Shown here: piece by piece, positions 1-57,767 of the stretch
Layout of the letters: the number at the start of each line of letters is the position of its first letter
Position numbering within the stretch: the first letter of the stretch is position 1
Origin: Paludibacteraceae bacterium
GTDB taxonomy: Bacteria; Bacteroidota; Bacteroidia; Bacteroidales; Paludibacteraceae
Assembly (NCBI GenBank): GCA_017558065.1
Contig: JAFYWK010000041.1
Coordinates: forward strand, 1-57,767
Reading direction: 5' to 3'
Length of the DNA stretch: 57,767 nt
The notes under the pieces: generated by a model
Told to the model about the DNA's origin: nothing
Databases searched by the model: none
Seen by the model: only the letters and a program-made list of their open reading frames with translations
Translations under genes and position numbers: made by a program

Positions 1-31
1 GTGATGTGACCCCAAAAAGTTGGACGGATTA

Positions 32-820
32 TTAAATTTGATATTTAGATCGATATTGCATAGGACTCATACCCAATCGCAATTTTATTCGATCTTTATT
101 GTAATAGATAATATATTTCTTTAGCTGTCTTTTAAATTCATTTATGCTATCAAACTGATTGGTATACAATAACTCTTTCTTCATTAGTCCAAAAAAGTTT
201 TCCATCATGGCATTATCTAAACAATTACCTTTTCGAGACATGCTTTGAGTTATATGATGTCTTTTTAATAAGTCTTGGTATATTCTATGTTGATAATGCC
301 ATCCTTGATCAGAATGTAATATAAGTTGTTCTGTATCTGGGTGCTTTTTGCATGCACGCTTTAGCATTGTAGTTACCATTTTTAGGTTTGGGCTATCAGA
401 TATGCAGTAGCTTATTATCTCACCATTCCACATGTCTAAAATAGGCGACAGATAGCATTTCTTGCCTTTTATATCCACTTGCGTAACATCTGTACTCCAT
501 TTTTGATTTGGTTTTTCTGCAGCAAACTGTCTATCTAATATATTCGGAGCAACCTTCCCTACGCAGCCCTTATAAGAATGATAGTGAACACGGCGTTGTT
601 TGGCCATTAAACCTTCTTCTTGCATTAGACGGGCAACCACTTTTCGATTAATAACTTCTCCGTTGGCACGCAGCGTTAACCACACACGTCGATAACCATA
701 TCGCTCTTTATGTTGACTAAAGATGTGGTGTATTTGCTTACGAGTGGTATAGTATTTATCAGGTCGATCCTTGGCGTGATAATAGTATGTGGCACGTTTC
801 ATCCCACTAACCTGAAGCAA
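32..820 (-). CDS. IS150-type transposase OrfB (DDE integrase core)
   Basis: This is the catalytic half of the IS3-family transposase. The rve-type core shows the acidic triad: Asp in TDVTQ, Asp in HSDQG and Glu in MMENF. Exactly 35 residues separate the last two, the DD(35)E spacing. An HTH_21-like segment (YGYRR) lies near the N-terminus. The start given is the first ATG, but the frame is open upstream to the slippery run at 913-919. The true product is therefore probably an OrfAB fusion of about 454 residues: 161 from OrfA plus 293 from this frame. The family cuts the donor and forms a circular intermediate. Confidence 0.93.
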   Translation of the reverse strand: MLQVSGMKRATYYYHAKDRPDKYYTTRKQIHHIFSQHKERYGYRRVWLTLRANGEVINRKVVARLMQEEGLMAKQRRVHYHSYKGCVGKVAPNILDRQFAAEKPNQKWSTDVTQVDIKGKKCYLSPILDMWNGEIISYCISDSPNLKMVTTMLKRACKKHPDTEQLILHSDQGWHYQHRIYQDLLKRHHITQSMSRKGNCLDNAMMENFFGLMKKELLYTNQFDSINEFKRQLKKYIIYYNKDRIKLRLGMSPMQYRSKYQI

Positions 821-858
821 AGCTTCAAGGCTATACTCAGGCCTTAATGATTGGATGA

Positions 859-1395
859 TTAATGCTTGCTCTTTGGAGAAAGAGATGCTTTTTCTGTCAT
901 TAAGGCCCTCAATTTTTTTAAGTAGGCATTCTCAGCACGGAGTAACTCGTTCTCACGTTGGAGTTTCTCCAGTTCTGTCATAGGTTCTTTCTTCTTTGGG
1001 CGTCCCATAGGAGTATGCTTTATGCCGTGATTTTTACCGTATTTCCTTCCGTACTTAACTTCTTTTAAAGCATCATAACCTTTTCTACGTACTACACTAA
1101 CCCAACAATGTAAAGTAGAGCGTGATACATGATACCTTGCACTAACAACGTGCAAAGGTACATGATTTTTCTCTATTTCACAAACTATCTGACATTTTTC
1201 TTCAAAATTATACTTACAATTGTATGGTAATCGCTGTAATCCAACTATTCCTTCATTCTTAAATAGTTCACACCACACAACTATAACATTTCTTGAAAAT
1301 CCTAAAATCTTAGCAATTCTAGTGGGGGGTACACCACGATTATACATTTTAATTGCCTTTAATTTTTCTTTTAATGAATGCTCCATAAGCGACAC
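859..1395 (-). CDS. IS150-type transposase OrfA (DNA-binding, helix-turn-helix)
   Basis: A 178-residue protein with two helix-turn-helix segments (about residues 10-50 and 65-105), a basic linker around GRPKKK and a C-terminal leucine-zipper-like coiled coil (about 135-162). In IS3 elements OrfA binds the terminal repeats and the zipper mediates multimerisation. The start is GTG at 1395; ATG at 1386 is an alternative. Near its 3' end the codons TTA AAA AAA form an A_AAA_AAA slippery heptamer that leads into the orfB frame. Confidence 0.9.
   Translation of the reverse strand: MSLMEHSLKEKLKAIKMYNRGVPPTRIAKILGFSRNVIVVWCELFKNEGIVGLQRLPYNCKYNFEEKCQIVCEIEKNHVPLHVVSARYHVSRSTLHCWVSVVRRKGYDALKEVKYGRKYGKNHGIKHTPMGRPKKKEPMTELEKLQRENELLRAENAYLKKLRALMTEKASLSPKSKH
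913..919 (-). promoter_or_regulatory. Programmed -1 ribosomal frameshift site (A AAA AAA)
   Basis: On the coding strand seven A occur with zero-frame phase A_AAA_AAA. A -1 slip enters a frame with no stop before the OrfB core. The first residues after the slip continue into the SLRPEYSLEALLQVSG segment typical of the N-terminus of IS150 OrfB. This is the standard expression mode of IS3 elements. A downstream stimulatory structure was not resolved by eye. Confidence 0.85.
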
Positions 1396-1624
1396 TTAGT
1401 TTTGTGTCTAACTTTTGGGGTGCACTTCAAAAGCGGGTCCCTCCTCGAAAGTACAGTCGCATAATGCAGCATATGTTCCAGAACGCTCGCATTGTTTTTG
1501 AAAATACGGCTTCGCCTCATGAATATGCCACTCACTCTTTACTCCCATAAGCAAGCTTCTGTCGTGAGAGTGAGCGACATATTCAATAGATAAATCTATT
1601 ATTTTCAAAAAAATGCTCATTTTT

Positions 1625-1656
1625 CTTGCACATATGCATTTTTTGTTGTACCTTTG
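1625..1656 (+). promoter_or_regulatory. Bacteroidota-type promoter of the leader RNA
   Basis: A -33 CTTG (1625-1628), a 20-bp spacer and a -7 TACCTTTG (1649-1656). Spacing and sequence match the promoters of rplM, dxs, metK and others in this window. Confidence 0.8.
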
Positions 1657-1668
1657 CAGCGGAATCAA

Positions 1669-1728
1669 ATGAAAACGGTTAAGACACTCCACTTTGATGC
1701 GATTAACACTATGTATATTAGCGCATAA
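1669..1728 (+). CDS. Putative 19-residue leader peptide
   Basis: The ORF starts with ATG about 13 nt after the -7 element, so it is nearly leaderless, and ends in TAA. The product begins MKTVKTLHFDA. There is no run of a single amino acid that would point to a particular biosynthetic attenuator. Support is positional only: immediately after a good promoter, one arm of the long stem inside the ORF, a terminator 50 nt beyond its stop. It could be a chance ORF in a structured RNA. Confidence 0.35.
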   Translation: MKTVKTLHFDAINTMYISA

Positions 1729-1780
1729 CGCGATTTTGGCGACCCTTACTGGGTTGGAGTGTTTGTGTGTGTGTCTTAGG

Positions 1781-1809
1781 GCGACAGGTGACAACTGTCG
1801 TCTTTTTTT
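1781..1809 (+). terminator. Intrinsic terminator of the leader RNA
   Basis: A CGACAG/CTGTCG stem with a 7-nt loop is followed by TC and seven T on the plus strand. Confidence 0.75.
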
Positions 1810-1945
1810 GTTTTGATAACCTGAGGTTAATTGTGCACTTTTATTGTTTAGACGAGCATAGGTACACTATGCCGTCTGTGGGTGTTTTATATATAGGAGC
1901 GCGCACATACGCGCGAAGCGATACAATGGCGGCGCAGCCGCAAGA

Positions 1946-1978
1946 AAGTGATCTTTGACATGTTGGTATATTTGGATT
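1946..1978 (+). repeat. Diverged copy of the boxA-like repeat tail
   Basis: AAGTGATCTTTGACAT followed by TATTTGGATT matches the 3' part of the repeats at 3828-3963 and 6751-6850. The GATCTTTGACA core resembles rrn boxA antitermination sequences. No gene follows closely. Confidence 0.55.
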
Positions 1979-2259
1979 CTCGACGGAAATAGTAGGTGAA
2001 TATTTTTTTCATACAAAAATACGCTCGCGATGCGAGCTGCAAAAATAATTAAAAATATTCCAATGATTATTGTTTAAGACAATTTTTGTCAAATCATTGT
2101 CAATTTTTGTCAATTTCAGGGAGTTTAGTGGTAGTTGAGATATGGGTTCATATCTCTTGTGGCTGCTATCTTGGGCGATTGTGTAAGTAAACTTCCCCAT
2201 CGACCAATCTATCATCCACTATCGTAGCATGCTGCTACTCACTACCACTATTTTAGTAT

Positions 2260-2335
2260 GTCCTTCGGAACTTTTCACAGTCCTTCGGAACTTTTTACAG
2301 TCCTACGGAACTTTCGATGTCCTTTGGAAAGTTGC
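2260..2335. repeat. 20-bp tandem repeat, about four units
   Basis: The unit GTCCTTCGGAACTTTTCACA is repeated at 2260, 2280, 2300 and 2319, with increasing divergence. Each unit can fold into a mini-hairpin around TTCG (TCC-TTCG-GGA-like). No coding function is visible. Confidence 0.8.
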
Positions 2336-2343
2336 AAGGAAAT

Positions 2344-2370
2344 AAAAAGTGTAAAATCCAAATATATCAA
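2344..2370 (-). repeat. Inverted copy of a 27-bp motif (partner at 3934-3960)
   Basis: The reverse complement of this segment matches 3934-3960 at 26 of 27 positions (TTGAYATATTTGGATTTTAC...). The two copies bracket the YhcG nuclease gene in inverted orientation. Confidence 0.7.
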
Positions 2371-2399
2371 TGCATCAGAGAGTGTTGCGCGGCAAAGTC

Positions 2400-2448
2400 G
2401 CTGGAGGTGAGAGGTGAGAGGTGAGAGGCGAGAGGTGAGAGGCGAGAA
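2400..2448. repeat. GAGGYGAGAGG-type microsatellite
   Basis: Six or more degenerate units of GGTGAGA/GGCGAGA. It is the same motif family as the repeats at 20341-20476, 21254, 21805, 25573, 26991, 27165, 31289 and 31375. Confidence 0.8.
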
Positions 2449-2736
2449 TATTATCGCTTTGTTGCGATAGACAAGAAACAAGATAAACAACATACCCCCG
2501 AAAGGGAGAAAGAAAAACAGTTGTTTCTATTTTGGAAAAAAGTGTAAAGATAAAAATAAAACCAAACGCTATATATATTTAGTTAGAACGACGAGTGGCA
2601 AAGGAGGAAAAACTACTTGGTGCAGGCCAAACCCTGCCAAAGAAATAAGCAGGCCTCTCACCACCGCATCAGTTTAGTCCTCGGCGCTACCCCGCCGGGC
2701 AACCAAAGAAAGCGAAAAAACGAAGACAACGAAACA

Positions 2737-3780
2737 ATGATAGATAAACTGACATATATTAATTCACAAGATCTGTTTGCAGATGCGAGTGCAATTATTG
2801 AAACGGCAAAAAATATTGCATGCCGTTCAATAAATATAACTCTTGTTCAGCGAAATTGGTTGTTGGGCAAGCGTATCGCTGAGGAGCAATTAGGCGACCA
2901 AACGCGTGAAGAATTATATGGTCAAAAGATTGTTGAGAACCTTGCCAAAGAGTTGACTGAGCAATATGGTAGTGGCTTTGATTTCAGTAGTCTATACAAG
3001 TATATTCGCTTCTATCAGTGTTTCCCAAACATTTTGGACGCGGCGAGTCCAAAATCTTTTTTGCTCACTTGGACACACTACCGAATCCTACTGCAAGTGG
3101 ATGATGCTGTAGCTCGTCAATGGTATGAAAATGAGGCAGCAAAAGAGGTATGGAGCACCAAAACGCTGCAACGTAATATATCTTCGCAGTACTATTACCG
3201 AATGCTTAAGACCCCTGCTCCTGAGAAGGTGAAAGTAGAGATGCAACAGTTGACCCAACCTTTGCAAGACAAGAATGAGTTTATCAAGAATCCTGTTGTA
3301 GCTGAGTTTTTAGGTTTGTCAACCAATACTGACTATACGGAAAGCACATTGGAAAAATCCATTTTGACGAATCTGCAAAAGTTTTTGATGGAATTAGGTA
3401 AAGGATATGCTTTTGTAGCACGCCAACAACATATTCGTACAGAGAAGGAGGATTATTATATTGACTTGGTATTCTACAACTATCTTCTCAAGTGCTTTGT
3501 TCTTATTGATTTGAAAACTACTAAGGTCACTCATCAAGATGTTGGACAGATGGATATGTATGTAAGGATGTATGATGAGTTGAAGAAAGGGACTGATGAT
3601 AACCCTACAATTGGCATTGTTTTGTGTTCCGATACAGATGAAGATATTGCGAGATATTCCATTTTAAAAGGAAACGAGCAATTGTTTGCGACAAAGTACC
3701 AATTGATGTTGCCTTCTAAAGAACAACTTCGAGAAGAGATAGAGCGTCAAAAGATGATATTTAAGTTGCAGCACGAATAA
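2737..3780 (+). CDS. YhcG-family PD-(D/E)XK nuclease domain protein (DUF1016)
   Basis: A 347-residue protein with the DUF1016 N-terminal helical domain (about 1-190; includes the YGQKIVENLAKEL and LTWTHYRILL segments) and a C-terminal PD-(D/E)XK-like domain. The nuclease core shows YYIDLVFYN followed by VLIDLKT, supplying Asp and the DxK pair. The start is placed at ATG 2737, where homology begins; the frame is open upstream but that part reads like repeat-derived sequence. YhcG proteins are standalone nucleases often found next to restriction-modification or other defence genes, but no partner is present here. A repeat copy begins about 50 bp after the stop. Confidence 0.85.
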   Translation: MIDKLTYINSQDLFADASAIIETAKNIACRSINITLVQRNWLLGKRIAEEQLGDQTREELYGQKIVENLAKELTEQYGSGFDFSSLYKYIRFYQCFPNILDAASPKSFLLTWTHYRILLQVDDAVARQWYENEAAKEVWSTKTLQRNISSQYYYRMLKTPAPEKVKVEMQQLTQPLQDKNEFIKNPVVAEFLGLSTNTDYTESTLEKSILTNLQKFLMELGKGYAFVARQQHIRTEKEDYYIDLVFYNYLLKCFVLIDLKTTKVTHQDVGQMDMYVRMYDELKKGTDDNPTIGIVLCSDTDEDIARYSILKGNEQLFATKYQLMLPSKEQLREEIERQKMIFKLQHE

Positions 3781-3827
3781 CCTTGCCGAGCAACCGAAGA
3801 AAACAAAAACAAGAAAAACAAACCCCA

Positions 3828-3963
3828 CCCGAAAGGGAGATGAGGGCATGGGTCATTGGGTTGGCCGTTGCTCACAATATTGGTCAGTTGTTTGCATGCA
3901 AATGCACAGACCAGCAAAGTGATCTTTGACATATTGACATATTTGGATTTTACACTTTTTAGG
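3828..3963 (+). repeat. Cassette-boundary repeat, copy 1 (full length)
   Basis: It begins with CCCGAAAGGGAGATGAGGGC, runs through a conserved ~90-bp body and ends in GTGATCTTTGACATATT and a TATTTGGATTTTACAC tail. The body is nearly identical to 6751-6850, and the first ~60 bp match 5752-5811. The palindromic GCATGC lies in the middle. The GATCTTTGACA core is boxA-like, suggesting derivation from, or function as, an antitermination leader. It sits between the YhcG gene and the DUF4143 ATPase gene. Confidence 0.85.
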
Positions 3964-4046
3964 CGCACTTTTTGTAAAATATTACACTTTTTAGGCGGAC
4001 TTTTTGTAAAATATTACATTTTTCAGGCGCACTTTCTTGCACAATT
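3951..4046. repeat. 32-bp tandem repeat, three units
   Basis: Units at 3951-3982, 3983-4014 and 4015-4046 share TACACTTTTTAGGCG-ACTTT. The first two are almost identical. The third has diverged to contain CTTGCA, which serves as the -33 element of the following promoter, so a tandem duplication has placed repeat DNA inside the ATPase promoter. Confidence 0.85.
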
Positions 4047-4067
4047 CAAAAAAAAGCAGTATCTTTG
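4036..4067 (+). promoter_or_regulatory. Promoter of the DUF4143 ATPase gene
   Basis: A -33 CTTG (4036-4039), a 20-bp spacer and a -7 TATCTTTG (4060-4067). The start codon is 30 bp downstream. Confidence 0.8.
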
Positions 4068-4097
4068 CAGCCAAAATCGATTAATAATCATTGTGAT

Positions 4098-5387
4098 ATG
4101 AAAAGATACGCTCTTGATCAACTAAAAGCATGGAAAGACCAACCTAATCGCAAGCCCTTAATTTTGCAAGGAGCGAGGCAAGTAGGCAAGACATGGCTCA
4201 TGAAGCAGTTTGCAAAAGAATGCTTCGAACACGCGGTGTATATCAACTTCGAGAACAATCAGTTGTTAGCACATCTGTTTGAGAAGGATTTTGATATAGA
4301 TCGCATTCTACTTGAGTTGCAAATCGCCACTCGTGAAACGATTACTCCTAACACATTGTTGCTGTTTGATGAGATACAAGAAGTGAAACGTGGAGTAACT
4401 GCTCTCAAGTATTTCTATGAGCTGCGCCCTGAGCTGCCTATTATTGCTGCTGGTTCACTTTTAGGAATAGCCATGCACCGTGATGATAGTTTTCCTGTTG
4501 GTAAAGTGGACTTTATGACACTTTATCCTCTCTCGTTTTGCGAATTTGCAGAAGCGATGGGAGAAGAGTTGCTAATCAAACAAGTAAAACAACAGAACTG
4601 GAGTCTTATTACTTCACACGCATCTCAATTGGAAGATTTGCTCCGCAAATACTACTATATCGGTGGAATGCCCGAGGTGGTAAATGCTTTTGTTCAGAAT
4701 ACCGATTTTGTACAAGTGCGAACCATTCAGCAAGCTATTCTTGACAGTTACGATCGCGATTTCTCGAAGCATGCGCCTATCAACGAAGTACCACGCATCC
4801 GTATGGTGTGGCGAAGTGTTATAGGACAATTAGCTAAAGAGAACAAGAAGTTTATCTATGGCTTCTTGAAGAAAGGCGCACGCGCCAAAGAATTTGAATT
4901 GGCACTATCTTGGCTACAAGATGCAGGGTTGGTGTATAAAGTGCATCGCACTAAAACTGCTAAACTGCCATTGTCTGCATACGAAGATTTCTCTGCATTC
5001 AAACTCTACCTGTTGGATGTTGGTTTGTTAGGCGCCTTGTCTGGTGTGTCGGAACAAGTACTTTTGCAGAAAAACGAACTGATGTCTGAGTTTAAAGGCG
5101 CTTTGACTGAGCAATATGTGATGCAGCAATTGCGGTGCAACCGCCAAAACATCATTTATTATTGGTCCCAAGAGACTTCGCAAGGCGAGATTGACTTTCT
5201 CGTGCAACAGGGCGACTGCATTTTACCTGTTGAGGTAAAGGCAGAAGACAATCTGCAGGCCAAGAGTTTGAAGTGGTTCGTTGAGAACAACAAAGGTCTG
5301 CATGGTGTGCGTTTCTCCATGTCGGGATATAGGGAACAAGATTGGATAACCAACTATCCTCTATACACAGTCGAGGCAGTTATATAG
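4098..5387 (+). CDS. AAA ATPase with DUF4143 domain
   Basis: A 429-residue protein. The N-terminal AAA_14-type ATPase has Walker A GARQVGKT (about residues 24-31) and Walker B LLLFDEIQ (about 97-104). A winged-helix/DUF4143 region follows, ending in a nuclease-like core (GEIDFLV then VEVKA, about 370-390). The start at ATG 4098 fits the family N-terminus (MKRYALDQLKAWK) and the promoter 30 bp upstream. These ATPases are common single genes in Bacteroidota genomes, and their function is mostly unknown. A good terminator follows, so it is probably monocistronic. Confidence 0.9.
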   Translation: MKRYALDQLKAWKDQPNRKPLILQGARQVGKTWLMKQFAKECFEHAVYINFENNQLLAHLFEKDFDIDRILLELQIATRETITPNTLLLFDEIQEVKRGVTALKYFYELRPELPIIAAGSLLGIAMHRDDSFPVGKVDFMTLYPLSFCEFAEAMGEELLIKQVKQQNWSLITSHASQLEDLLRKYYYIGGMPEVVNAFVQNTDFVQVRTIQQAILDSYDRDFSKHAPINEVPRIRMVWRSVIGQLAKENKKFIYGFLKKGARAKEFELALSWLQDAGLVYKVHRTKTAKLPLSAYEDFSAFKLYLLDVGLLGALSGVSEQVLLQKNELMSEFKGALTEQYVMQQLRCNRQNIIYYWSQETSQGEIDFLVQQGDCILPVEVKAEDNLQAKSLKWFVENNKGLHGVRFSMSGYREQDWITNYPLYTVEAVI

Positions 5388-5429
5388 ATCGCCTGCGACC
5401 AAATCTCGAACATTCTGTTCAATCCAAAT

Positions 5430-5462
5430 GAAATAGGGCTATATGGCTCTATTTCGTTTTTT
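5430..5462 (+). terminator. Intrinsic terminator after the DUF4143 ATPase
   Basis: A GAAATAG/CTATTTC stem (5430-5436 with 5449-5455), extended by inner GC pairs, then GTTTTTT. Confidence 0.85.
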
Positions 5463-5840
5463 CGCTACCAAAATTATAGAATATTATAGAATATTGTCCA
5501 AAATTTTATAACGGCGAATGGAACGGATTGAACCAATTATGCAAGAATTAGTAAAATTAGTTGAATTAGCCGTTTTGAACAACAATTTTGATTAATTTTG
5601 TATAATAAACTGCAATTTTGGGAAAGAGTCCAAATTATGTCAACATTTCAAAGATAATAACAGAAACTACCTATCTGTTTCGCGACTATTAGGCGACCAC
5701 GATAGGACATCTATAGGACTGATATAGGACTTATATAAGAAAGACAAAACAACAACATACCCCCGAAAGGGAGATGAGGGCATGGGTCATTGGGTTGGCC
5801 GTTGCTCACAAAAGAATGAAATAGAGCAATTAGTAACATA
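5463..5840. other. Intergenic stretch ahead of the DUF3800 gene
   Basis: AT-rich sequence with short internal repeats (TATAGAATAT twice near 5475-5500) and a degenerate ATAGGACTNATATAGGAC minisatellite (about 5690-5735). That minisatellite resembles the one flanking the four-helix-bundle gene at 17.4-18.3 kb. Repeat copy 2 follows. No coding frame is credible, and no clear promoter of the standard form was found for the DUF3800 gene. Confidence 0.6.
5752..5811 (+). repeat. Cassette-boundary repeat, copy 2 (5' portion only)
   Basis: It shares AACATACCCCCGAAAGGGAG with 2488-2508, and the following GGGCATGGGTCATTGGG body with copies 1 and 3. It stops at GTTGCTCACA, before the part that carries the GCATGC and boxA-like motif. 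The DUF3800 start codon is 30 bp further on. Confidence 0.85.
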
Positions 5841-6608
5841 ATGCAAAAATATTATTTATACATAGATGAATGTGGTGATCACAACTTGGCGAACTTTGAT
5901 GAGCAGTTTCCGATATTCACTTTGTGTGGAATTATTGTGCGCGATGATAAACGCATGTGGTTGGAGAATGAGATACATACTTTAAAACAAGATTTTTGGG
6001 GTAATCAACATACTATTCTGCATTCACGAGACATTCGGAAATGTCAACGAGGATTTGAGATTTTGTTTGATTTAGATGTAAAAAAGCATTTTTATGAGCG
6101 CATTAATGATATATTAGGAACAGAGGGGGTTTATGTGATTGTAGCATGTGCTATCTTAAAGGAACCATACATCCGTAATTACGGAAAGATGAATGATGTA
6201 TATGCTCAATCTTTATCATTTGTATTAGAGCGAGCAGTATTTTATTTGGATAGCGTAAAAGAGGATGAAGAAGTAGAATTGCATACCGTAGTAGAAATGC
6301 GAGGAAAAAAAGAAGATGAAAAACTACGTACATTCTATATGCAGCTCTTGGATAAAGGAACATATTGGGTTGGTTCAGAACGACTAAAGCAATTTGCAAA
6401 GTCGTTTACACTACTGCCCAAGAAAGCTAATATTGTAGGATTACAGGTGGCTGATTTAGTAGCATATCCAATCACACGACACATATTAGACCCTAATGAG
6501 CCCAATATGGCATACGACATAATAAGGAATAACATTTATACAGAAAACTTGAAACAAATAGGCATAAAAATTATACCGCACGAACAAAAAAAGGACTGCC
6601 AGAACTGA
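5841..6608 (+). CDS. DUF3800 domain-containing protein
   Basis: A 255-residue protein. The DUF3800 hallmarks are an N-terminal YIDECGD motif with two acidic residues (about 6-12), a central ILHSRDIR segment and a C-terminal LQVADLVAYPI motif. The family has an RNase H-like fold and is found in mobile and defence-rich regions; no activity can be assigned from sequence. It stands alone. Its last codons are antisense to the terminator hairpin of the small RNA at 6586-6660, so convergent transcription is expected. Confidence 0.88.
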   Translation: MQKYYLYIDECGDHNLANFDEQFPIFTLCGIIVRDDKRMWLENEIHTLKQDFWGNQHTILHSRDIRKCQRGFEILFDLDVKKHFYERINDILGTEGVYVIVACAILKEPYIRNYGKMNDVYAQSLSFVLERAVFYLDSVKEDEEVELHTVVEMRGKKEDEKLRTFYMQLLDKGTYWVGSERLKQFAKSFTLLPKKANIVGLQVADLVAYPITRHILDPNEPNMAYDIIRNNIYTENLKQIGIKIIPHEQKKDCQN

Positions 6609-6616
6609 CAATCCTT
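6586..6616 (-). terminator. Intrinsic terminator of the 75-nt RNA
   Basis: AAGGACTG (6591-6598) pairs with CAATCCTT (6609-6616), allowing one wobble, with further inner pairs. On the minus strand the stem is followed by seven T. Confidence 0.8.
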
Positions 6617-6660
6617 CCAACCGGGGACACCCCAGTCCATATTCCATAATTGGAATGTTC
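6586..6660 (-). ncRNA. Candidate ~75-nt three-hairpin small RNA
   Basis: A strong minus-strand promoter (6665-6696) drives a short transcript that folds into three adjacent hairpins. ATTCCA/TGGAAT has a 4-nt loop; ACTGGGG/CCCCGGT has a 3-nt loop; a terminator stem of at least 11 bp (AAGGATTGTCA with TGGCAGTCCTT) is followed by seven T on the minus strand. The 3' end overlaps the last ~20 bp of the DUF3800 gene in antisense. There is no ORF of useful length. No known RNA family was recognised. It could be a stand-alone sRNA or an antisense regulator of the neighbouring cassette. Confidence 0.6.
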
Positions 6661-6664
6661 GCTG

Positions 6665-6696
6665 CAAAGGTACTACAAAAAAACGAACTGACCAAA
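6665..6696 (-). promoter_or_regulatory. Strong Bacteroidota promoter of the 75-nt RNA
   Basis: Reading the minus strand: a -33 TTTG in ATTTGGTCAGTT, a 20-bp spacer and a -7 TACCTTTG. The -33 context is almost the same as those of rplM and metK, so high expression is plausible. Confidence 0.8.
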
Positions 6697-6750
6697 TATT
6701 TTGGCAAAAAAGTGCAAATTTTATATAAAAAATGATATAATAACAAAACC

Positions 6751-6850
6751 GAGGGCATGGGTCATTGGGTTGACCGTTGCTCACAATATTGGTCAGTTGT
6801 TTGCATGCAAATGCACAGACCAGCAAAGTGATCTTTGACATATTGATATG
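6751..6850 (+). repeat. Cassette-boundary repeat, copy 3
   Basis: It matches copy 1 over about 90 bp with a single clear substitution (TTGACC for TTGGCC), including GCATGC and the boxA-like GATCTTTGACATATTG. Downstream it is joined to the truncated 3' end of a surface-protein gene on the minus strand, so this copy marks a recombination junction. Confidence 0.85.
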
Positions 6851-8239
6851 ATGAAATTTACAAAAAAGTAAGTTTTTAACGCTGTGCCGATAGGCTGGTT
6901 GTGGTCTCAAAGAAAGGACCGTTTCTGTGGTACATGAGGTGATAAAATTAGAATAAGATGGAGAACTGCCTATTTCAACATCAAAATATTCTGTACTACC
7001 AGCACTCACATTACTTAAAGCATAACCTCCAAATTGATTATAGGAAGAACCTGCACGGAAAACTATACCTCGTGCTGTAGATGCTACAGAAGCAATTCTC
7101 CAACTGCCATTTGTTCCTTCGCTTATATCCCAGTTATACGCAGTGGTACTTGTTCCTAAATTAGTAGAAGAAGAGTATGTAATATATGAGGTTCCTGTTT
7201 TTATGGTGAAACCTGTACTAGTTTTTGCAAAAGTATATTCTGTTGCGTCGGACTCCTCTGTCGTAGATGATATTTTAGAGCCAGTTCCTTTGGCGTAAAA
7301 TTTCGTACCTTTTACAATTGCGTAGATTTTAAAATTGCCACCAGTAGTACCATCAAAACTTGTCCCACCACTATTCTCTGCAAAAACTGCAAAAACTGCA
7401 AAATCAGCACTTGGCATAACATCACTGTTTGTTATCAGTGTAGGTGCAGTATTAGTTTTCTCTGTTATCTCAGTTGTTGTCCAACCTACAAAAGTAGTAC
7501 TTGTCGCATCACAAGAGGTAGGCGTTCCTAATTCACCTAAAGCATCCAAAAGATTGGCACCTTCTTCGACTTGCAGAGCTCCGTTATTTTCTCCTGCTTG
7601 ATATGAAAGAGTGTACTCTTGTTTAGGTGTAGCAGATTCATAAGTAATAGTTATTTTTGTCCAACGAGTTTGAGCAGAGGGTACGCACGTTACCGATTGA
7701 TCTCCATTTGTAGGAGTAACCGTAATGGTTGAACTTGATGCAGTTGCAATAGCATTCGTCCATGTCGCATTTTTTCCAGCTGTTGCATAGTCATTACTGG
7801 TAGTAGTTATCATAATTTGTGATATAGTAATACCACTTTCTGGAGTAATTGTTACTTTTGAACCACTATACAATCGCCAATGTTGTTCAGTCGCACTACG
7901 CCAACTGCTTGCGTTATTTTTTTCAAATTTCACAGTAAAACACCCACTTGTAGATGTTCCCGTTATAGGCGAAGTTGAACCAGATGTATTCGTACAACTA
8001 TAGGAATCTTCCGCCCCCCACATAGTCCCTATACCTATCGTAAGGAGCATAGTTAATACCATAGCAAGGCGTTTGCCTAATGCGCTTGCTTGATTGAAAA
8101 GTAAATTTTGTTTCATATCAATATGATTTTAATTATTATCGTATATATTGTAAGTCGCTATGCGACAATGGTATAAATGCTATTAAACTTTGTAAGTGTA
8201 AACAAATATAAAACTTGTAAACTATTAAACATTAAAGAT

Positions 8240-9478
8240 ATGATGAACAATCTACAATCTTCTGCCCAAGTGGCAAAAAATCTTTTAAATGTATTGCAAG
8301 GGTATACTAAGGGTATACGATTCCTGCTTGTTATGTTCCTGACCCTAACGGTAAGTACTGCGTGGGGTGCGGATACATGGGAACTTGTTACTGATTACAC
8401 AAATTTAAGTACGAGCGATGTCTATGTTATAGCAGGCAATATTAAGGGAGGTAGCACTTGGTATGCATTAAAGAACAATCAAGTTACAACTGCCTCTAAT
8501 TTGCCTTGTGGTAGTACATTAACAATCAGTAACCAAAAGATTACGAGTAGTATCACAGAAAATGATACGTGGGTGGTAGAAGCCACTTCTACTGCTGGAG
8601 TATATTATATTAAATCAACAAAAGGGGCATATTATTTGCAAAATGCTGGTGCTACAGGTAGTAAAATCACTTCCAAGAGTTCTACAGACAAACAAAATCA
8701 GTGGCGTATACACTATGAACAGACCTCAGGCTCATATACGGTAACTGGACTATATAACGTTGGCGTTTCTCGTGAACTAGGTTGTTATAATGCAACTACG
8801 TGGCGTTGTTACACAACTTCAAATTATGCTAATCTAAGTAATGCAGAAGTCTGTTTGTATCGTAAAGTTGCATCCTGCGATAACCAAGTAACCATTACCA
8901 ATGCATCTGCTACAGGAGGTTCATTCAAAGTGCATCAAGGAACTGCGTCTGGAACAGAAATTAGTTCTGGCGGTAAAATTGACAACTGCGATGCTAATGC
9001 GGTAGTAGTTGTGGTTCCTACCGCAAAGGCTAATTATACTTGCACAAGTGTAACAGCGACAAATAGCACCAGCATATCAGGACCTGACGGAAATGGTAAT
9101 TATACTATCACTTATACCCAAGGTAGCAATATATCATCCGAAATTTCTGTCACCTTTACCGAGAATCAAAAACACACCGTCACTTGGATTGTAAACGGAA
9201 ATAAATATACCGAAGGGAATCCAACTGCTTCTGCTTATGAAGGAGCAAAATGGAGTTCATTAACTTTACCAACAGCCCCAAATCCTAATGATTATTGTGG
9301 ACAAGTATTTGCGGGGTGGACAACAACAAATATAGGAAGTACGGGATTAGATAAAGATAATGATGCAACTGCTATTCAAAAGCTCAACTTGATGACGAGT
9401 GAAAACAAATCGTCTAAGACAAACACTATCACAGAGCCAACAACCTTCTACGCAGTCTTTGCGGATTATGCAGATTAA
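8240..9478 (+). CDS. Secreted repeat protein, shorter paralogue of the giant surface protein
   Basis: A 412-residue protein from ATG 8240 (MMNNLQSS). The signal peptide is FLLVMFLTLTVSTAWGA. A WELVTDYTNLSTSDVYVIAG module matches the RWVEVTDNNTLKDGDEVVI module of the next gene. An InlB-like segment ends in FYAVFADYAD. It stops there, with no C-terminal sorting domain, 34 bp before the next signal peptide. It is either a naturally short secreted protein or a remnant of a longer paralogue. An in-frame start at 8177 exists but would place extra residues before the signal peptide. Confidence 0.75.
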   Translation: MMNNLQSSAQVAKNLLNVLQGYTKGIRFLLVMFLTLTVSTAWGADTWELVTDYTNLSTSDVYVIAGNIKGGSTWYALKNNQVTTASNLPCGSTLTISNQKITSSITENDTWVVEATSTAGVYYIKSTKGAYYLQNAGATGSKITSKSSTDKQNQWRIHYEQTSGSYTVTGLYNVGVSRELGCYNATTWRCYTTSNYANLSNAEVCLYRKVASCDNQVTITNASATGGSFKVHQGTASGTEISSGGKIDNCDANAVVVVVPTAKANYTCTSVTATNSTSISGPDGNGNYTITYTQGSNISSEISVTFTENQKHTVTWIVNGNKYTEGNPTASAYEGAKWSSLTLPTAPNPNDYCGQVFAGWTTTNIGSTGLDKDNDATAIQKLNLMTSENKSSKTNTITEPTTFYAVFADYAD

Positions 9479-9512
9479 TAAGCGAAATGAATATTAGTAT
9501 TAACGATTAAAA

Positions 9513-12500
9513 ATGAGAATGATTATGAAAACTTTATATACTACATATAACAATTTCGCAAAGCGTTTAGTAATGTCACTAATGGTCTTGATGACCGTTG
9601 GTGTAGGAACTGTGTTGGGAGCACAAGAAACTTTAAGTGGCTCATTTACATCATCCAATACCACTTCTGGAGGTTTTACTGCGAGTGGGGGTTCCGCTGG
9701 TAGTTATTATAAACTTCAAACAGGATACATCATTAGTGACGCATCCTATTCAGTAGATGCTACAAAATCTATATCTGTTTCAATGAAAGTTGGAACATAC
9801 GGAACTTATAGTGCCAATAAGCAGAGTGTAGATTTTTATGCGGTAGATAAAAATGGTAATATAATCTCTAACAAAGTTACCGCAAGTTTTTCAAATGCCA
9901 ACAGTAGCGGAACAAACTTTTCTGGAACTATTACATTGAATAGTGGCAATAGTGGGAATGATGTGCGCTTTAAATTTGCTTCAAATAGTAATGCTACATC
10001 GAGTGTCTGCGCTCGTTTCTATAATTTCACAATTACATACGAGTCTGCTCCTTCTACTTTCACCGTTACCTACGATGACAATGGTGCAACAAGTGGTACT
10101 GTTCCTACAGATGACAATGAATATGAAAGAGGAACAGCGGTAACCGTACTTGATAACACAGGTAATTTAGTGAAAACGGGTTATAGATTTGACGGATGGC
10201 AAATCGATAAAGCGGGTATAGTTTATAATGCTGGCGATAAATTCAATATTTCTGCGAACACTACTCTTTACGCCCAATGGACAGCCCGAACTCTCACTAA
10301 CTACCGTACCTCATGTAGCACAGAAACGGTCGTTTCTTTGGACCCCAATGGGGGTACTTTTGCGACAGATCCTGAAGGATGGACCAAAGACGGAAATAAT
10401 TATGTCATTACACATACAGGAACGGAAATTACGTTGCCAATTAATATTAGTCAGGAAGGAAAAATCTTTGAAGGTTGGTACGATGACAGCGATAATGAAT
10501 GGAAATCTATTCCTGCAGATCTGACAGAATCTATTACTTTGACAGCAAAATGGTCTGACAAACAAGATCCTAAAATCGCTTGGAATCCAACAACTTGCAC
10601 AGTTACCATTGATGCTATTGAAGAACTTCCTGGGTTCCAAAATCCAAACAATCTAACTCCTATTACTTTTGAAAGTTCCAATTCTGAAGTCGCCTCTGTT
10701 GATAATAATGGTGTTATCACATTAGGTACTACAGCGACAAAAGCAACTGTGATTATTACCGCTACTTTCGATGGTGATGTCACCTATGCTGCAAAAAATG
10801 TAACTTGTACCCTCACTGTCAACCCATCCAACTGCCGCTGGGTGGAAGTGACTGATAATAATACACTTAAAGACGGCGATGAGGTGGTGATTACAATGAC
10901 AAAGTATGGATCTGATGGTCTTCCATATACATATGCATTACCAAATGCAAAACGTGTAACATCAAATCCTGCCCCAAGTGCAATAGATGTAACTACTAAT
11001 ATAGTCGGTAATGAAATGACCTTCGTTGCAAACAATATTGCAAACAATATAAAATGGACTATAGAAAGAGTTGACGATTATTATGTTTTCTACACTATTA
11101 GCAACGAAGGTCGTTATAATCTTTATTGTAATAGCAGTGATAATGGTGTATGTGTAGCAGGGTCTGGAAATGCCCTTACTAATCATAAATTTAGCATTGA
11201 AGGAAATTATCTAAAGAGCCAAGCAGAATTGCGCTATTTGGCTATATCATTCAATACAACTCCTTATAGTTGGCGTTCAATATTGGATAACACAAATTCT
11301 ACCTATTCTGGTCAAACCCTCAAATTCTACAAGCGCGAGTGTTTGGATGCTACGAATTATTGGGTAACATGGGATGCTAATGGTGGTCAATGGACAGACG
11401 GTTCAACCAAGAAATTAAAATCATACGAAGTTGGTGCTACTATCACCAAACCAGAAAACCCATCTCGTGAGGGCTATCGTTTTGACGGATGGACTCCAGC
11501 ACCAACCACCATGCCAGCAGAGAATATCACTTTCACAGCGAAATGGACGGAGGTTTATACAATTACATGGTACGAAAATGGTGTTCCATCTTATACCTAT
11601 GTTCCTTCTGACAATGCTGTTGTAACTTGGGAAGATAATATTGCAGATTGCGGCAAGAAGAAATTCTATGGTTGGACTGCAGACGACACCTTTGTTTCTG
11701 ATCCTACCACACCACCAACTTTAATTTCAAAAGGTACTACCATTGCTGGCGATGTTACCTATTATGCGGTTTATGCAGATGCCGTCAAACCTGCAAACCC
11801 TGGATATACAAAGGTAACAACTATTTCCGAAGGTACATACTTGATTGCAACTGGCGAAACAAGTAGCAATAAAGCATATACTGGTAAATATTCAGATAAA
11901 ACTTACGGAGGCACCTGTGATGTGACTGTAAATAATCAAGTTATCAGTACTAAACCTACGAGTGCAGTTGAAGTTGAAGTAACTTTGGGCACTGGTGCTA
12001 ATTCAGGTAAGTTTGCTATTTGTGATGGTACTTACTATTTAAGTGCGCCAAATGATAATGCTTTAACATTCAATGGTAATATTGTTTACGATTGGAAATT
12101 AACAGCAGATGGATATATAAATAGTACTGGACAAAGTACTAGATATATACAACTCAATAGTAGCGCAAATCCTAATCGTTTTGCATGCTATACAGGTACT
12201 CAAAAATATGCTTACCTCTACAAGAAACAAACAACAACATACAAGAACTTTGCCGTTTCTTGTGCTACTTATGATATCTTAGTCACAACCTCTACTGGCG
12301 GAACGGTAACTACAACTCCTGCAGATGAAGCTGGTGCGGGACAAGAAATTACAATCAATGTAACTCCTGATGATTGTAAGTATCTCACAGGGTTGAAGTA
12401 TAACTACGATAGTGATCATAGTGATTATAGTATCGATATCTATTCTACTCCATATAAATTCACTATGCCTGCTGCTAATGTAACAGTAACTGCTACATTT

Positions 12501-15500
12501 GCAGACAAGACAGCAACCGACATAGAGATACTAACATCTGCTCATCGCATGTTGATGCAAGGTTCCGCATTTGTCGGCGAGCAAGTTCGTATTACATACA
12601 ATAATGGAGATACAGAAACCTTAAATTGGAATGATAGTCGTTTGACTTTCTCTGGTCATAATACCGCCACATTGGGTAGTCAAACAGTAACTGTTACCTA
12701 TAATGATTGTGGCACTCAAAGTGCTTCATACAACATCGAGGTAATTGATGGTTTAGGCATTACCTTCTGGGATGGAGATTACACCGAGACTATTAAATAT
12801 GAGCCAGGCGACCTCGTAGATGTAGATAACAAAATCGGACAATCTATATGTGATGGTTGGAAGTTCGTGGGTTGGAGCGAAACCAAAGTAGCCAATGAAT
12901 CCAACGGATTTAGCCCTGTACACAACTTCAACGCAACTGAACCAAGAACACTATACGCGGTGTATGTGCAAACTTCTATTGATTGGATTTCTGCATATAA
13001 TATTGAAGAATTGCATCCAGGTGCAAAGTATGTTATTGTTGCACATTATAGTGACTCAAAAGAGTATGCTTTAACAAACACCAATAATACAAGCAATTCC
13101 TATCTTGATGGCGCAAACTTAATGACTGATTGCGAGAAGATAAGAGAAGGCGATGCATATCCATACAAAGATCGTTATAAACTCAAAGTAACTCCAGACG
13201 AAAATTGGAAATGGCAGTTGGAGCAAGTGGGTACTGGTTGGTACATGCGCAATATTGAAGCTAATAAGTACTTGAAGATAAATAGTGATAAGACCATCTC
13301 ATTAACAACAGCAACAGAGGATTTATTTACCTTAAGCAATGGAGATAAAGATAGCGAGATAACAGCTCTGTCAAGTTCTAATAATTATTTGTCGTGGTAT
13401 AACTCCTCTAAATACTGGAATGGTCATACCAGCGGAAAACAATATTATTTGACCAACGAAACTAACTTTACCTCAACTCCTCCATGCTCTCCTCTATCTG
13501 CTACTTTCTATGGTAATGGTGGTATAGTAACTGATGGAATAAAGAGTGGGGATTACCTCCCTATCAAGGAGCCTACACGAGATGCAGGTATCATTACTCC
13601 TACTGCCTCTTTTGCAGATTGTAACGGCAAGAGTTGGACATTCGTTGGTTGGTCACGCGAAGAAATTGATGTTACCCGTGTACCTGTACTTACTACCGAC
13701 CTATTGCACGATGGCGGTGGAAATAAGCACTACTACATCCAAGAGGATGGTGAAGAATTTTGGGCGGTATTTACTAATATAGGTAATCCAGAGACTAAGT
13801 ATGGTACCATTACATTTACTCAAAACGATTGGGGACCAAGTTATACAGATGGAACCAAGACAAAAACAGTTAATAGTATTGATTATACATTCGATTATAA
13901 AAGATTAAGTAGTGCCAGTACGCAAGGTATTCAATTTGAAGAAAGTACAGGAACATTCGCTAATGCCACATCTTTAGGTAAAATCAATTCAATTAGTTTT
14001 GTAAACTTCAATCGTGGTGATATTAATGACCTGAAAGTCTATGTAGGAAAGACTGCCAATAATGTTACAACCGTTTTGACAGCTGCTGACTTACAAATCG
14101 TAGGAAATACTTGTACATACTATCCAAGCGCAGATTACGCATACTTTAAGGTTGTTAGTGTAGGTGATGTATGCTATGTTGAAGAAATTATAATTAATTA
14201 TGGTCAAGGCACACAAGTTTGGGCTACTACGCCTGATTGTTCAATAATCAGAATATTAACTGATGAAGAAGTTTATGTAACTGCGACAAAAGATCGCGGT
14301 GTTATGGCAACTGCTTCATTGACAATTAAGACATGGCAACTTGATCCAAATGCAGATGTGATCATCACATCAACAAGCAACGATGTGTATTTCTCTGCAA
14401 GCCGTGAAGCTAACTTTGCAAAAGCGGTTGCAAATCAACCAAAGAATTCTTTAACATTAAATGCAGATGAAGAGGGTAATTTACAGCAAGACATCTATGT
14501 ACACTACAAACCAAGTGTAGAGGGCGATGGTACACCTGCAAGTGTGGTGGTATCTGCTAATCTTGCAACACCTAACCCATCTATTACAGATGATCAAACA
14601 ATCTTTGTACGCAACTTACCAGATCAATTTGTTATTGCTACTAAGGTTGGCTCCCACTGGTATGCTTTGCCTGCGGATATGAGCAGCGCAACCAACCCAG
14701 AGGGCGTACTAATCGAAGTAGATGAAGCAACCATGACCGCTACCGCAACTAATACTACATCATATACCTTGTTCCCTGTGAAGACAACTAACGGAGAATA
14801 TGACCGCTATGCAACTAATACTGCACATTATGAGGGCAATGCTTACGGTGACCGAGTACGCTTTGTTGCTGCGTTAGATAATAAGGGCTTGTGGGCAAAT
14901 AATAATGAGAATGGTAATACAATTCGTAACTATGCAGCGATTAGCAGTATTTCGGACGGTGGAACCACATCCAATACTAACCCTTCATACGAGTGGAAAA
15001 TTACTACCACCGTTGTAGATGGCAATTGGCAATATACTTTGCAAACAGACCAAGAGAAGAATCAAAAATACTTGCGTTATTGGACTGGTGCAACTGGTTC
15101 TCCTAAGTGGGGTACATACGCTGCGGGCAACGACCAACTCTACTTCTTGCCTGTGACTACATATACTGAAATGGATATTGAAGTAATGGAATGGGGAACT
15201 AATAGTATGGTATGGCGTATAGAACAGAATGCTCCTAGCAAAGTAAATATTAAATACAATTCTATTACACGCGGAGAATTACCAGTTAATCAAATTGAAA
15301 ATAGTGATCTGTACATTGTAGAATACAACCTACAAGGAAATGATTGCGGAATAATGACAATTGATGATGGTTTAGGAGCTCGCAAGATTATTCGCACACC
15401 AATATTGGTTAGCGGAGAAAAGAAAGGTTCTGATTACACAACTTCTCCTGGACGTGATATTTGTGCAGACTGCGACATTGTTATCCTCAATGGTGGAAAA

Positions 15501-17003
15501 CTTACTGCCGACGAGCTTAAATCTACAGGTTCACATGTTGATTTTGCAAACATTTATGTATATCCAGGCGGTAAGTTAGTTCTCGATGGCAAGAGCCTTG
15601 GTGTAAAACAACAAGTATATCTGCGCGGTGGATATTCTTGGCTCAACCAAACTACTTATGCGTTGCCAGAGGTTTATTTGAATGGTGATATAAACTTCAA
15701 TGGTAGTGGCAATATGATTTATGACTACTATATCCGAAACCACAAGTACTACCAATTTGCTCTGCCATACGATGTTCAACTAGCTAAAGTTACTGATGAG
15801 TCAGGCGCAGACAACTTCCCTGTTTGGGTGAAACATTACAACGGTGCCCTCCGTGCTGCCGATGCGAATGCAACCAGCTGGGAATGGTATCCAAGTGAGA
15901 GCGGCGATGCCAATGCTTATTTCTATGCAGGCGAAGGATATATCATTGCAGCCAAACCTCGTCAAGTAGGTAATACAGCTAACCGTCCACTTTCAATTAT
16001 CCGTTTCCCATTGGGTAATACAGCGCTAAGTGGAGCAGAGAGCGATAAGAGCATCGCTACGAAGGCTCATGGTATTGATGGCTACTATGCGGGAACCGTC
16101 ACAGCCAACAATGTGGGTTGGAACTTTATAGCTAACCCATTCCTCTCTACATGGAAAGGCGACATCGGTCATAAACAACTGACCCAACACCTTGAGGATG
16201 GCAAATGGGACGGCACATACGACTGGGTAGATGCAAACACGAAATACATCACTATTATGTCGCCAGAAGATGGCACTGATTATGCTCAATATGTTGCATC
16301 TACTACAGAACTCCAACCTTTCTTCCCATTCTATTTGCAAGAAACTGCTAATGGAGGCTCTGGTGAAATCAATTTTGTAGCAGCCAATCGCGTGAAGAAA
16401 GCTCCTGCTAAGATTTTGGCAGAAGTAATGCGTGAGGCATTTGTTCAAATTGAGATTGTTGATGGTGACAATATAGACCAAACTGGTTTGTATGTGAGTG
16501 ATAAGTATTCCGACGATATCGATTTTGACGATTTGGAGAAGATGTTTGGTACTGCTACAGATAAAGCGAAAGCATGGTTCGTACACGATAACAAACGTAT
16601 GGCTTTTGAAGCTATAACCGAAAATCGCGCAACAGGTTCTGTACCTTTGGGTTATCGTGCACCACAAGAAGGTTCATACACATTCACTATCAATGAAGGA
16701 ATCAGTAAGATGGATTGCGTTGAAAACATCTATCTGACCGACTATGAGAATAGCGTCATGGACTACGACTTACTACTCAGTGATTATAATTTTGAAAGCC
16801 AGAGTGTGTTGTACAACGATACGCGTTTTACAGTCAGAATCATTATGAAGGAGAAAGGTGAAGGTACTGTTACTGGAGTTGATTATATTGGTGTACAAGA
16901 TGAACTGCCAATCAAGTTCATCTATCAAGATAAGATATTCATTTTGCATAATGAAACAATCTATGATGCAACAGGTAAAAAAGTAACAACTATCAATAAA
17001 TAA
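9513..17003 (+). CDS. Giant (2,496-aa) secreted InlB-repeat surface protein
   Basis: The signal peptide is KRLVMSLMVLMTVGVGTVLGA (about 17-37). Multiple Listeria/Bacteroides InlB B-repeats follow (for example about 183-258, 268-348, 615-690; motifs YRFDGW and TLYAQW). There is a Big2-like Ig domain (about 352-436), several alternating DGDEVVI-type and YAVYAD-type modules, and a large C-terminal region. The end (DELPIKFIYQDKIFILHNE then YDATGKKV) resembles a T9SS type A sorting domain. The likely role is adhesion or surface display. ATG 9525 is an alternative start. The gene is followed closely by the small membrane protein at 17043, probably in one transcript. Confidence 0.85.
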   Translation: MRMIMKTLYTTYNNFAKRLVMSLMVLMTVGVGTVLGAQETLSGSFTSSNTTSGGFTASGGSAGSYYKLQTGYIISDASYSVDATKSISVSMKVGTYGTYSANKQSVDFYAVDKNGNIISNKVTASFSNANSSGTNFSGTITLNSGNSGNDVRFKFASNSNATSSVCARFYNFTITYESAPSTFTVTYDDNGATSGTVPTDDNEYERGTAVTVLDNTGNLVKTGYRFDGWQIDKAGIVYNAGDKFNISANTTLYAQWTARTLTNYRTSCSTETVVSLDPNGGTFATDPEGWTKDGNNYVITHTGTEITLPINISQEGKIFEGWYDDSDNEWKSIPADLTESITLTAKWSDKQDPKIAWNPTTCTVTIDAIEELPGFQNPNNLTPITFESSNSEVASVDNNGVITLGTTATKATVIITATFDGDVTYAAKNVTCTLTVNPSNCRWVEVTDNNTLKDGDEVVITMTKYGSDGLPYTYALPNAKRVTSNPAPSAIDVTTNIVGNEMTFVANNIANNIKWTIERVDDYYVFYTISNEGRYNLYCNSSDNGVCVAGSGNALTNHKFSIEGNYLKSQAELRYLAISFNTTPYSWRSILDNTNSTYSGQTLKFYKRECLDATNYWVTWDANGGQWTDGSTKKLKSYEVGATITKPENPSREGYRFDGWTPAPTTMPAENITFTAKWTEVYTITWYENGVPSYTYVPSDNAVVTWEDNIADCGKKKFYGWTADDTFVSDPTTPPTLISKGTTIAGDVTYYAVYADAVKPANPGYTKVTTISEGTYLIATGETSSNKAYTGKYSDKTYGGTCDVTVNNQVISTKPTSAVEVEVTLGTGANSGKFAICDGTYYLSAPNDNALTFNGNIVYDWKLTADGYINSTGQSTRYIQLNSSANPNRFACYTGTQKYAYLYKKQTTTYKNFAVSCATYDILVTTSTGGTVTTTPADEAGAGQEITINVTPDDCKYLTGLKYNYDSDHSDYSIDIYSTPYKFTMPAANVTVTATFADKTATDIEILTSAHRMLMQGSAFVGEQVRITYNNGDTETLNWNDSRLTFSGHNTATLGSQTVTVTYNDCGTQSASYNIEVIDGLGITFWDGDYTETIKYEPGDLVDVDNKIGQSICDGWKFVGWSETKVANESNGFSPVHNFNATEPRTLYAVYVQTSIDWISAYNIEELHPGAKYVIVAHYSDSKEYALTNTNNTSNSYLDGANLMTDCEKIREGDAYPYKDRYKLKVTPDENWKWQLEQVGTGWYMRNIEANKYLKINSDKTISLTTATEDLFTLSNGDKDSEITALSSSNNYLSWYNSSKYWNGHTSGKQYYLTNETNFTSTPPCSPLSATFYGNGGIVTDGIKSGDYLPIKEPTRDAGIITPTASFADCNGKSWTFVGWSREEIDVTRVPVLTTDLLHDGGGNKHYYIQEDGEEFWAVFTNIGNPETKYGTITFTQNDWGPSYTDGTKTKTVNSIDYTFDYKRLSSASTQGIQFEESTGTFANATSLGKINSISFVNFNRGDINDLKVYVGKTANNVTTVLTAADLQIVGNTCTYYPSADYAYFKVVSVGDVCYVEEIIINYGQGTQVWATTPDCSIIRILTDEEVYVTATKDRGVMATASLTIKTWQLDPNADVIITSTSNDVYFSASREANFAKAVANQPKNSLTLNADEEGNLQQDIYVHYKPSVEGDGTPASVVVSANLATPNPSITDDQTIFVRNLPDQFVIATKVGSHWYALPADMSSATNPEGVLIEVDEATMTATATNTTSYTLFPVKTTNGEYDRYATNTAHYEGNAYGDRVRFVAALDNKGLWANNNENGNTIRNYAAISSISDGGTTSNTNPSYEWKITTTVVDGNWQYTLQTDQEKNQKYLRYWTGATGSPKWGTYAAGNDQLYFLPVTTYTEMDIEVMEWGTNSMVWRIEQNAPSKVNIKYNSITRGELPVNQIENSDLYIVEYNLQGNDCGIMTIDDGLGARKIIRTPILVSGEKKGSDYTTSPGRDICADCDIVILNGGKLTADELKSTGSHVDFANIYVYPGGKLVLDGKSLGVKQQVYLRGGYSWLNQTTYALPEVYLNGDINFNGSGNMIYDYYIRNHKYYQFALPYDVQLAKVTDESGADNFPVWVKHYNGALRAADANATSWEWYPSESGDANAYFYAGEGYIIAAKPRQVGNTANRPLSIIRFPLGNTALSGAESDKSIATKAHGIDGYYAGTVTANNVGWNFIANPFLSTWKGDIGHKQLTQHLEDGKWDGTYDWVDANTKYITIMSPEDGTDYAQYVASTTELQPFFPFYLQETANGGSGEINFVAANRVKKAPAKILAEVMREAFVQIEIVDGDNIDQTGLYVSDKYSDDIDFDDLEKMFGTATDKAKAWFVHDNKRMAFEAITENRATGSVPLGYRAPQEGSYTFTINEGISKMDCVENIYLTDYENSVMDYDLLLSDYNFESQSVLYNDTRFTVRIIMKEKGEGTVTGVDYIGVQDELPIKFIYQDKIFILHNETIYDATGKKVTTINK

Positions 17004-17042
17004 TAATGTGAGTTCAAAAATTAATGTTTAACGTTTAAAGAA

Positions 17043-17420
17043 ATGGAAATTATGAAAGCAATGAAATTATTATTGATAGTATTCGGATTAGCGAGCGTAC
17101 TGAGCCTTAGTGCTCAGACGTTCGCCGAGCAACCAGTAGTACAAATGCACTCTACCTCTGCCATGATGGGTTCTGGTAGCGAACTGCCACAGGCAGCTAT
17201 TACAGGCGTTTCTACCACATATGGCAATTCTACTAACAACGGTGTTACAGGTCCAAAACGCATTGGTGGTGGAAATAACAATGGAGAAGGCGGTGGTGAA
17301 GATATTGAAAATCCAGATGATGTATATGGCACCCCTCTCGGCGACACGCCATGGATGTTGATGGCGTTGCTGGTAGCGGGGTATGCTATCTATATTGCTC
17401 GCAGACAGCGAGCGATATAG
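17043..17420 (+). CDS. Small secreted protein with a C-terminal membrane-sorting-like tail
   Basis: A 125-residue protein. The N-terminal signal peptide is LLLIVFGLASVLSLSAQ. The ectodomain has an STSAMMGSGSELPQAA motif and a Gly/Asn-rich linker. The C-terminus has a PLGDTPW motif, a single hydrophobic helix (MLMALLVAGYAIYIA) and the basic tail RRQR. Polar motif, helix and basic tail together are the plan of LPXTG or PEP-CTERM sorting signals, but no known signal was recognised. It lies 39 bp after the giant surface-protein gene, which suggests a functional link such as surface anchoring or processing. Confidence 0.7.
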   Translation: MEIMKAMKLLLIVFGLASVLSLSAQTFAEQPVVQMHSTSAMMGSGSELPQAAITGVSTTYGNSTNNGVTGPKRIGGGNNNGEGGGEDIENPDDVYGTPLGDTPWMLMALLVAGYAIYIARRQRAI

Positions 17421-17423
17421 ATA

Positions 17424-17480
17424 ATAGGAGTCATGGGGCTCATGGGACCTATAGGGCTCATAGGGCTCATAGGAAGAATA
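17424..17480. repeat. Minisatellite upstream of the four-helix-bundle gene
   Basis: Degenerate 10-bp units of the type CATAGGGCTC / CATGGGACCT. It is the same family as the longer array at 18068-18262 on the other side of the gene. Confidence 0.85.
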
Positions 17481-17500
17481 AGGATAATAGGAATAAAACA

Positions 17501-18070
17501 ATGACTACCAAGAATAATAACGGTGTTTTCCTCAAACCCAAAGGTAATTATCGTAATCTGATAGTATTCCAGAAAACGGAATGCATATACGATATTACCT
17601 ACTATTTTGCACACAAGTACTTCGCCAAAGGTGACCGCACCATTGACCAGATGGTGCAGGCAGCACGGAGTGGAAAGCAAAATATCGCCGAAGGCGCTGC
17701 TGCCTCTGTCACTTCTACCGAAACAGAAATTAAACTAATGAACGTAGCACGTGCCAGCTTGCAAGAACTGTTATTAGACTACGAAGATTATCTGCGAGTA
17801 AACAACTTAGAACTATGGGCGTACGACACCCCTAAAGCCTCACAGACACGCGCAGCATGTACTGCACACAATGATTCTGCCTACTACCGCGAAGCAATCC
17901 AAGAACGTTCGGCAGAAACCATAGCCAACATAGCCATCACACTGATTCACCAAGCAGATGTCCTATTGGGCCGATTACTCGACCGCCTTCAACGCGACTT
18001 TGTGACAGGTGGTGGCATCCGAGAACAAATGACCCGCGCCCGATTAGACTATAGGAAAAACAACTCATAG
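17501..18070 (+). CDS. Four-helix-bundle suffix-domain protein (S23/IVP-related)
   Basis: A 189-residue protein from ATG 17501; the open frame upstream reads through the minisatellite. The core ARSGKQNIAEGAAASVT and ELLLDYEDYLR segments are typical of the four-helix-bundle family that includes proteins of 23S rRNA intervening sequences and Avd-like proteins. The C-terminal half matches the longer 'suffix' subclass seen in Bacteroidota. These proteins probably bind nucleic acid, but their biological role is unknown. The gene is framed by two arrays of the same minisatellite, unlike any other gene here. No reverse transcriptase or variable repeat is nearby. Confidence 0.85.
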   Translation: MTTKNNNGVFLKPKGNYRNLIVFQKTECIYDITYYFAHKYFAKGDRTIDQMVQAARSGKQNIAEGAAASVTSTETEIKLMNVARASLQELLLDYEDYLRVNNLELWAYDTPKASQTRAACTAHNDSAYYREAIQERSAETIANIAITLIHQADVLLGRLLDRLQRDFVTGGGIREQMTRARLDYRKNNS

Positions 18071-18262
18071 GGCGCATAGGACCTATAGGACCCATAGGAC
18101 TCATAGGGCTCATGGGAGTTATAGGGCTCATAGGGCGCATGGGACTCATAGGACCCATAGGGCTCATGGGACTCATAGGGCTCATGGGAGTTATAGGGCT
18201 CATAGGGCTCATGGGACCCATAGGACCCATAGGACCCATAGGGCTCATGGGAGTCATAAGTA
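18068..18262. repeat. ~195-bp minisatellite downstream of the four-helix-bundle gene
   Basis: About 19 degenerate 10-bp units alternating ATAGGGCTC, ATGGGACTC, ATAGGACCC and ATGGGAGTT. It starts at the stop codon of the four-helix-bundle gene and ends 25 bp before the next start codon. Any frame through it gives a low-complexity Met-Ser-Pro-type translation that is not a gene. Confidence 0.9.
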
Positions 18263-18287
18263 ATTAGAAGAATAAAAAACACAGAAT

Positions 18288-20453
18288 ATGAAAAAGATTT
18301 TTCTCCTTCTCGCACTGGCGAGTGTATTTACGCTGCGTGCAGAGACATTTGTCAAGGTCACTGATGCTGCCTCTCTGCAAGACGGCGACCAAGTAGTATT
18401 AGGATATGCCGACAAGAGCCACGTTAGCGCGGGATTCTCATCGACCAAGAAGTATATCGATATTACCAGCTCTACGTTTGACGGAGACAACCTGACCCTC
18501 AGCGAGCCAACTGTTATCACCCTTCAGAAAAGTGGCACCTACTGGAACCTCTATATCGGCACCAAACCTATAGGCAACAAGTCGGGCATTAGCGACTTGG
18601 ACGTTAACCAAAAGACTGTCACCGACTTCGCCATCTCCATTGAGAACGGCAATGCCAAAATCGTTAGCCAGACACCTGGCAAAAACAACTATGAGGTGTT
18701 CTTCGCCTACAACCCCTCCTCGCCACGCTTTGCGCTCTATCACTCAGGCAGCAACATGAAGGCAATCTCCCTCTACCGCCTCGATGAGACCAGCATACCC
18801 GATGTGGTAGTCAAAGAGGTGACTATCGATCCAGCCGAGCTCACGCTCCGCGTGGGCGACGAAGCTACCCTCACCGCCACCCTACTCCCTGCTGATGCGG
18901 TGGACAAAACCATCGAATGGGGTAGCACCCAGCCCGAGGTGGCAACCGTCAGCAATGGCGTAGTGACCGCCGTAGCCAAGGGTACAGCGCAGATTTGGGT
19001 GAAAGCCACTGCAGTGGGATTGGCAGACACCTGCCTTGTGACCGTGTTGGGAGCCATGGACCAGACCTCCGTTACCTACAACGCGGTGAAAGACCCAGCA
19101 TGTCTGACCGAGGGGGCAAAAGTGTTCTTTGGTACCAGCAAAGAGGGCGAGGATTATATCATGGGCTTCTACAGCGAGGAGATAAGCAAGAATAATATCA
19201 AGGGCGTGGCTGCCACCTATGGCGAGAACCGCCATACCGTTACCGCCGAGCAGGCATATGCCTACACCGTTAAGCGCGAAGGCGACTACTATATCTTTGT
19301 GGATCAAGACGGTAACTACCTGCGCCCTATCAGCGACAGCAAACTGCGCAGCAGCACCACACTTGACAACCAAGCGAAGTGGACCATCGGCGCCATCAAC
19401 CAAGATGACGCTACCGTAGAGGTGAAAAACGCGGGATTCAGTTCGCGCTATATATACAACAACTGCCAAGGTACCAATGAGATATTTAATATCTACAGCG
19501 GATACGATTCATCGTATCTTGCCAAAACAATACTCTACGCCAGCACCGCGCCCGAATGGGAGGATCGCGTACTGGATTCGTGGATGGCAGTGGACACCAC
19601 CCTACTCGACTGGGGACAAATAGAACCCGACACCACCTATGCTTCCGACGAGAATTGGAAGGACTGGGGCGATACACGCCGCTTCACATTGACATTTAAT
19701 GACCTAACAGAGGACATCACACTCACCCTCACAGGCAGTGAGACCTTCTATTGCGGCACCGAGGTTATCCGTACTACTGCTAAACAACCTGTGGAGGTTA
19801 CCGTGTATTGGGAGACCGACGAGGTGGGCGTTTATACCGGACAACTAACCCTATCCACTGCCACCGAGGGCGTGGAGGATATAGTCATTGACCTGCGCGC
19901 AGAAGCGGTACCGATGGGTACACTCCCCGATCCTAACCAACCCGTATTCTCGCTCTCCACGAAAGCGCTGACCTTTAATCTCAATCCTGACAATTACAGC
20001 GACTTGCAAATGTTCACCTTCAGCGCCAGCAACCTGCAGAAAACACTATACTGCAAGTGGCAACACAACAGCAGCGTGCTGTTCCGATACGAACATGAGA
20101 ACGCATGCATGGAGATTCTGGCAGGCGACTACGAAATGGAGCTCAACGGTTCGGTGCCATTTGCTGCGGGCTATGACTATGTGGATGAGGAAGTGTATGT
20201 GTCAGTGGACAACTTGTGGTCGGCGGGCAACTATGTTACTCAATTGCATTTCTATAGCTACGCTCATGATAGCAAGGAAGAACTTGCGATTGATGAGTAT
20301 GTGACTATCCTCGTGAAAGTGTCATCGGTGAGCACCGATGTGGAGGAGATAGGCGATGAGGCGAGAGGCAATGAGGCGAGAAAAATACTCCGCGATGGGC
20401 GGTTGATTATCGTGAGAAATGGAGAGGAGTATTCGGTGACGGGGGAGAGATGA
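18288..20453 (+). CDS. Secreted surface protein with a Big2 Ig-like domain
   Basis: A 721-residue protein with signal peptide MKKIFLLLALASVFTLRA. An N-terminal module (about 20-170) of the DGDQVVLGY type also occurs in the 9513 protein. A Big2 domain follows (about 180-260; VTIDPAELTLRVGDEATLTA to GTAQIWVKAT), then a second copy of the N-terminal module and a beta-rich C-terminal region. The last 30 residues (RKILRDGRLIIVRNGEEYSV) look like a T9SS-type sorting domain, but the segment just before (EEIGDEARGNEAR) is encoded by the GGCGARAGG microsatellite. Codon use is more GC-rich than in the 9513 gene. A terminator follows. Confidence 0.85.
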   Translation: MKKIFLLLALASVFTLRAETFVKVTDAASLQDGDQVVLGYADKSHVSAGFSSTKKYIDITSSTFDGDNLTLSEPTVITLQKSGTYWNLYIGTKPIGNKSGISDLDVNQKTVTDFAISIENGNAKIVSQTPGKNNYEVFFAYNPSSPRFALYHSGSNMKAISLYRLDETSIPDVVVKEVTIDPAELTLRVGDEATLTATLLPADAVDKTIEWGSTQPEVATVSNGVVTAVAKGTAQIWVKATAVGLADTCLVTVLGAMDQTSVTYNAVKDPACLTEGAKVFFGTSKEGEDYIMGFYSEEISKNNIKGVAATYGENRHTVTAEQAYAYTVKREGDYYIFVDQDGNYLRPISDSKLRSSTTLDNQAKWTIGAINQDDATVEVKNAGFSSRYIYNNCQGTNEIFNIYSGYDSSYLAKTILYASTAPEWEDRVLDSWMAVDTTLLDWGQIEPDTTYASDENWKDWGDTRRFTLTFNDLTEDITLTLTGSETFYCGTEVIRTTAKQPVEVTVYWETDEVGVYTGQLTLSTATEGVEDIVIDLRAEAVPMGTLPDPNQPVFSLSTKALTFNLNPDNYSDLQMFTFSASNLQKTLYCKWQHNSSVLFRYEHENACMEILAGDYEMELNGSVPFAAGYDYVDEEVYVSVDNLWSAGNYVTQLHFYSYAHDSKEELAIDEYVTILVKVSSVSTDVEEIGDEARGNEARKILRDGRLIIVRNGEEYSVTGER

Positions 20454-20476
20454 AAGGTGAAAGGTGAAAGGCAAGG
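20341..20476. repeat. GGCGAGAGG / GGTGAAAGG microsatellite, two blocks
   Basis: Block one (20341-20382) lies in frame inside the last part of the Big2 protein gene. Block two (20446-20476) begins just before the stop codon and runs into the spacer. Confidence 0.75.
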
Positions 20477-20477
20477 A

Positions 20478-20500
20478 AACGCACTTCGGTGCGTTTTTTT
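20478..20500 (+). terminator. Intrinsic terminator after the Big2 surface protein
   Basis: An AACGCAC/GTGCGTT stem closed by a TTCG loop, followed by a run of seven T. Confidence 0.9.
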
Positions 20501-20804
20501 GTGCGCGATAATGAAAGACAACGTGGATTATTTTAAATCAACAATAAATAACAATTTAGATTCAACAATAGAAACAATTAGAAACCAACAATAAAAACAA
20601 TTTAGATTCAACTATGGCACCATTTAAGGAAAATGACAGACCGTGTTTAGCCACCTGCAGGGTGGTAATGAGGTGGTAACGGGGATGGTAACGGGATGGT
20701 AACGGAACAGACGAGTAACCACAAATGGGCATTAGACCAGCCCCATTGCAATGTGGGATATAATGTGGGATATAAACACAAAATCCTGCAAAAAAGACAA
20801 AAAA
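20501..20804. repeat. Intergenic repeat cluster upstream of dxs
   Basis: Three local repeats: two near-identical CAACAATAAAAACAATTTAG-type units (about 20538-20613), GGTAACGGGAT-type units (about 20662-20707) and TGTGGGATATAA twice (about 20752-20775). No coding frame is credible. The dxs promoter follows. Confidence 0.7.
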
Positions 20805-20836
20805 TTTGCATATATCCAATATTTTGTGTAACTTTG
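20805..20836 (+). promoter_or_regulatory. Promoter of dxs-trkA-trkH
   Basis: A -33 TTTG (20805-20808), a 20-bp spacer and a -7 TAACTTTG (20829-20836), 24 bp before the dxs start codon. Confidence 0.85.
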
Positions 20837-20860
20837 CGGGCTAATTGTGAAGTAACTATA

Positions 20861-22807
20861 ATGGAATATAAATATTTACATACCATCAATTATCCAAGCG
20901 ACTTGAAGGCATTGCCACTGGAAGCCCTGCCACAAGTGTGCGCGGAAGTACGCGATTTTATTATCCAACAACTGAGCCAAAACCCAGGTCACTTGGGTTC
21001 GTCGCTCGGCACAGTGGAACTGACCGTGGCACTGCACTATGTGTTTGACACCCCCAACGACCAACTGGTATGGGACGTGGGACACCAAGCATACGCACAC
21101 AAAATTCTCACAGGCCGCCGCGAACGCTTTCACACCAACCGTCAGTTCAAAGGCATAGCCCCCTTCCCTACCCCCGCAGAAAGCGAATACGACGCGTTCA
21201 TAGCTGGACACGCCAGCAATAGTATTTCGGCGGCGTTGGGAATTGCCGTGGGTCAGGAGGCGAAAAGGCAAGAAGGCGAGGAGGCGAAAGGCAAGAGAAG
21301 AGTGGTGGCGATTATTGGCGATGGAGCGATGACGGGCGGACTGGCATTTGAGGGACTGAACAACACCTCCATGCTCAAGAATAATCTGCTCATTGTGCTC
21401 AATGACAACAACATGGCCATCGACCCCATCAAAGGCGGATTTACACAATATCTATTAGATATAACCACCAGCAAACGCTATAACAAATGGCGCTGGGGGA
21501 TATACCGATTGGCACGCAAGTTGCACCTGATCAACGACAGCAACAAGGGGCAAGTACAACGCTTTGCGAACAACCTCAAAGCCATGCTGACCAAGCAGCC
21601 AAGCAATATCTTCCAAGGACTGAACATCCGCTATTTTGGTCCAGCAGACGGACATGATGTGCAAGATTTGGTGCGTATCTTCCAAGAGATTAAGGACTAC
21701 GAGGGTCCAAAAGTGCTGCATATCATCACCAAGAAAGGTAAGGGCTACGAACCTGCCGAGAACGACCAAACGACATGGCATGCGCCGGGCGAGTTCTGCG
21801 CGGAGACAGGTGAGAGGTTAAAGGCGAAAGGTGAGAGGCAGGAGGTGTTGTGGCAAGAGGTTTTTGGTGAGCAATTGCTGGCACTGGCTAAAAATGACGA
21901 GCGCGTGGTGGGTGTCACACCTGCTATGCCCAGCGGATGCAGCATGACCATCATGCAGAAAGAAATCCCCGACCGCGTGTATGACGTAGGTATTGCCGAA
22001 GGACACGCAGTGACCTTCTCCGCTGGACTTGCCAAAGCAGGACTGGTGCCATACTGCAATATTTACTCCAGTTTCTTGCAACGCGCATACGACAATATCA
22101 TACATGATGTGGCATTGCCCAAGCTGCATGTAGTGTTCTGCATTGACCGCGCAGGCATCGTCGGTAATGACGGAGCTACCCATCACGGATTGCTGGACCT
22201 GGCCTTCTTGCGCCCTATACCCAATATGGCGATTGGAGCACCAATGACCGCCAATGATTTGCGTCAAATGATGCGAATAGCAAAAGATTATGATGGTCCG
22301 ATTGCCATTCGTTACCCAAGAGGCAAAAGCGTGAATCGCACCGATTTACCTCCGATTGTTTTGGGGCAAGCAGTATGTGTGAAACCAGGCAAAGAAGTGG
22401 CCGTATTGAGCATTGGTGCCATTGGCAACACCGTGGCAGAAGCGATTCAATCCATGAATATCGGCAAACGCAATTTATTTGCACACTACGATATGCGTTG
22501 GCTGAAGCCCATCGATGAATATATACTGAAGGAAGTGGTGGAGAATTTTGATACCATCGTGACCGTAGAAGATGGTATGATCCACGGCGGACTGGGTAGC
22601 GCGGTGGCGGAGTATGTAGGTAATAGATCGGCTTCGCCTGAAGTTGGAAGATCGGCTTCGCCTGAAGATGGAAGACAGCCGAGAGTTATCCGCCTCGGAG
22701 TGAATGACCAGTTTGTGGAGCACGGAAGCACCAAAGAGCTATACGAATTATTGAAATTAGATAAAGAAGGCATATGCGAATCATTATTGCAGGCGCTGGA
22801 GCAGTAG
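20861..22807 (+). CDS. dxs: 1-deoxy-D-xylulose-5-phosphate synthase
   Basis: A 648-residue cytosolic thiamine-diphosphate enzyme. It condenses pyruvate and glyceraldehyde 3-phosphate in the first step of the MEP isoprenoid pathway. Hallmarks are HLGSSLGTVELTVALHYVFD (about 45-65), the GDGAMTGG cofactor motif (about 150-158) and NDNNMAIDP, with the transketolase pyrimidine domain and C-terminal domain beyond. ATG 20861 fits the family start and promoter. Three low-complexity insertions sit in loops: two encoded by the GGCGAAAGG microsatellite (about 131-146 and 315-328) and one by a 24-bp duplication near 22626-22673 (about 588-604). It overlaps trkA by 34 bp. Confidence 0.95.
   Translation: MEYKYLHTINYPSDLKALPLEALPQVCAEVRDFIIQQLSQNPGHLGSSLGTVELTVALHYVFDTPNDQLVWDVGHQAYAHKILTGRRERFHTNRQFKGIAPFPTPAESEYDAFIAGHASNSISAALGIAVGQEAKRQEGEEAKGKRRVVAIIGDGAMTGGLAFEGLNNTSMLKNNLLIVLNDNNMAIDPIKGGFTQYLLDITTSKRYNKWRWGIYRLARKLHLINDSNKGQVQRFANNLKAMLTKQPSNIFQGLNIRYFGPADGHDVQDLVRIFQEIKDYEGPKVLHIITKKGKGYEPAENDQTTWHAPGEFCAETGERLKAKGERQEVLWQEVFGEQLLALAKNDERVVGVTPAMPSGCSMTIMQKEIPDRVYDVGIAEGHAVTFSAGLAKAGLVPYCNIYSSFLQRAYDNIIHDVALPKLHVVFCIDRAGIVGNDGATHHGLLDLAFLRPIPNMAIGAPMTANDLRQMMRIAKDYDGPIAIRYPRGKSVNRTDLPPIVLGQAVCVKPGKEVAVLSIGAIGNTVAEAIQSMNIGKRNLFAHYDMRWLKPIDEYILKEVVENFDTIVTVEDGMIHGGLGSAVAEYVGNRSASPEVGRSASPEDGRQPRVIRLGVNDQFVEHGSTKELYELLKLDKEGICESLLQALEQ
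21254..21300. repeat. GGCGAAAGG microsatellite inside dxs, block 1
   Basis: In-frame units encode a Glu/Lys/Gly-rich loop just before the GDGAMTGG cofactor motif. Confidence 0.75.
21805..21845. repeat. GGTGAGAGG microsatellite inside dxs, block 2
   Basis: In-frame units encode GERLKAKGERQE in the linker between the first domain and the pyrimidine-binding domain. Confidence 0.75.
22626..22673. repeat. 24-bp tandem duplication inside dxs
   Basis: GATCGGCTTCGCCTGAAG-TGGAA occurs twice in tandem (22626-22649, 22650-22673), with two differences. It encodes a repeated RSASPE-GR peptide. The unit itself holds an inverted repeat (CTTC..GAAG). Confidence 0.85.
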
Positions 22808-24108
22808 GACGCCACTTGGCGAAACTCCTTTCGCGCGAAGATATGGATATTAGTCTGATTGATGACCGTCAGGACCGTCTGGGCGACCTTGACGCCAGTT
22901 ATGATCTGCTGACTAAAGTGGGTAGCCCCATGTCGATTCATGACCTGAAAAGCATCGGAGTGAAAGATGTGGACCTCTTTATCGCGGTCACGCCATCCGA
23001 ATCCGATAATATCACCGCCAGTCTGCTCGCCAACCAACTGGGCGCCAAGAAAACACTAGCACGCATTGATAACTACGAATATCTGTTGCCAGAGAACAAA
23101 CGCCTGTTTGAGCAGATGGGCCTCAACCACCTGATCTACCCCGAACTGTTGGCGGCACAAGAGATTACCTCTTCGCTCAAAACCAACTGGATGCGTTATC
23201 ACCTCACCCTCTGCGACGGCACGTTGGAGCTCTGCGTGGTGAAAGTGCGCGAAGGTGCAGAAGTGATTGGCAAACAGTTTATGTCGGGATTCTTCAACCA
23301 CGGGTTCTATCGCATAGTGGCAATCAAACGCGGACAAGAGACCATCATTCCTACGGGTCAAGATGAGATAATGCCCGATGACATGGTTTATGTCGTATGT
23401 ACGCGCGACAATATGAAAATTCTGCGCGAACAATTGGGCAAGCAGAAACATGAGATTCGCAATATCATCTTCTTTGGCGGATCGAAGATTGCACAAAAAA
23501 CGGTACAAAACCTGTCGGATGACCTCAATATCAAGATTCTGGAAGCCGACCGTGAGCTATGCTATCACCTGAGCGAAAAAGTAAACAACGCACTCATTAT
23601 CAACGCCGACGGTAGCGATATGGCGGTGCTGAAAACGGAAGGAATAGAAGATGCGGACGCCTTTGTGGCAGTAACGGACAATAGCGAAGCGAACATCTTT
23701 GCCTGCATGGCAGCACAACGATTTGGTGTGAAGAAAACCATTGCCGAGGTAGAGAACATAGACTATATCGCTATGGCAGAAGGACTGGACATCGGTACGG
23801 TGCTCAACAAAAAGACAATCGCCGCATCGTATATCTACCAGATGTTGCTGGATGCGAGCGTACTCAACGTGCGCAACCTGACCACCGCCGATGCAGAGAT
23901 AGTGGAGTTTATGGCAGAAGAGGGAAGCCGCATTACCAAAGGTAAGATTCGTGATATGCATCTGCCTGCGGACGCGAATATCGGTGCCATCGTGCGCGCA
24001 GGCGAAGGTATATTGGTGAATGGCGACACAGAGATCCTGCCGAATGACCAAGTGGTGGTATTCTGCAAAAGCCAAGTAATCAGGAAATTGGAAAAATTCT
24101 TTAAATGA
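22774..24108 (+). CDS. trkA: Trk-system potassium transport regulatory subunit TrkA
   Basis: A 444-residue cytoplasmic NAD(H)-binding regulator of TrkH. There are two tandem RCK units: an N-terminal Rossmann fold with GAGAVGRHL (about 7-15) and a second one beginning NIIFFGGSKIAQ (about 228), each followed by a TrkA_C domain. The start lies inside the last codons of dxs, and the 3' end overlaps the trkH start by 4 bp, so trkA and trkH are probably translationally coupled. Confidence 0.93.
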   Translation: MRIIIAGAGAVGRHLAKLLSREDMDISLIDDRQDRLGDLDASYDLLTKVGSPMSIHDLKSIGVKDVDLFIAVTPSESDNITASLLANQLGAKKTLARIDNYEYLLPENKRLFEQMGLNHLIYPELLAAQEITSSLKTNWMRYHLTLCDGTLELCVVKVREGAEVIGKQFMSGFFNHGFYRIVAIKRGQETIIPTGQDEIMPDDMVYVVCTRDNMKILREQLGKQKHEIRNIIFFGGSKIAQKTVQNLSDDLNIKILEADRELCYHLSEKVNNALIINADGSDMAVLKTEGIEDADAFVAVTDNSEANIFACMAAQRFGVKKTIAEVENIDYIAMAEGLDIGTVLNKKTIAASYIYQMLLDASVLNVRNLTTADAEIVEFMAEEGSRITKGKIRDMHLPADANIGAIVRAGEGILVNGDTEILPNDQVVVFCKSQVIRKLEKFFK

Positions 24109-25574
24109 CACGTACATTTAATACTCGCATGGTCTTCCGCACGATGGGCGCATTGTTGCTCATCGAATCGGTGTTTATGGCATTGGCACTGGGTGTCAGT
24201 TTGTGGTATGGCGAGGCAGATAGCGGCGTCTTTCTGTTGTCCACCATCATCACGCTGCTGGCAGGTGTGATAGGTTTGTTGGTAGGTAGACGTGCCGAAT
24301 CGCGCATGGGCGAGAGAGAAGGATACGTGATTGTGGCCATGGTGTGGGTGGTGTTCTCCGCTTTTGGTCTGTTGCCCTACTACCTGAGTGGACAGGTGCC
24401 CAACCTGACTGATGCATGGTTTGAGAGTATGTCGGGGTTCACCACCACGGGTGCGACTATTATTCCCGATTTGGAGGTGATTACGCACGGACTATTGTTC
24501 TGGCGGTCGCTGACCCAATGGATTGGCGGTATGGGAATCATTGTGCTATCCATAGCGATCCTGCCTATCTTCGGCCTCAACGGCATGCAGCTCTACGCCG
24601 CCGAAGTGTCGGGTTTGACCTATGAGAAACTGTCGCCCCGCATTGCTGACACAGCAAAAATGATGTGGAGTATCTATGTATTGCTCACCGCTACTGAGGT
24701 GCTGGCGTTATGGCTCTGCGGCATGGATATGTTTGACGCCGTATGCCATTCCTTCTCCACGATTGCGACAGGCGGTTTCTCGACGCACAACAATAGTCTG
24801 GAGTTCTATGAATCGGCAGCGATTCACTATACCGTGGCGTTCTATATGTTTATTTCGGGTATTAACTTTGTGATGCTCATCTACTTGCTTCGCGGCAAGG
24901 CCCGCACATTCTTCCAAGATGAGGAGGTGCGCTGGTATAGCGTAGCTGTGGTCTTGTTCGCAGTGGCTCTGACCGTGGGTCTGTATATTGCTCGTCCGGG
25001 TTGGTCGGGTCTGCATATGGAACGCGCCTTCAGAGATAGTCTGTTCACGGTGGTTAGTGCGATGACCTCGACGGGCTATACCATTTCTGACTATATGTAC
25101 TGGCCTGTGGTAGCATGGGTGATGATTTTCTTCCTCATGCTGACAGGTGCCTGCGCTGGTAGTACAGCGGGCGGCATCAAGTGGGTGCGATTGGCGATTA
25201 TTATGAAAAACGGCGTGGCAGAGTTTCAACGCCGTATTCACCCAAATGCGATTATCCCTGTGAAACTCAACGAGAAAGCAGTTCCGCAGCAGACCATCAA
25301 TAATATCATGGCGTTTTTGATTTTCTATGTGTTTATTATTGTGATTACGGTGGTTATTTTCTGCGCCAGCGGAGTGAATTTTGACGAATCGATTGGTGCT
25401 GCCGTTTCGGCGATTGGCAATGTGGGTATTAGTATCGGACAGTTTGGTCCCGCAGGTACGTATGCCGAGTTCCCAATGGTGGCAAAATGGGTTATGAGCT
25501 TCGTAATGCTGATTGGTCGTTTGGAGATTTTCACGGTTCTGCTGCTCTTTACAAGGGCTTTGTGGAGGAAGTAG
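24105..25574 (+). CDS. trkH: Trk-system potassium uptake channel TrkH
   Basis: A 489-residue integral membrane K+ channel subunit with about ten hydrophobic helices and the repeated pore-loop signatures of the TrkH/KtrB family (SGFTTTGAT, SFSTIATGGFSTHN, TSTGYTISD, AIGNVGISIG). It pairs with the TrkA gene upstream through an ATGA overlap. The stop is followed at once by the GGTGAAAGGCGATGAGG repeat before the next gene. Confidence 0.95.
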   Translation: MTRTFNTRMVFRTMGALLLIESVFMALALGVSLWYGEADSGVFLLSTIITLLAGVIGLLVGRRAESRMGEREGYVIVAMVWVVFSAFGLLPYYLSGQVPNLTDAWFESMSGFTTTGATIIPDLEVITHGLLFWRSLTQWIGGMGIIVLSIAILPIFGLNGMQLYAAEVSGLTYEKLSPRIADTAKMMWSIYVLLTATEVLALWLCGMDMFDAVCHSFSTIATGGFSTHNNSLEFYESAAIHYTVAFYMFISGINFVMLIYLLRGKARTFFQDEEVRWYSVAVVLFAVALTVGLYIARPGWSGLHMERAFRDSLFTVVSAMTSTGYTISDYMYWPVVAWVMIFFLMLTGACAGSTAGGIKWVRLAIIMKNGVAEFQRRIHPNAIIPVKLNEKAVPQQTINNIMAFLIFYVFIIVITVVIFCASGVNFDESIGAAVSAIGNVGISIGQFGPAGTYAEFPMVAKWVMSFVMLIGRLEIFTVLLLFTRALWRK

Positions 25575-25607
25575 GTGAAAGGCGATGAGGCGAAAGGCGA
25601 TGAGGCG
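25573..25607. repeat. GGCGAAAGGCGATGAGG repeat at the trkH/SGNH junction
   Basis: Degenerate units fill the whole spacer between the trkH stop and the ATG of the SGNH gene. The frame is open through the repeat from a GTG at 25575, so the N-terminus is ambiguous. Confidence 0.75.
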
Positions 25608-26990
25608 ATGAGACCGAGGCAAATTGCATATATCATTTGGACGGTGATTGCGCTATTGGGCGTGATTAGTTGGGTGGTACCCGATGGCGGATGGCGCATC
25701 GGCAAACATACCCTACGTTGGCCCACTCTCGCTGAAGCGTTGGATTTAACGAATGAAGGAGTGAAGGAATTAACGAGTGATTCCTTGTTGGCAGAAATAG
25801 ATACAATAGGTTTGATACCAGCTGATAGCGTAATCCAACAAGACACGTTAGCAGTCAAAGACAGCGTTGCGCAGAAATCGCAACCCATTATTCCAAAGGT
25901 GAATGTAGCAAATACTGACTCTCGCGCCTATATGGCTGCTTTCTACGCGGCTTTGGATAGCGCAAGTAGTCAGTCGGTGCGTGTGGTGCATTACGGCGAC
26001 TCGCAGATCGAAGAAGACCGTATTACTAACGTATTGCGCGAGCGTTGGCAAAAAGCGTACGGCGGCGGTGGTGTGGGACTCATACCTTTGCACCAGACAA
26101 TCCCCACACGCACCATTCGCCAATGGATAAGCATGAACGACAAGGTGCAAACGGCGCAAGGTGGTCCTAAGCGTTATCTGGTGTATGGTCCACGCAGCAT
26201 GCGTTTGGATAATGATGACTATGGCGTGATGGGACAAGTGGCAGTCATGGATAGTGCGCTCATCCATGGTAGCGAAGATATTGTACTGAATATCGAACCG
26301 ATAGACAAGAAACGCAAATCGCACAACTACTTCAACCGCGTGCGAGTAATAAGCAGTGGAGAGTTGACAGTTGATAGTTTACCATTGGCGGAGTACATAC
26401 AGTTACCTGATAGCACCACACATTATCAACTCCATCTGCAAGGCAAGGGAAGAGTGTATGGTGTGAGTCTGGAGACACCCACGGGTGTGATTGTGGACAA
26501 TATCCCCATGCGCGGCTGCTCGGGAAACATCTTTACGAAGATAGACAGCACGCAACTCAGCGACTTCTATAGAGAAAGTAATACAAGACTGATTATCTTG
26601 CAGTTTGGTGGCAACATGATTCCACAAACGGAGAATCCGTCCACCATCAGCGGATATGTACGTAGCACTTTGCGCCAGCAAGTGCGCTACCTGCGTGCAT
26701 GTGCGCCCGAGGCATCGATACTGTTTATCGGTCCAAGCGACATGTCCACGAATATCGACGGGCAGATGACCACCTATCCGCTGGTGCCATACATGGACAA
26801 ACTGCTCAAGAAAATGGCAGCCGAAGAGCAGATAGCCTACTGGAGCATGTACGATGCTATGGGTGGAAAAGATAGTATGGTGAGATGGGTAGAGAACGGA
26901 TTGGCAGGTAGCGATTATGTGCATTTCACTCGCGCAGGAGCCAATAACATCGGAAAGAAATTGTATAACTGGATAGAGGCAGGAAAGTAG
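25608..26990 (+). CDS. SGNH/GDSL-type hydrolase (O-acetylation partner)
   Basis: A 460-residue protein from ATG 25608, with an N-terminal membrane anchor (IAYIIWTVIALLGVISWVV) and a periplasmic SGNH domain. Visible blocks are HYGDSQIEED (nucleophile Ser), LQFGGNM and SDYVHFTRAGA (Asp-x-x-His). It is directly followed by an MBOAT acyltransferase gene. MBOAT plus SGNH partner is the AlgI/AlgJ or PatA/PatB arrangement, in which the MBOAT moves acetyl across the membrane and the SGNH protein transfers it to a polysaccharide or peptidoglycan. The substrate is not known. A GTG at 25575 would add 11 residues encoded by the repeat. Confidence 0.88.
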   Translation: MRPRQIAYIIWTVIALLGVISWVVPDGGWRIGKHTLRWPTLAEALDLTNEGVKELTSDSLLAEIDTIGLIPADSVIQQDTLAVKDSVAQKSQPIIPKVNVANTDSRAYMAAFYAALDSASSQSVRVVHYGDSQIEEDRITNVLRERWQKAYGGGGVGLIPLHQTIPTRTIRQWISMNDKVQTAQGGPKRYLVYGPRSMRLDNDDYGVMGQVAVMDSALIHGSEDIVLNIEPIDKKRKSHNYFNRVRVISSGELTVDSLPLAEYIQLPDSTTHYQLHLQGKGRVYGVSLETPTGVIVDNIPMRGCSGNIFTKIDSTQLSDFYRESNTRLIILQFGGNMIPQTENPSTISGYVRSTLRQQVRYLRACAPEASILFIGPSDMSTNIDGQMTTYPLVPYMDKLLKKMAAEEQIAYWSMYDAMGGKDSMVRWVENGLAGSDYVHFTRAGANNIGKKLYNWIEAGK

Positions 26991-27031
26991 TGGAAGGCGA
27001 AAGGTTAAAGGTGAAAGGTTAAAGGCGAGGG
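26991..27031. repeat. GGCGAAAGGTTAAAGG repeat before the MBOAT start
   Basis: Four to five degenerate units fill the spacer between the SGNH stop and the MBOAT start codon. Confidence 0.8.
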
Positions 27032-27032
27032 A

Positions 27033-28910
27033 ATGGATTTTTTACAGCATATATTTGGATTTAATAGCGAGAGTCCGCTGCTATTCACCCAGTTCTATTT
27101 CTGGGCGTTTTTTGCATTGGTCTATGCGGTGCTGGCGATGATCATGGAAGTGGGTGCGCGTGGCGTAGAGGCGAGAAGGCGAGAAGGCGAGAGGCGAGAG
27201 GCAAGATTACACCTGCGCAATATCTTCCTGATGGCGGTGAGCTGGTTCTTCTACTATAAGACTAGCGGATTATTCTTGCTCATATTGGTGTTTGTCGCGC
27301 TCAGCGATTGGTTGATTGCGAGGCGGATATATGAGGCGAGAACAGCACCCCAAAAATCAGCAGATTTTTCGGGGACCCCGCTAGGCGAGAAAGTGATGAG
27401 TCGAGCGAAATGGTGGCTAGCGCTGAGTGTGGTGATAGATTTGGGACTGCTGTGCTATTTCAAATATGCGTATTTTTTCACGAATGTGGTGAACGACCTG
27501 CTCGGCACAGAGTTTGCCGTATTTGATATCTTTGCCTATATCGGAAACGGCTTTAGCGAGAATGGTCGCTTCATGGTGGATAAGATTATCCTGCCTGTGG
27601 GTATATCGTTCTATTTGTTTCAGGTCATGTCCTACACAATAGATGTGTATCGCGGACATGTAAAACCTGTGAAGAACATCCTCGATTTTGGTTTCTATGT
27701 GAGTTTCTTTCCGGGGTTGGTGGCTGGCCCCATCGTGCGCGCCAATGAGTTTATTCCACAGCTGTACAAGCCCTTTTGTTTGAGCCGCCGTCTGTTTGGA
27801 TTGGCCGTGTTCTGGATACTGAACGGATTGATTAAGAAGATTGTACTGAGTGACTATCTGGCGGTCAATCTGATTGACCGCGTATTTGATAATCCATTGC
27901 TATTCAGCGGATTTGAGAACCTATTTGCACTCTTTGCCTACTCGCTGCAAGTATATGCAGACTTCTCGGGTTATACGGATATTGCCATCGGTATAGCGAT
28001 GCTCTTGGGGTTCTATCTGCCGCAGAACTTCGATTCGCCCTATAAGTCGCGCAACCCGCAGGAGTTTTGGCGCAGGTGGCATATGTCGCTTAGCCGCTGG
28101 CTGAAGAGTTATCTGTATATCCCATTGGGCGGTAACCGAAGTGTATTGGGAAGACCCATGAAAGATAAGATTGCTGCGGGCAATGTCAACTCATTCATCA
28201 CGATGTTGTTGGGTGGATTGTGGCACGGTGCGAGTTGGAACTTTGTCATCTGGGGCGCTCTGAACGGAGCGGGTATGATCGTATATAAAGTGTGGGCAAA
28301 GATGAATTGGAACATCAAAATGCTGCTCATGACCCTACTGATGGGAGGGTTGTGGTTGGCATATAGCCAACTCAATGCCCCTATTTGGAACTTATTCTTC
28401 GTATGGGGAATAGCGTTATGGATAGGTACTATGGTGCGCTATATCTATTGGTGGTGGGAACGTATCCTGATGAAACGCGGCAACCTACTCTCGCCGATAG
28501 CCAATACCCTATCGCCTATCGCCAATAGTCTCTCTACGGTATGGGCAGTGGCACAGACCTTCGTATTCATCACCTTCACACGATTGTTTTTCCGTTCGGG
28601 TAGTAACCTTGACCCAGCGACAGCCAGCCAAGAGGCATGGGAGACGGCTACGAACATGGTGAATCAGATAGGCGGAGCATGGAACAGCAGTATCATCCCC
28701 GACTTCTTGTGGGAGTACCGCAGTGTGGTGATGCTATTTGTATTAGGTATGGTGGTACACTGGTTACCCAGCCGCGTGAAACGCTGGTACAGAGTGCGTT
28801 TTGCTCAATTGCCAATATGGGCAATCATACTCATTGTGGTGGCAGCGATTGTGGGCGTTTATCAATTTGTGACGGCAGACTTGCAGGCGTTTATCTATTT
28901 CCAATTTTAG
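27033..28910 (+). CDS. MBOAT-family O-acyltransferase (AlgI-like)
   Basis: A 625-residue polytopic membrane protein. Family hallmarks are KYAYFF, LPVGISFYLFQVMSYTIDVY, FFPGLVAGPIVRA, YSLQVYADFSGYTDIAIG, NPQEFWRRWHMSLS (about 340) and the catalytic-His block GGLWHGASWNF (about 395). It probably passes acetyl groups across the inner membrane to the SGNH protein encoded just upstream. Two regions are repeat-derived: the loop at about 45-58 (GGCGAGAAGG microsatellite) and a loop at about 104-116 carrying a palindrome. A further SPIAN-SPIAN duplication is seen near 28490-28525. Confidence 0.92.
   Translation: MDFLQHIFGFNSESPLLFTQFYFWAFFALVYAVLAMIMEVGARGVEARRREGERREARLHLRNIFLMAVSWFFYYKTSGLFLLILVFVALSDWLIARRIYEARTAPQKSADFSGTPLGEKVMSRAKWWLALSVVIDLGLLCYFKYAYFFTNVVNDLLGTEFAVFDIFAYIGNGFSENGRFMVDKIILPVGISFYLFQVMSYTIDVYRGHVKPVKNILDFGFYVSFFPGLVAGPIVRANEFIPQLYKPFCLSRRLFGLAVFWILNGLIKKIVLSDYLAVNLIDRVFDNPLLFSGFENLFALFAYSLQVYADFSGYTDIAIGIAMLLGFYLPQNFDSPYKSRNPQEFWRRWHMSLSRWLKSYLYIPLGGNRSVLGRPMKDKIAAGNVNSFITMLLGGLWHGASWNFVIWGALNGAGMIVYKVWAKMNWNIKMLLMTLLMGGLWLAYSQLNAPIWNLFFVWGIALWIGTMVRYIYWWWERILMKRGNLLSPIANTLSPIANSLSTVWAVAQTFVFITFTRLFFRSGSNLDPATASQEAWETATNMVNQIGGAWNSSIIPDFLWEYRSVVMLFVLGMVVHWLPSRVKRWYRVRFAQLPIWAIILIVVAAIVGVYQFVTADLQAFIYFQF
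27165..27205. repeat. GGCGAGAAGG microsatellite inside the MBOAT gene
   Basis: In-frame units encode the very basic and acidic loop EARRREGERREAR between the first two membrane segments. Confidence 0.8.
27347..27373. repeat. Palindromic element inside the MBOAT gene
   Basis: CCCCAAAAATC and GATTTTTCGGGG form an inverted repeat around AGCA, with one bulged base. It encodes a hydrophilic loop (APQKSADFSGTP) next to further GGCGAGA units. This is like an in-frame REP- or RPE-type insertion. Confidence 0.65.
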
Positions 28911-29089
28911 GCACGACGTTCGGCATTGTCGCTGTAGGCGAGGTAATGTCGCCCAATGGGCGAGGGCAAGCACGCCTTGCGTGAGTGGTGGCTGCTACGC
29001 AGCAGTAACCTCGGCGAAACCGACACAACCCGCCAACGGCGCATAACCTCACAAAGTGACATAACCTCGCAAAGCGAAACAACATAATT
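28911..29089. other. 179-bp spacer between the MBOAT gene and coaE
   Basis: No frame is convincing. It holds short inverted repeats (GCACGCC/GGCGTGC-like, GCTGCTACGCAGCAG) and a direct repeat, ATAACCTCNCAAAG, at about 29044 and 29063. No promoter of the standard form was seen. Confidence 0.5.
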
Positions 29090-29674
29090 ATGATTATAGG
29101 CATTACAGGTGGCATAGGAAGTGGCAAGAGTACAATTGCAAAGCAATTGCGCGAGATGGGGTATGCGGTGTATGACACCGATAGCGAAGCCAAACGTCTG
29201 ATAGTGGAAGATGCTGGCGTGCGAGAAGAGATAGAGCAACTATTTGGCAAAGAAGTATATAAAGACGGCGTATATCAAACGGCATTGGTAGCACAGAGGG
29301 TGTTTGCTGACAGGTCATTGCTCGCCCGGCTCAATGCGATTGTGCACCCTGCGGTGAAGGCGGATATACTCCGTTGGGCAGAAAATATAAACCACCCTAC
29401 ACTATGCTTTGTTGAATGTGCTATTCTCTACCAAGCAGGATTTGATACGCTTTGCGACAAAGTGGTGGTAGTGACTGCTCCTGAGGAAGTGCGCCTACAA
29501 CGAGCTGTGGCCCGTGATCACTCTACCATAGAAAAAGTGCGCGCACGTATGCGCGCACAAGAGGTGGAAAAAGACATTGAGCGAGCCGATTTGATTGTAA
29601 ATAATGATGGAAAAACAGAAATTACAGCCATTTGCTTGCAAATACGAGATTTTTTTTGTAACTTTGCAGGCTGA
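29090..29674 (+). CDS. coaE: Dephospho-CoA kinase
   Basis: A 194-residue cytosolic kinase that phosphorylates dephospho-CoA at the ribose 3'-OH, the last step of CoA synthesis. The P-loop is GITGGIGSGKST (4-15). YDTDSEAKRLI and HPAVKADILRW are family blocks, and the C-terminal RADLIVNNDG segment is typical. The length is normal. The promoter of the next gene lies inside its last ~40 bp. Confidence 0.95.
   Translation: MIIGITGGIGSGKSTIAKQLREMGYAVYDTDSEAKRLIVEDAGVREEIEQLFGKEVYKDGVYQTALVAQRVFADRSLLARLNAIVHPAVKADILRWAENINHPTLCFVECAILYQAGFDTLCDKVVVVTAPEEVRLQRAVARDHSTIEKVRARMRAQEVEKDIERADLIVNNDGKTEITAICLQIRDFFCNFAG
29635..29666 (+). promoter_or_regulatory. Promoter of the MBL-fold hydrolase gene
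   Basis: A -33 CTTG (29635-29638), a 20-bp spacer and a -7 TAACTTTG (29659-29666), inside the coaE 3' end. Confidence 0.8.
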
Positions 29675-29704
29675 ATTGTATTTCATAGATTAGCATATAT
29701 AAAA

Positions 29705-30541
29705 ATGGTAGATAATCAACTCATATTTCGTAGTTTCGCGAGTGGTAGTAGCGGTAACTGCTATTTCTTGGGCACCTCTAAATGGGGTATCCTGATTGAT
29801 GCGGGTATCTCTGCGCGCACCATACAGAAGAACCTGCGCGAAATGGGGTTGGACTATGCCAATATTATGGGTGTGCTCATCACGCATGACCACGCCGACC
29901 ATATTCGCGCCGTAGGCACCTTGGGCGAACGAGTACATCTGCCTATATACTCCACGCGCACGATTCACGATGGTATTGATCGCAATTATGGTGTACGCGA
30001 GAAATTGCGCACCTCACAACGATACATAGAGAAAGGTGTGGAATGGGAATTGAACGGTATGAAAATCAACACCTTTGGCATTTCTCACGACTCAAGTGAA
30101 TGTGTAGGCTATGTGATTGATTTTATGGGGCAACGCTTTTTGATTGCTACCGACTGCGGCCAGCCCAATCTGACGATGGAGTCATATATCAACACTGCCA
30201 ACCACATCGTAATCGAAGCCAACCACGATGAGTCATTGCTGCTGAATGGTCCCTATCCTACGTATTTGAAAGAGCGTATTCTGTCGCCTAAAGGTCATCA
30301 GAGCAATACTACCTGCGGCACAATCTTAGCGCGCAACTGGCATAGTCAGATGCGTAATATCTTCTTATGCCACTTAAGCCACGAAAACAACGATCCGAAC
30401 GTGGCTTTAGAAACCATAAAAGAGATATTATTGGAAGAAGGCATCATGCCTGGCGAGGATTTATTCATCACGCCGCTCAATCGATTGGAGCCAAGTCCGG
30501 TGTACATACTCAACGAAAATATTATTACCACAAAATTATAA
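29705..30541 (+). CDS. MBL-fold metallo-hydrolase (YycJ/WalJ-like)
   Basis: A 278-residue protein. FASGSSGNCYFLGT at the N-terminus and LITHDHADHIRAV (HxHxDH zinc motif, about 60) are characteristic of the single-domain YycJ/WalJ subgroup, as are IATDCG and EANHDESLL. Members are thought to be nucleases or DNA-processing hydrolases linked to cell-wall and DNA metabolism in other phyla. No substrate can be assigned here. It is probably co-transcribed with the glycosyltransferase 6 bp downstream. Confidence 0.9.
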   Translation: MVDNQLIFRSFASGSSGNCYFLGTSKWGILIDAGISARTIQKNLREMGLDYANIMGVLITHDHADHIRAVGTLGERVHLPIYSTRTIHDGIDRNYGVREKLRTSQRYIEKGVEWELNGMKINTFGISHDSSECVGYVIDFMGQRFLIATDCGQPNLTMESYINTANHIVIEANHDESLLLNGPYPTYLKERILSPKGHQSNTTCGTILARNWHSQMRNIFLCHLSHENNDPNVALETIKEILLEEGIMPGEDLFITPLNRLEPSPVYILNENIITTKL

Positions 30542-30547
30542 TCACTT

Positions 30548-31288
30548 ATGGATAAGCTTGTTATCATTCCTACCTATAACGAAAAAGAGAATATCGAAGC
30601 CATCATCACAGCCGTTATGAACTTGCCTTTGGGTTTTCACGTGCTGATTATTGATGACGGTTCACCCGATGGCACCGCAGCCATCGTCAAGGAACTGATG
30701 CAAGATCGCTTTCAGGGCAGATTGCATCTGTTGGAGCGCGCAGGCAAACTGGGATTAGGAACAGCTTATATCACTGGATTCAAGTGGGCTATTGAGCACA
30801 AATATGACTATATATTTGAGATGGACGCCGACTTTTCGCACAATCCAGACGACCTGCTGAAGTTATACGACGCATGTGCTAATCAGGGGGCAGACGTAGC
30901 TATCGGAAGCCGCTATGTGACAGGCGTCAACGTGGTGAATTGGCCTATGGGACGCGTGCTGATGTCGTATTTCGCCAGCAAGTATGTGCGCTTTGTGCTG
31001 GGCGTAGATATCCATGATACGACAGCGGGATTCAAGTGCTATCGTCGCCAAGTGTTGGAAACCATCGAACTGGACAAGATTCGATTCAAAGGTTATGCCT
31101 TCCAAATTGAGATGAAATACACCGCATACAAGTGCGGATTCACCATCAAAGAGGTGCCTATCATCTTCATCAATCGTGTGTTGGGTACCAGCAAGATGTC
31201 GGGAGGTATATTCTCGGAGGCACTGTTAGGCGTTATCAAACTGAAGGTTGGATCGTGGACACGCAAGTATCCACAGAAAAACGCTTAG
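30548..31288 (+). CDS. Polyprenol monophosphomannose synthase-like glycosyltransferase (GT2)
   Basis: A 246-residue GT-A fold enzyme without obvious membrane segments. VIIPTYNEKENIE (5-17), IIDDGSPDGT (about 33-42) and FEMDADFSHNP (the DAD metal-binding motif) are diagnostic of the DPM1 family, which transfers mannose or another hexose from a nucleotide sugar to polyprenyl phosphate. The product would feed periplasmic glycosylation. The 3' end runs into the GGTGAAAGGCGAAAGG repeat that precedes the M23 gene. Confidence 0.9.
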   Translation: MDKLVIIPTYNEKENIEAIITAVMNLPLGFHVLIIDDGSPDGTAAIVKELMQDRFQGRLHLLERAGKLGLGTAYITGFKWAIEHKYDYIFEMDADFSHNPDDLLKLYDACANQGADVAIGSRYVTGVNVVNWPMGRVLMSYFASKYVRFVLGVDIHDTTAGFKCYRRQVLETIELDKIRFKGYAFQIEMKYTAYKCGFTIKEVPIIFINRVLGTSKMSGGIFSEALLGVIKLKVGSWTRKYPQKNA

Positions 31289-31312
31289 AGGTGAAAGGCG
31301 AAAGGTTAGGAG
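31289..31312. repeat. GGTGAAAGGCGAAAGG repeat before the M23 lipoprotein
   Basis: Short repeat block in the spacer between the glycosyltransferase stop and the chosen TTG start; it ends in AGGAGA. Confidence 0.7.
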
Positions 31313-31314
31313 AT

Positions 31315-32529
31315 TTGAAAAAGTATATATATATAATAGGTATATTGGTGGCGATGATGGCATCGTGCACCACGGGGCGAGAGGCAAAAGGCGAAGAGGC
31401 AAGAGGCGAGGAGCCGGTTGTTCGCTACGAGTGGGGACTGCCTGTGGATTCGTTTCGCATTGATACGTGTGTAGTAAAAGATGGCGAGACATTGGGTGGC
31501 ATCATGAACCGACTGGGGGCAACTCGCCAACAAATAACAGGAATCACACTGCTGCCACGCTCAGCGTTTGATGTTCGTAGTATTCGCCCCGGGAAGACAT
31601 ATTACGCACTGTTTCAAGCAGATAGCGTAGGAGCAGAACAATTATGCTACTATGTATATCAACCCAATATCCGCGAGGCAGTAGTGCTGCATTTGACGGA
31701 CACGATACATGTAGAGCATTTTGAGAAACCTGTAATCCATCGCGAGCGCGCTGCCGAAGTGGTGATAGAGAGCAGTCTGTGGAACGCGATGGCAGGCAAT
31801 GGACTGCCCACAGAATTAGCATTGGAACTCAGCGACATTTACGCATGGACAATAGACTTTTTCGGATTGCAAAAGGGCGACTCCATTCGCGTGTATTATG
31901 ATGAACAATATGTGGACAGCGTGCGCATCGGTATAGGCAGAATCTATGCCGCTGATTTCTACCATGGCAAACGTTGGCAAGAAGCCATATGGTTTGAGGA
32001 CGGAAATATCCACAACTATTTCGATGCGGAAGGCAACAGTCTGCGCAAAGCATTTTTAAAAGCGCCTCTCAACTACAAACGCATTTCTTCGGGTTTCACA
32101 TATGCCCGCAAACACCCTATCTATAAAGTCGTTCGCCCACACACGGGGGTGGATTATGCAGCGCCAATGGGTACGCCTGTGGTGAGTATTGGCGACGGTG
32201 TAGTAACCATGAAAGGGTATAAAGGCGGTGGCGGTCATACAGTGAAGATCAAACATAACTCCACCTACACAACCGCATATTTGCACTTGTCTAAATACGC
32301 CAAGGGATTGGCTGTTGGCAAGCATGTGAAGCAAGGCGAAGTGATTGGATATGTAGGCAGTTCTGGCTCCAGCACTGGTCCGCACTTGGACTTCCGCGTA
32401 TGGAAAAATGGCAGTCCGATTGACCCACTGAAAATGCAATCGCCTCCTGCGGAACCCATCCCTGCGCAATACAAAGACACTTTTGCAACGGTGGTGGAGA
32501 ATTACCGCAAATTGCTAAAGAACCAGTAA
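31315..32529 (+). CDS. M23-family peptidoglycan metallo-endopeptidase, predicted lipoprotein
   Basis: The start is placed at TTG 31315, preceded by AGGAG. This gives a short lipoprotein signal peptide with lipobox AMMASC; GTG 31291 in the same frame is an alternative. A LysM-like/opacity-associated region follows (VVKDGETLGGIMNRLGA), and the C-terminal M23 domain has HTGVDYAAPMGTPV, YLHLSKYA and GPHLDFRVWKNG. In the usual HxH motif the second His is Asp here (HLD). The enzyme probably cleaves peptide cross-links in the periplasm. The stretch after the lipid-anchor Cys (REAKGEEARGEE) is encoded by the GGCGARAGG microsatellite. Confidence 0.88.
   Translation: MKKYIYIIGILVAMMASCTTGREAKGEEARGEEPVVRYEWGLPVDSFRIDTCVVKDGETLGGIMNRLGATRQQITGITLLPRSAFDVRSIRPGKTYYALFQADSVGAEQLCYYVYQPNIREAVVLHLTDTIHVEHFEKPVIHRERAAEVVIESSLWNAMAGNGLPTELALELSDIYAWTIDFFGLQKGDSIRVYYDEQYVDSVRIGIGRIYAADFYHGKRWQEAIWFEDGNIHNYFDAEGNSLRKAFLKAPLNYKRISSGFTYARKHPIYKVVRPHTGVDYAAPMGTPVVSIGDGVVTMKGYKGGGGHTVKIKHNSTYTTAYLHLSKYAKGLAVGKHVKQGEVIGYVGSSGSSTGPHLDFRVWKNGSPIDPLKMQSPPAEPIPAQYKDTFATVVENYRKLLKNQ
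31375..31416. repeat. GGCGAGAGGCAAAAGG microsatellite inside the M23 lipoprotein gene
   Basis: In-frame units directly after the lipobox Cys codon provide a charged linker between the membrane anchor and the folded domain. Confidence 0.8.
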
Positions 32530-32540
32530 CCTATTTCTCT

Positions 32541-33026
32541 ATGCTACGTCTGCGTAAAATAGAGCCCACTGATCTTCCCTATCTCTACCAATGGGAGAAT
32601 GATGCACGTATGTGGGCAGATTCTGACACGCATAATCCGCTGTCGCAAGCCGATTTGCGCGAATATATCGCTTCATCTACAGGAGACATTTACCGTGACG
32701 GACAACTACGATTGATGATTGATGACGAGGGAGAAAGCCTGGGGTGTATAGACCTATTCGATTTTGACCCGCGCAATCGCAAAGCCACTATTGGCATGTA
32801 TATCGCTCCACACGCCAGAGGAAAAGGCATTGGCAAACAAGCTGTTAGACAGTTGGAAGAATACGCATTTGGTTTTCTGAGACTGAGAATGTTATACGCT
32901 ATTATTGCTACAAAAAACACAGCGTGCTCTTCCATATACGAAAAAGAGGGCTATCAGCCCTCCTCTATTCTTCGCGCATGGACGCTCGAAGATGATGCCA
33001 TTCTGTGGCAGAAAATCAATGAATAG
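32541..33026 (+). CDS. GNAT-family N-acetyltransferase
   Basis: A 161-residue protein with an acetyl-CoA fold of the RimJ/RimL or SpeG-like type. N-terminal LRKIEPTDLPYLYQWEND, central IDLFDFDPRNRKATIGMYI and the CoA-binding HARGKGIGKQAV (Q/R-x-x-G-x-G/A) are visible. The acceptor is unknown. It lies 11 bp after the M23 gene and is probably read through from it. The next gene converges from the minus strand. Confidence 0.88.
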   Translation: MLRLRKIEPTDLPYLYQWENDARMWADSDTHNPLSQADLREYIASSTGDIYRDGQLRLMIDDEGESLGCIDLFDFDPRNRKATIGMYIAPHARGKGIGKQAVRQLEEYAFGFLRLRMLYAIIATKNTACSSIYEKEGYQPSSILRAWTLEDDAILWQKINE

Positions 33027-33039
33027 TTAATATTCATTT

Positions 33040-33459
33040 TTAACTGAATAGTCCAAATAGTCCCTTCTTGGGTTTGGGTTCTTCCACGATGTTGCCTGCA
33101 GGTGCTGGGCGATGGCAGTTGCCGCTCATCACCATTTGGTAAATAACGCCCCAATCGGGTATGCCACCTAAATTGCGGTCGTCAATAAACAACTCTGCCT
33201 CCAATTTGCGGGCACGGACTATATCCGCATTCTCCTCTGGGAAATTGCTATTCACTGAATAGAACTCCAGTCCCTTAGAAGCGCAATAATCAATAGCCTC
33301 TTGAAGCAACTCGCCCTCGCGGCAAGTCCAAAGAATGAGTTGATGATGTCCCTCCTGCTGCAATTTCTTGAGCGTCTCGATAGCAAAAGGAATGGGTTTA
33401 CCGATATTGGGGTACTCATGTGTGACGATTGTTCCGTCAAAATCTACTGCAATAGTCAT
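33040..33459 (-). CDS. HAD-like hydrolase of the BT0820 type
   Basis: A 139-residue protein from ATG 33459 (MTIAVDFDGTIV); the open frame upstream adds 15 unlikely residues. HAD motif I is AVDFDGTIV with the two Asp, and a later FIDDRN block fits motif III/IV. The family is small, without a cap domain, and common in Bacteroidota. The substrate is unknown. The C-terminus is short and basic (EEPKPKKGLFGLF). Last gene of the minus-strand run that starts with the RSH synthetase, after a ~160-bp spacer. Confidence 0.85.
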   Translation of the reverse strand: MTIAVDFDGTIVTHEYPNIGKPIPFAIETLKKLQQEGHHQLILWTCREGELLQEAIDYCASKGLEFYSVNSNFPEENADIVRARKLEAELFIDDRNLGGIPDWGVIYQMVMSGNCHRPAPAGNIVEEPKPKKGLFGLFS

Positions 33460-33620
33460 AATCGTGTTCGGCAATCTCGCGCATTGACTGACACTCTGCG
33501 TCATTAGGCGCTCGATGCCTCCACTCTTACCTCGAGCCCACGAGGCTCTCGGTAGGTTGCGGCTTACGCCGCTAAGAGCGAGGCTCCTCTTTACCGCGAG
33601 AGGGGTTAAATGTTATTGAA
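33460..33620. other. Structured spacer between two minus-strand genes
   Basis: Contains GCGGC-TTAC-GCCGC (about 33559-33572) and CCTCT...AGAGG stems on the minus strand, but no T run on either side. It could be a processing or leader structure for the downstream HAD gene. No frame is credible. Confidence 0.4.
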
Positions 33621-34085
33621 TTAGTATTGTTCTTGATTGGGGTCTTGTGGTTGTAGTTCGAGTTGCATTTTGCGCTCGGAGGGTTTGGTGAAATACCAGC
33701 CGATGGCAGATACCGCAGCCACCCAAAGCATGGATTGATATGCACCCATCAGGTAGAAAGCTGCAATAGCAAACACCATCGTGTTGCCAACGAGCAGGAT
33801 ACGCAATGTAGCCGCTTGCTTGTATCCCATGAGTTTTTCTTCTTCGTTTTCTAATACGCTGAGCTTGGTGCATTGTTTTTTACACAGATACAAACCCAAT
33901 GGAATAGTGAGCAGTGCATCAAAAATAATGATATATTGGATCACCTGTCCAAGCGTAGAAAGCGAGTCTATGGGTTGTACATAGTCCTTCATAATGAGAA
34001 AATACGCCAACGTACCAGCCAACAAGGTTAGCGCCATCATGCCGTAATAATAGAAATTGAGTGTTCGAATGATTTTTTGTTCCAT
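33621..34085 (-). CDS. Small membrane protein, four predicted helices
   Basis: A 154-residue protein I do not recognise beyond a conserved Bacteroidota membrane protein. Hydrophobic segments lie at about 13-33, 46-66, 92-110 and 114-130, with an amphipathic linker (KLSVLENEEEKLMGYKQAA) between the second and third and a hydrophilic Gln-rich tail. It sits 49 bp after recR and is probably co-transcribed with it. Confidence 0.7.
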   Translation of the reverse strand: MEQKIIRTLNFYYYGMMALTLLAGTLAYFLIMKDYVQPIDSLSTLGQVIQYIIIFDALLTIPLGLYLCKKQCTKLSVLENEEEKLMGYKQAATLRILLVGNTMVFAIAAFYLMGAYQSMLWVAAVSAIGWYFTKPSERKMQLELQPQDPNQEQY

Positions 34086-34134
34086 GTCATTGAGAGTTAA
34101 AAAAGTTTTAACAGTTTTAAGAGTTGTAAGGGTA

Positions 34135-34761
34135 TTACACCTTGAAATCGATACGATTGATGATTGAGCGACCGAGCGTTATCTCATCCGTATATTCCAG
34201 TTCGTTACCAATAGCTACGCCCCGTGCTATTTGGGAGATTTTGAGTGGAGTAGAATGGTGTAGAGTTGTATTTTGCAAGCGGCGGTAGATATAGAAGTTG
34301 GTGGTATCGCCTTCCATAGTGGTTGGCAATGCCAAGATTACCTCCTTAATCTCTTCTGTTTCAATGCGCGTCACCAGCGAATCTATCTCCAAATCAGAAG
34401 GCCCCACCCCATCCATAGGAGAGATGACGCCACCCAGCACATGGTACAAACCATGATACTGCCCAGTATTCTCAATTGACATCACATCTTGCACGTTTTC
34501 TACCACGCAGACCGTATGCTTGTCACGCTTGTGCGATTGGCATATCGGACATAGCTCTTGATCGGAGATGGTGTGACATATACGGCAATAGTGTGCATCC
34601 GACTTGAGCGTTTTGAGGGCATCCGTAAAAGCCTCTACATCCTTGTCAGACTGGCGCAAGAGGTGGAGCACCAATCGCAACGCAGTCTTACGTCCGATGC
34701 CTGGCAGCGAAGCAAACTGATCCACTGCATTGCCGAGTAATATGGATGGATATTGATTCAT
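34135..34761 (-). CDS. recR: Recombination mediator RecR
   Basis: A 208-residue cytosolic protein. Helix-hairpin-helix [17 protein letters not shown], the four-Cys zinc motif CRIC...CPIC (about 57-73) and a Toprim domain ([24 protein letters not shown]) are all present. With RecO and RecF it loads RecA at gaps. The start codon overlaps the stop of the RSH synthetase gene by 4 bp, so the two are probably coupled. Confidence 0.95.
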
Positions 34762-36209
34762 TTTTTCTTTTTTGCCCAGCGGGCTGGTAACATTCGGTAA
34801 GGGTACTTTTCGCGCATGTTTTCTGCATTGGGGCAGTCAAAACGGTGAATACGAATCCCTTTGAATATACTAATAAAGCCAAAAATAGGGTCACCCGGTT
34901 GCGGATTACAACATTTAGCGAGGTTATAGTCCACACTTTTGACGTCTATATCCACCTCCAATGCCAAAGCCTCTTGTTGCTGAGGCGTGAGCGGTTCGTA
35001 GGTGGAACGTGTGCCCTCATAATGGGGTTCGTCCAGCGCCAAGAAGACCTCTTTGATACGCAACAGATCCTCCTTGCCTAAAGCAATGGACTGGTACAAA
35101 TCGTTGGTTACCTTATACCCCAACTTGAGTGCCAAACGCGAGATATCGCCTTCCACGTAGTCTATCTTCCAGTTCTTGAAACGCCTCTCCAGCATCTCGC
35201 GTCCTTCAGCTGCGTTGCGATACTCCACCTCTTTGAGCGCCTGACGAATCTTGTTCTTCGCACGGTGCGACACCACCACATTAAGCCAATCAGCGGAAGG
35301 CTTCTGGTTGGGCGAGGTCATGATCTCCACTTGGTCACCGTTTTGCAGTTTCTGGCGAATACTCACATTCTGATTGCGGATACGTCCGCCCATGCAACGG
35401 CAGCCCACATCGCTGTGAATAGAAAACGCGAAGTCCAGCACTGTCGCTCCCGCGGGTAGGCGCTTGAGGTCACCTGTAGGTGTAAACACATACACACTCT
35501 GATTATCGGTATTGAGGCGATTGCCATCCACGCCTTTATACGCCCAGTGCGCAGCCACACCCTTCTCCGCCACCTCATCCATGCGGCGAGTACGAATCTG
35601 TATCTCTACCCACTTATCCTCTGGCCCTAACACGGTAGTGTGAAGACTCTCATAGCCATTCTCCTTTGGCACGCTCAACCAATCGCGCAGGCGTTTGGGG
35701 TTGGGCTTGTACATATCCGTGATAATAGAATACACCTGCCAGCAATCCGACTTCTCACGTTCTAAGGGTGAATCCAGAATAATACGAATCGCAAAGAGGT
35801 CATAGATACGATCCACATCACATCGCTGAGCCTGCATCTTGTTATAGATGCTATGAATGGATTTTGGTCGCCCCTTGATGGTAAAAACAAAACCTGCCTC
35901 TTTCAATTTTTCTTCGAGTGGCAGAATGAATGAGGAGATATAGGCATCACGTTGCGCCTTTTTCTCATTAAGCGCATGCGCAATATACTTGTATGTCTTG
36001 TAATCAAGGAACTTTAAGGAGAGGTCTTCCATCTCTGTTTTGATGGCATACAGACCCAAACGGTGCGCCAAAGGAGCATGCAAATCCTTGGTCTCACGCG
36101 CCACATGACGACGACGATCGGTATCGCCCTCCTTGTCCATCGCACGAAGCTGATCAAGCCGCTCGGTCAATATATTGTATAAAACTTGATTGCTATTTTC
36201 GTTAGACAT
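34758..36209 (-). CDS. RelA/SpoT-family (p)ppGpp synthetase lacking most of the HD domain
   Basis: A 483-residue protein from ATG 36209 ([12 protein letters not shown]), with a promoter just upstream. Full-length RSH proteins are about 700-750 residues. This one starts at the C-terminal edge of the hydrolase domain (ERLDQLRAM, then [13 protein letters not shown]) and lacks the HD-box histidines. The synthetase domain is intact ([39 protein letters not shown]) and carries a basic RLRD in place of RFKD. A TGS domain ([18 protein letters not shown]) and the Cys-rich domain ([17 protein letters not shown]) follow; the ACT domain is missing. It is probably a synthetase-only alarmone enzyme, coupled to recR. 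Confidence 0.88.
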
Positions 36210-36234
36210 AACCCCCGTTCTACAAATTCGGGTG

Positions 36235-36266
36235 CAAAGATACAAAAAAAAATGTACATACACAAG
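36235..36266 (-). promoter_or_regulatory. Promoter of the RSH synthetase-recR transcript
   Basis: Minus strand: -33 CTTG, a 20-bp spacer and -7 TATCTTTG. It supports the short N-terminus of the RSH protein as real rather than an assembly gap. Confidence 0.8.
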
Positions 36267-36291
36267 AAAAAAGCGGAAACACACAAAAATA

Positions 36292-36323
36292 TTTGCATAT
36301 ATGAAAAAGAATTAGTAACTTTG
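36292..36323 (+). promoter_or_regulatory. Promoter of the 36377 gene (divergent)
   Basis: A -33 TTTG (36292-36295), a 20-bp spacer and a -7 TAACTTTG (36316-36323). It lies back to back with the RSH promoter. Confidence 0.8.
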
Positions 36324-36376
36324 CAGCGGATTTGTGAAAAAAAATCTATTAACCTGTAAATTTAAATAAAAATAAT

Positions 36377-37144
36377 ATGAACGTTACAAAAATTATCATC
36401 CGCACCTTGCTTGTCATTGGTGTTATTTTCATGGCATTTATTTGCGTGAAGAGTGTTGTTACCCCTATTCAATTTGAAGAGGAACGCGTAGCTCGCGAGA
36501 CTCAAGTTATTGCTAATCTCATCAGTCTGCGTACAGCAGAAGCTCAATTCCGTCTGGATAAGGGCTATTTTACTGCTGACCTGGATTCGCTGATTGACTA
36601 TTTGAAAACGGCTCCAAAGAAAGAGGTGCTGAAAGAAGGTTCCCTCTCTGAAAAGCAATTGGAAGATGGTATGACCGAGTTCAAAGCCAGCAAAATTCTG
36701 GAGCGTGCACGCTTGAAAGCACAACGTAAGATGAAATTCCAAGGTCCTGATAGTCTTACCCAAATATACAATTATGTATGGGCAAATGACCGCGAGGTGA
36801 AAATGGAAGGTTTGCAAGGTTTCCGCCGTGATACCATCCTCACCAACATGATTCAATCACTCTATAAAGGTCAATATACCGAAGAGAATATTGGTGAGAT
36901 TATCTACATTCCTCATACCAATGGTGTGAAATATGAAGTAGAGACCAACAACGGATATACGACTACACAAGGCATCAATGTACCTATCTTCGAGATTCGT
37001 GCTCACTACAACACCTACTTGCACGACTTGAACAAACAAGAGTTGGTTAACCTCATTGATAAAGAAGAGAAATTAGACCACTATCCAGGTTTGAAGGTAG
37101 GTTCTGTGGATGCTCCTAACAACAACGCTGGTAACTGGGAGTAA
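36377..37144 (+). CDS. Conserved membrane-anchored protein of unknown function
   Basis: A 255-residue protein with one N-terminal helix (IIIRTLLVIGVIFMAFICV, about 6-24) and a periplasmic domain. The helix is followed by an ARETQVIANLISLRTAEAQFR segment. This resembles pilin-like or secretion-associated sequences with an N-terminal helix followed by a long amphipathic helix, but I could not assign a family. The rest has a lysine-rich helix (about 75-120) and a beta-rich C-terminus ending in NNNAGNWE. It is the first gene after its promoter; rsmD follows after 38 bp. Confidence 0.7.
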   Translation: MNVTKIIIRTLLVIGVIFMAFICVKSVVTPIQFEEERVARETQVIANLISLRTAEAQFRLDKGYFTADLDSLIDYLKTAPKKEVLKEGSLSEKQLEDGMTEFKASKILERARLKAQRKMKFQGPDSLTQIYNYVWANDREVKMEGLQGFRRDTILTNMIQSLYKGQYTEENIGEIIYIPHTNGVKYEVETNNGYTTTQGINVPIFEIRAHYNTYLHDLNKQELVNLIDKEEKLDHYPGLKVGSVDAPNNNAGNWE

Positions 37145-37148
37145 TAGT

Positions 37149-37178
37149 TTAGGCTATAGTTTATAGGCTATAGGCGAG
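37149..37178. repeat. GGCTATAG-type repeat before the rsmD start
   Basis: GGCTATAGTTTATAGGCTAT followed by AGGCGAGAA ends 4-5 bp before the rsmD ATG. A close relative lies before ribH on the other strand (42637-42660). Confidence 0.7.
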
Positions 37179-37182
37179 AAAT

Positions 37183-37713
37183 ATGAGAATTATTTCAGGA
37201 ACATTTAGGGGGCGTCGATTGATGCCCCCTAAAAATATCACAGCACGTCCTACGACTGACTTTGCGAAGGAGAGTCTGTTCAACCTACTGCAGAATCGCA
37301 TGGATTTTGAGGGAGTGGATATGCTGGATTTGTTTGCGGGAACAGGCGGAATCGGTCTGGAGTTTGTATCGCGCGGAGCGCGCGAAGTGACAGCTGTGGA
37401 GATGGCACATACACAACAGAACTTCATCATCTCATGCTGCAAACAATTAGGAATCAGGAATCTGCATCTCATTCGCGGCGATGTGTTCAAGTTTGTGAAG
37501 ACATGCCACGTTCAATACGATTTCATCTATGCTGATCCGCCATACAATTTGGATCTATTACCCACTGTACCCGATTTAGTCTTTGAACAAGGGATATTGA
37601 AAGAGCATGGCTATTTCGTGTTAGAACATTCCAAGGCACACGATTTCTCACAGCATCCGCATTTTGTGGAGCAACGCAGTTACGGAAGTGTGCATTTCAC
37701 CTTCTTCCAATAA
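37183..37713 (+). CDS. rsmD: 16S rRNA (guanine(966)-N2)-methyltransferase RsmD
   Basis: A 176-residue SAM-dependent methyltransferase that modifies G966 of 16S rRNA in the assembled 30S particle. Hallmarks are IISGTFRGRRL at the N-terminus, PTTDFAKESLFN, the SAM motif DLFAGTGGIGLE (about 47-58) and the catalytic DPPYN (about 119-123). Length is typical. It ends at a bidirectional terminator shared with galE. Confidence 0.93.
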   Translation: MRIISGTFRGRRLMPPKNITARPTTDFAKESLFNLLQNRMDFEGVDMLDLFAGTGGIGLEFVSRGAREVTAVEMAHTQQNFIISCCKQLGIRNLHLIRGDVFKFVKTCHVQYDFIYADPPYNLDLLPTVPDLVFEQGILKEHGYFVLEHSKAHDFSQHPHFVEQRSYGSVHFTFFQ

Positions 37714-37741
37714 AAAGAGGTCGCATGGGCGACCTCTTTTT
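37712..37741. terminator. Bidirectional intrinsic terminator between rsmD and galE
   Basis: AAAAAGAGGTCGC pairs with GCGACCTCTTTTT around a 3-4-nt loop; A and T runs on both arms let it serve both converging genes. Confidence 0.92.
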
Positions 37742-37749
37742 ATTGGGGG

Positions 37750-38781
37750 TTACTCGATGTTTCGGAGTTTCTTCTCCCAGTTCCATGCACTCAGCAGGAC
37801 TTCTTGGATAGGCGTATCCGCTTTCCAGCCCAAGACATTGTTTGCCTTGTCAGGTTTAGCCCAAACTTGCTCAATATCGCCTTCGCGACGGCCTACAATC
37901 TCATAAGGTATATCTACGCCAGTCACTTGGATAAAGGTGCGGAGAATCTCCAAGACACTCAGTCCGCGTCCTGTTCCGAGATTAAACACCTCTACTTGCT
38001 CCTCTGCTTTACCCAAAAGCATGCGTTCAACCGCTTTCACATGGGCTTTTGCCAGATCCACCACATAGATATAATCGCGGATACAAGAACCATCTGGGGT
38101 ATTATAGTCATTGCCATATACCTTGAGTTGCTGACGCAATCCCGCAGCTGTTTGGGTCACAAAAGGCAATAGATTTTGAGGCACTCCATTAGGCAATTCA
38201 CCTATCATCGCAGATGGGTGAGCTCCAATAGGATTGAAATAGCGCAAGATAGTGGCATGCAGCGCAGCATTGGCATGAGCCTCATCGCGAATAATCTCCT
38301 CGTTGATTTGCTTGGTATTGCCATATGGAGACAATGCAGATTGAATAGGAGCGGTCTCATCCACAGGCAAATGTTCTGCAGATGGCTGACCATAGACAGT
38401 GCAAGAACTGGAGAATACAATATGGCGTATGTCATGCGCCTTCATTTGCTCCAGCAGCGTAACCAGCGACATTAGGTTATTGCGATAATACTTCAGCGGT
38501 TGCTCCACCGACTCGCCTACGGCTTTGCTGGCAGCGAAGTGAATTACTGCCTCAATATCCGTATAACGATTCATCACATCAGCCATAGCTACTGCGTCAT
38601 TGCAATCCACTTGCTCGAAATCAGGTTGCTTGCCTACAATAGCAGCAATACCGTCCAACATCTCCTTGTTGGAATTACTCAAGTTATCTACAATCACAAC
38701 ATCGTAGCCCTGTTGCATCAGTTCAACCACCGTATGCGAGCCGATATACCCTGTACCTCCTGTTACTAAAATGCGAGCCAT
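37750..38781 (-). CDS. galE: UDP-glucose 4-epimerase
   Basis: A 343-residue cytosolic NAD-dependent SDR enzyme that interconverts UDP-glucose and UDP-galactose. The Rossmann motif GGTGYIGSH (7-15), VIVDNLSNS, FSSSCTVYG and the catalytic YGNTK (Tyr-x-x-x-Lys) are present, as is YIYVVDLAKAH near the C-terminal substrate domain. It is the last gene of the long minus-strand operon that begins with the TPR gene, 35 bp after the sugar nucleotidyltransferase, so a role in sugar-nucleotide supply is consistent. Confidence 0.93.
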   Translation of the reverse strand: MARILVTGGTGYIGSHTVVELMQQGYDVVIVDNLSNSNKEMLDGIAAIVGKQPDFEQVDCNDAVAMADVMNRYTDIEAVIHFAASKAVGESVEQPLKYYRNNLMSLVTLLEQMKAHDIRHIVFSSSCTVYGQPSAEHLPVDETAPIQSALSPYGNTKQINEEIIRDEAHANAALHATILRYFNPIGAHPSAMIGELPNGVPQNLLPFVTQTAAGLRQQLKVYGNDYNTPDGSCIRDYIYVVDLAKAHVKAVERMLLGKAEEQVEVFNLGTGRGLSVLEILRTFIQVTGVDIPYEIVGRREGDIEQVWAKPDKANNVLGWKADTPIQEVLLSAWNWEKKLRNIE

Positions 38782-38816
38782 TTCAATTTACTATTTGATT
38801 ATGTACAATTTACGAT

Positions 38817-39722
38817 TTAGAATAATGGACTTGGATAAACACCTGCATCTACCAGGGCTTGAATCTTGCTCACAACCATCTCGCGGTCGTCTGCATAGGT
38901 GACACCAAACCATTTAGCAGGCGTATCCAGCACCTCGCAAGTGGCTGTACCTGCATTAATCATATCATTCACCAGCGTTGGGATATAGAACTCCGCCTTC
39001 AATTCCTGTGCGTTCTTGGTCAAGAATGCTTTGAATGCCTCCTCAGCATAATCAAAATACTCAGGGGTAAAGCCCCACATATTCATACTAACAGGAGTAT
39101 CAAATGCTATCTCAACATCCTCGCCGTTCTCACCTTTGTAGCAAATATGTCCGTCTTTATTCTCGATGGAAGTGCGCTCTACTACATCGGTCAAGAAATT
39201 ATTCGCATCGGTGCTGCACACGCCACGGCTCACACTGCCGTGCTCGCTCAAGGTGTTACCCACGCGATAACCTGCCATGCAGTACTTGCCTTGTTGTCCC
39301 TCTACTTCGTTCAAGAATTTTGCCATGACCTCGAATGACTCCTTGCCATAGAAATCATCGGCGTTGATAACCATAAATGGTTCATTGATAATGCCTTTAG
39401 CCATCAAAACGGCATGGTTGGTACCCCATGGTTTGGTGCGCTCTGGATTACGTGTAAAGCCCTCCGGCAAATTGTCAATACCTTGGAAGCAAACTTCGCA
39501 TTGCACGTGATCAGCATACTTGCTGAGTACGATATTACGAAAATCTTCTTCAAAATCTTTGCGAATGACAAAGACCACTTTGCCAAAACCTGCACGCATA
39601 GCGTCAAACACGCTATAGTCCATGATTGTTTCGCCGTTTGGTCCGAGACCATCCAATTGTTTCAATCCTCCGTAACGGCTACCCATACCAGCCGCAAGGA
39701 TAAAAAGAGTAGGTTTATTCAT
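38817..39722 (-). CDS. Sugar nucleotidyltransferase family protein
   Basis: A 301-residue protein with an NTP_transferase-like N-terminus (FILAAGMGSRYGGLKQLD, about 7-24). The GLGPNGETIMDYSV block and VFVIRKDFEEDF match a Bacteroidota subfamily annotated as nucleotidyltransferase or NDP-sugar pyrophosphorylase. INADDFYGKE supplies the metal-binding Asp residues. The exact sugar is unknown. It lies between the yitT-like gene and galE on one strand. Confidence 0.88.
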   Translation of the reverse strand: MNKPTLFILAAGMGSRYGGLKQLDGLGPNGETIMDYSVFDAMRAGFGKVVFVIRKDFEEDFRNIVLSKYADHVQCEVCFQGIDNLPEGFTRNPERTKPWGTNHAVLMAKGIINEPFMVINADDFYGKESFEVMAKFLNEVEGQQGKYCMAGYRVGNTLSEHGSVSRGVCSTDANNFLTDVVERTSIENKDGHICYKGENGEDVEIAFDTPVSMNMWGFTPEYFDYAEEAFKAFLTKNAQELKAEFYIPTLVNDMINAGTATCEVLDTPAKWFGVTYADDREMVVSKIQALVDAGVYPSPLF

Positions 39723-39751
39723 GTTGTAATAATTTATATAAGGTTAATATA

Positions 39752-40861
39752 TTATTCATTGGATATTTCGATTCTGCCATGACGTTTACGGTGTTTGAGC
39801 CACAGACCATAAATCTCAGAACAGTTGCTGGCTGTAATAAACGCCTTGATATTATTATCGCGGATATATGCCATGAGCGAAGCAAACTCTTCTTGTGTGA
39901 GAAGTGACTGAATCTCTTTGCTTTCTTCACCTGTATAACCACCTTCTACTGTGTAGAGAGAGCAGCCGCGCACCAAATCTTCCACTATATATTTACGTAT
40001 GCGCGCGTGCTCACGCGAGATGATACATACGCGTTTTCTGCGATCAAGCGAAGCAGTGAAATAGTTGATGACGATACCATTGAGCCATGTACCAATCAAA
40101 CCAATAACCACCATGCGGAAATCGTTGATAAAGAATGCGGTACAGCAAATCAACGCGCCGCCAATGGACACGGACATGCCAATATCGAAGTGCATAAACT
40201 TATTGATAATCTTTGCCAATATATCCAAACCACCCGTAGAGGCATTCACGCGAAACTCAATGGCCTGACTGGCAGAAAGCAGCAATACAAAACAGATGAG
40301 GTCAAACCACACATCTCCCATTCCGATGCCAGCGGACATCACAGAATCCTTCACCTGCTCCAGCACCTCTCCGGCTCTACTCAGCAGATATGGGTTGCCA
40401 TTCACGTCCAGCACCGTTTGTCCTGCTTGCAATTGCGCAAGAACATCGGGATTCTCTATCACACGGTGTGTGAGATTGGTGTATGGATAAATTCGGTCCC
40501 AAAGCTGTGTGAGCGGACCAAGAATCATAGCCGTATAAACCGTTTTTGCACCAAACTCATTGCCAATGAGCAAGAAAGCAAGCATCAGCAAAAAGGCATT
40601 GATACCCATTACCAAGTAAGAAAATGTGTCAGCATCACCGCCAATGAGGGTATTGATTACGATGCTCAGACCCGAAATCGTACCAATAATCAAATGACTT
40701 GGCATCAAGAAATAATACACTGCAGCAGCACCAATCGTGATGCCGATGGTCATGACTACCAATTCCTTCCAGAACTTCCAGGTGCCAAGTGCGTGCCAAA
40801 AATCAAGCACCAATGTCTTCCAATACTGCGCAGAAAAATACTGCTGAAGATATGCGTTCAT
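39752..40861 (-). CDS. YitT-family membrane protein (DUF161/DUF2179)
   Basis: A 369-residue protein, about six membrane helices in the first ~290 residues (MTIGITIGAAAVYYFLMPSH, GLSIVINTLI and others), then a cytoplasmic DUF2179 domain (REHARIRKYIVEDLVRG...VEGGYTGEE). Function is unknown in any phylum; YitT proteins are sometimes linked to metabolite efflux. It is longer than the typical ~280-300 residues because of an extended loop near 130-185. It overlaps the aspartate kinase gene by 4 bp. Confidence 0.88.
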   Translation of the reverse strand: MNAYLQQYFSAQYWKTLVLDFWHALGTWKFWKELVVMTIGITIGAAAVYYFLMPSHLIIGTISGLSIVINTLIGGDADTFSYLVMGINAFLLMLAFLLIGNEFGAKTVYTAMILGPLTQLWDRIYPYTNLTHRVIENPDVLAQLQAGQTVLDVNGNPYLLSRAGEVLEQVKDSVMSAGIGMGDVWFDLICFVLLLSASQAIEFRVNASTGGLDILAKIINKFMHFDIGMSVSIGGALICCTAFFINDFRMVVIGLIGTWLNGIVINYFTASLDRRKRVCIISREHARIRKYIVEDLVRGCSLYTVEGGYTGEESKEIQSLLTQEEFASLMAYIRDNNIKAFITASNCSEIYGLWLKHRKRHGRIEISNE

Positions 40862-42096
40862 CGTTGTTCATGTGTTATTACCAGTCGGGCGGTACGTCGT
40901 GTCGTCTGACTGAGTAAGATGGTTCTATTTTCTTGTTCTTTTTTTAATATTTCGGGCGTTGTACCACGAATCGTGAGCAAACGCAAATTGTCGTTCCATG
41001 TGACAAGATATGCATCTTGCAGTTCCTTGATGGCGCGTTCCACAAAACGGTTGTTGTCCACACAAACGGAGATGGTGACTGCGCTGGATTGCACCAGAGA
41101 CACCGTCAGATGATGGCGATGGATAATCTCGAAGATATGGCTCAAACTCTCCTCCAACACAAATGCAAAATCTTTGGCCCGCATAGTGATCAGAATCTGA
41201 TTCTCTCGCCAGATATACACAGGCACAGTCACTGGCTGTGCGTTTTCACAAATGATGGACCCTGCCGCCGACGGATTGCCAAAAGGCTTGACATAGAGCG
41301 GAATCTTCTTGTTTTCCAGTGGGCGAATAGTCTTGGGGTGAATCACTTGCGCACCGCTATACGCCAGCTCTACGGCATCGTGATAAGAGAGTTGGTCAAT
41401 CTTGATGGTGTCGGTCTGTTTGCGCGGATCCGCATTGAGGATACCCGGCACATCCTTCCAAATCGTCACCGATTCGGCATCTAAGAAATTACCCAGCAAT
41501 GCTGCCGTATAATCCGATCCCTCGCGCCCCAAAGTGGTACGTAGTCCCTCTTCTGTTCCGCCTATAAACCCTTGCGTAACAACCACATGCGGACGCTCCG
41601 CCCTATTCCACCCTGCGCGAATCACTTGGGCCGAGTGTTGCCAATCCACTTGCGCCTCGCGATAATTGGCATCGGTACGAAGCAGTTTGGGGATATTCCA
41701 CCATTCGGTGCGAATACCATTTTTGAACAAATATACCGCCACAATCTGCGTGGACAGGATCTCGCCCAGACTGACTATTTGATCGTAGTTCTGGTCATAC
41801 GTCCACGCTGCGTTGTACGTAGGCATCAGAGGCATACGTACATCCACATTGGGCTGCAAACCCAACTCTTGCATCACATAAACATGGTGGTCAAACACGC
41901 CAAGCCATTCCTGTTCCGCCGCTTGCTCGTCGCCTTGCGACAGAGCAGCCACTACACGCTCCAACGCATTGGTTGTCTTGCCCATAGCAGAAACCACAAC
42001 CAGCAAGTCGTCGCCCGCTTGAGCCACAATCTCTCTCAGGTTGCAAACGCCGTTCGCGTCCTTTACCGAAGCACCACCAAATTTATATACACGCAT
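40858..42096 (-). CDS. lysC: Aspartate kinase (monofunctional)
   Basis: A 412-residue cytosolic kinase that makes 4-phospho-L-aspartate for Lys, Thr, Met and diaminopimelate synthesis. The start VYKFGGASVKD is the family signature. LLVVVSAMGKTTNAL, LGREGSDYTAALLG and IHPKTIRPLENKKIPLYVK are further blocks. Two ACT-like segments at the C-terminus suggest amino-acid feedback. The C-terminus is Arg/Thr-rich. It follows ribH by 3 bp and overlaps yitT by 4 bp, so tight co-expression is likely. The symbol is a family-level choice. Confidence 0.9.
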   Translation of the reverse strand: MRVYKFGGASVKDANGVCNLREIVAQAGDDLLVVVSAMGKTTNALERVVAALSQGDEQAAEQEWLGVFDHHVYVMQELGLQPNVDVRMPLMPTYNAAWTYDQNYDQIVSLGEILSTQIVAVYLFKNGIRTEWWNIPKLLRTDANYREAQVDWQHSAQVIRAGWNRAERPHVVVTQGFIGGTEEGLRTTLGREGSDYTAALLGNFLDAESVTIWKDVPGILNADPRKQTDTIKIDQLSYHDAVELAYSGAQVIHPKTIRPLENKKIPLYVKPFGNPSAAGSIICENAQPVTVPVYIWRENQILITMRAKDFAFVLEESLSHIFEIIHRHHLTVSLVQSSAVTISVCVDNNRFVERAIKELQDAYLVTWNDNLRLLTIRGTTPEILKKEQENRTILLSQTTRRTARLVITHEQR

Positions 42097-42099
42097 ATA

Positions 42100-42627
42100 T
42101 TACAAATTAGCCATTTTGATGGCAGTCACCGCACCTTCTACACCCTTGTTGCCCAAGCGACCGCCTGCGCGGTCCAATGCTTGTTGCTTGTCCAGCGTGG
42201 TAAGTACGGAAAAAATCACGGGACAAGAGTTAGGTTGATAATAACCTCCTGCACCGCCTCCCTGTGCATTCAACAAAGTAACACCTTGTGTCACCGATTG
42301 GCACACATAGTCAAAGTGAGGTGTATCGCCTTGAATCACACAGCCAATAACGATTACCGCATCTGCCCCCTTCAGCATTCCAAACTTCTTTTTACCGCTT
42401 ACATACAGGGCAGCACCGTAGGTCAGTTCCACCGTGCCTGGCACGTGCATCACGTCGATATTCTCTTCGCGCACGCCATGTTTGATGAGTGTGTCAATAG
42501 CCCCCTTAGCCAGCGCATGGGTGATCTCGCTATTCCAGTCTGCTACTACAATAGCATAGCGCTGACGTGAAAGCACGTCAGCGCTAGGCAATTCGTTCGC
42601 GTTATATTGCGACAAATCTGTTGTCAT
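42100..42627 (-). CDS. ribH: 6,7-dimethyl-8-ribityllumazine synthase
   Basis: A 175-residue protein that condenses the two riboflavin precursors, usually in an icosahedral capsid. VVADWNSEITHAL, VPGTVELTYGA and GCVIQGDTPHFDYV (with the catalytic His) are diagnostic. The C-terminal QALDRAGGRLGNKGVEGA matches the family end. The GGCTATAG-type repeat lies directly before its start. Confidence 0.95.
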   Translation of the reverse strand: MTTDLSQYNANELPSADVLSRQRYAIVVADWNSEITHALAKGAIDTLIKHGVREENIDVMHVPGTVELTYGAALYVSGKKKFGMLKGADAVIVIGCVIQGDTPHFDYVCQSVTQGVTLLNAQGGGAGGYYQPNSCPVIFSVLTTLDKQQALDRAGGRLGNKGVEGAVTAIKMANL

Positions 42628-42636
42628 ATTATTCTT

Positions 42637-42660
42637 GCCTATAGTCTATAACCTATAGCC
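42637..42660. repeat. GGCTATAG-type repeat before the ribH start
   Basis: On the minus strand AAGGCTATAGGTTATAGACT continues into ATAGGCAAG and ends about 10 bp before the ribH ATG, filling the short gap after the TPR gene. Confidence 0.7.
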
Positions 42661-43338
42661 TTATTTTACAATAGCGATATATTTCTCGATGTCTTGTGCC
42701 TCTGTAGAGGTTGGATAATCGTTCTTGATGGTCTCAAACGCTTTCTTTGCAGCGGCGTTGTTGCCGAGTTCCATTTGAACGAAGCCCAATTTCTTCAAAC
42801 TCATAGGAGCGATCAACTCGTTGCCAGACTTAGCCGCAGCAGTAAACGCCTTAGCTGCCTTAGCATAGTCTTCCATTTGCACATACGCATCGCCCAAGAG
42901 TTGCAAAGCAGCTGGCTCAATGTTCAAGTCGTTAGCATCAAACTTAGCCAAATACTCAGCGGCAGCAGCATAATCGCCCAATTGATAGTAGCAAACGCCT
43001 GCATAGAGAGCAGCCAACTTGCCTGCTTGTGAGCATTTGTTGTCATTAGCAATTGCCTCAAAACCAATGCACTCAGCATCATCGCCATTGAGAGCCAACT
43101 CATAGTTGCCTTGTGTGAAATAAACCACAGCTTTTGCAGTTTCGTTGCTTGCTTCAGCAGCTTTTGGCTTAATAACATAGGTATTCAATGCCAATACACC
43201 TGTTACCACCAACGCAATAGCGATAATAGTCCATGTCAGTTTGTTTTGGTTCGCTTCAATCCAAGCACTGGTAGTGTTGAGAGCCTCTTGTACGTTCTCC
43301 AAGTTTTGCTCTTCTTTCTTAAAATCTTTCTTTGCCAT
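42661..43338 (-). CDS. Membrane-anchored tetratricopeptide-repeat protein (YfgM-like)
   Basis: A 225-residue protein. A charged N-terminus and one helix (LTWTIIAIALVVTGVLALNTYV, about 34-55) are followed by about four TPR-like units in the periplasm (ALYAGVCYYQLGDYAAAAEYLAKFD is split over two helices; QLLGDAYVQMEDYAKAAKAF). It resembles the YfgM/ancillary SecYEG family. It is the first gene of the operon running through ribH, lysC, yitT and onward. Confidence 0.85.
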   Translation of the reverse strand: MAKKDFKKEEQNLENVQEALNTTSAWIEANQNKLTWTIIAIALVVTGVLALNTYVIKPKAAEASNETAKAVVYFTQGNYELALNGDDAECIGFEAIANDNKCSQAGKLAALYAGVCYYQLGDYAAAAEYLAKFDANDLNIEPAALQLLGDAYVQMEDYAKAAKAFTAAAKSGNELIAPMSLKKLGFVQMELGNNAAAKKAFETIKNDYPTSTEAQDIEKYIAIVK

Positions 43339-43373
43339 ATTGTTTGTTTATTTATTATTTCAAAATTAACGTG

Positions 43374-43405
43374 CAAAGGTACAACAAAAATTGCATATAT
43401 GCAAG
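43374..43405 (-). promoter_or_regulatory. Promoter of the TPR-ribH-lysC-yitT operon
   Basis: Minus strand: -33 CTTG, a 20-bp spacer and -7 TACCTTTG (plus-strand 43374-43381), 36 bp before the TPR start codon. Confidence 0.85.
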
Positions 43406-43545
43406 AAAAATGAGTGAAAATTTATTTTCTAACGATTTTTTCTTGCATATAGGCTGCATTGAGCGACCGTAGCTTCGAGGATTTCAGGCTAGCGAGATCT
43501 TCGCAAACCACTCGGTTACCACTAGGACTTTCCTGGCACCCCCAT
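43406..43545. other. 140-bp spacer between the ribF terminator and the TPR promoter
   Basis: No ORF. Short inverted repeats are present (GCTAGCGAGATCTTCGC region, CCAGGAAAGTCCT/ACCACTAGGACT region). A structured RNA is possible, but neither a standard promoter nor a terminator frames it on one strand. Confidence 0.4.
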
Positions 43546-43590
43546 AAAAAAAAATCCGCACAACCGATTTCTATCTCGATTATGCGGATT
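43546..43590 (-). terminator. Intrinsic terminator after ribF
   Basis: AATCCGCA (43553-43560) pairs with TGCGGATT (43583-43590), with inner ATCGAG...ATCGGT pairing. The minus-strand T run is nine long. Confidence 0.85.
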
Positions 43591-43638
43591 GCTAAAAGTT
43601 GGTAATATAACCTTTGTGCGTAACTTATGAGTCAAAAC

Positions 43639-44559
43639 TCAAACAAAAGCCTCATTTATATCCTCTGCAATTTGCGATTGGAGTTCGGCGAGGGAGTTGA
43701 ATTTTCTTTCCTTACGCAAGAAAGAGAGAAACGAAATAGTCAGTTGTTTATCGTATAAATCCCCATCGAAATCCAGCAAGTGCACCTCTAACGACAAATA
43801 ATCATTGCCCACCGTAGGATTCGTGCCGATATTCGCGACACCCCTATAAGGTGTGGATTGGCGTGAAACGCCTTGAAGATCGCTGTACTCGAAAATCGCG
43901 TTGCTTGAAGATGGCTGCGCTTGAAGATGCACTTCAACAGCATACACGCCTGACGAGGGGAGTTGTTTGCAGGAATTAAGGCGGATATTCGCAGTAGGGA
44001 AACCAAGTTTGGTACCTATAGCATTGCCATGTTCCACCACACCCGATATAGAATACTTATACCCCAACAAACGATTGACCTGCTCAATGCACGTAGCTGC
44101 AAGCAGTTTGCGAATACGCGAAGAACTGACAGGCAAACTGTCCACCAAGCACTCATGTGCACGCTCCACATGCAGTCCTACCCTACGCGCCACTTTTTCG
44201 TATTCAGAAAAACCTTTCAGTTGATCCGAGCCAAAACAATGGTCATAGCCCATGAGCAACACCTCCACCTGTTCCTGCTCTTGCAAATAGCGCATAAACT
44301 GCTCAGCCGTAAGACCTTGCACATCAGCAAAAGGCAACACACGCACCTGAGCATGGTGAGCCAACAAGTGTTGCCGCTCCTCATAGGTCGTAAGCATAGG
44401 CGGGCACACACCCGTCAATACCTCTTTCGGATGACGGTCAAAAGTAAAAATCAAAGGTTCCAAATGACGCTCGTGCGCCAGTTCCAAGAGTTGAGCAAAC
44501 AGGAAACGGTGTCCGCGATGGACACCATCAAAAAATCCTATAGTTGCAATCCTAGGCAT
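43639..44559 (-). CDS. ribF: Bifunctional riboflavin kinase/FAD synthetase
   Basis: A 306-residue cytosolic enzyme. N-terminal FAD synthetase of the nucleotidyltransferase fold: IGFFDGVHRGHRFL (7-20, HxGH-like), TFDRHPKEVL and MGYDHCFG. C-terminal riboflavin kinase: GNAIGTKLGFPTANI (about 178-192) with the PTAN motif, and YRGVANIGTNPTVG. It converts riboflavin to FMN and FAD. It follows the DUF5009 gene by 51 bp and is closed by a good terminator. Confidence 0.94.
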   Translation of the reverse strand: MPRIATIGFFDGVHRGHRFLFAQLLELAHERHLEPLIFTFDRHPKEVLTGVCPPMLTTYEERQHLLAHHAQVRVLPFADVQGLTAEQFMRYLQEQEQVEVLLMGYDHCFGSDQLKGFSEYEKVARRVGLHVERAHECLVDSLPVSSSRIRKLLAATCIEQVNRLLGYKYSISGVVEHGNAIGTKLGFPTANIRLNSCKQLPSSGVYAVEVHLQAQPSSSNAIFEYSDLQGVSRQSTPYRGVANIGTNPTVGNDYLSLEVHLLDFDGDLYDKQLTISFLSFLRKERKFNSLAELQSQIAEDINEAFV

Positions 44560-44610
44560 TATATCTCCTACTCGCTACGCTCGAGAAATCTAAACTATCT
44601 CAACCAAATG

Positions 44611-45849
44611 CTACAACTTGATGTAAATCTTCTTACGATAGAGGATATAACCAATAGACCACATCAACAGGACAAGACTCAAGGCACATGCCAGCGAACC
44701 GCCTTTGTCGCCCAACAGCGGTTGCATGCAACCGCGATACCAGAAGCCCCAAACACTATAAGCGGTATCTTGAACTGTAAAGCGAATCTGACCAATCGTG
44801 ATCACAAACCATGTACTCAAGCAATAGATAAACAATGGATTAACACCAAAAGTCTCGAAGAACTTGTACCAGTTCTTAGCCACCAAATAGTGTACTTTTT
44901 GGCAAGCCGTTACAGGTTTCTCTTCGCTCAATTGTGGCAAACGGATATCCAGTACCCAAGTCAATATGCCCAAAAAGCAACTTGCAAAACCACAAGTTAC
45001 CAACACATAGCTGGCAGACCACATCGCCTTGTTGATAGGATACGCGTAATCCAGGCAGAAGCCCAGAATCATCATGATGGCACCCGCCAACAAAGCGCGA
45101 TTGACTTTACCCCATAGGTCTTTCTCCGTCATGATTAACTTACCCATCCAAGCACCAATCAGCACATGCGCCACGCATGGGATAGTCGATAGCAAGCCCT
45201 CTGGATCAAAACCAATGCGTTCGCCTGCGGCATTGGTCATGTGATAGATATGATTATCGCCCAGCAGTTTGAGATCCACAATGGATTCCATATTCTGAGC
45301 GTTGAGTTCAAAACTATTGGTTATGCTCTGTAAAATACAGTAAATCAGCATCAAAGCGCCCGACACCCACAAGATACGTTTGGGCTTGAACGCCAAGAGC
45401 AGTAAGCCACCTAATATGCTGACAATACCCAAACGTGGAAAGACACCCAGATAACGTAGGTGTTCGATAGGATACGTCCACATAGCTGTCACAAAATCAA
45501 CCCCTTTGACAAACTGGCGAAGCGCCATGCCATACCAACTCAATGCCCAACCGATGAGTACAATCAGCAAACCACGCACCACAATCTTGCGCGCTGTGGC
45601 CCAATTGAAATCGAAATTGGACTTGTTGTGGCTGATATACATCGCCACACCCATACAAAAAACAAAGAACGGGAACACCAAGTCCGTAGGTGTACAGCCA
45701 TTCCATGCGGCATGACGGAGCGGCGCATAGATATGCGACCACGAGCCAGGGTTATTGACCATAATCATTCCTGCCACAGTAATACCGCGCAGAATATCCA
45801 ACGAAAGAAGACGTTTCTTTTGAGTGGGGAGTGTGAGAGTTGGTGTCAT
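44611..45849 (-). CDS. DUF5009 / heparan-alpha-glucosaminide N-acetyltransferase-like membrane protein
   Basis: A 412-residue polytopic protein with about ten helices. RLLSLDILRGITVAGMIMVN at the N-terminus, NNPGSWSHIYAPLRHAAWNG and TPTDLVFPFFVFCMGVAMYI are the acyltransferase_3/DUF5009 signature, related to lysosomal HGSNAT. The Asp-Leu/His block TPTDLVFP is intact. The likely role is transmembrane acetylation of a sugar or glycan, but the acceptor is unknown. It is in line with ribF on the minus strand. Confidence 0.9.
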   Translation of the reverse strand: MTPTLTLPTQKKRLLSLDILRGITVAGMIMVNNPGSWSHIYAPLRHAAWNGCTPTDLVFPFFVFCMGVAMYISHNKSNFDFNWATARKIVVRGLLIVLIGWALSWYGMALRQFVKGVDFVTAMWTYPIEHLRYLGVFPRLGIVSILGGLLLLAFKPKRILWVSGALMLIYCILQSITNSFELNAQNMESIVDLKLLGDNHIYHMTNAAGERIGFDPEGLLSTIPCVAHVLIGAWMGKLIMTEKDLWGKVNRALLAGAIMMILGFCLDYAYPINKAMWSASYVLVTCGFASCFLGILTWVLDIRLPQLSEEKPVTACQKVHYLVAKNWYKFFETFGVNPLFIYCLSTWFVITIGQIRFTVQDTAYSVWGFWYRGCMQPLLGDKGGSLACALSLVLLMWSIGYILYRKKIYIKL

Positions 45850-45863
45850 AGTTTTTCAGGGAT

Positions 45864-45903
45864 TAAAAAAGAAAACAGCCCCCCGTTTGCGCGGAGGGCT
45901 GTT
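45864..45903 (-). terminator. Intrinsic terminator of the rplM-rpsI-rpsB-tsf operon
   Basis: AACAGCCC pairs with GGGCTGTT and an inner CCG/CGG. On the minus strand it is followed by TTTCTTTTTT. Confidence 0.92.
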
Positions 45904-45915
45904 TGGTCAGTTTTA

Positions 45916-46905
45916 TTACTCTTGGTTGAGGGTTACGCGCTTGAAGTCGATTACGTTTACGTTGTTCTTCTTCAAAACGTCCTTCACGAGCTCTTTGCTC
46001 TCGCTCATGATATATTGTTGCTCTACCAATGTGTTCTCTTTGAGGAACTTGCCAAGACGACCTTGAGCAATCATCTCTACTTTCTTCATGTTGAGATTAG
46101 CCTCAGCCTCAGCAGGAACAGTAGCACGGATTTGGCGTGCGGTCTCTGCTTGCTCTGGTGTCAACCAACCCTTAGCCATGTTAGACTCGATGTGATCATC
46201 GCTATCTACGTGAGCTGGGTTGATACCTGCTTTACGAACAGCTTGCTCTACAGCACGGTTCACCTCGTCTTGCTTGGTTTTCTCGATAGCTACAGAGAGC
46301 TCTTTATCCTTCACCTCTTGAGCTACGTGATCAGCATCGAGAGCGATAGGAGACATAGAAGCCACTTGCATAGATACGCCGTGGAGGATCTCAGAATTAG
46401 CGTCCTCAGTATCAGCAGCTACGAGCGCGCTGAGCTTGTTGCCAAGGTGGTTGTAAGCATCTACCTTTGGAGCTACGAGGAAAGCGTAGTCGCTGAGTTC
46501 CATCTTCTCACCTGTAACACCAGAACGCTCAGTCACAGCATCAGCTACGGTGAAATCACCCAACTTGCATGCCTTGAGAGCCTCAATGTCAGCAGGTTTC
46601 TCGGTCATAGCCACCTCGAGGATAGCCTTAACCATATTTACATAGTCCTCGTTCTTTGCCACGAAGTCAGTCTCGCACTTCACAGCTACGATTGCGCCAA
46701 AGCCGTTCTCTGCTTTAGCCAATACGCAACCCTCAGAAGCCTCGCGCTCGCTACGTTTTGCAGCGATAGCTTGACCACGTTTGCGGAGCAAGTCTTTAGC
46801 CACATCGAAGTCGCCATTAGCCTCCTCGAGAGCCTTCTTAACGTCCATCATACCTGCGCCAGTGATGTCGCGCAGTTTCTTAATATCTGCTAATGTAACA
46901 GCCAT
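45916..46905 (-). CDS. tsf: Translation elongation factor Ts
   Basis: A 329-residue guanine-nucleotide exchange factor for EF-Tu. N-terminal UBA-like domain IKKLRDITGAGMMDVKKALEE (8-28), then VKCETDFVAKNEDYVNM and two EF-Ts core repeats, typical of the longer Bacteroidota form. Downstream of rpsB by 36 bp in the standard order. The C-terminus (INVIDFKRVTLNQE-like end) is complete, and a terminator follows. Confidence 0.96.
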   Translation of the reverse strand: MAVTLADIKKLRDITGAGMMDVKKALEEANGDFDVAKDLLRKRGQAIAAKRSEREASEGCVLAKAENGFGAIVAVKCETDFVAKNEDYVNMVKAILEVAMTEKPADIEALKACKLGDFTVADAVTERSGVTGEKMELSDYAFLVAPKVDAYNHLGNKLSALVAADTEDANSEILHGVSMQVASMSPIALDADHVAQEVKDKELSVAIEKTKQDEVNRAVEQAVRKAGINPAHVDSDDHIESNMAKGWLTPEQAETARQIRATVPAEAEANLNMKKVEMIAQGRLGKFLKENTLVEQQYIMSESKELVKDVLKKNNVNVIDFKRVTLNQE

Positions 46906-46941
46906 TGTTGTAATTTTGAATTAAGAATTTTTAATTTTGAA

Positions 46942-47763
46942 TTATTCAGCAGCTGCTTCAGCTACTTTCTCAGCCTCTGCTTTTGGAGCAGCTTTGCGAA
47001 CGCGTTGACGGCGCTCTTTTGGAGCTGGAGCCTCGCCAGCAGCTTGTGCTGCAGCAGCCTCTTCGTCAGCTTTCTCTACCTTACGCTCCTCAAGACCCTC
47101 TTTGATTGCCTCGCAAACTGCGGTGAGGATAACCTCGATAGACTTGGTAGCGTCGTCATTAGCAGGGATAACGAAGTCAATATTGTTAGGGTTAGAGTTG
47201 GTATCAACGATACCGAATACAGGGATACCCAAGCGGTTAGCCTCAGCTACTGCGATGTGCTCTTTCATCACGTCCACTACGAATACTGCGCTTGGAAGAC
47301 GGGTGAGGTCAGAGATTGAACCGAGGTTCTTCTCGAGTTTCTCGCGTTGACGAGTGATTTGGAGTTTCTCGCGCTTAGAGATGTTATCAAAAGTACCGTC
47401 AGCCATCATCTTGTCGATAGTACCCATCTTCTTCACTGCCTTACGGATAGTAGGGAAGTTGGTGAGCATACCACCAGCCCAACGCTCTGTGATATAAGGC
47501 ATTGCGATTTCTTGTGCCTTTTGAGCTACCACCTCTTGACCTTGTTTCTTAGTAGAAACGAAGAGGATCTTGCGACCAGATTTAGCGATAGCTTTGAGTG
47601 CCTCAGCTGCCTCGTCAATTTTTACAGCAGTCTTGTTGAGGTCGATGATGTGGATACCATTGCGCTCCATGTAGATGTAAGGAGCCATAGCTGGGTTCCA
47701 TTTGCGTTTGAGGTGACCGAAGTGGCAGCCAGCCTCGAGAAGTTGATCAAATGTTGTTCTCAT
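46942..47763 (-). CDS. rpsB: 30S ribosomal protein S2
   Basis: A 273-residue protein. LLEAGCHFGHLKRKWNP, YIYMERNGIHIIDLNKT, FVSTKKQG and RWAGGMLTNF are diagnostic. The Ala/Lys/Glu-rich C-terminal tail (about 235-273; EERRQRVRKAAPKAE-like) is longer than in E. coli but usual in Bacteroidota. It is preceded by a structured 137-bp spacer after rpsI. Confidence 0.96.
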   Translation of the reverse strand: MRTTFDQLLEAGCHFGHLKRKWNPAMAPYIYMERNGIHIIDLNKTAVKIDEAAEALKAIAKSGRKILFVSTKKQGQEVVAQKAQEIAMPYITERWAGGMLTNFPTIRKAVKKMGTIDKMMADGTFDNISKREKLQITRQREKLEKNLGSISDLTRLPSAVFVVDVMKEHIAVAEANRLGIPVFGIVDTNSNPNNIDFVIPANDDATKSIEVILTAVCEAIKEGLEERKVEKADEEAAAAQAAGEAPAPKERRQRVRKAAPKAEAEKVAEAAAE

Positions 47764-47900
47764 TTTGTTTGATTAGTTTTGAATTATTAAATAATTTATC
47801 CGTCTGCCTCCGCTACGCAGAGAAGCGCGTAAGGGAGGAATAACAGAGTAATCCGTGGCGAGCAACAAGTTGCCACCACGGAGTCACTGCTATTTGGATA
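47764..47900 (-). promoter_or_regulatory. Structured spacer upstream of rpsB (possible S2 leader)
   Basis: On the minus strand two stem-loops are visible: CCGTGG...CCACGG (about 47850-47885, inner GGC/GCC pairs) and CCTCC...GGAGG with inner ACGC/GCGT (about 47808-47840). Neither is followed by a T run. The S2 leader of other bacteria is autoregulatory, so this spacer may bind S2 or serve mRNA processing. No known motif was matched. Confidence 0.4.
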
Positions 47901-48287
47901 TTAACGTTTACTAAATTGGAAGTGTTTGCGAGCTTTTGGTTGACCTGGTTTCTTACGCTCTACCTCACGAGCATCACGTGTCATGAAACCTTCCGCCTTC
48001 AAAGCTGGCTTATCTTCAGGGTTGATTTTCACCAAAGCACGAGCGATTGCCAAACGCAATGCCTCTGCTTGACCTTTGTAACCACCACCATCGAGGTTTA
48101 CTTTGATATCGTATTTCTCTGCAACCTCCAACTTGTTCAATGGTTGTTTAACCACGTATTGAAGAATTGGACTTGGGAAATACACCTCTAAATCACGACC
48201 ATTGATAGTGATTTTGCCAGTACCTTCTTGTACATAAACGCGAGCAACTGCTGCTTTACGACGACCTAATGCATTAATCATTTCCAT
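47901..48287 (-). CDS. rpsI: 30S ribosomal protein S9
   Basis: A 128-residue protein. ALGRRKAAVARVYVQEGTG at the N-terminus, LDGGGYKGQAEALRLAIARAL in the middle and the basic C-terminus ending in FQFSKR, which reaches the decoding centre, are all intact. It lies 8 bp after rplM. Confidence 0.96.
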   Translation of the reverse strand: MEMINALGRRKAAVARVYVQEGTGKITINGRDLEVYFPSPILQYVVKQPLNKLEVAEKYDIKVNLDGGGYKGQAEALRLAIARALVKINPEDKPALKAEGFMTRDAREVERKKPGQPKARKHFQFSKR

Positions 48288-48295
48288 ATCTTCAA

Positions 48296-48754
48296 TTATT
48301 TAAGGGTGTTGATATCAATTTGTACTGGTTGTTGAGCTTGTTTGTCGTGCTCTGCGCCCTCAAACACGTAGAGGTTAGCAATGATTTGACGACCTAGGCG
48401 GTTCTTTGGGAGCATACCCTTAACCACTTTCTTAATCAAGCGCTCTGCGCCTTTCTTCTCCAACATTTGTGCAGGAGTAATCTCGCGTTGACCACCTGGG
48501 AAGCCAGTGTAGCTAACGTAAACGCGGTCATTCCACTTGTTGCCTGTCAATTGCACTTTCTCAGCGTTGATGATAATTACATTATCACCGCAGTCAACGT
48601 TAGGAGTGAAGTTTGGTTTGTACTTGCCACGGAGGATTTTAGCCACCTTTGAGCACATACGGCCAAGTACTTGGCCCTCAGCATCAACAACAACCCATCC
48701 TTTTTGAACGGTTGCCTTGTTAGCTGATACAGTCTTGTAACTTAATGTATCCAT
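48296..48754 (-). CDS. rplM: 50S ribosomal protein L13
   Basis: A 152-residue protein. WVVVDAEGQVLGRMCSKVAK, GDNVIIINAEKVQLTGNKW and KGMLPKNRLGR are diagnostic. It is the first gene of the ribosomal operon, and its ~150-nt leader is structured. Confidence 0.96.
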   Translation of the reverse strand: MDTLSYKTVSANKATVQKGWVVVDAEGQVLGRMCSKVAKILRGKYKPNFTPNVDCGDNVIIINAEKVQLTGNKWNDRVYVSYTGFPGGQREITPAQMLEKKGAERLIKKVVKGMLPKNRLGRQIIANLYVFEGAEHDKQAQQPVQIDINTLK

Positions 48755-48912
48755 TTGTTTTTTAATGTTTTAACTATGCCGACAGACCACTTTACGCGCT
48801 CACTTTCGAGCCACAACTGCCCAGCATAGCGAATTAATATAAAATTGTTTTAATAGTTTCAAAAGTTTTAAGGGTTTCAATGGTGCAAGACCAAAACACC
48901 CGAAAAAGCGTG
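48755..48912 (-). promoter_or_regulatory. Structured 5' leader of the rplM operon
   Basis: From the promoter to the rplM start the minus-strand RNA is about 155 nt. It contains a long inverted repeat: CTATGC at about 48830 pairs with GCATAG near 48775, with GGGCAG/CTGTC-like inner pairs and a GCTCGAAAGTGAGC hairpin inside. Long leaders of ribosomal operons often mediate autoregulation, but no published motif was recognised. Confidence 0.45.
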
Positions 48913-48944
48913 CAAAGGTACTACTTTTTTTCCAATTGACCAAA
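48913..48944 (-). promoter_or_regulatory. Promoter of the rplM-rpsI-rpsB-tsf operon
   Basis: Minus strand: -33 TTTG in ATTTGGTCAATTG, a 20-bp spacer and -7 TACCTTTG. It overlaps the last codons of the upstream DUF4296 gene. Confidence 0.88.
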
Positions 48945-49448
48945 TATTATGACATTTTTTTCGCAAAATTCTTTTGCTTTCCATTCTTTCCATGGATTTT
49001 CGATGCCATATAGGTATTCTTTTTGCACTTCATCTTGTGGTCGTAAGGATGATTTAGTACTTTCTTCCGAGGCAAGTGCTGACTGACCTTTTTCTTGTTT
49101 ACGCTGTGCTATTCGTTCATCGCGCAACAGTTCTTCATAGTCAAGATCCGCTTGCAAACGTTCAATCACCTTCGGATAAATCTTATTGAAAATCTGCGGA
49201 TTATCCGTGTACCACACCAAAGAAGAATCAAACTGGGCTTGTGTCACCCCGTGCTTCTCCAATACCGATTGATAATAAGATGCCAACTCCTGATTGTGCC
49301 CATAGTTATAACCCACAATTTGCATCGCACCATCTACTCGATGTAAGTCATAGAGCAAATCGCGCATTTCACGGTTCGATAAGACATCGTGCGGACGACA
49401 CCCTACGAGCGCAAACAATATGCCTAATATAACGAATGACTTTTTCAA
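48921..49448 (-). CDS. DUF4296 lipoprotein
   Basis: A 175-residue predicted lipoprotein: signal peptide with lipobox ALVGC (about 13-17). LSNREMRDLLYDLHRVDGAM and SLVWYTDNP are the DUF4296 core, a Bacteroidota-specific helical family of unknown function. The charged C-terminus is low in complexity (about 110-140). It overlaps lspA by 4 bp, so a lipoprotein substrate is coupled to its own signal peptidase gene. Confidence 0.88.
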   Translation of the reverse strand: MKKSFVILGILFALVGCRPHDVLSNREMRDLLYDLHRVDGAMQIVGYNYGHNQELASYYQSVLEKHGVTQAQFDSSLVWYTDNPQIFNKIYPKVIERLQADLDYEELLRDERIAQRKQEKGQSALASEESTKSSLRPQDEVQKEYLYGIENPWKEWKAKEFCEKNVIIFGQLEKK

Positions 49449-50008
49449 TTCTTCTTTGGAAAAATCTGATTCAAGCTCTCATCTAAGTCCTTGCGGTAGA
49501 AGATAATAATCAAGAATACCGCCACTGTAATGAATGAGTCTGCGATATTGAATACAGGTCGGAAAAATAGGCACTCACCAGCAGCATTTCTGATCAATGG
49601 AAAATACAGCATATCCACCACTCGACCGTGGAACCAGCCCGCATATTCCCATATCTTGCCATAAAACACACAGTCAATGATATTACCCATTGCACCTGCC
49701 ATCACCATAGCTACAGTTGCCAAGAAACCGGTACGCACCGTTTGTTTGTGAATTGCCGTATGAATATACCAGCATATAACGCCCACAGCTACAATGCGGA
49801 ACAGCGTCAACAGCAATTTGCTAAACCACTCTATACCAAAAGCCATGCCATTGTTCTCTACAAACACAATCCAAAACCACGAGAACACCTCGCGCGCCTC
49901 GCCCAACTGAAAATGTGTTTTGATATATACCTTCGACACCTGATCAAGCACCAATGCCAACAGCACGATACCTGCTACAAGCCATGATTGTTTTGTTTTT
50001 GTTAACAT
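49445..50008 (-). CDS. lspA: Lipoprotein signal peptidase (signal peptidase II)
   Basis: A 187-residue inner-membrane aspartyl protease with four helices. LVLDQVSKVYIKTHF, VENNGMAFG, the catalytic Asp in GRVVDMLYFPL and the second Asp in FNIADSFI are intact. It cleaves diacylglyceryl prolipoproteins before the modified Cys. It lies downstream of metK after a structured ~175-bp spacer. Confidence 0.95.
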   Translation of the reverse strand: MLTKTKQSWLVAGIVLLALVLDQVSKVYIKTHFQLGEAREVFSWFWIVFVENNGMAFGIEWFSKLLLTLFRIVAVGVICWYIHTAIHKQTVRTGFLATVAMVMAGAMGNIIDCVFYGKIWEYAGWFHGRVVDMLYFPLIRNAAGECLFFRPVFNIADSFITVAVFLIIIFYRKDLDESLNQIFPKKN

Positions 50009-50185
50009 ACTACAGTTTTTTTTTAGAAGACAACTTCAACAACTACTGCGCGCGCCAACATCGCGCTTGCCAAGGAATATAATATCATTGTTGATATTTC
50101 CCTCGCCGCTGAGCAGTGTTCTTATCTTACTTCGTTCGAACGATCGCGTGGCGTACGGCGAAGCGGAAGAGTTGTCTATGTTGTC
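50009..50185 (-). other. Structured spacer between metK and lspA
   Basis: Long-range pairing AAGACAAC (about 50028) with GTTGTCTT (about 50180) closes a ~160-nt domain. Inside are GCGCG/CGCGC, GGAAATATC-type and TCGTTC/GAACGA hairpins. No ORF. There is no T run on the minus strand, so it is not a simple terminator. It may be a read-through RNA structure or processing site. Confidence 0.4.
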
Positions 50186-51430
50186 TTAAATACCAAACGC
50201 CTTGCGGATTGCCTCCACCTTATCCAGTTTCTCCCAAGTAAAGAGTTCCACTTCGCGCTCAATCACCTGTCCGTTGTCCACAAATTGCTTTGTCACCACC
50301 CCGTTGGTTCGACCCATATGTCCATAGCGTGCAGTCTCTTCGTACATTGGTTGTTTCAACTTCAGTGCCTCAATAATGCCTTGCGGACGGAGATCGAACA
50401 TCTCGCTCACCTTCTTAGCAATCTCGCCGTCGCTCATAGCAACCTTGGCTGTGCCATAGGTATTCACGCATACGCTCACAGGCTGAGCGACACCGATGGC
50501 ATAGCTGATTTGCACCAACACCTCGCGTGCCACACCAGCTGCCACCATGTTCTTGGCTATCCAACGTGCTGCATATGCGGCAGAACGGTCCACTTTGGAT
50601 GGGTCTTTTCCAGAGAAAGCACCACCACCGTGTGCGCCACGACCGCCATAAGTATCTACAATAATCTTTCTTCCTGTCAAACCTGTATCGCCATGAGGGC
50701 CACCGATAACGAAGTTACCTGTCGGATTCACCAGCAGTTTGAAGTCGCCCTGCAGCAATTCCGCATATCTCGCATCGCGCTTTGCTACGCGAGGCAACAG
50801 CACGCGTTGAATATCTGCCTTAATCTGCTCTTGCGTTACATCCTCATCATGTTGGGTACTCACCACTATCGTATCAATACGCAATGGCTCGCCTTCCTCG
50901 CTATACTCCATAGTCACCTGGCTCTTGGAGTCTGGACGGAGATACAACATCTCCTCACCTTCTTTACGCACACGCGCGAGCGTATATACTAAGGTGTGTG
51001 CCAAATCCAGGGTCAATGGCATGTAGTTTTCTGTTTCATCGCTGGCATAGCCGAACATCATTCCTTGGTCACCTGCACCTTGCTCGCCTACGTTCTCTGT
51101 GCCTTGACCATCTACACCACGTGCAATGTCTGCACTCTGCTCGTGCAAAGCGGTCAAGATACCACAGCTCTCTGCCTCAAACTTATACGCTGACTTGGTA
51201 TAACCGATCTCCGCAATTGTTTTGCGCACAGTGCCTTGGATATCCACATACTTCTCGCTGGAGACTTCGCCAGCCACAATCACTTGCCCTGTGGTAACCA
51301 TGGTCTCGCAAGCCACGTGTGAGTTAGGGTCTAATGCCAAAAATTGGTCAAGAATGGCATCACTGATTTGATCCGCCACTTTGTCTGGGTGTCCTTCGCT
51401 GACACTCTCTGATGTAAATAAATAGTTCAT
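50186..51430 (-). CDS. metK: S-adenosylmethionine synthetase
   Basis: A 414-residue cytosolic enzyme that makes SAM from methionine and ATP. The start [17 protein letters not shown] at 51430 is the family start; the open frame upstream is the riboswitch expression platform. [32 protein letters not shown] and [19 protein letters not shown] are diagnostic. A SAM-II riboswitch and terminator lie directly upstream, so SAM should repress its own synthesis. Confidence 0.96.
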
Positions 51431-51443
51431 TTTGTAGTTTAGT

Positions 51444-51482
51444 AAAAAAATAAGCCACAAGCGACTGTTTTGGTCTTGTGGC
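51444..51482 (-). terminator. Attenuator terminator of the metK riboswitch
   Basis: GCCACAAG (51454-51461 on the plus strand) pairs with CTTGTGGC (51475-51482). On the minus strand the stem is followed by TTATTTTTTT, 14 bp before the metK ATG. A competing CTTGT/ACAAG hairpin overlaps the 5' arm and the riboswitch 3' end. Confidence 0.82.
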
Positions 51483-51486
51483 ACAA

Positions 51487-51536
51487 GGTTTTAGCATTAT
51501 TTTAGAGAGGTTGCAAGCAGTCCAAATCTATCCTCT
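51487..51536 (-). promoter_or_regulatory. SAM-II riboswitch upstream of metK
   Basis: The minus-strand RNA reads AGAGG (P1 5' strand), GATTTGG, GCTTGCAA, CCTCT (P1 3' strand), an A-rich L3 and GCTAAAACC. It keeps the SAM-II consensus blocks GATTT, TTGCA and GCTAAA in order. The loop GG and terminal CC can form the P2 pseudoknot, a compensatory swap of the CC:GG seen in the crystallised SAM-II RNA. The distance to the promoter (51552-51583) is ~16 nt, as expected for a compact leader aptamer. Confidence 0.85.
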
Positions 51537-51551
51537 TTTCAAAATACGTTG

Positions 51552-51583
51552 CAAAATTACTACAATTTTCTGAATTGACCAAA
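51552..51583 (-). promoter_or_regulatory. Promoter of metK
   Basis: Minus strand: -33 TTTG in ATTTGGTCAATTC, a 20-bp spacer and -7 TAATTTTG. The holA stop codon overlaps the far end. Confidence 0.8.
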
Positions 51584-51586
51584 TAA

Positions 51587-52624
51587 TTAATGCAAAATCT
51601 TATAAATAAGTTCTTTCCACAAGTCTGCATCCTTTGCACTCGGATTGTTAATACCCTTCAATCGGGCATCTGTATCGCGGAAATATCCAATAATCGCAAA
51701 GGTCTTACCCGCTGAAAATCTGCGCGCAGCAGCAGCATAATCTTTCACAAAAAACGGCGACACACCCAACGCTCCAGCAGCCACACGATCACTCTTATCG
51801 GGTAAATAATGGTATATCATCAAGTTAGCAAAGAAGCCATATAGCACGCCCAACTCCTTCACCATGGGATGATCTTTAGAGGATGCGAAATACTGCGTGA
51901 TACGATTGGCTTTCACCACATCGCCTGCAATCAAGGCGCTTTGCAGCTCGAAGACATTATAGTCTTTCGAGATACCAATATTCCGTTCTACCAACGCCGC
52001 ATCAATCACCTTCACACCTTCAGGGCGACCATCTATCAACTTCTGCAACGCTCCCACCACTTGTGTCAAATCGGAGCCAATACTATCAGCCAGAATCTTC
52101 GTTACCTTATCATCGATTTGGACCTCATCGCCATTCGCTTGCAGTTCTTTGTTGCGTTGTGCCACATAGTCACGAATCCACTTCTCTACCTGATAATCTT
52201 TGAGTTGGTCTGACTCCATCAGCACGCCGCCCTTCTTCTCCCAGTTCTTAAAGAGGTTCAATCGCTTATCTGGCGAACCATACTTATAACAGAACACCAA
52301 GATAGTGGATGGCTGTGGATTATCCATATACATCGCCAACGCCTCCCATTTCTTGATGTTTTGCGCCTCTTTGACGATGATGACTTTATAACCACCCATC
52401 ATAGCAAAGCCTCGTGCTGCACCTATCACAGCACTCACATCGCCACTCGCCAAATCTTTGCCATAAATAATCGTTTGGTCAAACTCGCGAGCCATCTCAT
52501 CCAGCACATTTTGCTCGATATAGTCCGCTACCTTATCTATATAATAAGGTTCTTTTCCACAAAGCATGTATGCTGGTGCATACTTACCTTGCTTGAGACC
52601 AATTATCACTTCTTCGTATTTCAT
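51587..52624 (-). CDS. holA: DNA polymerase III subunit delta
   Basis: A 345-residue clamp-loader subunit that opens the beta clamp. PAYMLCGKEPYYIDKVADYIE at the N-terminus, the central IGAARGFAMMGGYKVIIVKEAQ block and C-terminal FELQSALIAGDVVKANRIT are typical of the family. Length is normal. Its ATG overlaps the stop of the radical SAM gene by 4 bp. Confidence 0.92.
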   Translation of the reverse strand: MKYEEVIIGLKQGKYAPAYMLCGKEPYYIDKVADYIEQNVLDEMAREFDQTIIYGKDLASGDVSAVIGAARGFAMMGGYKVIIVKEAQNIKKWEALAMYMDNPQPSTILVFCYKYGSPDKRLNLFKNWEKKGGVLMESDQLKDYQVEKWIRDYVAQRNKELQANGDEVQIDDKVTKILADSIGSDLTQVVGALQKLIDGRPEGVKVIDAALVERNIGISKDYNVFELQSALIAGDVVKANRITQYFASSKDHPMVKELGVLYGFFANLMIYHYLPDKSDRVAAGALGVSPFFVKDYAAAARRFSAGKTFAIIGYFRDTDARLKGINNPSAKDADLWKELIYKILH

Positions 52625-53304
52625 CCTACTCCTAAATCTGTATTGTTAATTAATATCTCTATCTTCTTTGACTGTTTCAATGTCGGATACACTTGCTCCA
52701 CAAACCATTTCGCTAACTCCTCATCGCGTTTGACAGCAGTAGTATTCTCGCAGAATATATTTACACTCGCATACTCAAAATACTGCTCTGCTAATGCAAT
52801 GTCACTCAATATCCGACTCTTGTTATCGCCTTCTGTACAGCATAGCAAGCATACTCCTTGAAAATACTTCGCCACATCTTCTGCCGTCACACTCGCAGCC
52901 ATACCTTTCTTCCAACGCTGACGCAGCTTTCCATCAAAGCTCTCCACCCCACAACGAAACTTTACTTCCACTCCATCAAACTGCTCAGCAAACTTAGCCA
53001 ACTGATTCTTATACATATAGTGCGCTTCAAACCACAATGTATGAATCTTTTTCTCTCGCACCACTTCCTTGAGCATCTCGATAGTCCGCTCATCCAGTTC
53101 CATCGCCGAACCAGAGTTAATCACATCTAACACCCCATACACCCCCAGCACTTGTGTCAACACATCCTTGTTTACTGCAAACGGATCTGCACTCACATCT
53201 CCATGATAATCACAGAAGATACACCTTTTCCACCTGCACCCCATTCCCTGCAGAAGCACAAACTCACGAGGTAAGACCGTATGTATTAACGCGTAGCGCT
53301 CCAT
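52621..53304 (-). CDS. Radical SAM-like protein next to yhhQ
   Basis: A 227-residue protein. The N-terminal cluster motif is GCRWKRCIFC, that is Cys-x4-Cys-x2-Cys, a slight variant of the canonical CxxxCxxC. NSGSAM and WFEAHYMY follow, with a partial TIM-barrel layout and extra Cys residues (FRCGVES, CLLCCTEGD). It lies between the queuosine-precursor transporter gene (18 bp upstream) and holA. Radical SAM queuine lyases (QueL) are known next to yhhQ in some gut bacteria, so a salvage role is possible but unproven. Confidence 0.7.
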   Translation of the reverse strand: MERYALIHTVLPREFVLLQGMGCRWKRCIFCDYHGDVSADPFAVNKDVLTQVLGVYGVLDVINSGSAMELDERTIEMLKEVVREKKIHTLWFEAHYMYKNQLAKFAEQFDGVEVKFRCGVESFDGKLRQRWKKGMAASVTAEDVAKYFQGVCLLCCTEGDNKSRILSDIALAEQYFEYASVNIFCENTTAVKRDEELAKWFVEQVYPTLKQSKKIEILINNTDLGVG

Positions 53305-53307
53305 TTC

Positions 53308-53345
53308 TCCTTGCCTTATAGCCTAATAACCTCTTCGCCCAATAG
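53308..53345. repeat. GGCTATTGGGCGAAGAGG-type repeat before the radical SAM start
   Basis: On the minus strand the end of yhhQ and the short spacer read as GGCTATTGGGCGAAGAGG and TTAGGCTATAAGGCAAGGAG, similar to the other intercistronic repeats. The start codon follows within 10 bp. Confidence 0.55.
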
Positions 53346-53979
53346 CCTTAATAACCGCATATGCCATTGGCGTACCCAATACAGCCTCAATCAGCAACTT
53401 CGACACATATTGGAAAGCTATCATCAACAGCAAATCGTGCGTAGAGACTGTCCCTGCAAAAGCAATCAACACAAAGGGCAGCGAGTCGAACCAATACGCC
53501 ACAGCCGAACTACCTATCGTTCGCACCCATAATCTTTTGCCATTGGTCCACTTCTTAATCTTGTCCATCAACCAAGCATTACTGAGTTCGCCCAACAAAA
53601 ATCCAGTCAGCGAAGCAATCACGATGCGAGGCACATAACTAAACATTGTATTATACGCTTGCGCTGTAATATCCAAATAATCAGGCGATGGCAACCACAC
53701 ACCAATCTGTGTGCAAAGCACCATCACGATATTGCATAGCAATGTAGTAAAGATTACTTTGCGAGCCGTCTTGTATCCCCAAATCTCTGTTAGCACGTCG
53801 CCGAGCATATATGCAAAAGGGAAAGTGATGGTTCCAGCATCAAAATAAAAAAGATTCCACAACCCAATAACCTTGACGGCCATCACATTGCTCACCACAT
53901 ACAGCGTCACAAACAACGCCGTCACCACAATAAAAGAATCGCGGTTTTTGAAAGGGTTCTCCGCCACCTTATTCTCCAT
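53323..53979 (-). CDS. yhhQ: Queuosine-precursor transporter (YhhQ family)
   Basis: A 218-residue membrane protein with about six helices. VMAVKVIGLWNLFYFDAGTITFP and YMLGDVLTEIWGYKTARKVI are the VUT_1/YhhQ signature, with the conserved Asp/Glu in LTEIWGY. It imports queuine or preQ precursors. It is the first gene of yhhQ-radical SAM-holA, driven by the promoter at 54007-54038. Confidence 0.92.
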   Translation of the reverse strand: MENKVAENPFKNRDSFIVVTALFVTLYVVSNVMAVKVIGLWNLFYFDAGTITFPFAYMLGDVLTEIWGYKTARKVIFTTLLCNIVMVLCTQIGVWLPSPDYLDITAQAYNTMFSYVPRIVIASLTGFLLGELSNAWLMDKIKKWTNGKRLWVRTIGSSAVAYWFDSLPFVLIAFAGTVSTHDLLLMIAFQYVSKLLIEAVLGTPMAYAVIKAIGRRGY

Positions 53980-54006
53980 AATTCAAATATTTTATCAATC
54001 ACTCTG

Positions 54007-54038
54007 CAAAGGTACAACAAAAAATGCACATACGCAAG
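54007..54038 (-). promoter_or_regulatory. Promoter of yhhQ-radical SAM-holA
   Basis: Minus strand: -33 CTTG, a 20-bp spacer and -7 TACCTTTG, about 28 bp before the yhhQ start. Confidence 0.85.
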
Positions 54039-54045
54039 TAATAAT

Positions 54046-54077
54046 TAAAAAAAACGGTCGCACTTAAAGTACAACCG
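54046..54077 (-). terminator. Intrinsic terminator after the DUF4353 gene
   Basis: CGGT...ACTT pairs with AAGT...ACCG; on the minus strand it is followed by eight T. Confidence 0.82.
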
Positions 54078-54099
54078 CTCTTTAATCTATCTCCTGATA

Positions 54100-56082
54100 C
54101 TATGGTCTTCCGCCAGGTCCACCACTGCTATTGCTATAATTGCTCAAGGTTACAGATGAGCCACCACTGACAGTACCACCAATATTAGCCACACCAGCAA
54201 AGTACTCCGTGCCACCACTCACTGTTACTCCCGAACTCACCGTTGGAGTTCCTGAGGTATAAACTACTAATGGCTGACTACTGCTTCCACCCCCGCCACC
54301 AGGTGGACGATTACCGCCGCCCCCTGAACTGGAAGAAGATTTTTCTGGTGTCTTAAACGCTGCTACCAGTACTCCGTTGTCATATAATGCGTGCCAAGTA
54401 TCTGCTGTCCAACTACTTGCCTGCTTGCATGTTCCCCCTGTTATACTTGCACCACCTTCCAACTTGCCTACAGCAATAATTGTTCCACCTTGAACATACA
54501 GTTTCTTTTGCTCCTCTGTATTTGCATCAATAGCCACCTCTGGGTCTCTAGAACCAATAGCATACACCAATCCGCCCTTGACATACACATTTCCATTGCC
54601 GTCAATACCATCGTTATTCATCGCACGCGAATACACATAACCGCCTGAGATAATCAAATCACTACCGTCACCACCCACATTGATACCATCGTCATACGAA
54701 TTGACCGTCACTTCGCCGTCCGAAATCAAAATCGATGTCTTACTCTCAATACCTTCGGCATTTCTTCCTGCGGTAGCCACACTAATCTTTCCACCAGAAA
54801 TAATAATCGCACCATCGGCTTTTACACCTTTCGAAGAAGAATAATAATCGCTATTCACATTATCCGTATTGCCCGTATAGTTGGTATTCTCAGTTGTTCC
54901 GTTGTGGTAGTACAATGCACCTTTGGTCACGATAGTCACATCGCCACCTGCTAATTCAAATGCCGCATCGCAGTTGATACCCTTACCACCTGCACCAGTG
55001 CTGGTCAAAGTCAAAGTACCGCCTGAGATAACCACTTTAGCATCACTTCCCAAGCAAGCAGCAGCTTTAGTCTTCACATCTTCTTCATCCCACTTGCCGT
55101 TTCCTGTGGTAGTAATATCAATCACTCCACCCTTCACTATCAAATCGCCTTCCGATTTCACACCTTTGGCAGCAATACCTGCTGTATTGATGGTGATCTG
55201 TCCGCCTTCCAAATAGATATTTCCGCTATCCTCATCCTCGTGGTTAGCCGTTTCGCCTGTGGAACCAACATCAGTGTCATCAATATCGCATTGTATGCCG
55301 TCATCCTCTACACCACTAATATCTAGCACACCACTCTTCATCAAGAAGTATTGCCCGCAGTTGATACCATCACCTGCAGCAGATTTGACAACGAGAGTAG
55401 CATCCTTCACCGTCATATACTCACCTGATTTAATCGCATGCTTCACATTTCCAGTCACAGTCAGTGTACCTTTGCCAGAGAATTCTGGATGTCCTTTCAC
55501 ATACAACGCACCCTTCTGCGAACCATTAGCAGCATCTACGAGCGTATTGCTTGTGCCCTCCAAGACTTTCACCTTGATGCGCTTGCCATTTTGAATATGC
55601 ACAGCCGCGCCCGAAGTCACAGGCTTGGCATTGGTCAATGTCAAGCCATTCAACTCCACAGTCGCTTTGTATGAACCTGACACATATAACTCTCCATCCT
55701 CCGAACTACCAGATAACGTGTACGTTATCTCCTCTGCCACATCTTCACTCTGAGCGATATTCACGTGCGCGCCACTCACACTGATAATCAAATATTTAGC
55801 CACATTGCCAGCGACAAACACAGTCGCAGCTCCTCCGTTATACACCACACTCACCGTATTATCCACCACGGAGGTTTCATTCACATACATCTCACCTACC
55901 TCTGCCAAAGCAAACACTTTATCCATCACAGTCAACGTGCTGCCGTCAGTATAGTTCATTACACCAGCTTGCTCCGCAGGAAATAGATAAGTCACTTGGC
56001 CTACTTCTATATTCAGCGTTTGTGCCTTCATCCATCCACAAACTGCCAAAGCACAAATCATTAATGAGAAAATCTTTTTCAT
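54100..56082 (-). CDS. Secreted carbohydrate-binding domain protein (DUF4353)
   Basis: A 660-residue secreted protein. Signal peptide MKKIFSLMICALAVCGWMKA. An N-terminal module of about 100 residues is followed by the DUF4353 beta-helix-like region (ITYTLSGSSEDGELYVSGSYKATVELNGLTLTN; repeats of ISGGTLTLTS, AAGDGINCG, VKSEGDLIVKGG), and a Gly/Ser-rich linker near 560-600 with GGGGNRPPGGGGG. The end has no recognised sorting domain. Members are thought to bind or present polysaccharide. The next gene upstream on the strand encodes a small secreted protein with a sorting-like tail. Confidence 0.87.
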   Translation of the reverse strand: MKKIFSLMICALAVCGWMKAQTLNIEVGQVTYLFPAEQAGVMNYTDGSTLTVMDKVFALAEVGEMYVNETSVVDNTVSVVYNGGAATVFVAGNVAKYLIISVSGAHVNIAQSEDVAEEITYTLSGSSEDGELYVSGSYKATVELNGLTLTNAKPVTSGAAVHIQNGKRIKVKVLEGTSNTLVDAANGSQKGALYVKGHPEFSGKGTLTVTGNVKHAIKSGEYMTVKDATLVVKSAAGDGINCGQYFLMKSGVLDISGVEDDGIQCDIDDTDVGSTGETANHEDEDSGNIYLEGGQITINTAGIAAKGVKSEGDLIVKGGVIDITTTGNGKWDEEDVKTKAAACLGSDAKVVISGGTLTLTSTGAGGKGINCDAAFELAGGDVTIVTKGALYYHNGTTENTNYTGNTDNVNSDYYSSSKGVKADGAIIISGGKISVATAGRNAEGIESKTSILISDGEVTVNSYDDGINVGGDGSDLIISGGYVYSRAMNNDGIDGNGNVYVKGGLVYAIGSRDPEVAIDANTEEQKKLYVQGGTIIAVGKLEGGASITGGTCKQASSWTADTWHALYDNGVLVAAFKTPEKSSSSSGGGGNRPPGGGGGSSSQPLVVYTSGTPTVSSGVTVSGGTEYFAGVANIGGTVSGGSSVTLSNYSNSSGGPGGRP

Positions 56083-56096
56083 TGTATGGTCCTCCC

Positions 56097-56495
56097 TTAT
56101 TTGATTACTACAGTTTGCGTTTGATTACCGCTTGCCATCACATACGTACCAGTACTCAAGCATTTCGCAGCTTCTACCATAGAGTGATAAGTACCCAACA
56201 AAGTTCCTGTTACAGTATATACTTGCACAAGAGAATCTGCGTTCAGCACATCCTCCACACCCGTGGCAGCCTTATCTACCGAAAATTGCATACTCGCCAA
56301 TTCAGTCAATACCAAATCGACTGTCCCATCTGCATTACTCACTTGCAGTTCATTACCATTTACCTTCAATGTAAGATTACATACTTCAAAAGCCGTAGTA
56401 GTACCTGCTTGATTAGTAAATACTAAATAATTGTACGCACCAGCATGAGCCATCATAGCAAATCCAAATGCTAGCAATATGAATATTTTTTTCAT
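56097..56495 (-). CDS. Small secreted protein with a T9SS-like C-terminal domain
   Basis: A 132-residue protein. Signal peptide MKKIFILLAFGFAMMAHA. A short beta domain (about 20-75) and a C-terminal VYTVTGTLLGTYHS...LSTGTYVMASG...QTVVIK block resemble a T9SS type A sorting domain. The whole protein is not much more than that domain. It lies 14 bp upstream of the DUF4353 gene and has its own promoter at 56540. Confidence 0.75.
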   Translation of the reverse strand: MKKIFILLAFGFAMMAHAGAYNYLVFTNQAGTTTAFEVCNLTLKVNGNELQVSNADGTVDLVLTELASMQFSVDKAATGVEDVLNADSLVQVYTVTGTLLGTYHSMVEAAKCLSTGTYVMASGNQTQTVVIK

Positions 56496-56539
56496 AGGAT
56501 TATAAATTAGTGTTTTTATTGTATTAGCAATTTATTTTG

Positions 56540-56571
56540 CAAAGGTACAATATTTTTTTGGATTATGCAAA
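56540..56571 (-). promoter_or_regulatory. Promoter of the 56097/54100 secreted-protein pair
   Basis: Minus strand: -33 TTTG, a 20-bp spacer and -7 TACCTTTG. Confidence 0.82.
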
Positions 56572-56576
56572 TTTAG

Positions 56577-56819
56577 TTATTGGTCTTTTGATAGATATTT
56601 CAGTGCAAAGGAGCAAACTGGTATTATCGTATAATCATGTTCCTTAGCCCATTTTACCGCATATTCCATAAGCAGCGTCCCTATCCCTCGTCCACTCTCA
56701 TAAGCATACGTGTGCAAGATCGTCATTTGGTTATCTAACAACGTAAACTCTATTTTACCCAGTAACTTACTGTCTTCAATAGCCCGAATCTCTGTGTTTG
56801 TAACTGTCATTTGAATCAT
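56577..56819 (-). CDS. Small GNAT-like acetyltransferase (YidJ/NATD1-type)
   Basis: An 80-residue single-domain protein of the COG2388 type. LLGKIEFTLLDNQMTILHTYAYESGRGIGTLLMEYAVKWA is in two halves: beta strands first, then the CoA-binding RGIGTLL. The usual C-terminal PVCSFALKYL block is present. The substrate is unknown. It is not clearly in an operon. Confidence 0.8.
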   Translation of the reverse strand: MIQMTVTNTEIRAIEDSKLLGKIEFTLLDNQMTILHTYAYESGRGIGTLLMEYAVKWAKEHDYTIIPVCSFALKYLSKDQ

Positions 56820-56892
56820 AGCAATAATCTCTAAGCACTTTGCTCATTACCCACAAAAATCGCGCCATAATGATATGTATAAAAAATCATAT

Positions 56893-56918
56893 AAAAAAAC
56901 GTGGCCTTAAATGCCACG
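56893..56918 (-). terminator. Intrinsic terminator after the CatA-like gene
   Basis: CGTGGC pairs with GCCACG around a 7-nt loop; on the minus strand seven T follow. Confidence 0.88.
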
Positions 56919-56930
56919 CTCTATATACCA

Positions 56931-57557
56931 TTATTTAACTCTCAGTGTACGTATCATTAGTTGCAAATTATTCAAAAACCGAGCAGCATGCATACCATCC
57001 ATTTGTGCATGATGGAATTGGAAAGAGATATTCAAATAATACTTAAAGAAATGCTTTGAATATTTTCCCCAGATAATAAATGGATTGTTATATATACCAC
57101 TATACATACCACCAGCAAATTCCAATTCTGTATCAACGATAGCAGAAGTACCTATCACCATACACTCTTCTGAAAGATCTCGATCCATGCAACTATTGGC
57201 AACTTGCTCCGTATATTTCAAATAATCATGATTATACTTCTCCAAGTCTGTCGTAAATTCTATATCGCAAGAACTTGCCTCACCAGTATAATTTTTGACA
57301 ATGGTATTGATTGCTATTTTATCAAACTGCATGAGTTTATCACCCATAGGCAACAAATAAAACTCTCGCTGATTGATAGCAGCCTTACCAATACAATAAT
57401 CTAATAGCATATTAAATTTCAAATGCTTCCTTCTACTTATCTTAATCAAGTTTGTCACATCCATCTTCTTGACAAAAACCAGCATCGGATTAGGAGCGTT
57501 CTTCCATATTTCAAATTGCTGTGCTCTATTTGTTCTTTGAGGATCTATTGCATTCAT
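56931..57557 (-). CDS. CatA-like O-acetyltransferase (chloramphenicol acetyltransferase family)
   Basis: A 208-residue protein of the CAT fold. The catalytic His is in FQFHHAQMDGMHAARFL (HHxxxDG) near the C-terminus. N-terminal QRTNRAQQFEIW and a central MVIGTSAI block fit. It is close to the length of chromosomal CatA-like proteins, so resistance to chloramphenicol cannot be inferred from sequence alone. A terminator follows. No standard promoter was seen. Confidence 0.85.
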   Translation of the reverse strand: MNAIDPQRTNRAQQFEIWKNAPNPMLVFVKKMDVTNLIKISRRKHLKFNMLLDYCIGKAAINQREFYLLPMGDKLMQFDKIAINTIVKNYTGEASSCDIEFTTDLEKYNHDYLKYTEQVANSCMDRDLSEECMVIGTSAIVDTELEFAGGMYSGIYNNPFIIWGKYSKHFFKYYLNISFQFHHAQMDGMHAARFLNNLQLMIRTLRVK

Positions 57558-57624
57558 ATCTATTTTAGAGTTGATAAAATTGAATATATATATATTATAA
57601 AATTGCAGATTTTTTCGCAGTATA

Positions 57625-57661
57625 GTAACAAAGAACCCCGAAGATTTCTCTTCGAGGTTCT
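57625..57661 (-). terminator. Terminator of the rRNA operon
   Basis: AGAACCCCGAAGA (57632-57644) pairs with TCTTCGAGGTTCT (57649-57661) with one mismatch around a 4-nt loop. It lies directly 3' of the 5S rRNA on the minus strand; the T tract is weak (TTTGTTACT). Confidence 0.8.
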
Positions 57662-57663
57662 GA

Positions 57664-57767
57664 AAATGGCGGCTACCTACTCTCCCACAAACGCAGTACC
57701 ATCGGCGTTGCTGAGCTTAACGACCCTGTTCGGAATGGGAAGGGGTGGGACCTCAGCGCTATAACCA
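57664..57767 (-). rRNA. rrf: 5S ribosomal RNA, 3' part (5' end outside the window)
   Basis: The minus strand reads TAGCGCTGAGGTCCCACCCC, then CCATTCCGAACAGGG, TTAAGCTCAGCAACGCCGAT and a TGGGAGAGTAGGTAGCCGCC end. These are the conserved 5S helices II, III and V with the loop A and C signatures. About 104 nt are visible; roughly 8 nt at the 5' end are missing. The rest of the rRNA operon should lie beyond the window. Confidence 0.96.

Follow-up and report, generated by a model that had tools for sequence, protein, structure and literature searches.

The window analysed here, a stretch of 57,767 nucleotides of Paludibacteraceae DNA, raises the question of what delimits three unrelated genes (a YhcG nuclease, a DUF4143 ATPase and a DUF3800 gene) that lie in a row, each beside copies or pieces of the same repeat. 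The original prediction was that they are single-gene cassettes bounded by a 90-bp, boxA-bearing repeat, gained by repeat-mediated recombination and possibly provided with an antitermination leader.

The Repeat and Its Modules

The repeat itself is real: copies 1 (3842–3940) and 3 (6751–6849) are 98% identical across 99 bp, while copy 2 (5762–5811) reproduces the first part of copy 1 in 50/50 bases and is devoid of boxA. Repeat fragments were confirmed at 1945–1978 (plus strand, 91%), at 2343–2371 (minus strand, 97%) and at 2476–2509, the last consisting of the CCCGAAAGGG part only (82%), and the motifs CCCGAAAGGG, GCATGC and GATCTTTGACATATT are all found in the repeat, as had been claimed. 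The identities given to the three genes (DUF1016/YhcG, AAA_14-DUF4143 and DUF3800) are likewise upheld by Pfam.

The 136-bp repeat recurs more often than chance would allow, with seven matches in its own genome, five of them inside the window, and at least one match in 17 of the 101 genomes of the genus, its own being counted; its long form of ~99 bp is confined, within these 101 genomes, to the two copies in the window and one copy, 90% identical, in G066. The copies are in fact mosaics of modules that also occur separately, such as the hairpin GGGYAYGGGTCATTGGGTTGRCC and the boxA with its tail. A pattern search for the hairpin gave 16 matches in 13/101 genomes (control: 0) and placed it on the plus strand of the window at 3844..3866 (copy 1, GGGCATGGGTCATTGGGTTGGCC), at 5778..5800 (copy 2, 5′ of DUF3800) and at 6753..6775 (copy 3). 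Comparison of positions 1400–7000 with Rfam yielded sub-threshold matches only and no family above its cut-off, and a close-similarity search of plasmid and phage collections with positions 1400–6950 matched nothing.

Ribosomal Identity of the boxA Core

The core GWTCTTTGAMATRTTG is not peculiar to this locus, since it has 102 exact matches distributed over 49 of the 101 genomes of the genus, as opposed to a single match for the reversed control. No 16S was found in the genome from which the window derives, so that the rRNA boxA used as a reference was drawn from the family. The boxA core lies 116–202 nt 5′ of 23S in 4/4 complete operons of the family, and the 14-nt core is identical in seven of the eight spacer copies found, these rRNA operons belonging to the family and not to the same genus. 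This identity equates the core of the repeat with the family's rRNA boxA, and the predicted resemblance to an rrn boxA is thereby borne out for the 23S leader. Concerning the 16S leader, a family survey found a 16S match in 18 of 150 genomes, giving 30 loci, several of which are fragments or second copies; TCTTTGA occurs in 4 of the 23 leaders printed, a count that says little because the minus-strand loci were read on the wrong side. A hairpin on the outer side is clearly better than in shuffled sequences for only 14 of 49 boxA copies, and an ORF of at least 200 aa follows boxA in 28/63 cases, compared to 22/63 random positions.

Paired Ends Delimit the Units

The boundary of a cassette is an inverted pair of boxA ends and not the 90-bp repeat, which cannot retain the role originally assigned to it. 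Among the genes of the window, DUF4143 alone is enclosed by such a paired unit (3921–5655). Its end E1 (3921..3949, plus strand; nhmmer 42.4 bits) consists of the boxA GATCTTTGACATATTG, whose core family members carry unchanged as the boxA in the 23S leader, and of the tail ACATATTTGGATT; 26 bp inside E1 begins a tandem array of 2.7 units of 32 bp (3950..4035, plus strand; Tandem Repeats Finder), also present inside E1 in L034, L035, L039, L059 and L060. There follow, on the plus strand, a promoter-like TATCTTTG located by motif scan between boxA and the DUF4143 start (4060..4067), which resembles the known promoter consensus, the 429-aa AAA_14-DUF4143 ATPase identified by Pfam (4098..5387) and the hairpin AAATAGGGCTATATGGCTCTATTT (5431..5462), recognized by eye, which has a T run like that of a terminator and occurs in a stretch common to L034, L039 and L043. 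The unit is closed by the inverted end E2, TATCTTTGAAATGTTGACATAATTTGGA (5627..5655, minus strand; nhmmer 18.5 bits), which is the cognate inverted arm at 0/300 shuffles.

The neighbouring genes are differently placed. The YhcG (DUF1016) gene (2737..3780, plus strand; Pfam) lies outside paired units, between the unit ends at 2381 (minus) and 3916 (plus), the former belonging to a gene-less 437-bp unit (1945..2381) with inward boxA-type ends at 1945 (plus) and 2381 (minus) that score 32.9 and 19.5 bits with nhmmer. The DUF3800 gene (5841..6608, plus strand; Pfam), also outside paired units, lies between the ends at 5655 (minus) and 6825 (plus), the latter being the solo boxA end of copy 3 (6825..6859, plus strand; 26.0 bits), for which nhmmer found no partner end. 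The notion of single-gene cassettes thus holds insofar as single-gene units recur at different loci, and is not supported for YhcG and DUF3800, which sit between units. A 94%-identical counterpart of 6752–7313 exists in G066 (L036), where the ORF across the repeat, truncated by the contig end, is by BLASTP not a DUF3800 gene; in 20 relative loci BLASTP recovered no homologue of DUF3800 and, for YhcG, only remote ones (25–28% identity).

The same layout, boxA and tail 5′ of the gene and an inverted partner 3′ of the stop codon, is found across cassettes. The inverted partner is present after the stop at ≤4/300 shuffles in 21 of 24 cassettes and at ≤10/300 in 22, L047b (10/300) being borderline and L160a (44/300) and L175 (61/300) failing, and the arm scores above a same-length gene-body control in 24/24; several of these 24 cases are homologous copies and hence not independent. 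A first run comprised 27 cases, six of which had ≤45 nt downstream and were unjudgeable, the later run of 24 including some new ones. Each end comprises the rRNA boxA as its outer half and, as its inner half, a word that varies by cassette family and matches within the cassette. Since a cassette's own arm ranked first among the 24 right-hand regions in only four cassettes, this word is family-specific and not specific to the single cassette.

In one family with two types of ends, 14 of 16 elements have one E1 and one E2, three of the E2 ends being weak (10–13 bits with nhmmer); E1 is on the 5′ side of the cargo in ten of these 14 and E2 in four. The orientation of the cargo with respect to the ends varies: with HipBA aligned one way, E1 is upstream in L060 and downstream and inverted in L037. 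Furthermore, boxA is followed by a promoter-like TT-N17-25-TANNTTTG before the start codon is reached, in 26/27 cases and in 6% of shuffles. Since this motif separates boxA from the start codon, it is uncertain that boxA is transcribed in the cassettes, and it becomes unlikely that it simply provides the cargo mRNA with an antitermination leader.

Recurrence and Possible Mobility

The same units are found at different loci in other genomes, with similarity breaking off no more than a few bases from the unit ends, and upstream of a giant gene with a shared 5′ region G066 has a different cassette from that of the genome studied here. The cargo, one gene per cassette, is swapped among AAA_14-DUF4143 or ATPase_2-type ATPases, HipBA, and PIN-type and similar genes. 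Among the cargo ORFs covered by Pfam scanning, none is a transposase or recombinase, the loci read contained no insertion sequence that shares these ends and could be the parent, and inspection by eye of the sequence next to the printed ends revealed no target-site duplication. The recX gene, present in 88/101 genomes, led to no clean empty site in the 30 loci read, its neighbour gene being variable.

Two candidates were discarded. DUF4143 was rejected as the carrier of the ends, boxA being on both sides of the gene in just 3/30 homologue loci, which indicates that the ends do not track the gene family; a small serine resolvase was rejected as the mobiliser, adjoining boxA in 3/30 loci, from which no link emerged.

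Nature and Possible Function of the Cassettes

The reading that we favour, with a probability of about 0.5, is that the units are non-autonomous passenger cassettes, akin to mobile insertion cassettes, that contain boxA within their ends. Each consists of one gene, usually with its own promoter-like motif, inside an inverted pair of ends, and the mobilising enzyme would be supplied in trans. An inward boxA may load Nus factors onto transcripts coming from outside, and the transcripts so loaded could traverse the cassette without Rho-dependent termination, so that this read-through would render the insertion less polar. The inward-facing pairs, the abrupt limits of similarity, the one-of-each end types and the variable orientation of the cargo favour this reading; the failure to see a target duplication, a clean empty site or a transposase, the loss of the boxA end in some copies, the weak E2 ends and the counts for ORFs after boxA (28/63 against 22/63) and for outer hairpins (14 of 49) count against it. 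More tentatively, the cassettes may be a genus-wide mobile class with ends that mimic the flanks of 23S (boxA plus a closing inverted arm), one and the same sequence serving as an end and as an inward antitermination signal that lets transcription cross either way.

A less probable explanation is that the paired sequences act in RNA and not as ends of DNA. The cassette would copy the 23S plan of boxA, 5′ stem strand, cargo and 3′ strand, and antitermination of a read-through transcript at boxA would be followed by its closure, and perhaps its cleavage, at the stem. Indeed, boxA and the bases after it are complementary to the stretch directly 3′ of 23S in 4/4 complete operons (0, 0, 0 and 1 of 200 shuffles), the cassettes follow the same plan with an arm sequence that differs among families, and the inverted arm of the GGATTACCG family belongs to a terminator-like hairpin. 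However, 23S rRNA is normally flanked by a processing stem, so that such a stem is ordinary for rRNA; moreover, 15 arm pairs display no G–U bias (12 in the cargo sense, 10 antisense and 17 transversions in 350 positions), the E1/E2 ends are asymmetric whatever the orientation of the cargo, and the promoter-like motif sits 3′ of boxA.

Similarly doubtful is the originally proposed route, in which there would be no transposition and the cassettes would be shuffled by homologous recombination between repeated modules. Repeats are numerous, outer hairpin modules are common to several loci, the boxA end is lost, or the left end replaced, in some copies of the same cargo (L164 and L169), and in L041 parts of two cassettes are joined. 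On the other hand, recombination in longer shared flanks should leave ragged limits, whereas in several independent copies TCTTTGA and its inverted partner mark, to within a few bases, the points where similarity halts; the asymmetry of E1 and E2 also speaks against recombination. It is improbable that boxA merely regulates some of the ATPase and toxin-antitoxin-like genes 3′ of it and that terminators gave rise to the inverted partner as a by-product: P-loop ATPase genes follow boxA in sense in 21/63 instances (ORF list, by eye) and boxA outside rRNA is known in gammaproteobacteria (PMC5725501), but four elements have E2 instead of E1 on the 5′ side of the cargo, a gene-less unit exists, and boxA flanks DUF4143 homologues on both sides in so few loci.

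The evidence as a whole suggests that the boxA-ended cassettes of this uncultured gut genus, which carry mostly ATPases and toxin-antitoxin-like genes, are a mobile element with a borrowed ribosomal transcription signal. If true, a mobile element would have a ribosomal antitermination signal built into its ends, the presence of cassettes in or beside transcribed regions that they do not silence would be explained, and the sequence would offer a handle for finding, in uncultured Bacteroidales, cargo that resembles defence or toxin-antitoxin genes. In the literature surveyed by title and start of abstract, most subscription journals being outside its scope, neither a description of boxA-ended cassettes nor a match to the term "passenger-associated transposable elements" was encountered.

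Comparison with Known Systems

Integron gene cassettes are arrays of single genes associated with a repeated, hairpin-rich site; the present units share with them the occurrence of single genes in arrays beside such a site and differ in that the site is here inverted at both ends of the unit. The 1945–2381 unit is reminiscent of MITEs, being short (437 bp), gene-less and provided with terminal inverted repeats, although neither a parent transposase nor a target duplication was identified here. The consensus of Rfam RF02956 (DUF2693 RNA) starts with GAUCUUUGACAUA, a word shared with these sequences, yet the match scores 23 bits where the cut-off is 81.3, and the remainder of the family is unmatched.

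With the rRNA boxA and the 23S flanks the cassettes have in common an identical core and the arrangement of a boxA followed by an arm complementary to a stretch past the enclosed unit; unlike them, they enclose a gene that codes for protein and has a promoter-like motif of its own, and in one cassette family boxA points inward at both ends. A close parallel is offered by mobile insertion cassettes such as mic-qnrD and the Bacillus cereus MIC231, in which, according to PMC3913671, a passenger gene lies between inverted repeats with a transposase gene neither inside nor near. Here too inverted repeats bracket a passenger gene and the scanned cargo ORFs include no transposase; the differences are that neither a target duplication (by eye) nor a parent insertion sequence (in the loci read) was found here, and that the present ends contain boxA, are of two types and enclose many unrelated families of cargo.

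Identity and occurrence of the repeat

The repeat marks passenger cassettes with boxA-bearing ends, i.e., single genes (the cargo) lying between an inverted pair of ends, each consisting of a boxA core and a tail, or inner word. The repeats at 3828–3963, 5752–5811 and 6751–6850, and the YhcG, DUF4143 and DUF3800 genes that the original prediction had set beside them, are present in the window, with corrections.

A script applied to 30 rRNA-match loci (several being fragments or second copies), all from family members and none from the same genus, located the core in the spacer 3′ of 16S at eight distinct loci, as exact TCTTTGACATATTG in seven and with a single change in the remaining one. In the four complete operons (L223–L226) it lies 116, 130, 140 and 202 nt 5′ of the 23S start and 3′ of the spacer tRNAs, which is the expected place for a 23S boxA. 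The consensus of the Rfam DUF2693 RNA opens with the same word. The outer side of boxA is often adjoined by a hairpin, with a mean stem score of 12.2 vs 9.4 in shuffles and reaching the top of its own shuffles in only 14 of 49 boxA copies.

The genome to which the window belongs comprises 2.4 Mb in 83 contigs, the window being one entire contig (G000:C51). An exact search of public species genomes for a 24-nt end word returned 10 stretches, every one in a MAG titled Bacteroidales or Paludibacteraceae and, where the title gives a source, from cattle, buffalo or deer gut. Among 101 genomes of the genus, GWTCTTTGAMATRTTG has 102 exact matches in 49 genomes (reversed control, 1) and the GGATTACCG type, with at most one mismatch, 85 matches in 37 (control, 0). 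The latter type is absent from 198 genomes of the order, a sample including three family members, and from the window's own genome, which is one of these three; for the type tested, the cassettes have so far been seen in this genus only. Window positions 1400–6950 gave no near match in plasmid and phage collections.

Paired ends

A profile of core plus tail yields inward-facing pairs, of which one in the window (3916 and 5655) surrounds the DUF4143 gene and another (1945 and 2381) encloses no gene. The pairs of relatives surround several kinds of AAA_14-DUF4143 gene, as well as ATPase_2-type ATPases and HipBA; at L045, BRO and YhcG genes adjoin single ends. Cassettes with only one boxA also have a partner, an inverted match to boxA plus tail within about 350 nt past the stop. 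For 21 of 24 cassettes, no more than 4 of 300 shuffles did as well as this match. The 24 include several copies of one cassette and are thus not independent. L047b was borderline (10/300), L160a (44/300) and L175 (61/300) failed, and the score exceeded that of a same-length gene-body control in all 24. When the 24 right-hand regions were ranked, a cassette's own arm came top only four times, since arms from its family, and those keeping a full boxA, match equally well or better. Given this matching within families, the inner word is a family marker (ACATATTTGGATT, GGATTACCG, AAATGACTGAT, TGATATTTTGATAAAAA and others).

In the ACATATTTGGATT and AAATGACTGAT families the two ends are of different types, E1 being TCTTTGACRTATTG (in one, TCTTTGATGTATTG) and E2 TCTTTGAAATGTTG or a near variant; in the window's DUF4143 unit they lie at 3921–3949 (+) and 5627–5655 (−), respectively. 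One E1 and one E2 occur in 14 of 16 paired elements, three E2 ends scoring only 10–13 bits; the other two are L065, with two E1, and the window's gene-less unit, which resisted typing. A 32-bp tandem array begins 26–28 bp inside E1 in the window, L034, L035, L039, L059 and L060. The 5′ side of the cargo faces E1 in 10 of 14 elements and E2 in four. The HipBA cargoes of L060 and L037 can be aligned without inversion (82%, 1691 bp), whereas their E1 ends match in inverted orientation (88%, 106 bp), one lying upstream of the cargo and the other downstream.

An alternative of low probability is that the arms act as an RNA stem on the plan of the 23S rRNA unit. Each of the four complete rRNA operons shows complementarity between its boxA region and the stretch past 23S (0, 0, 0 and 1 of 200 shuffles), and cassettes and 23S unit therefore share a common plan. 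On the other hand, 350 aligned positions from 15 cassette arm pairs contain 12 G-U pairs when read in the cargo sense and 10 when read in the antisense, along with 17 transversions, which does not favor an RNA stem.

Recurrence at other loci

The units recur elsewhere. The window, G054 and G025 share a DUF4143 unit at 88–93% identity, the similarity stopping on the left a few bases outside TCTTTGA and, between G054 and G025, extending on the right to the E2 end; the window's unit has about 150–160 additional bases ahead of E2. Between L059 and the window, similarity runs as far as TCAAAGA on one side; at the opposite end it stops 8 bases outside E2. Two more units, shared by L047 and contig C7 of the window's own genome (L161), are similar from a AGTGATCTTTGA-type boxA as far as the inverted word or the terminator belonging to it. 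In G066 and in the window's genome, different cassettes lie upstream of giant genes whose 5′ regions are 87% identical. The surroundings of the repeat at 6751–6850 are 94% identical in the window and G066 over 563 bp; beyond it the G066 ORF, where that contig ends, is not DUF3800. Against movement count L164 and L169, which have a replaced left end and no longer carry boxA; moreover, inspection by eye showed no target duplication at the unit ends, and the loci read included no clean empty site.

Transcription and the role of boxA

The motif TT-N17–25-TANNTTTG lies between boxA and the start codon in 26 of 27 cassettes (6% of shuffles), so that the cargo's own transcript probably begins downstream of boxA. 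The latter would then enter RNA only with transcription coming from outside the cassette. BoxA protects CRISPR arrays. In the two-ended family, transcription would encounter an inward-facing boxA whichever side it came from, and this boxA may suppress Rho on the entering transcripts; the known roles of boxA (PMC5725501) are the background to this proposal. By a count made by eye, 21 of 63 boxA instances precede a P-loop ATPase in sense; an ORF of at least 200 aa follows in 28 of 63, as compared with 22 of 63 random positions. At L048 3640–4060 and L151 1440–1720, short tandem repeats, e.g., TTGGAAAAACGGACAAAATA × 3, lie in what is presumably the 5′ untranslated region of an ATPase gene. At L053 5824 (G020:C8) and L170 5864 (G029:C17) boxA lies inside same-strand gene runs, some of the genes being glycosyltransferase-like by eye; a plain antitermination role is plausible there.

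Neighboring features

An IS3-type insertion sequence with HTH and rve integrase ORFs occupies 1–1430 at the contig start; bases 1–141 are identical to the start of contig C25 (L040) of the same genome, which makes an assembly break at this repeat probable. A SAM-II riboswitch lies at 51481–51541 (−; 56.3 bits, cut-off 44), and a 5S rRNA truncated by the contig end at 57664–57767 (−). Cassettes often adjoin genes for very large, secreted-looking proteins with a common signal-peptide-like start (window 6536–17003, flanks of L034–L046). At L162 (G000:C83, 4858–7238) a reverse transcriptase gene (RVT_1) is followed by boxA and then by a Kinase-PolyVal gene, an order found again at L146 (G058). In 3 of 30 loci (L136/L167, L137/L168, L144) boxA has an ORF for a small serine recombinase nearby, Pfam Resolvase being confirmed in L167 only.

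Comparison with mobile insertion cassettes

The loci read contained no parent element for the boxA-ended cassettes. Their overall plan resembles that of the mobile insertion cassettes (MICs; PMC3913671), in which a passenger gene lies between inverted repeats with no transposase gene, and the boxA-ended cassettes are candidate members of this class.
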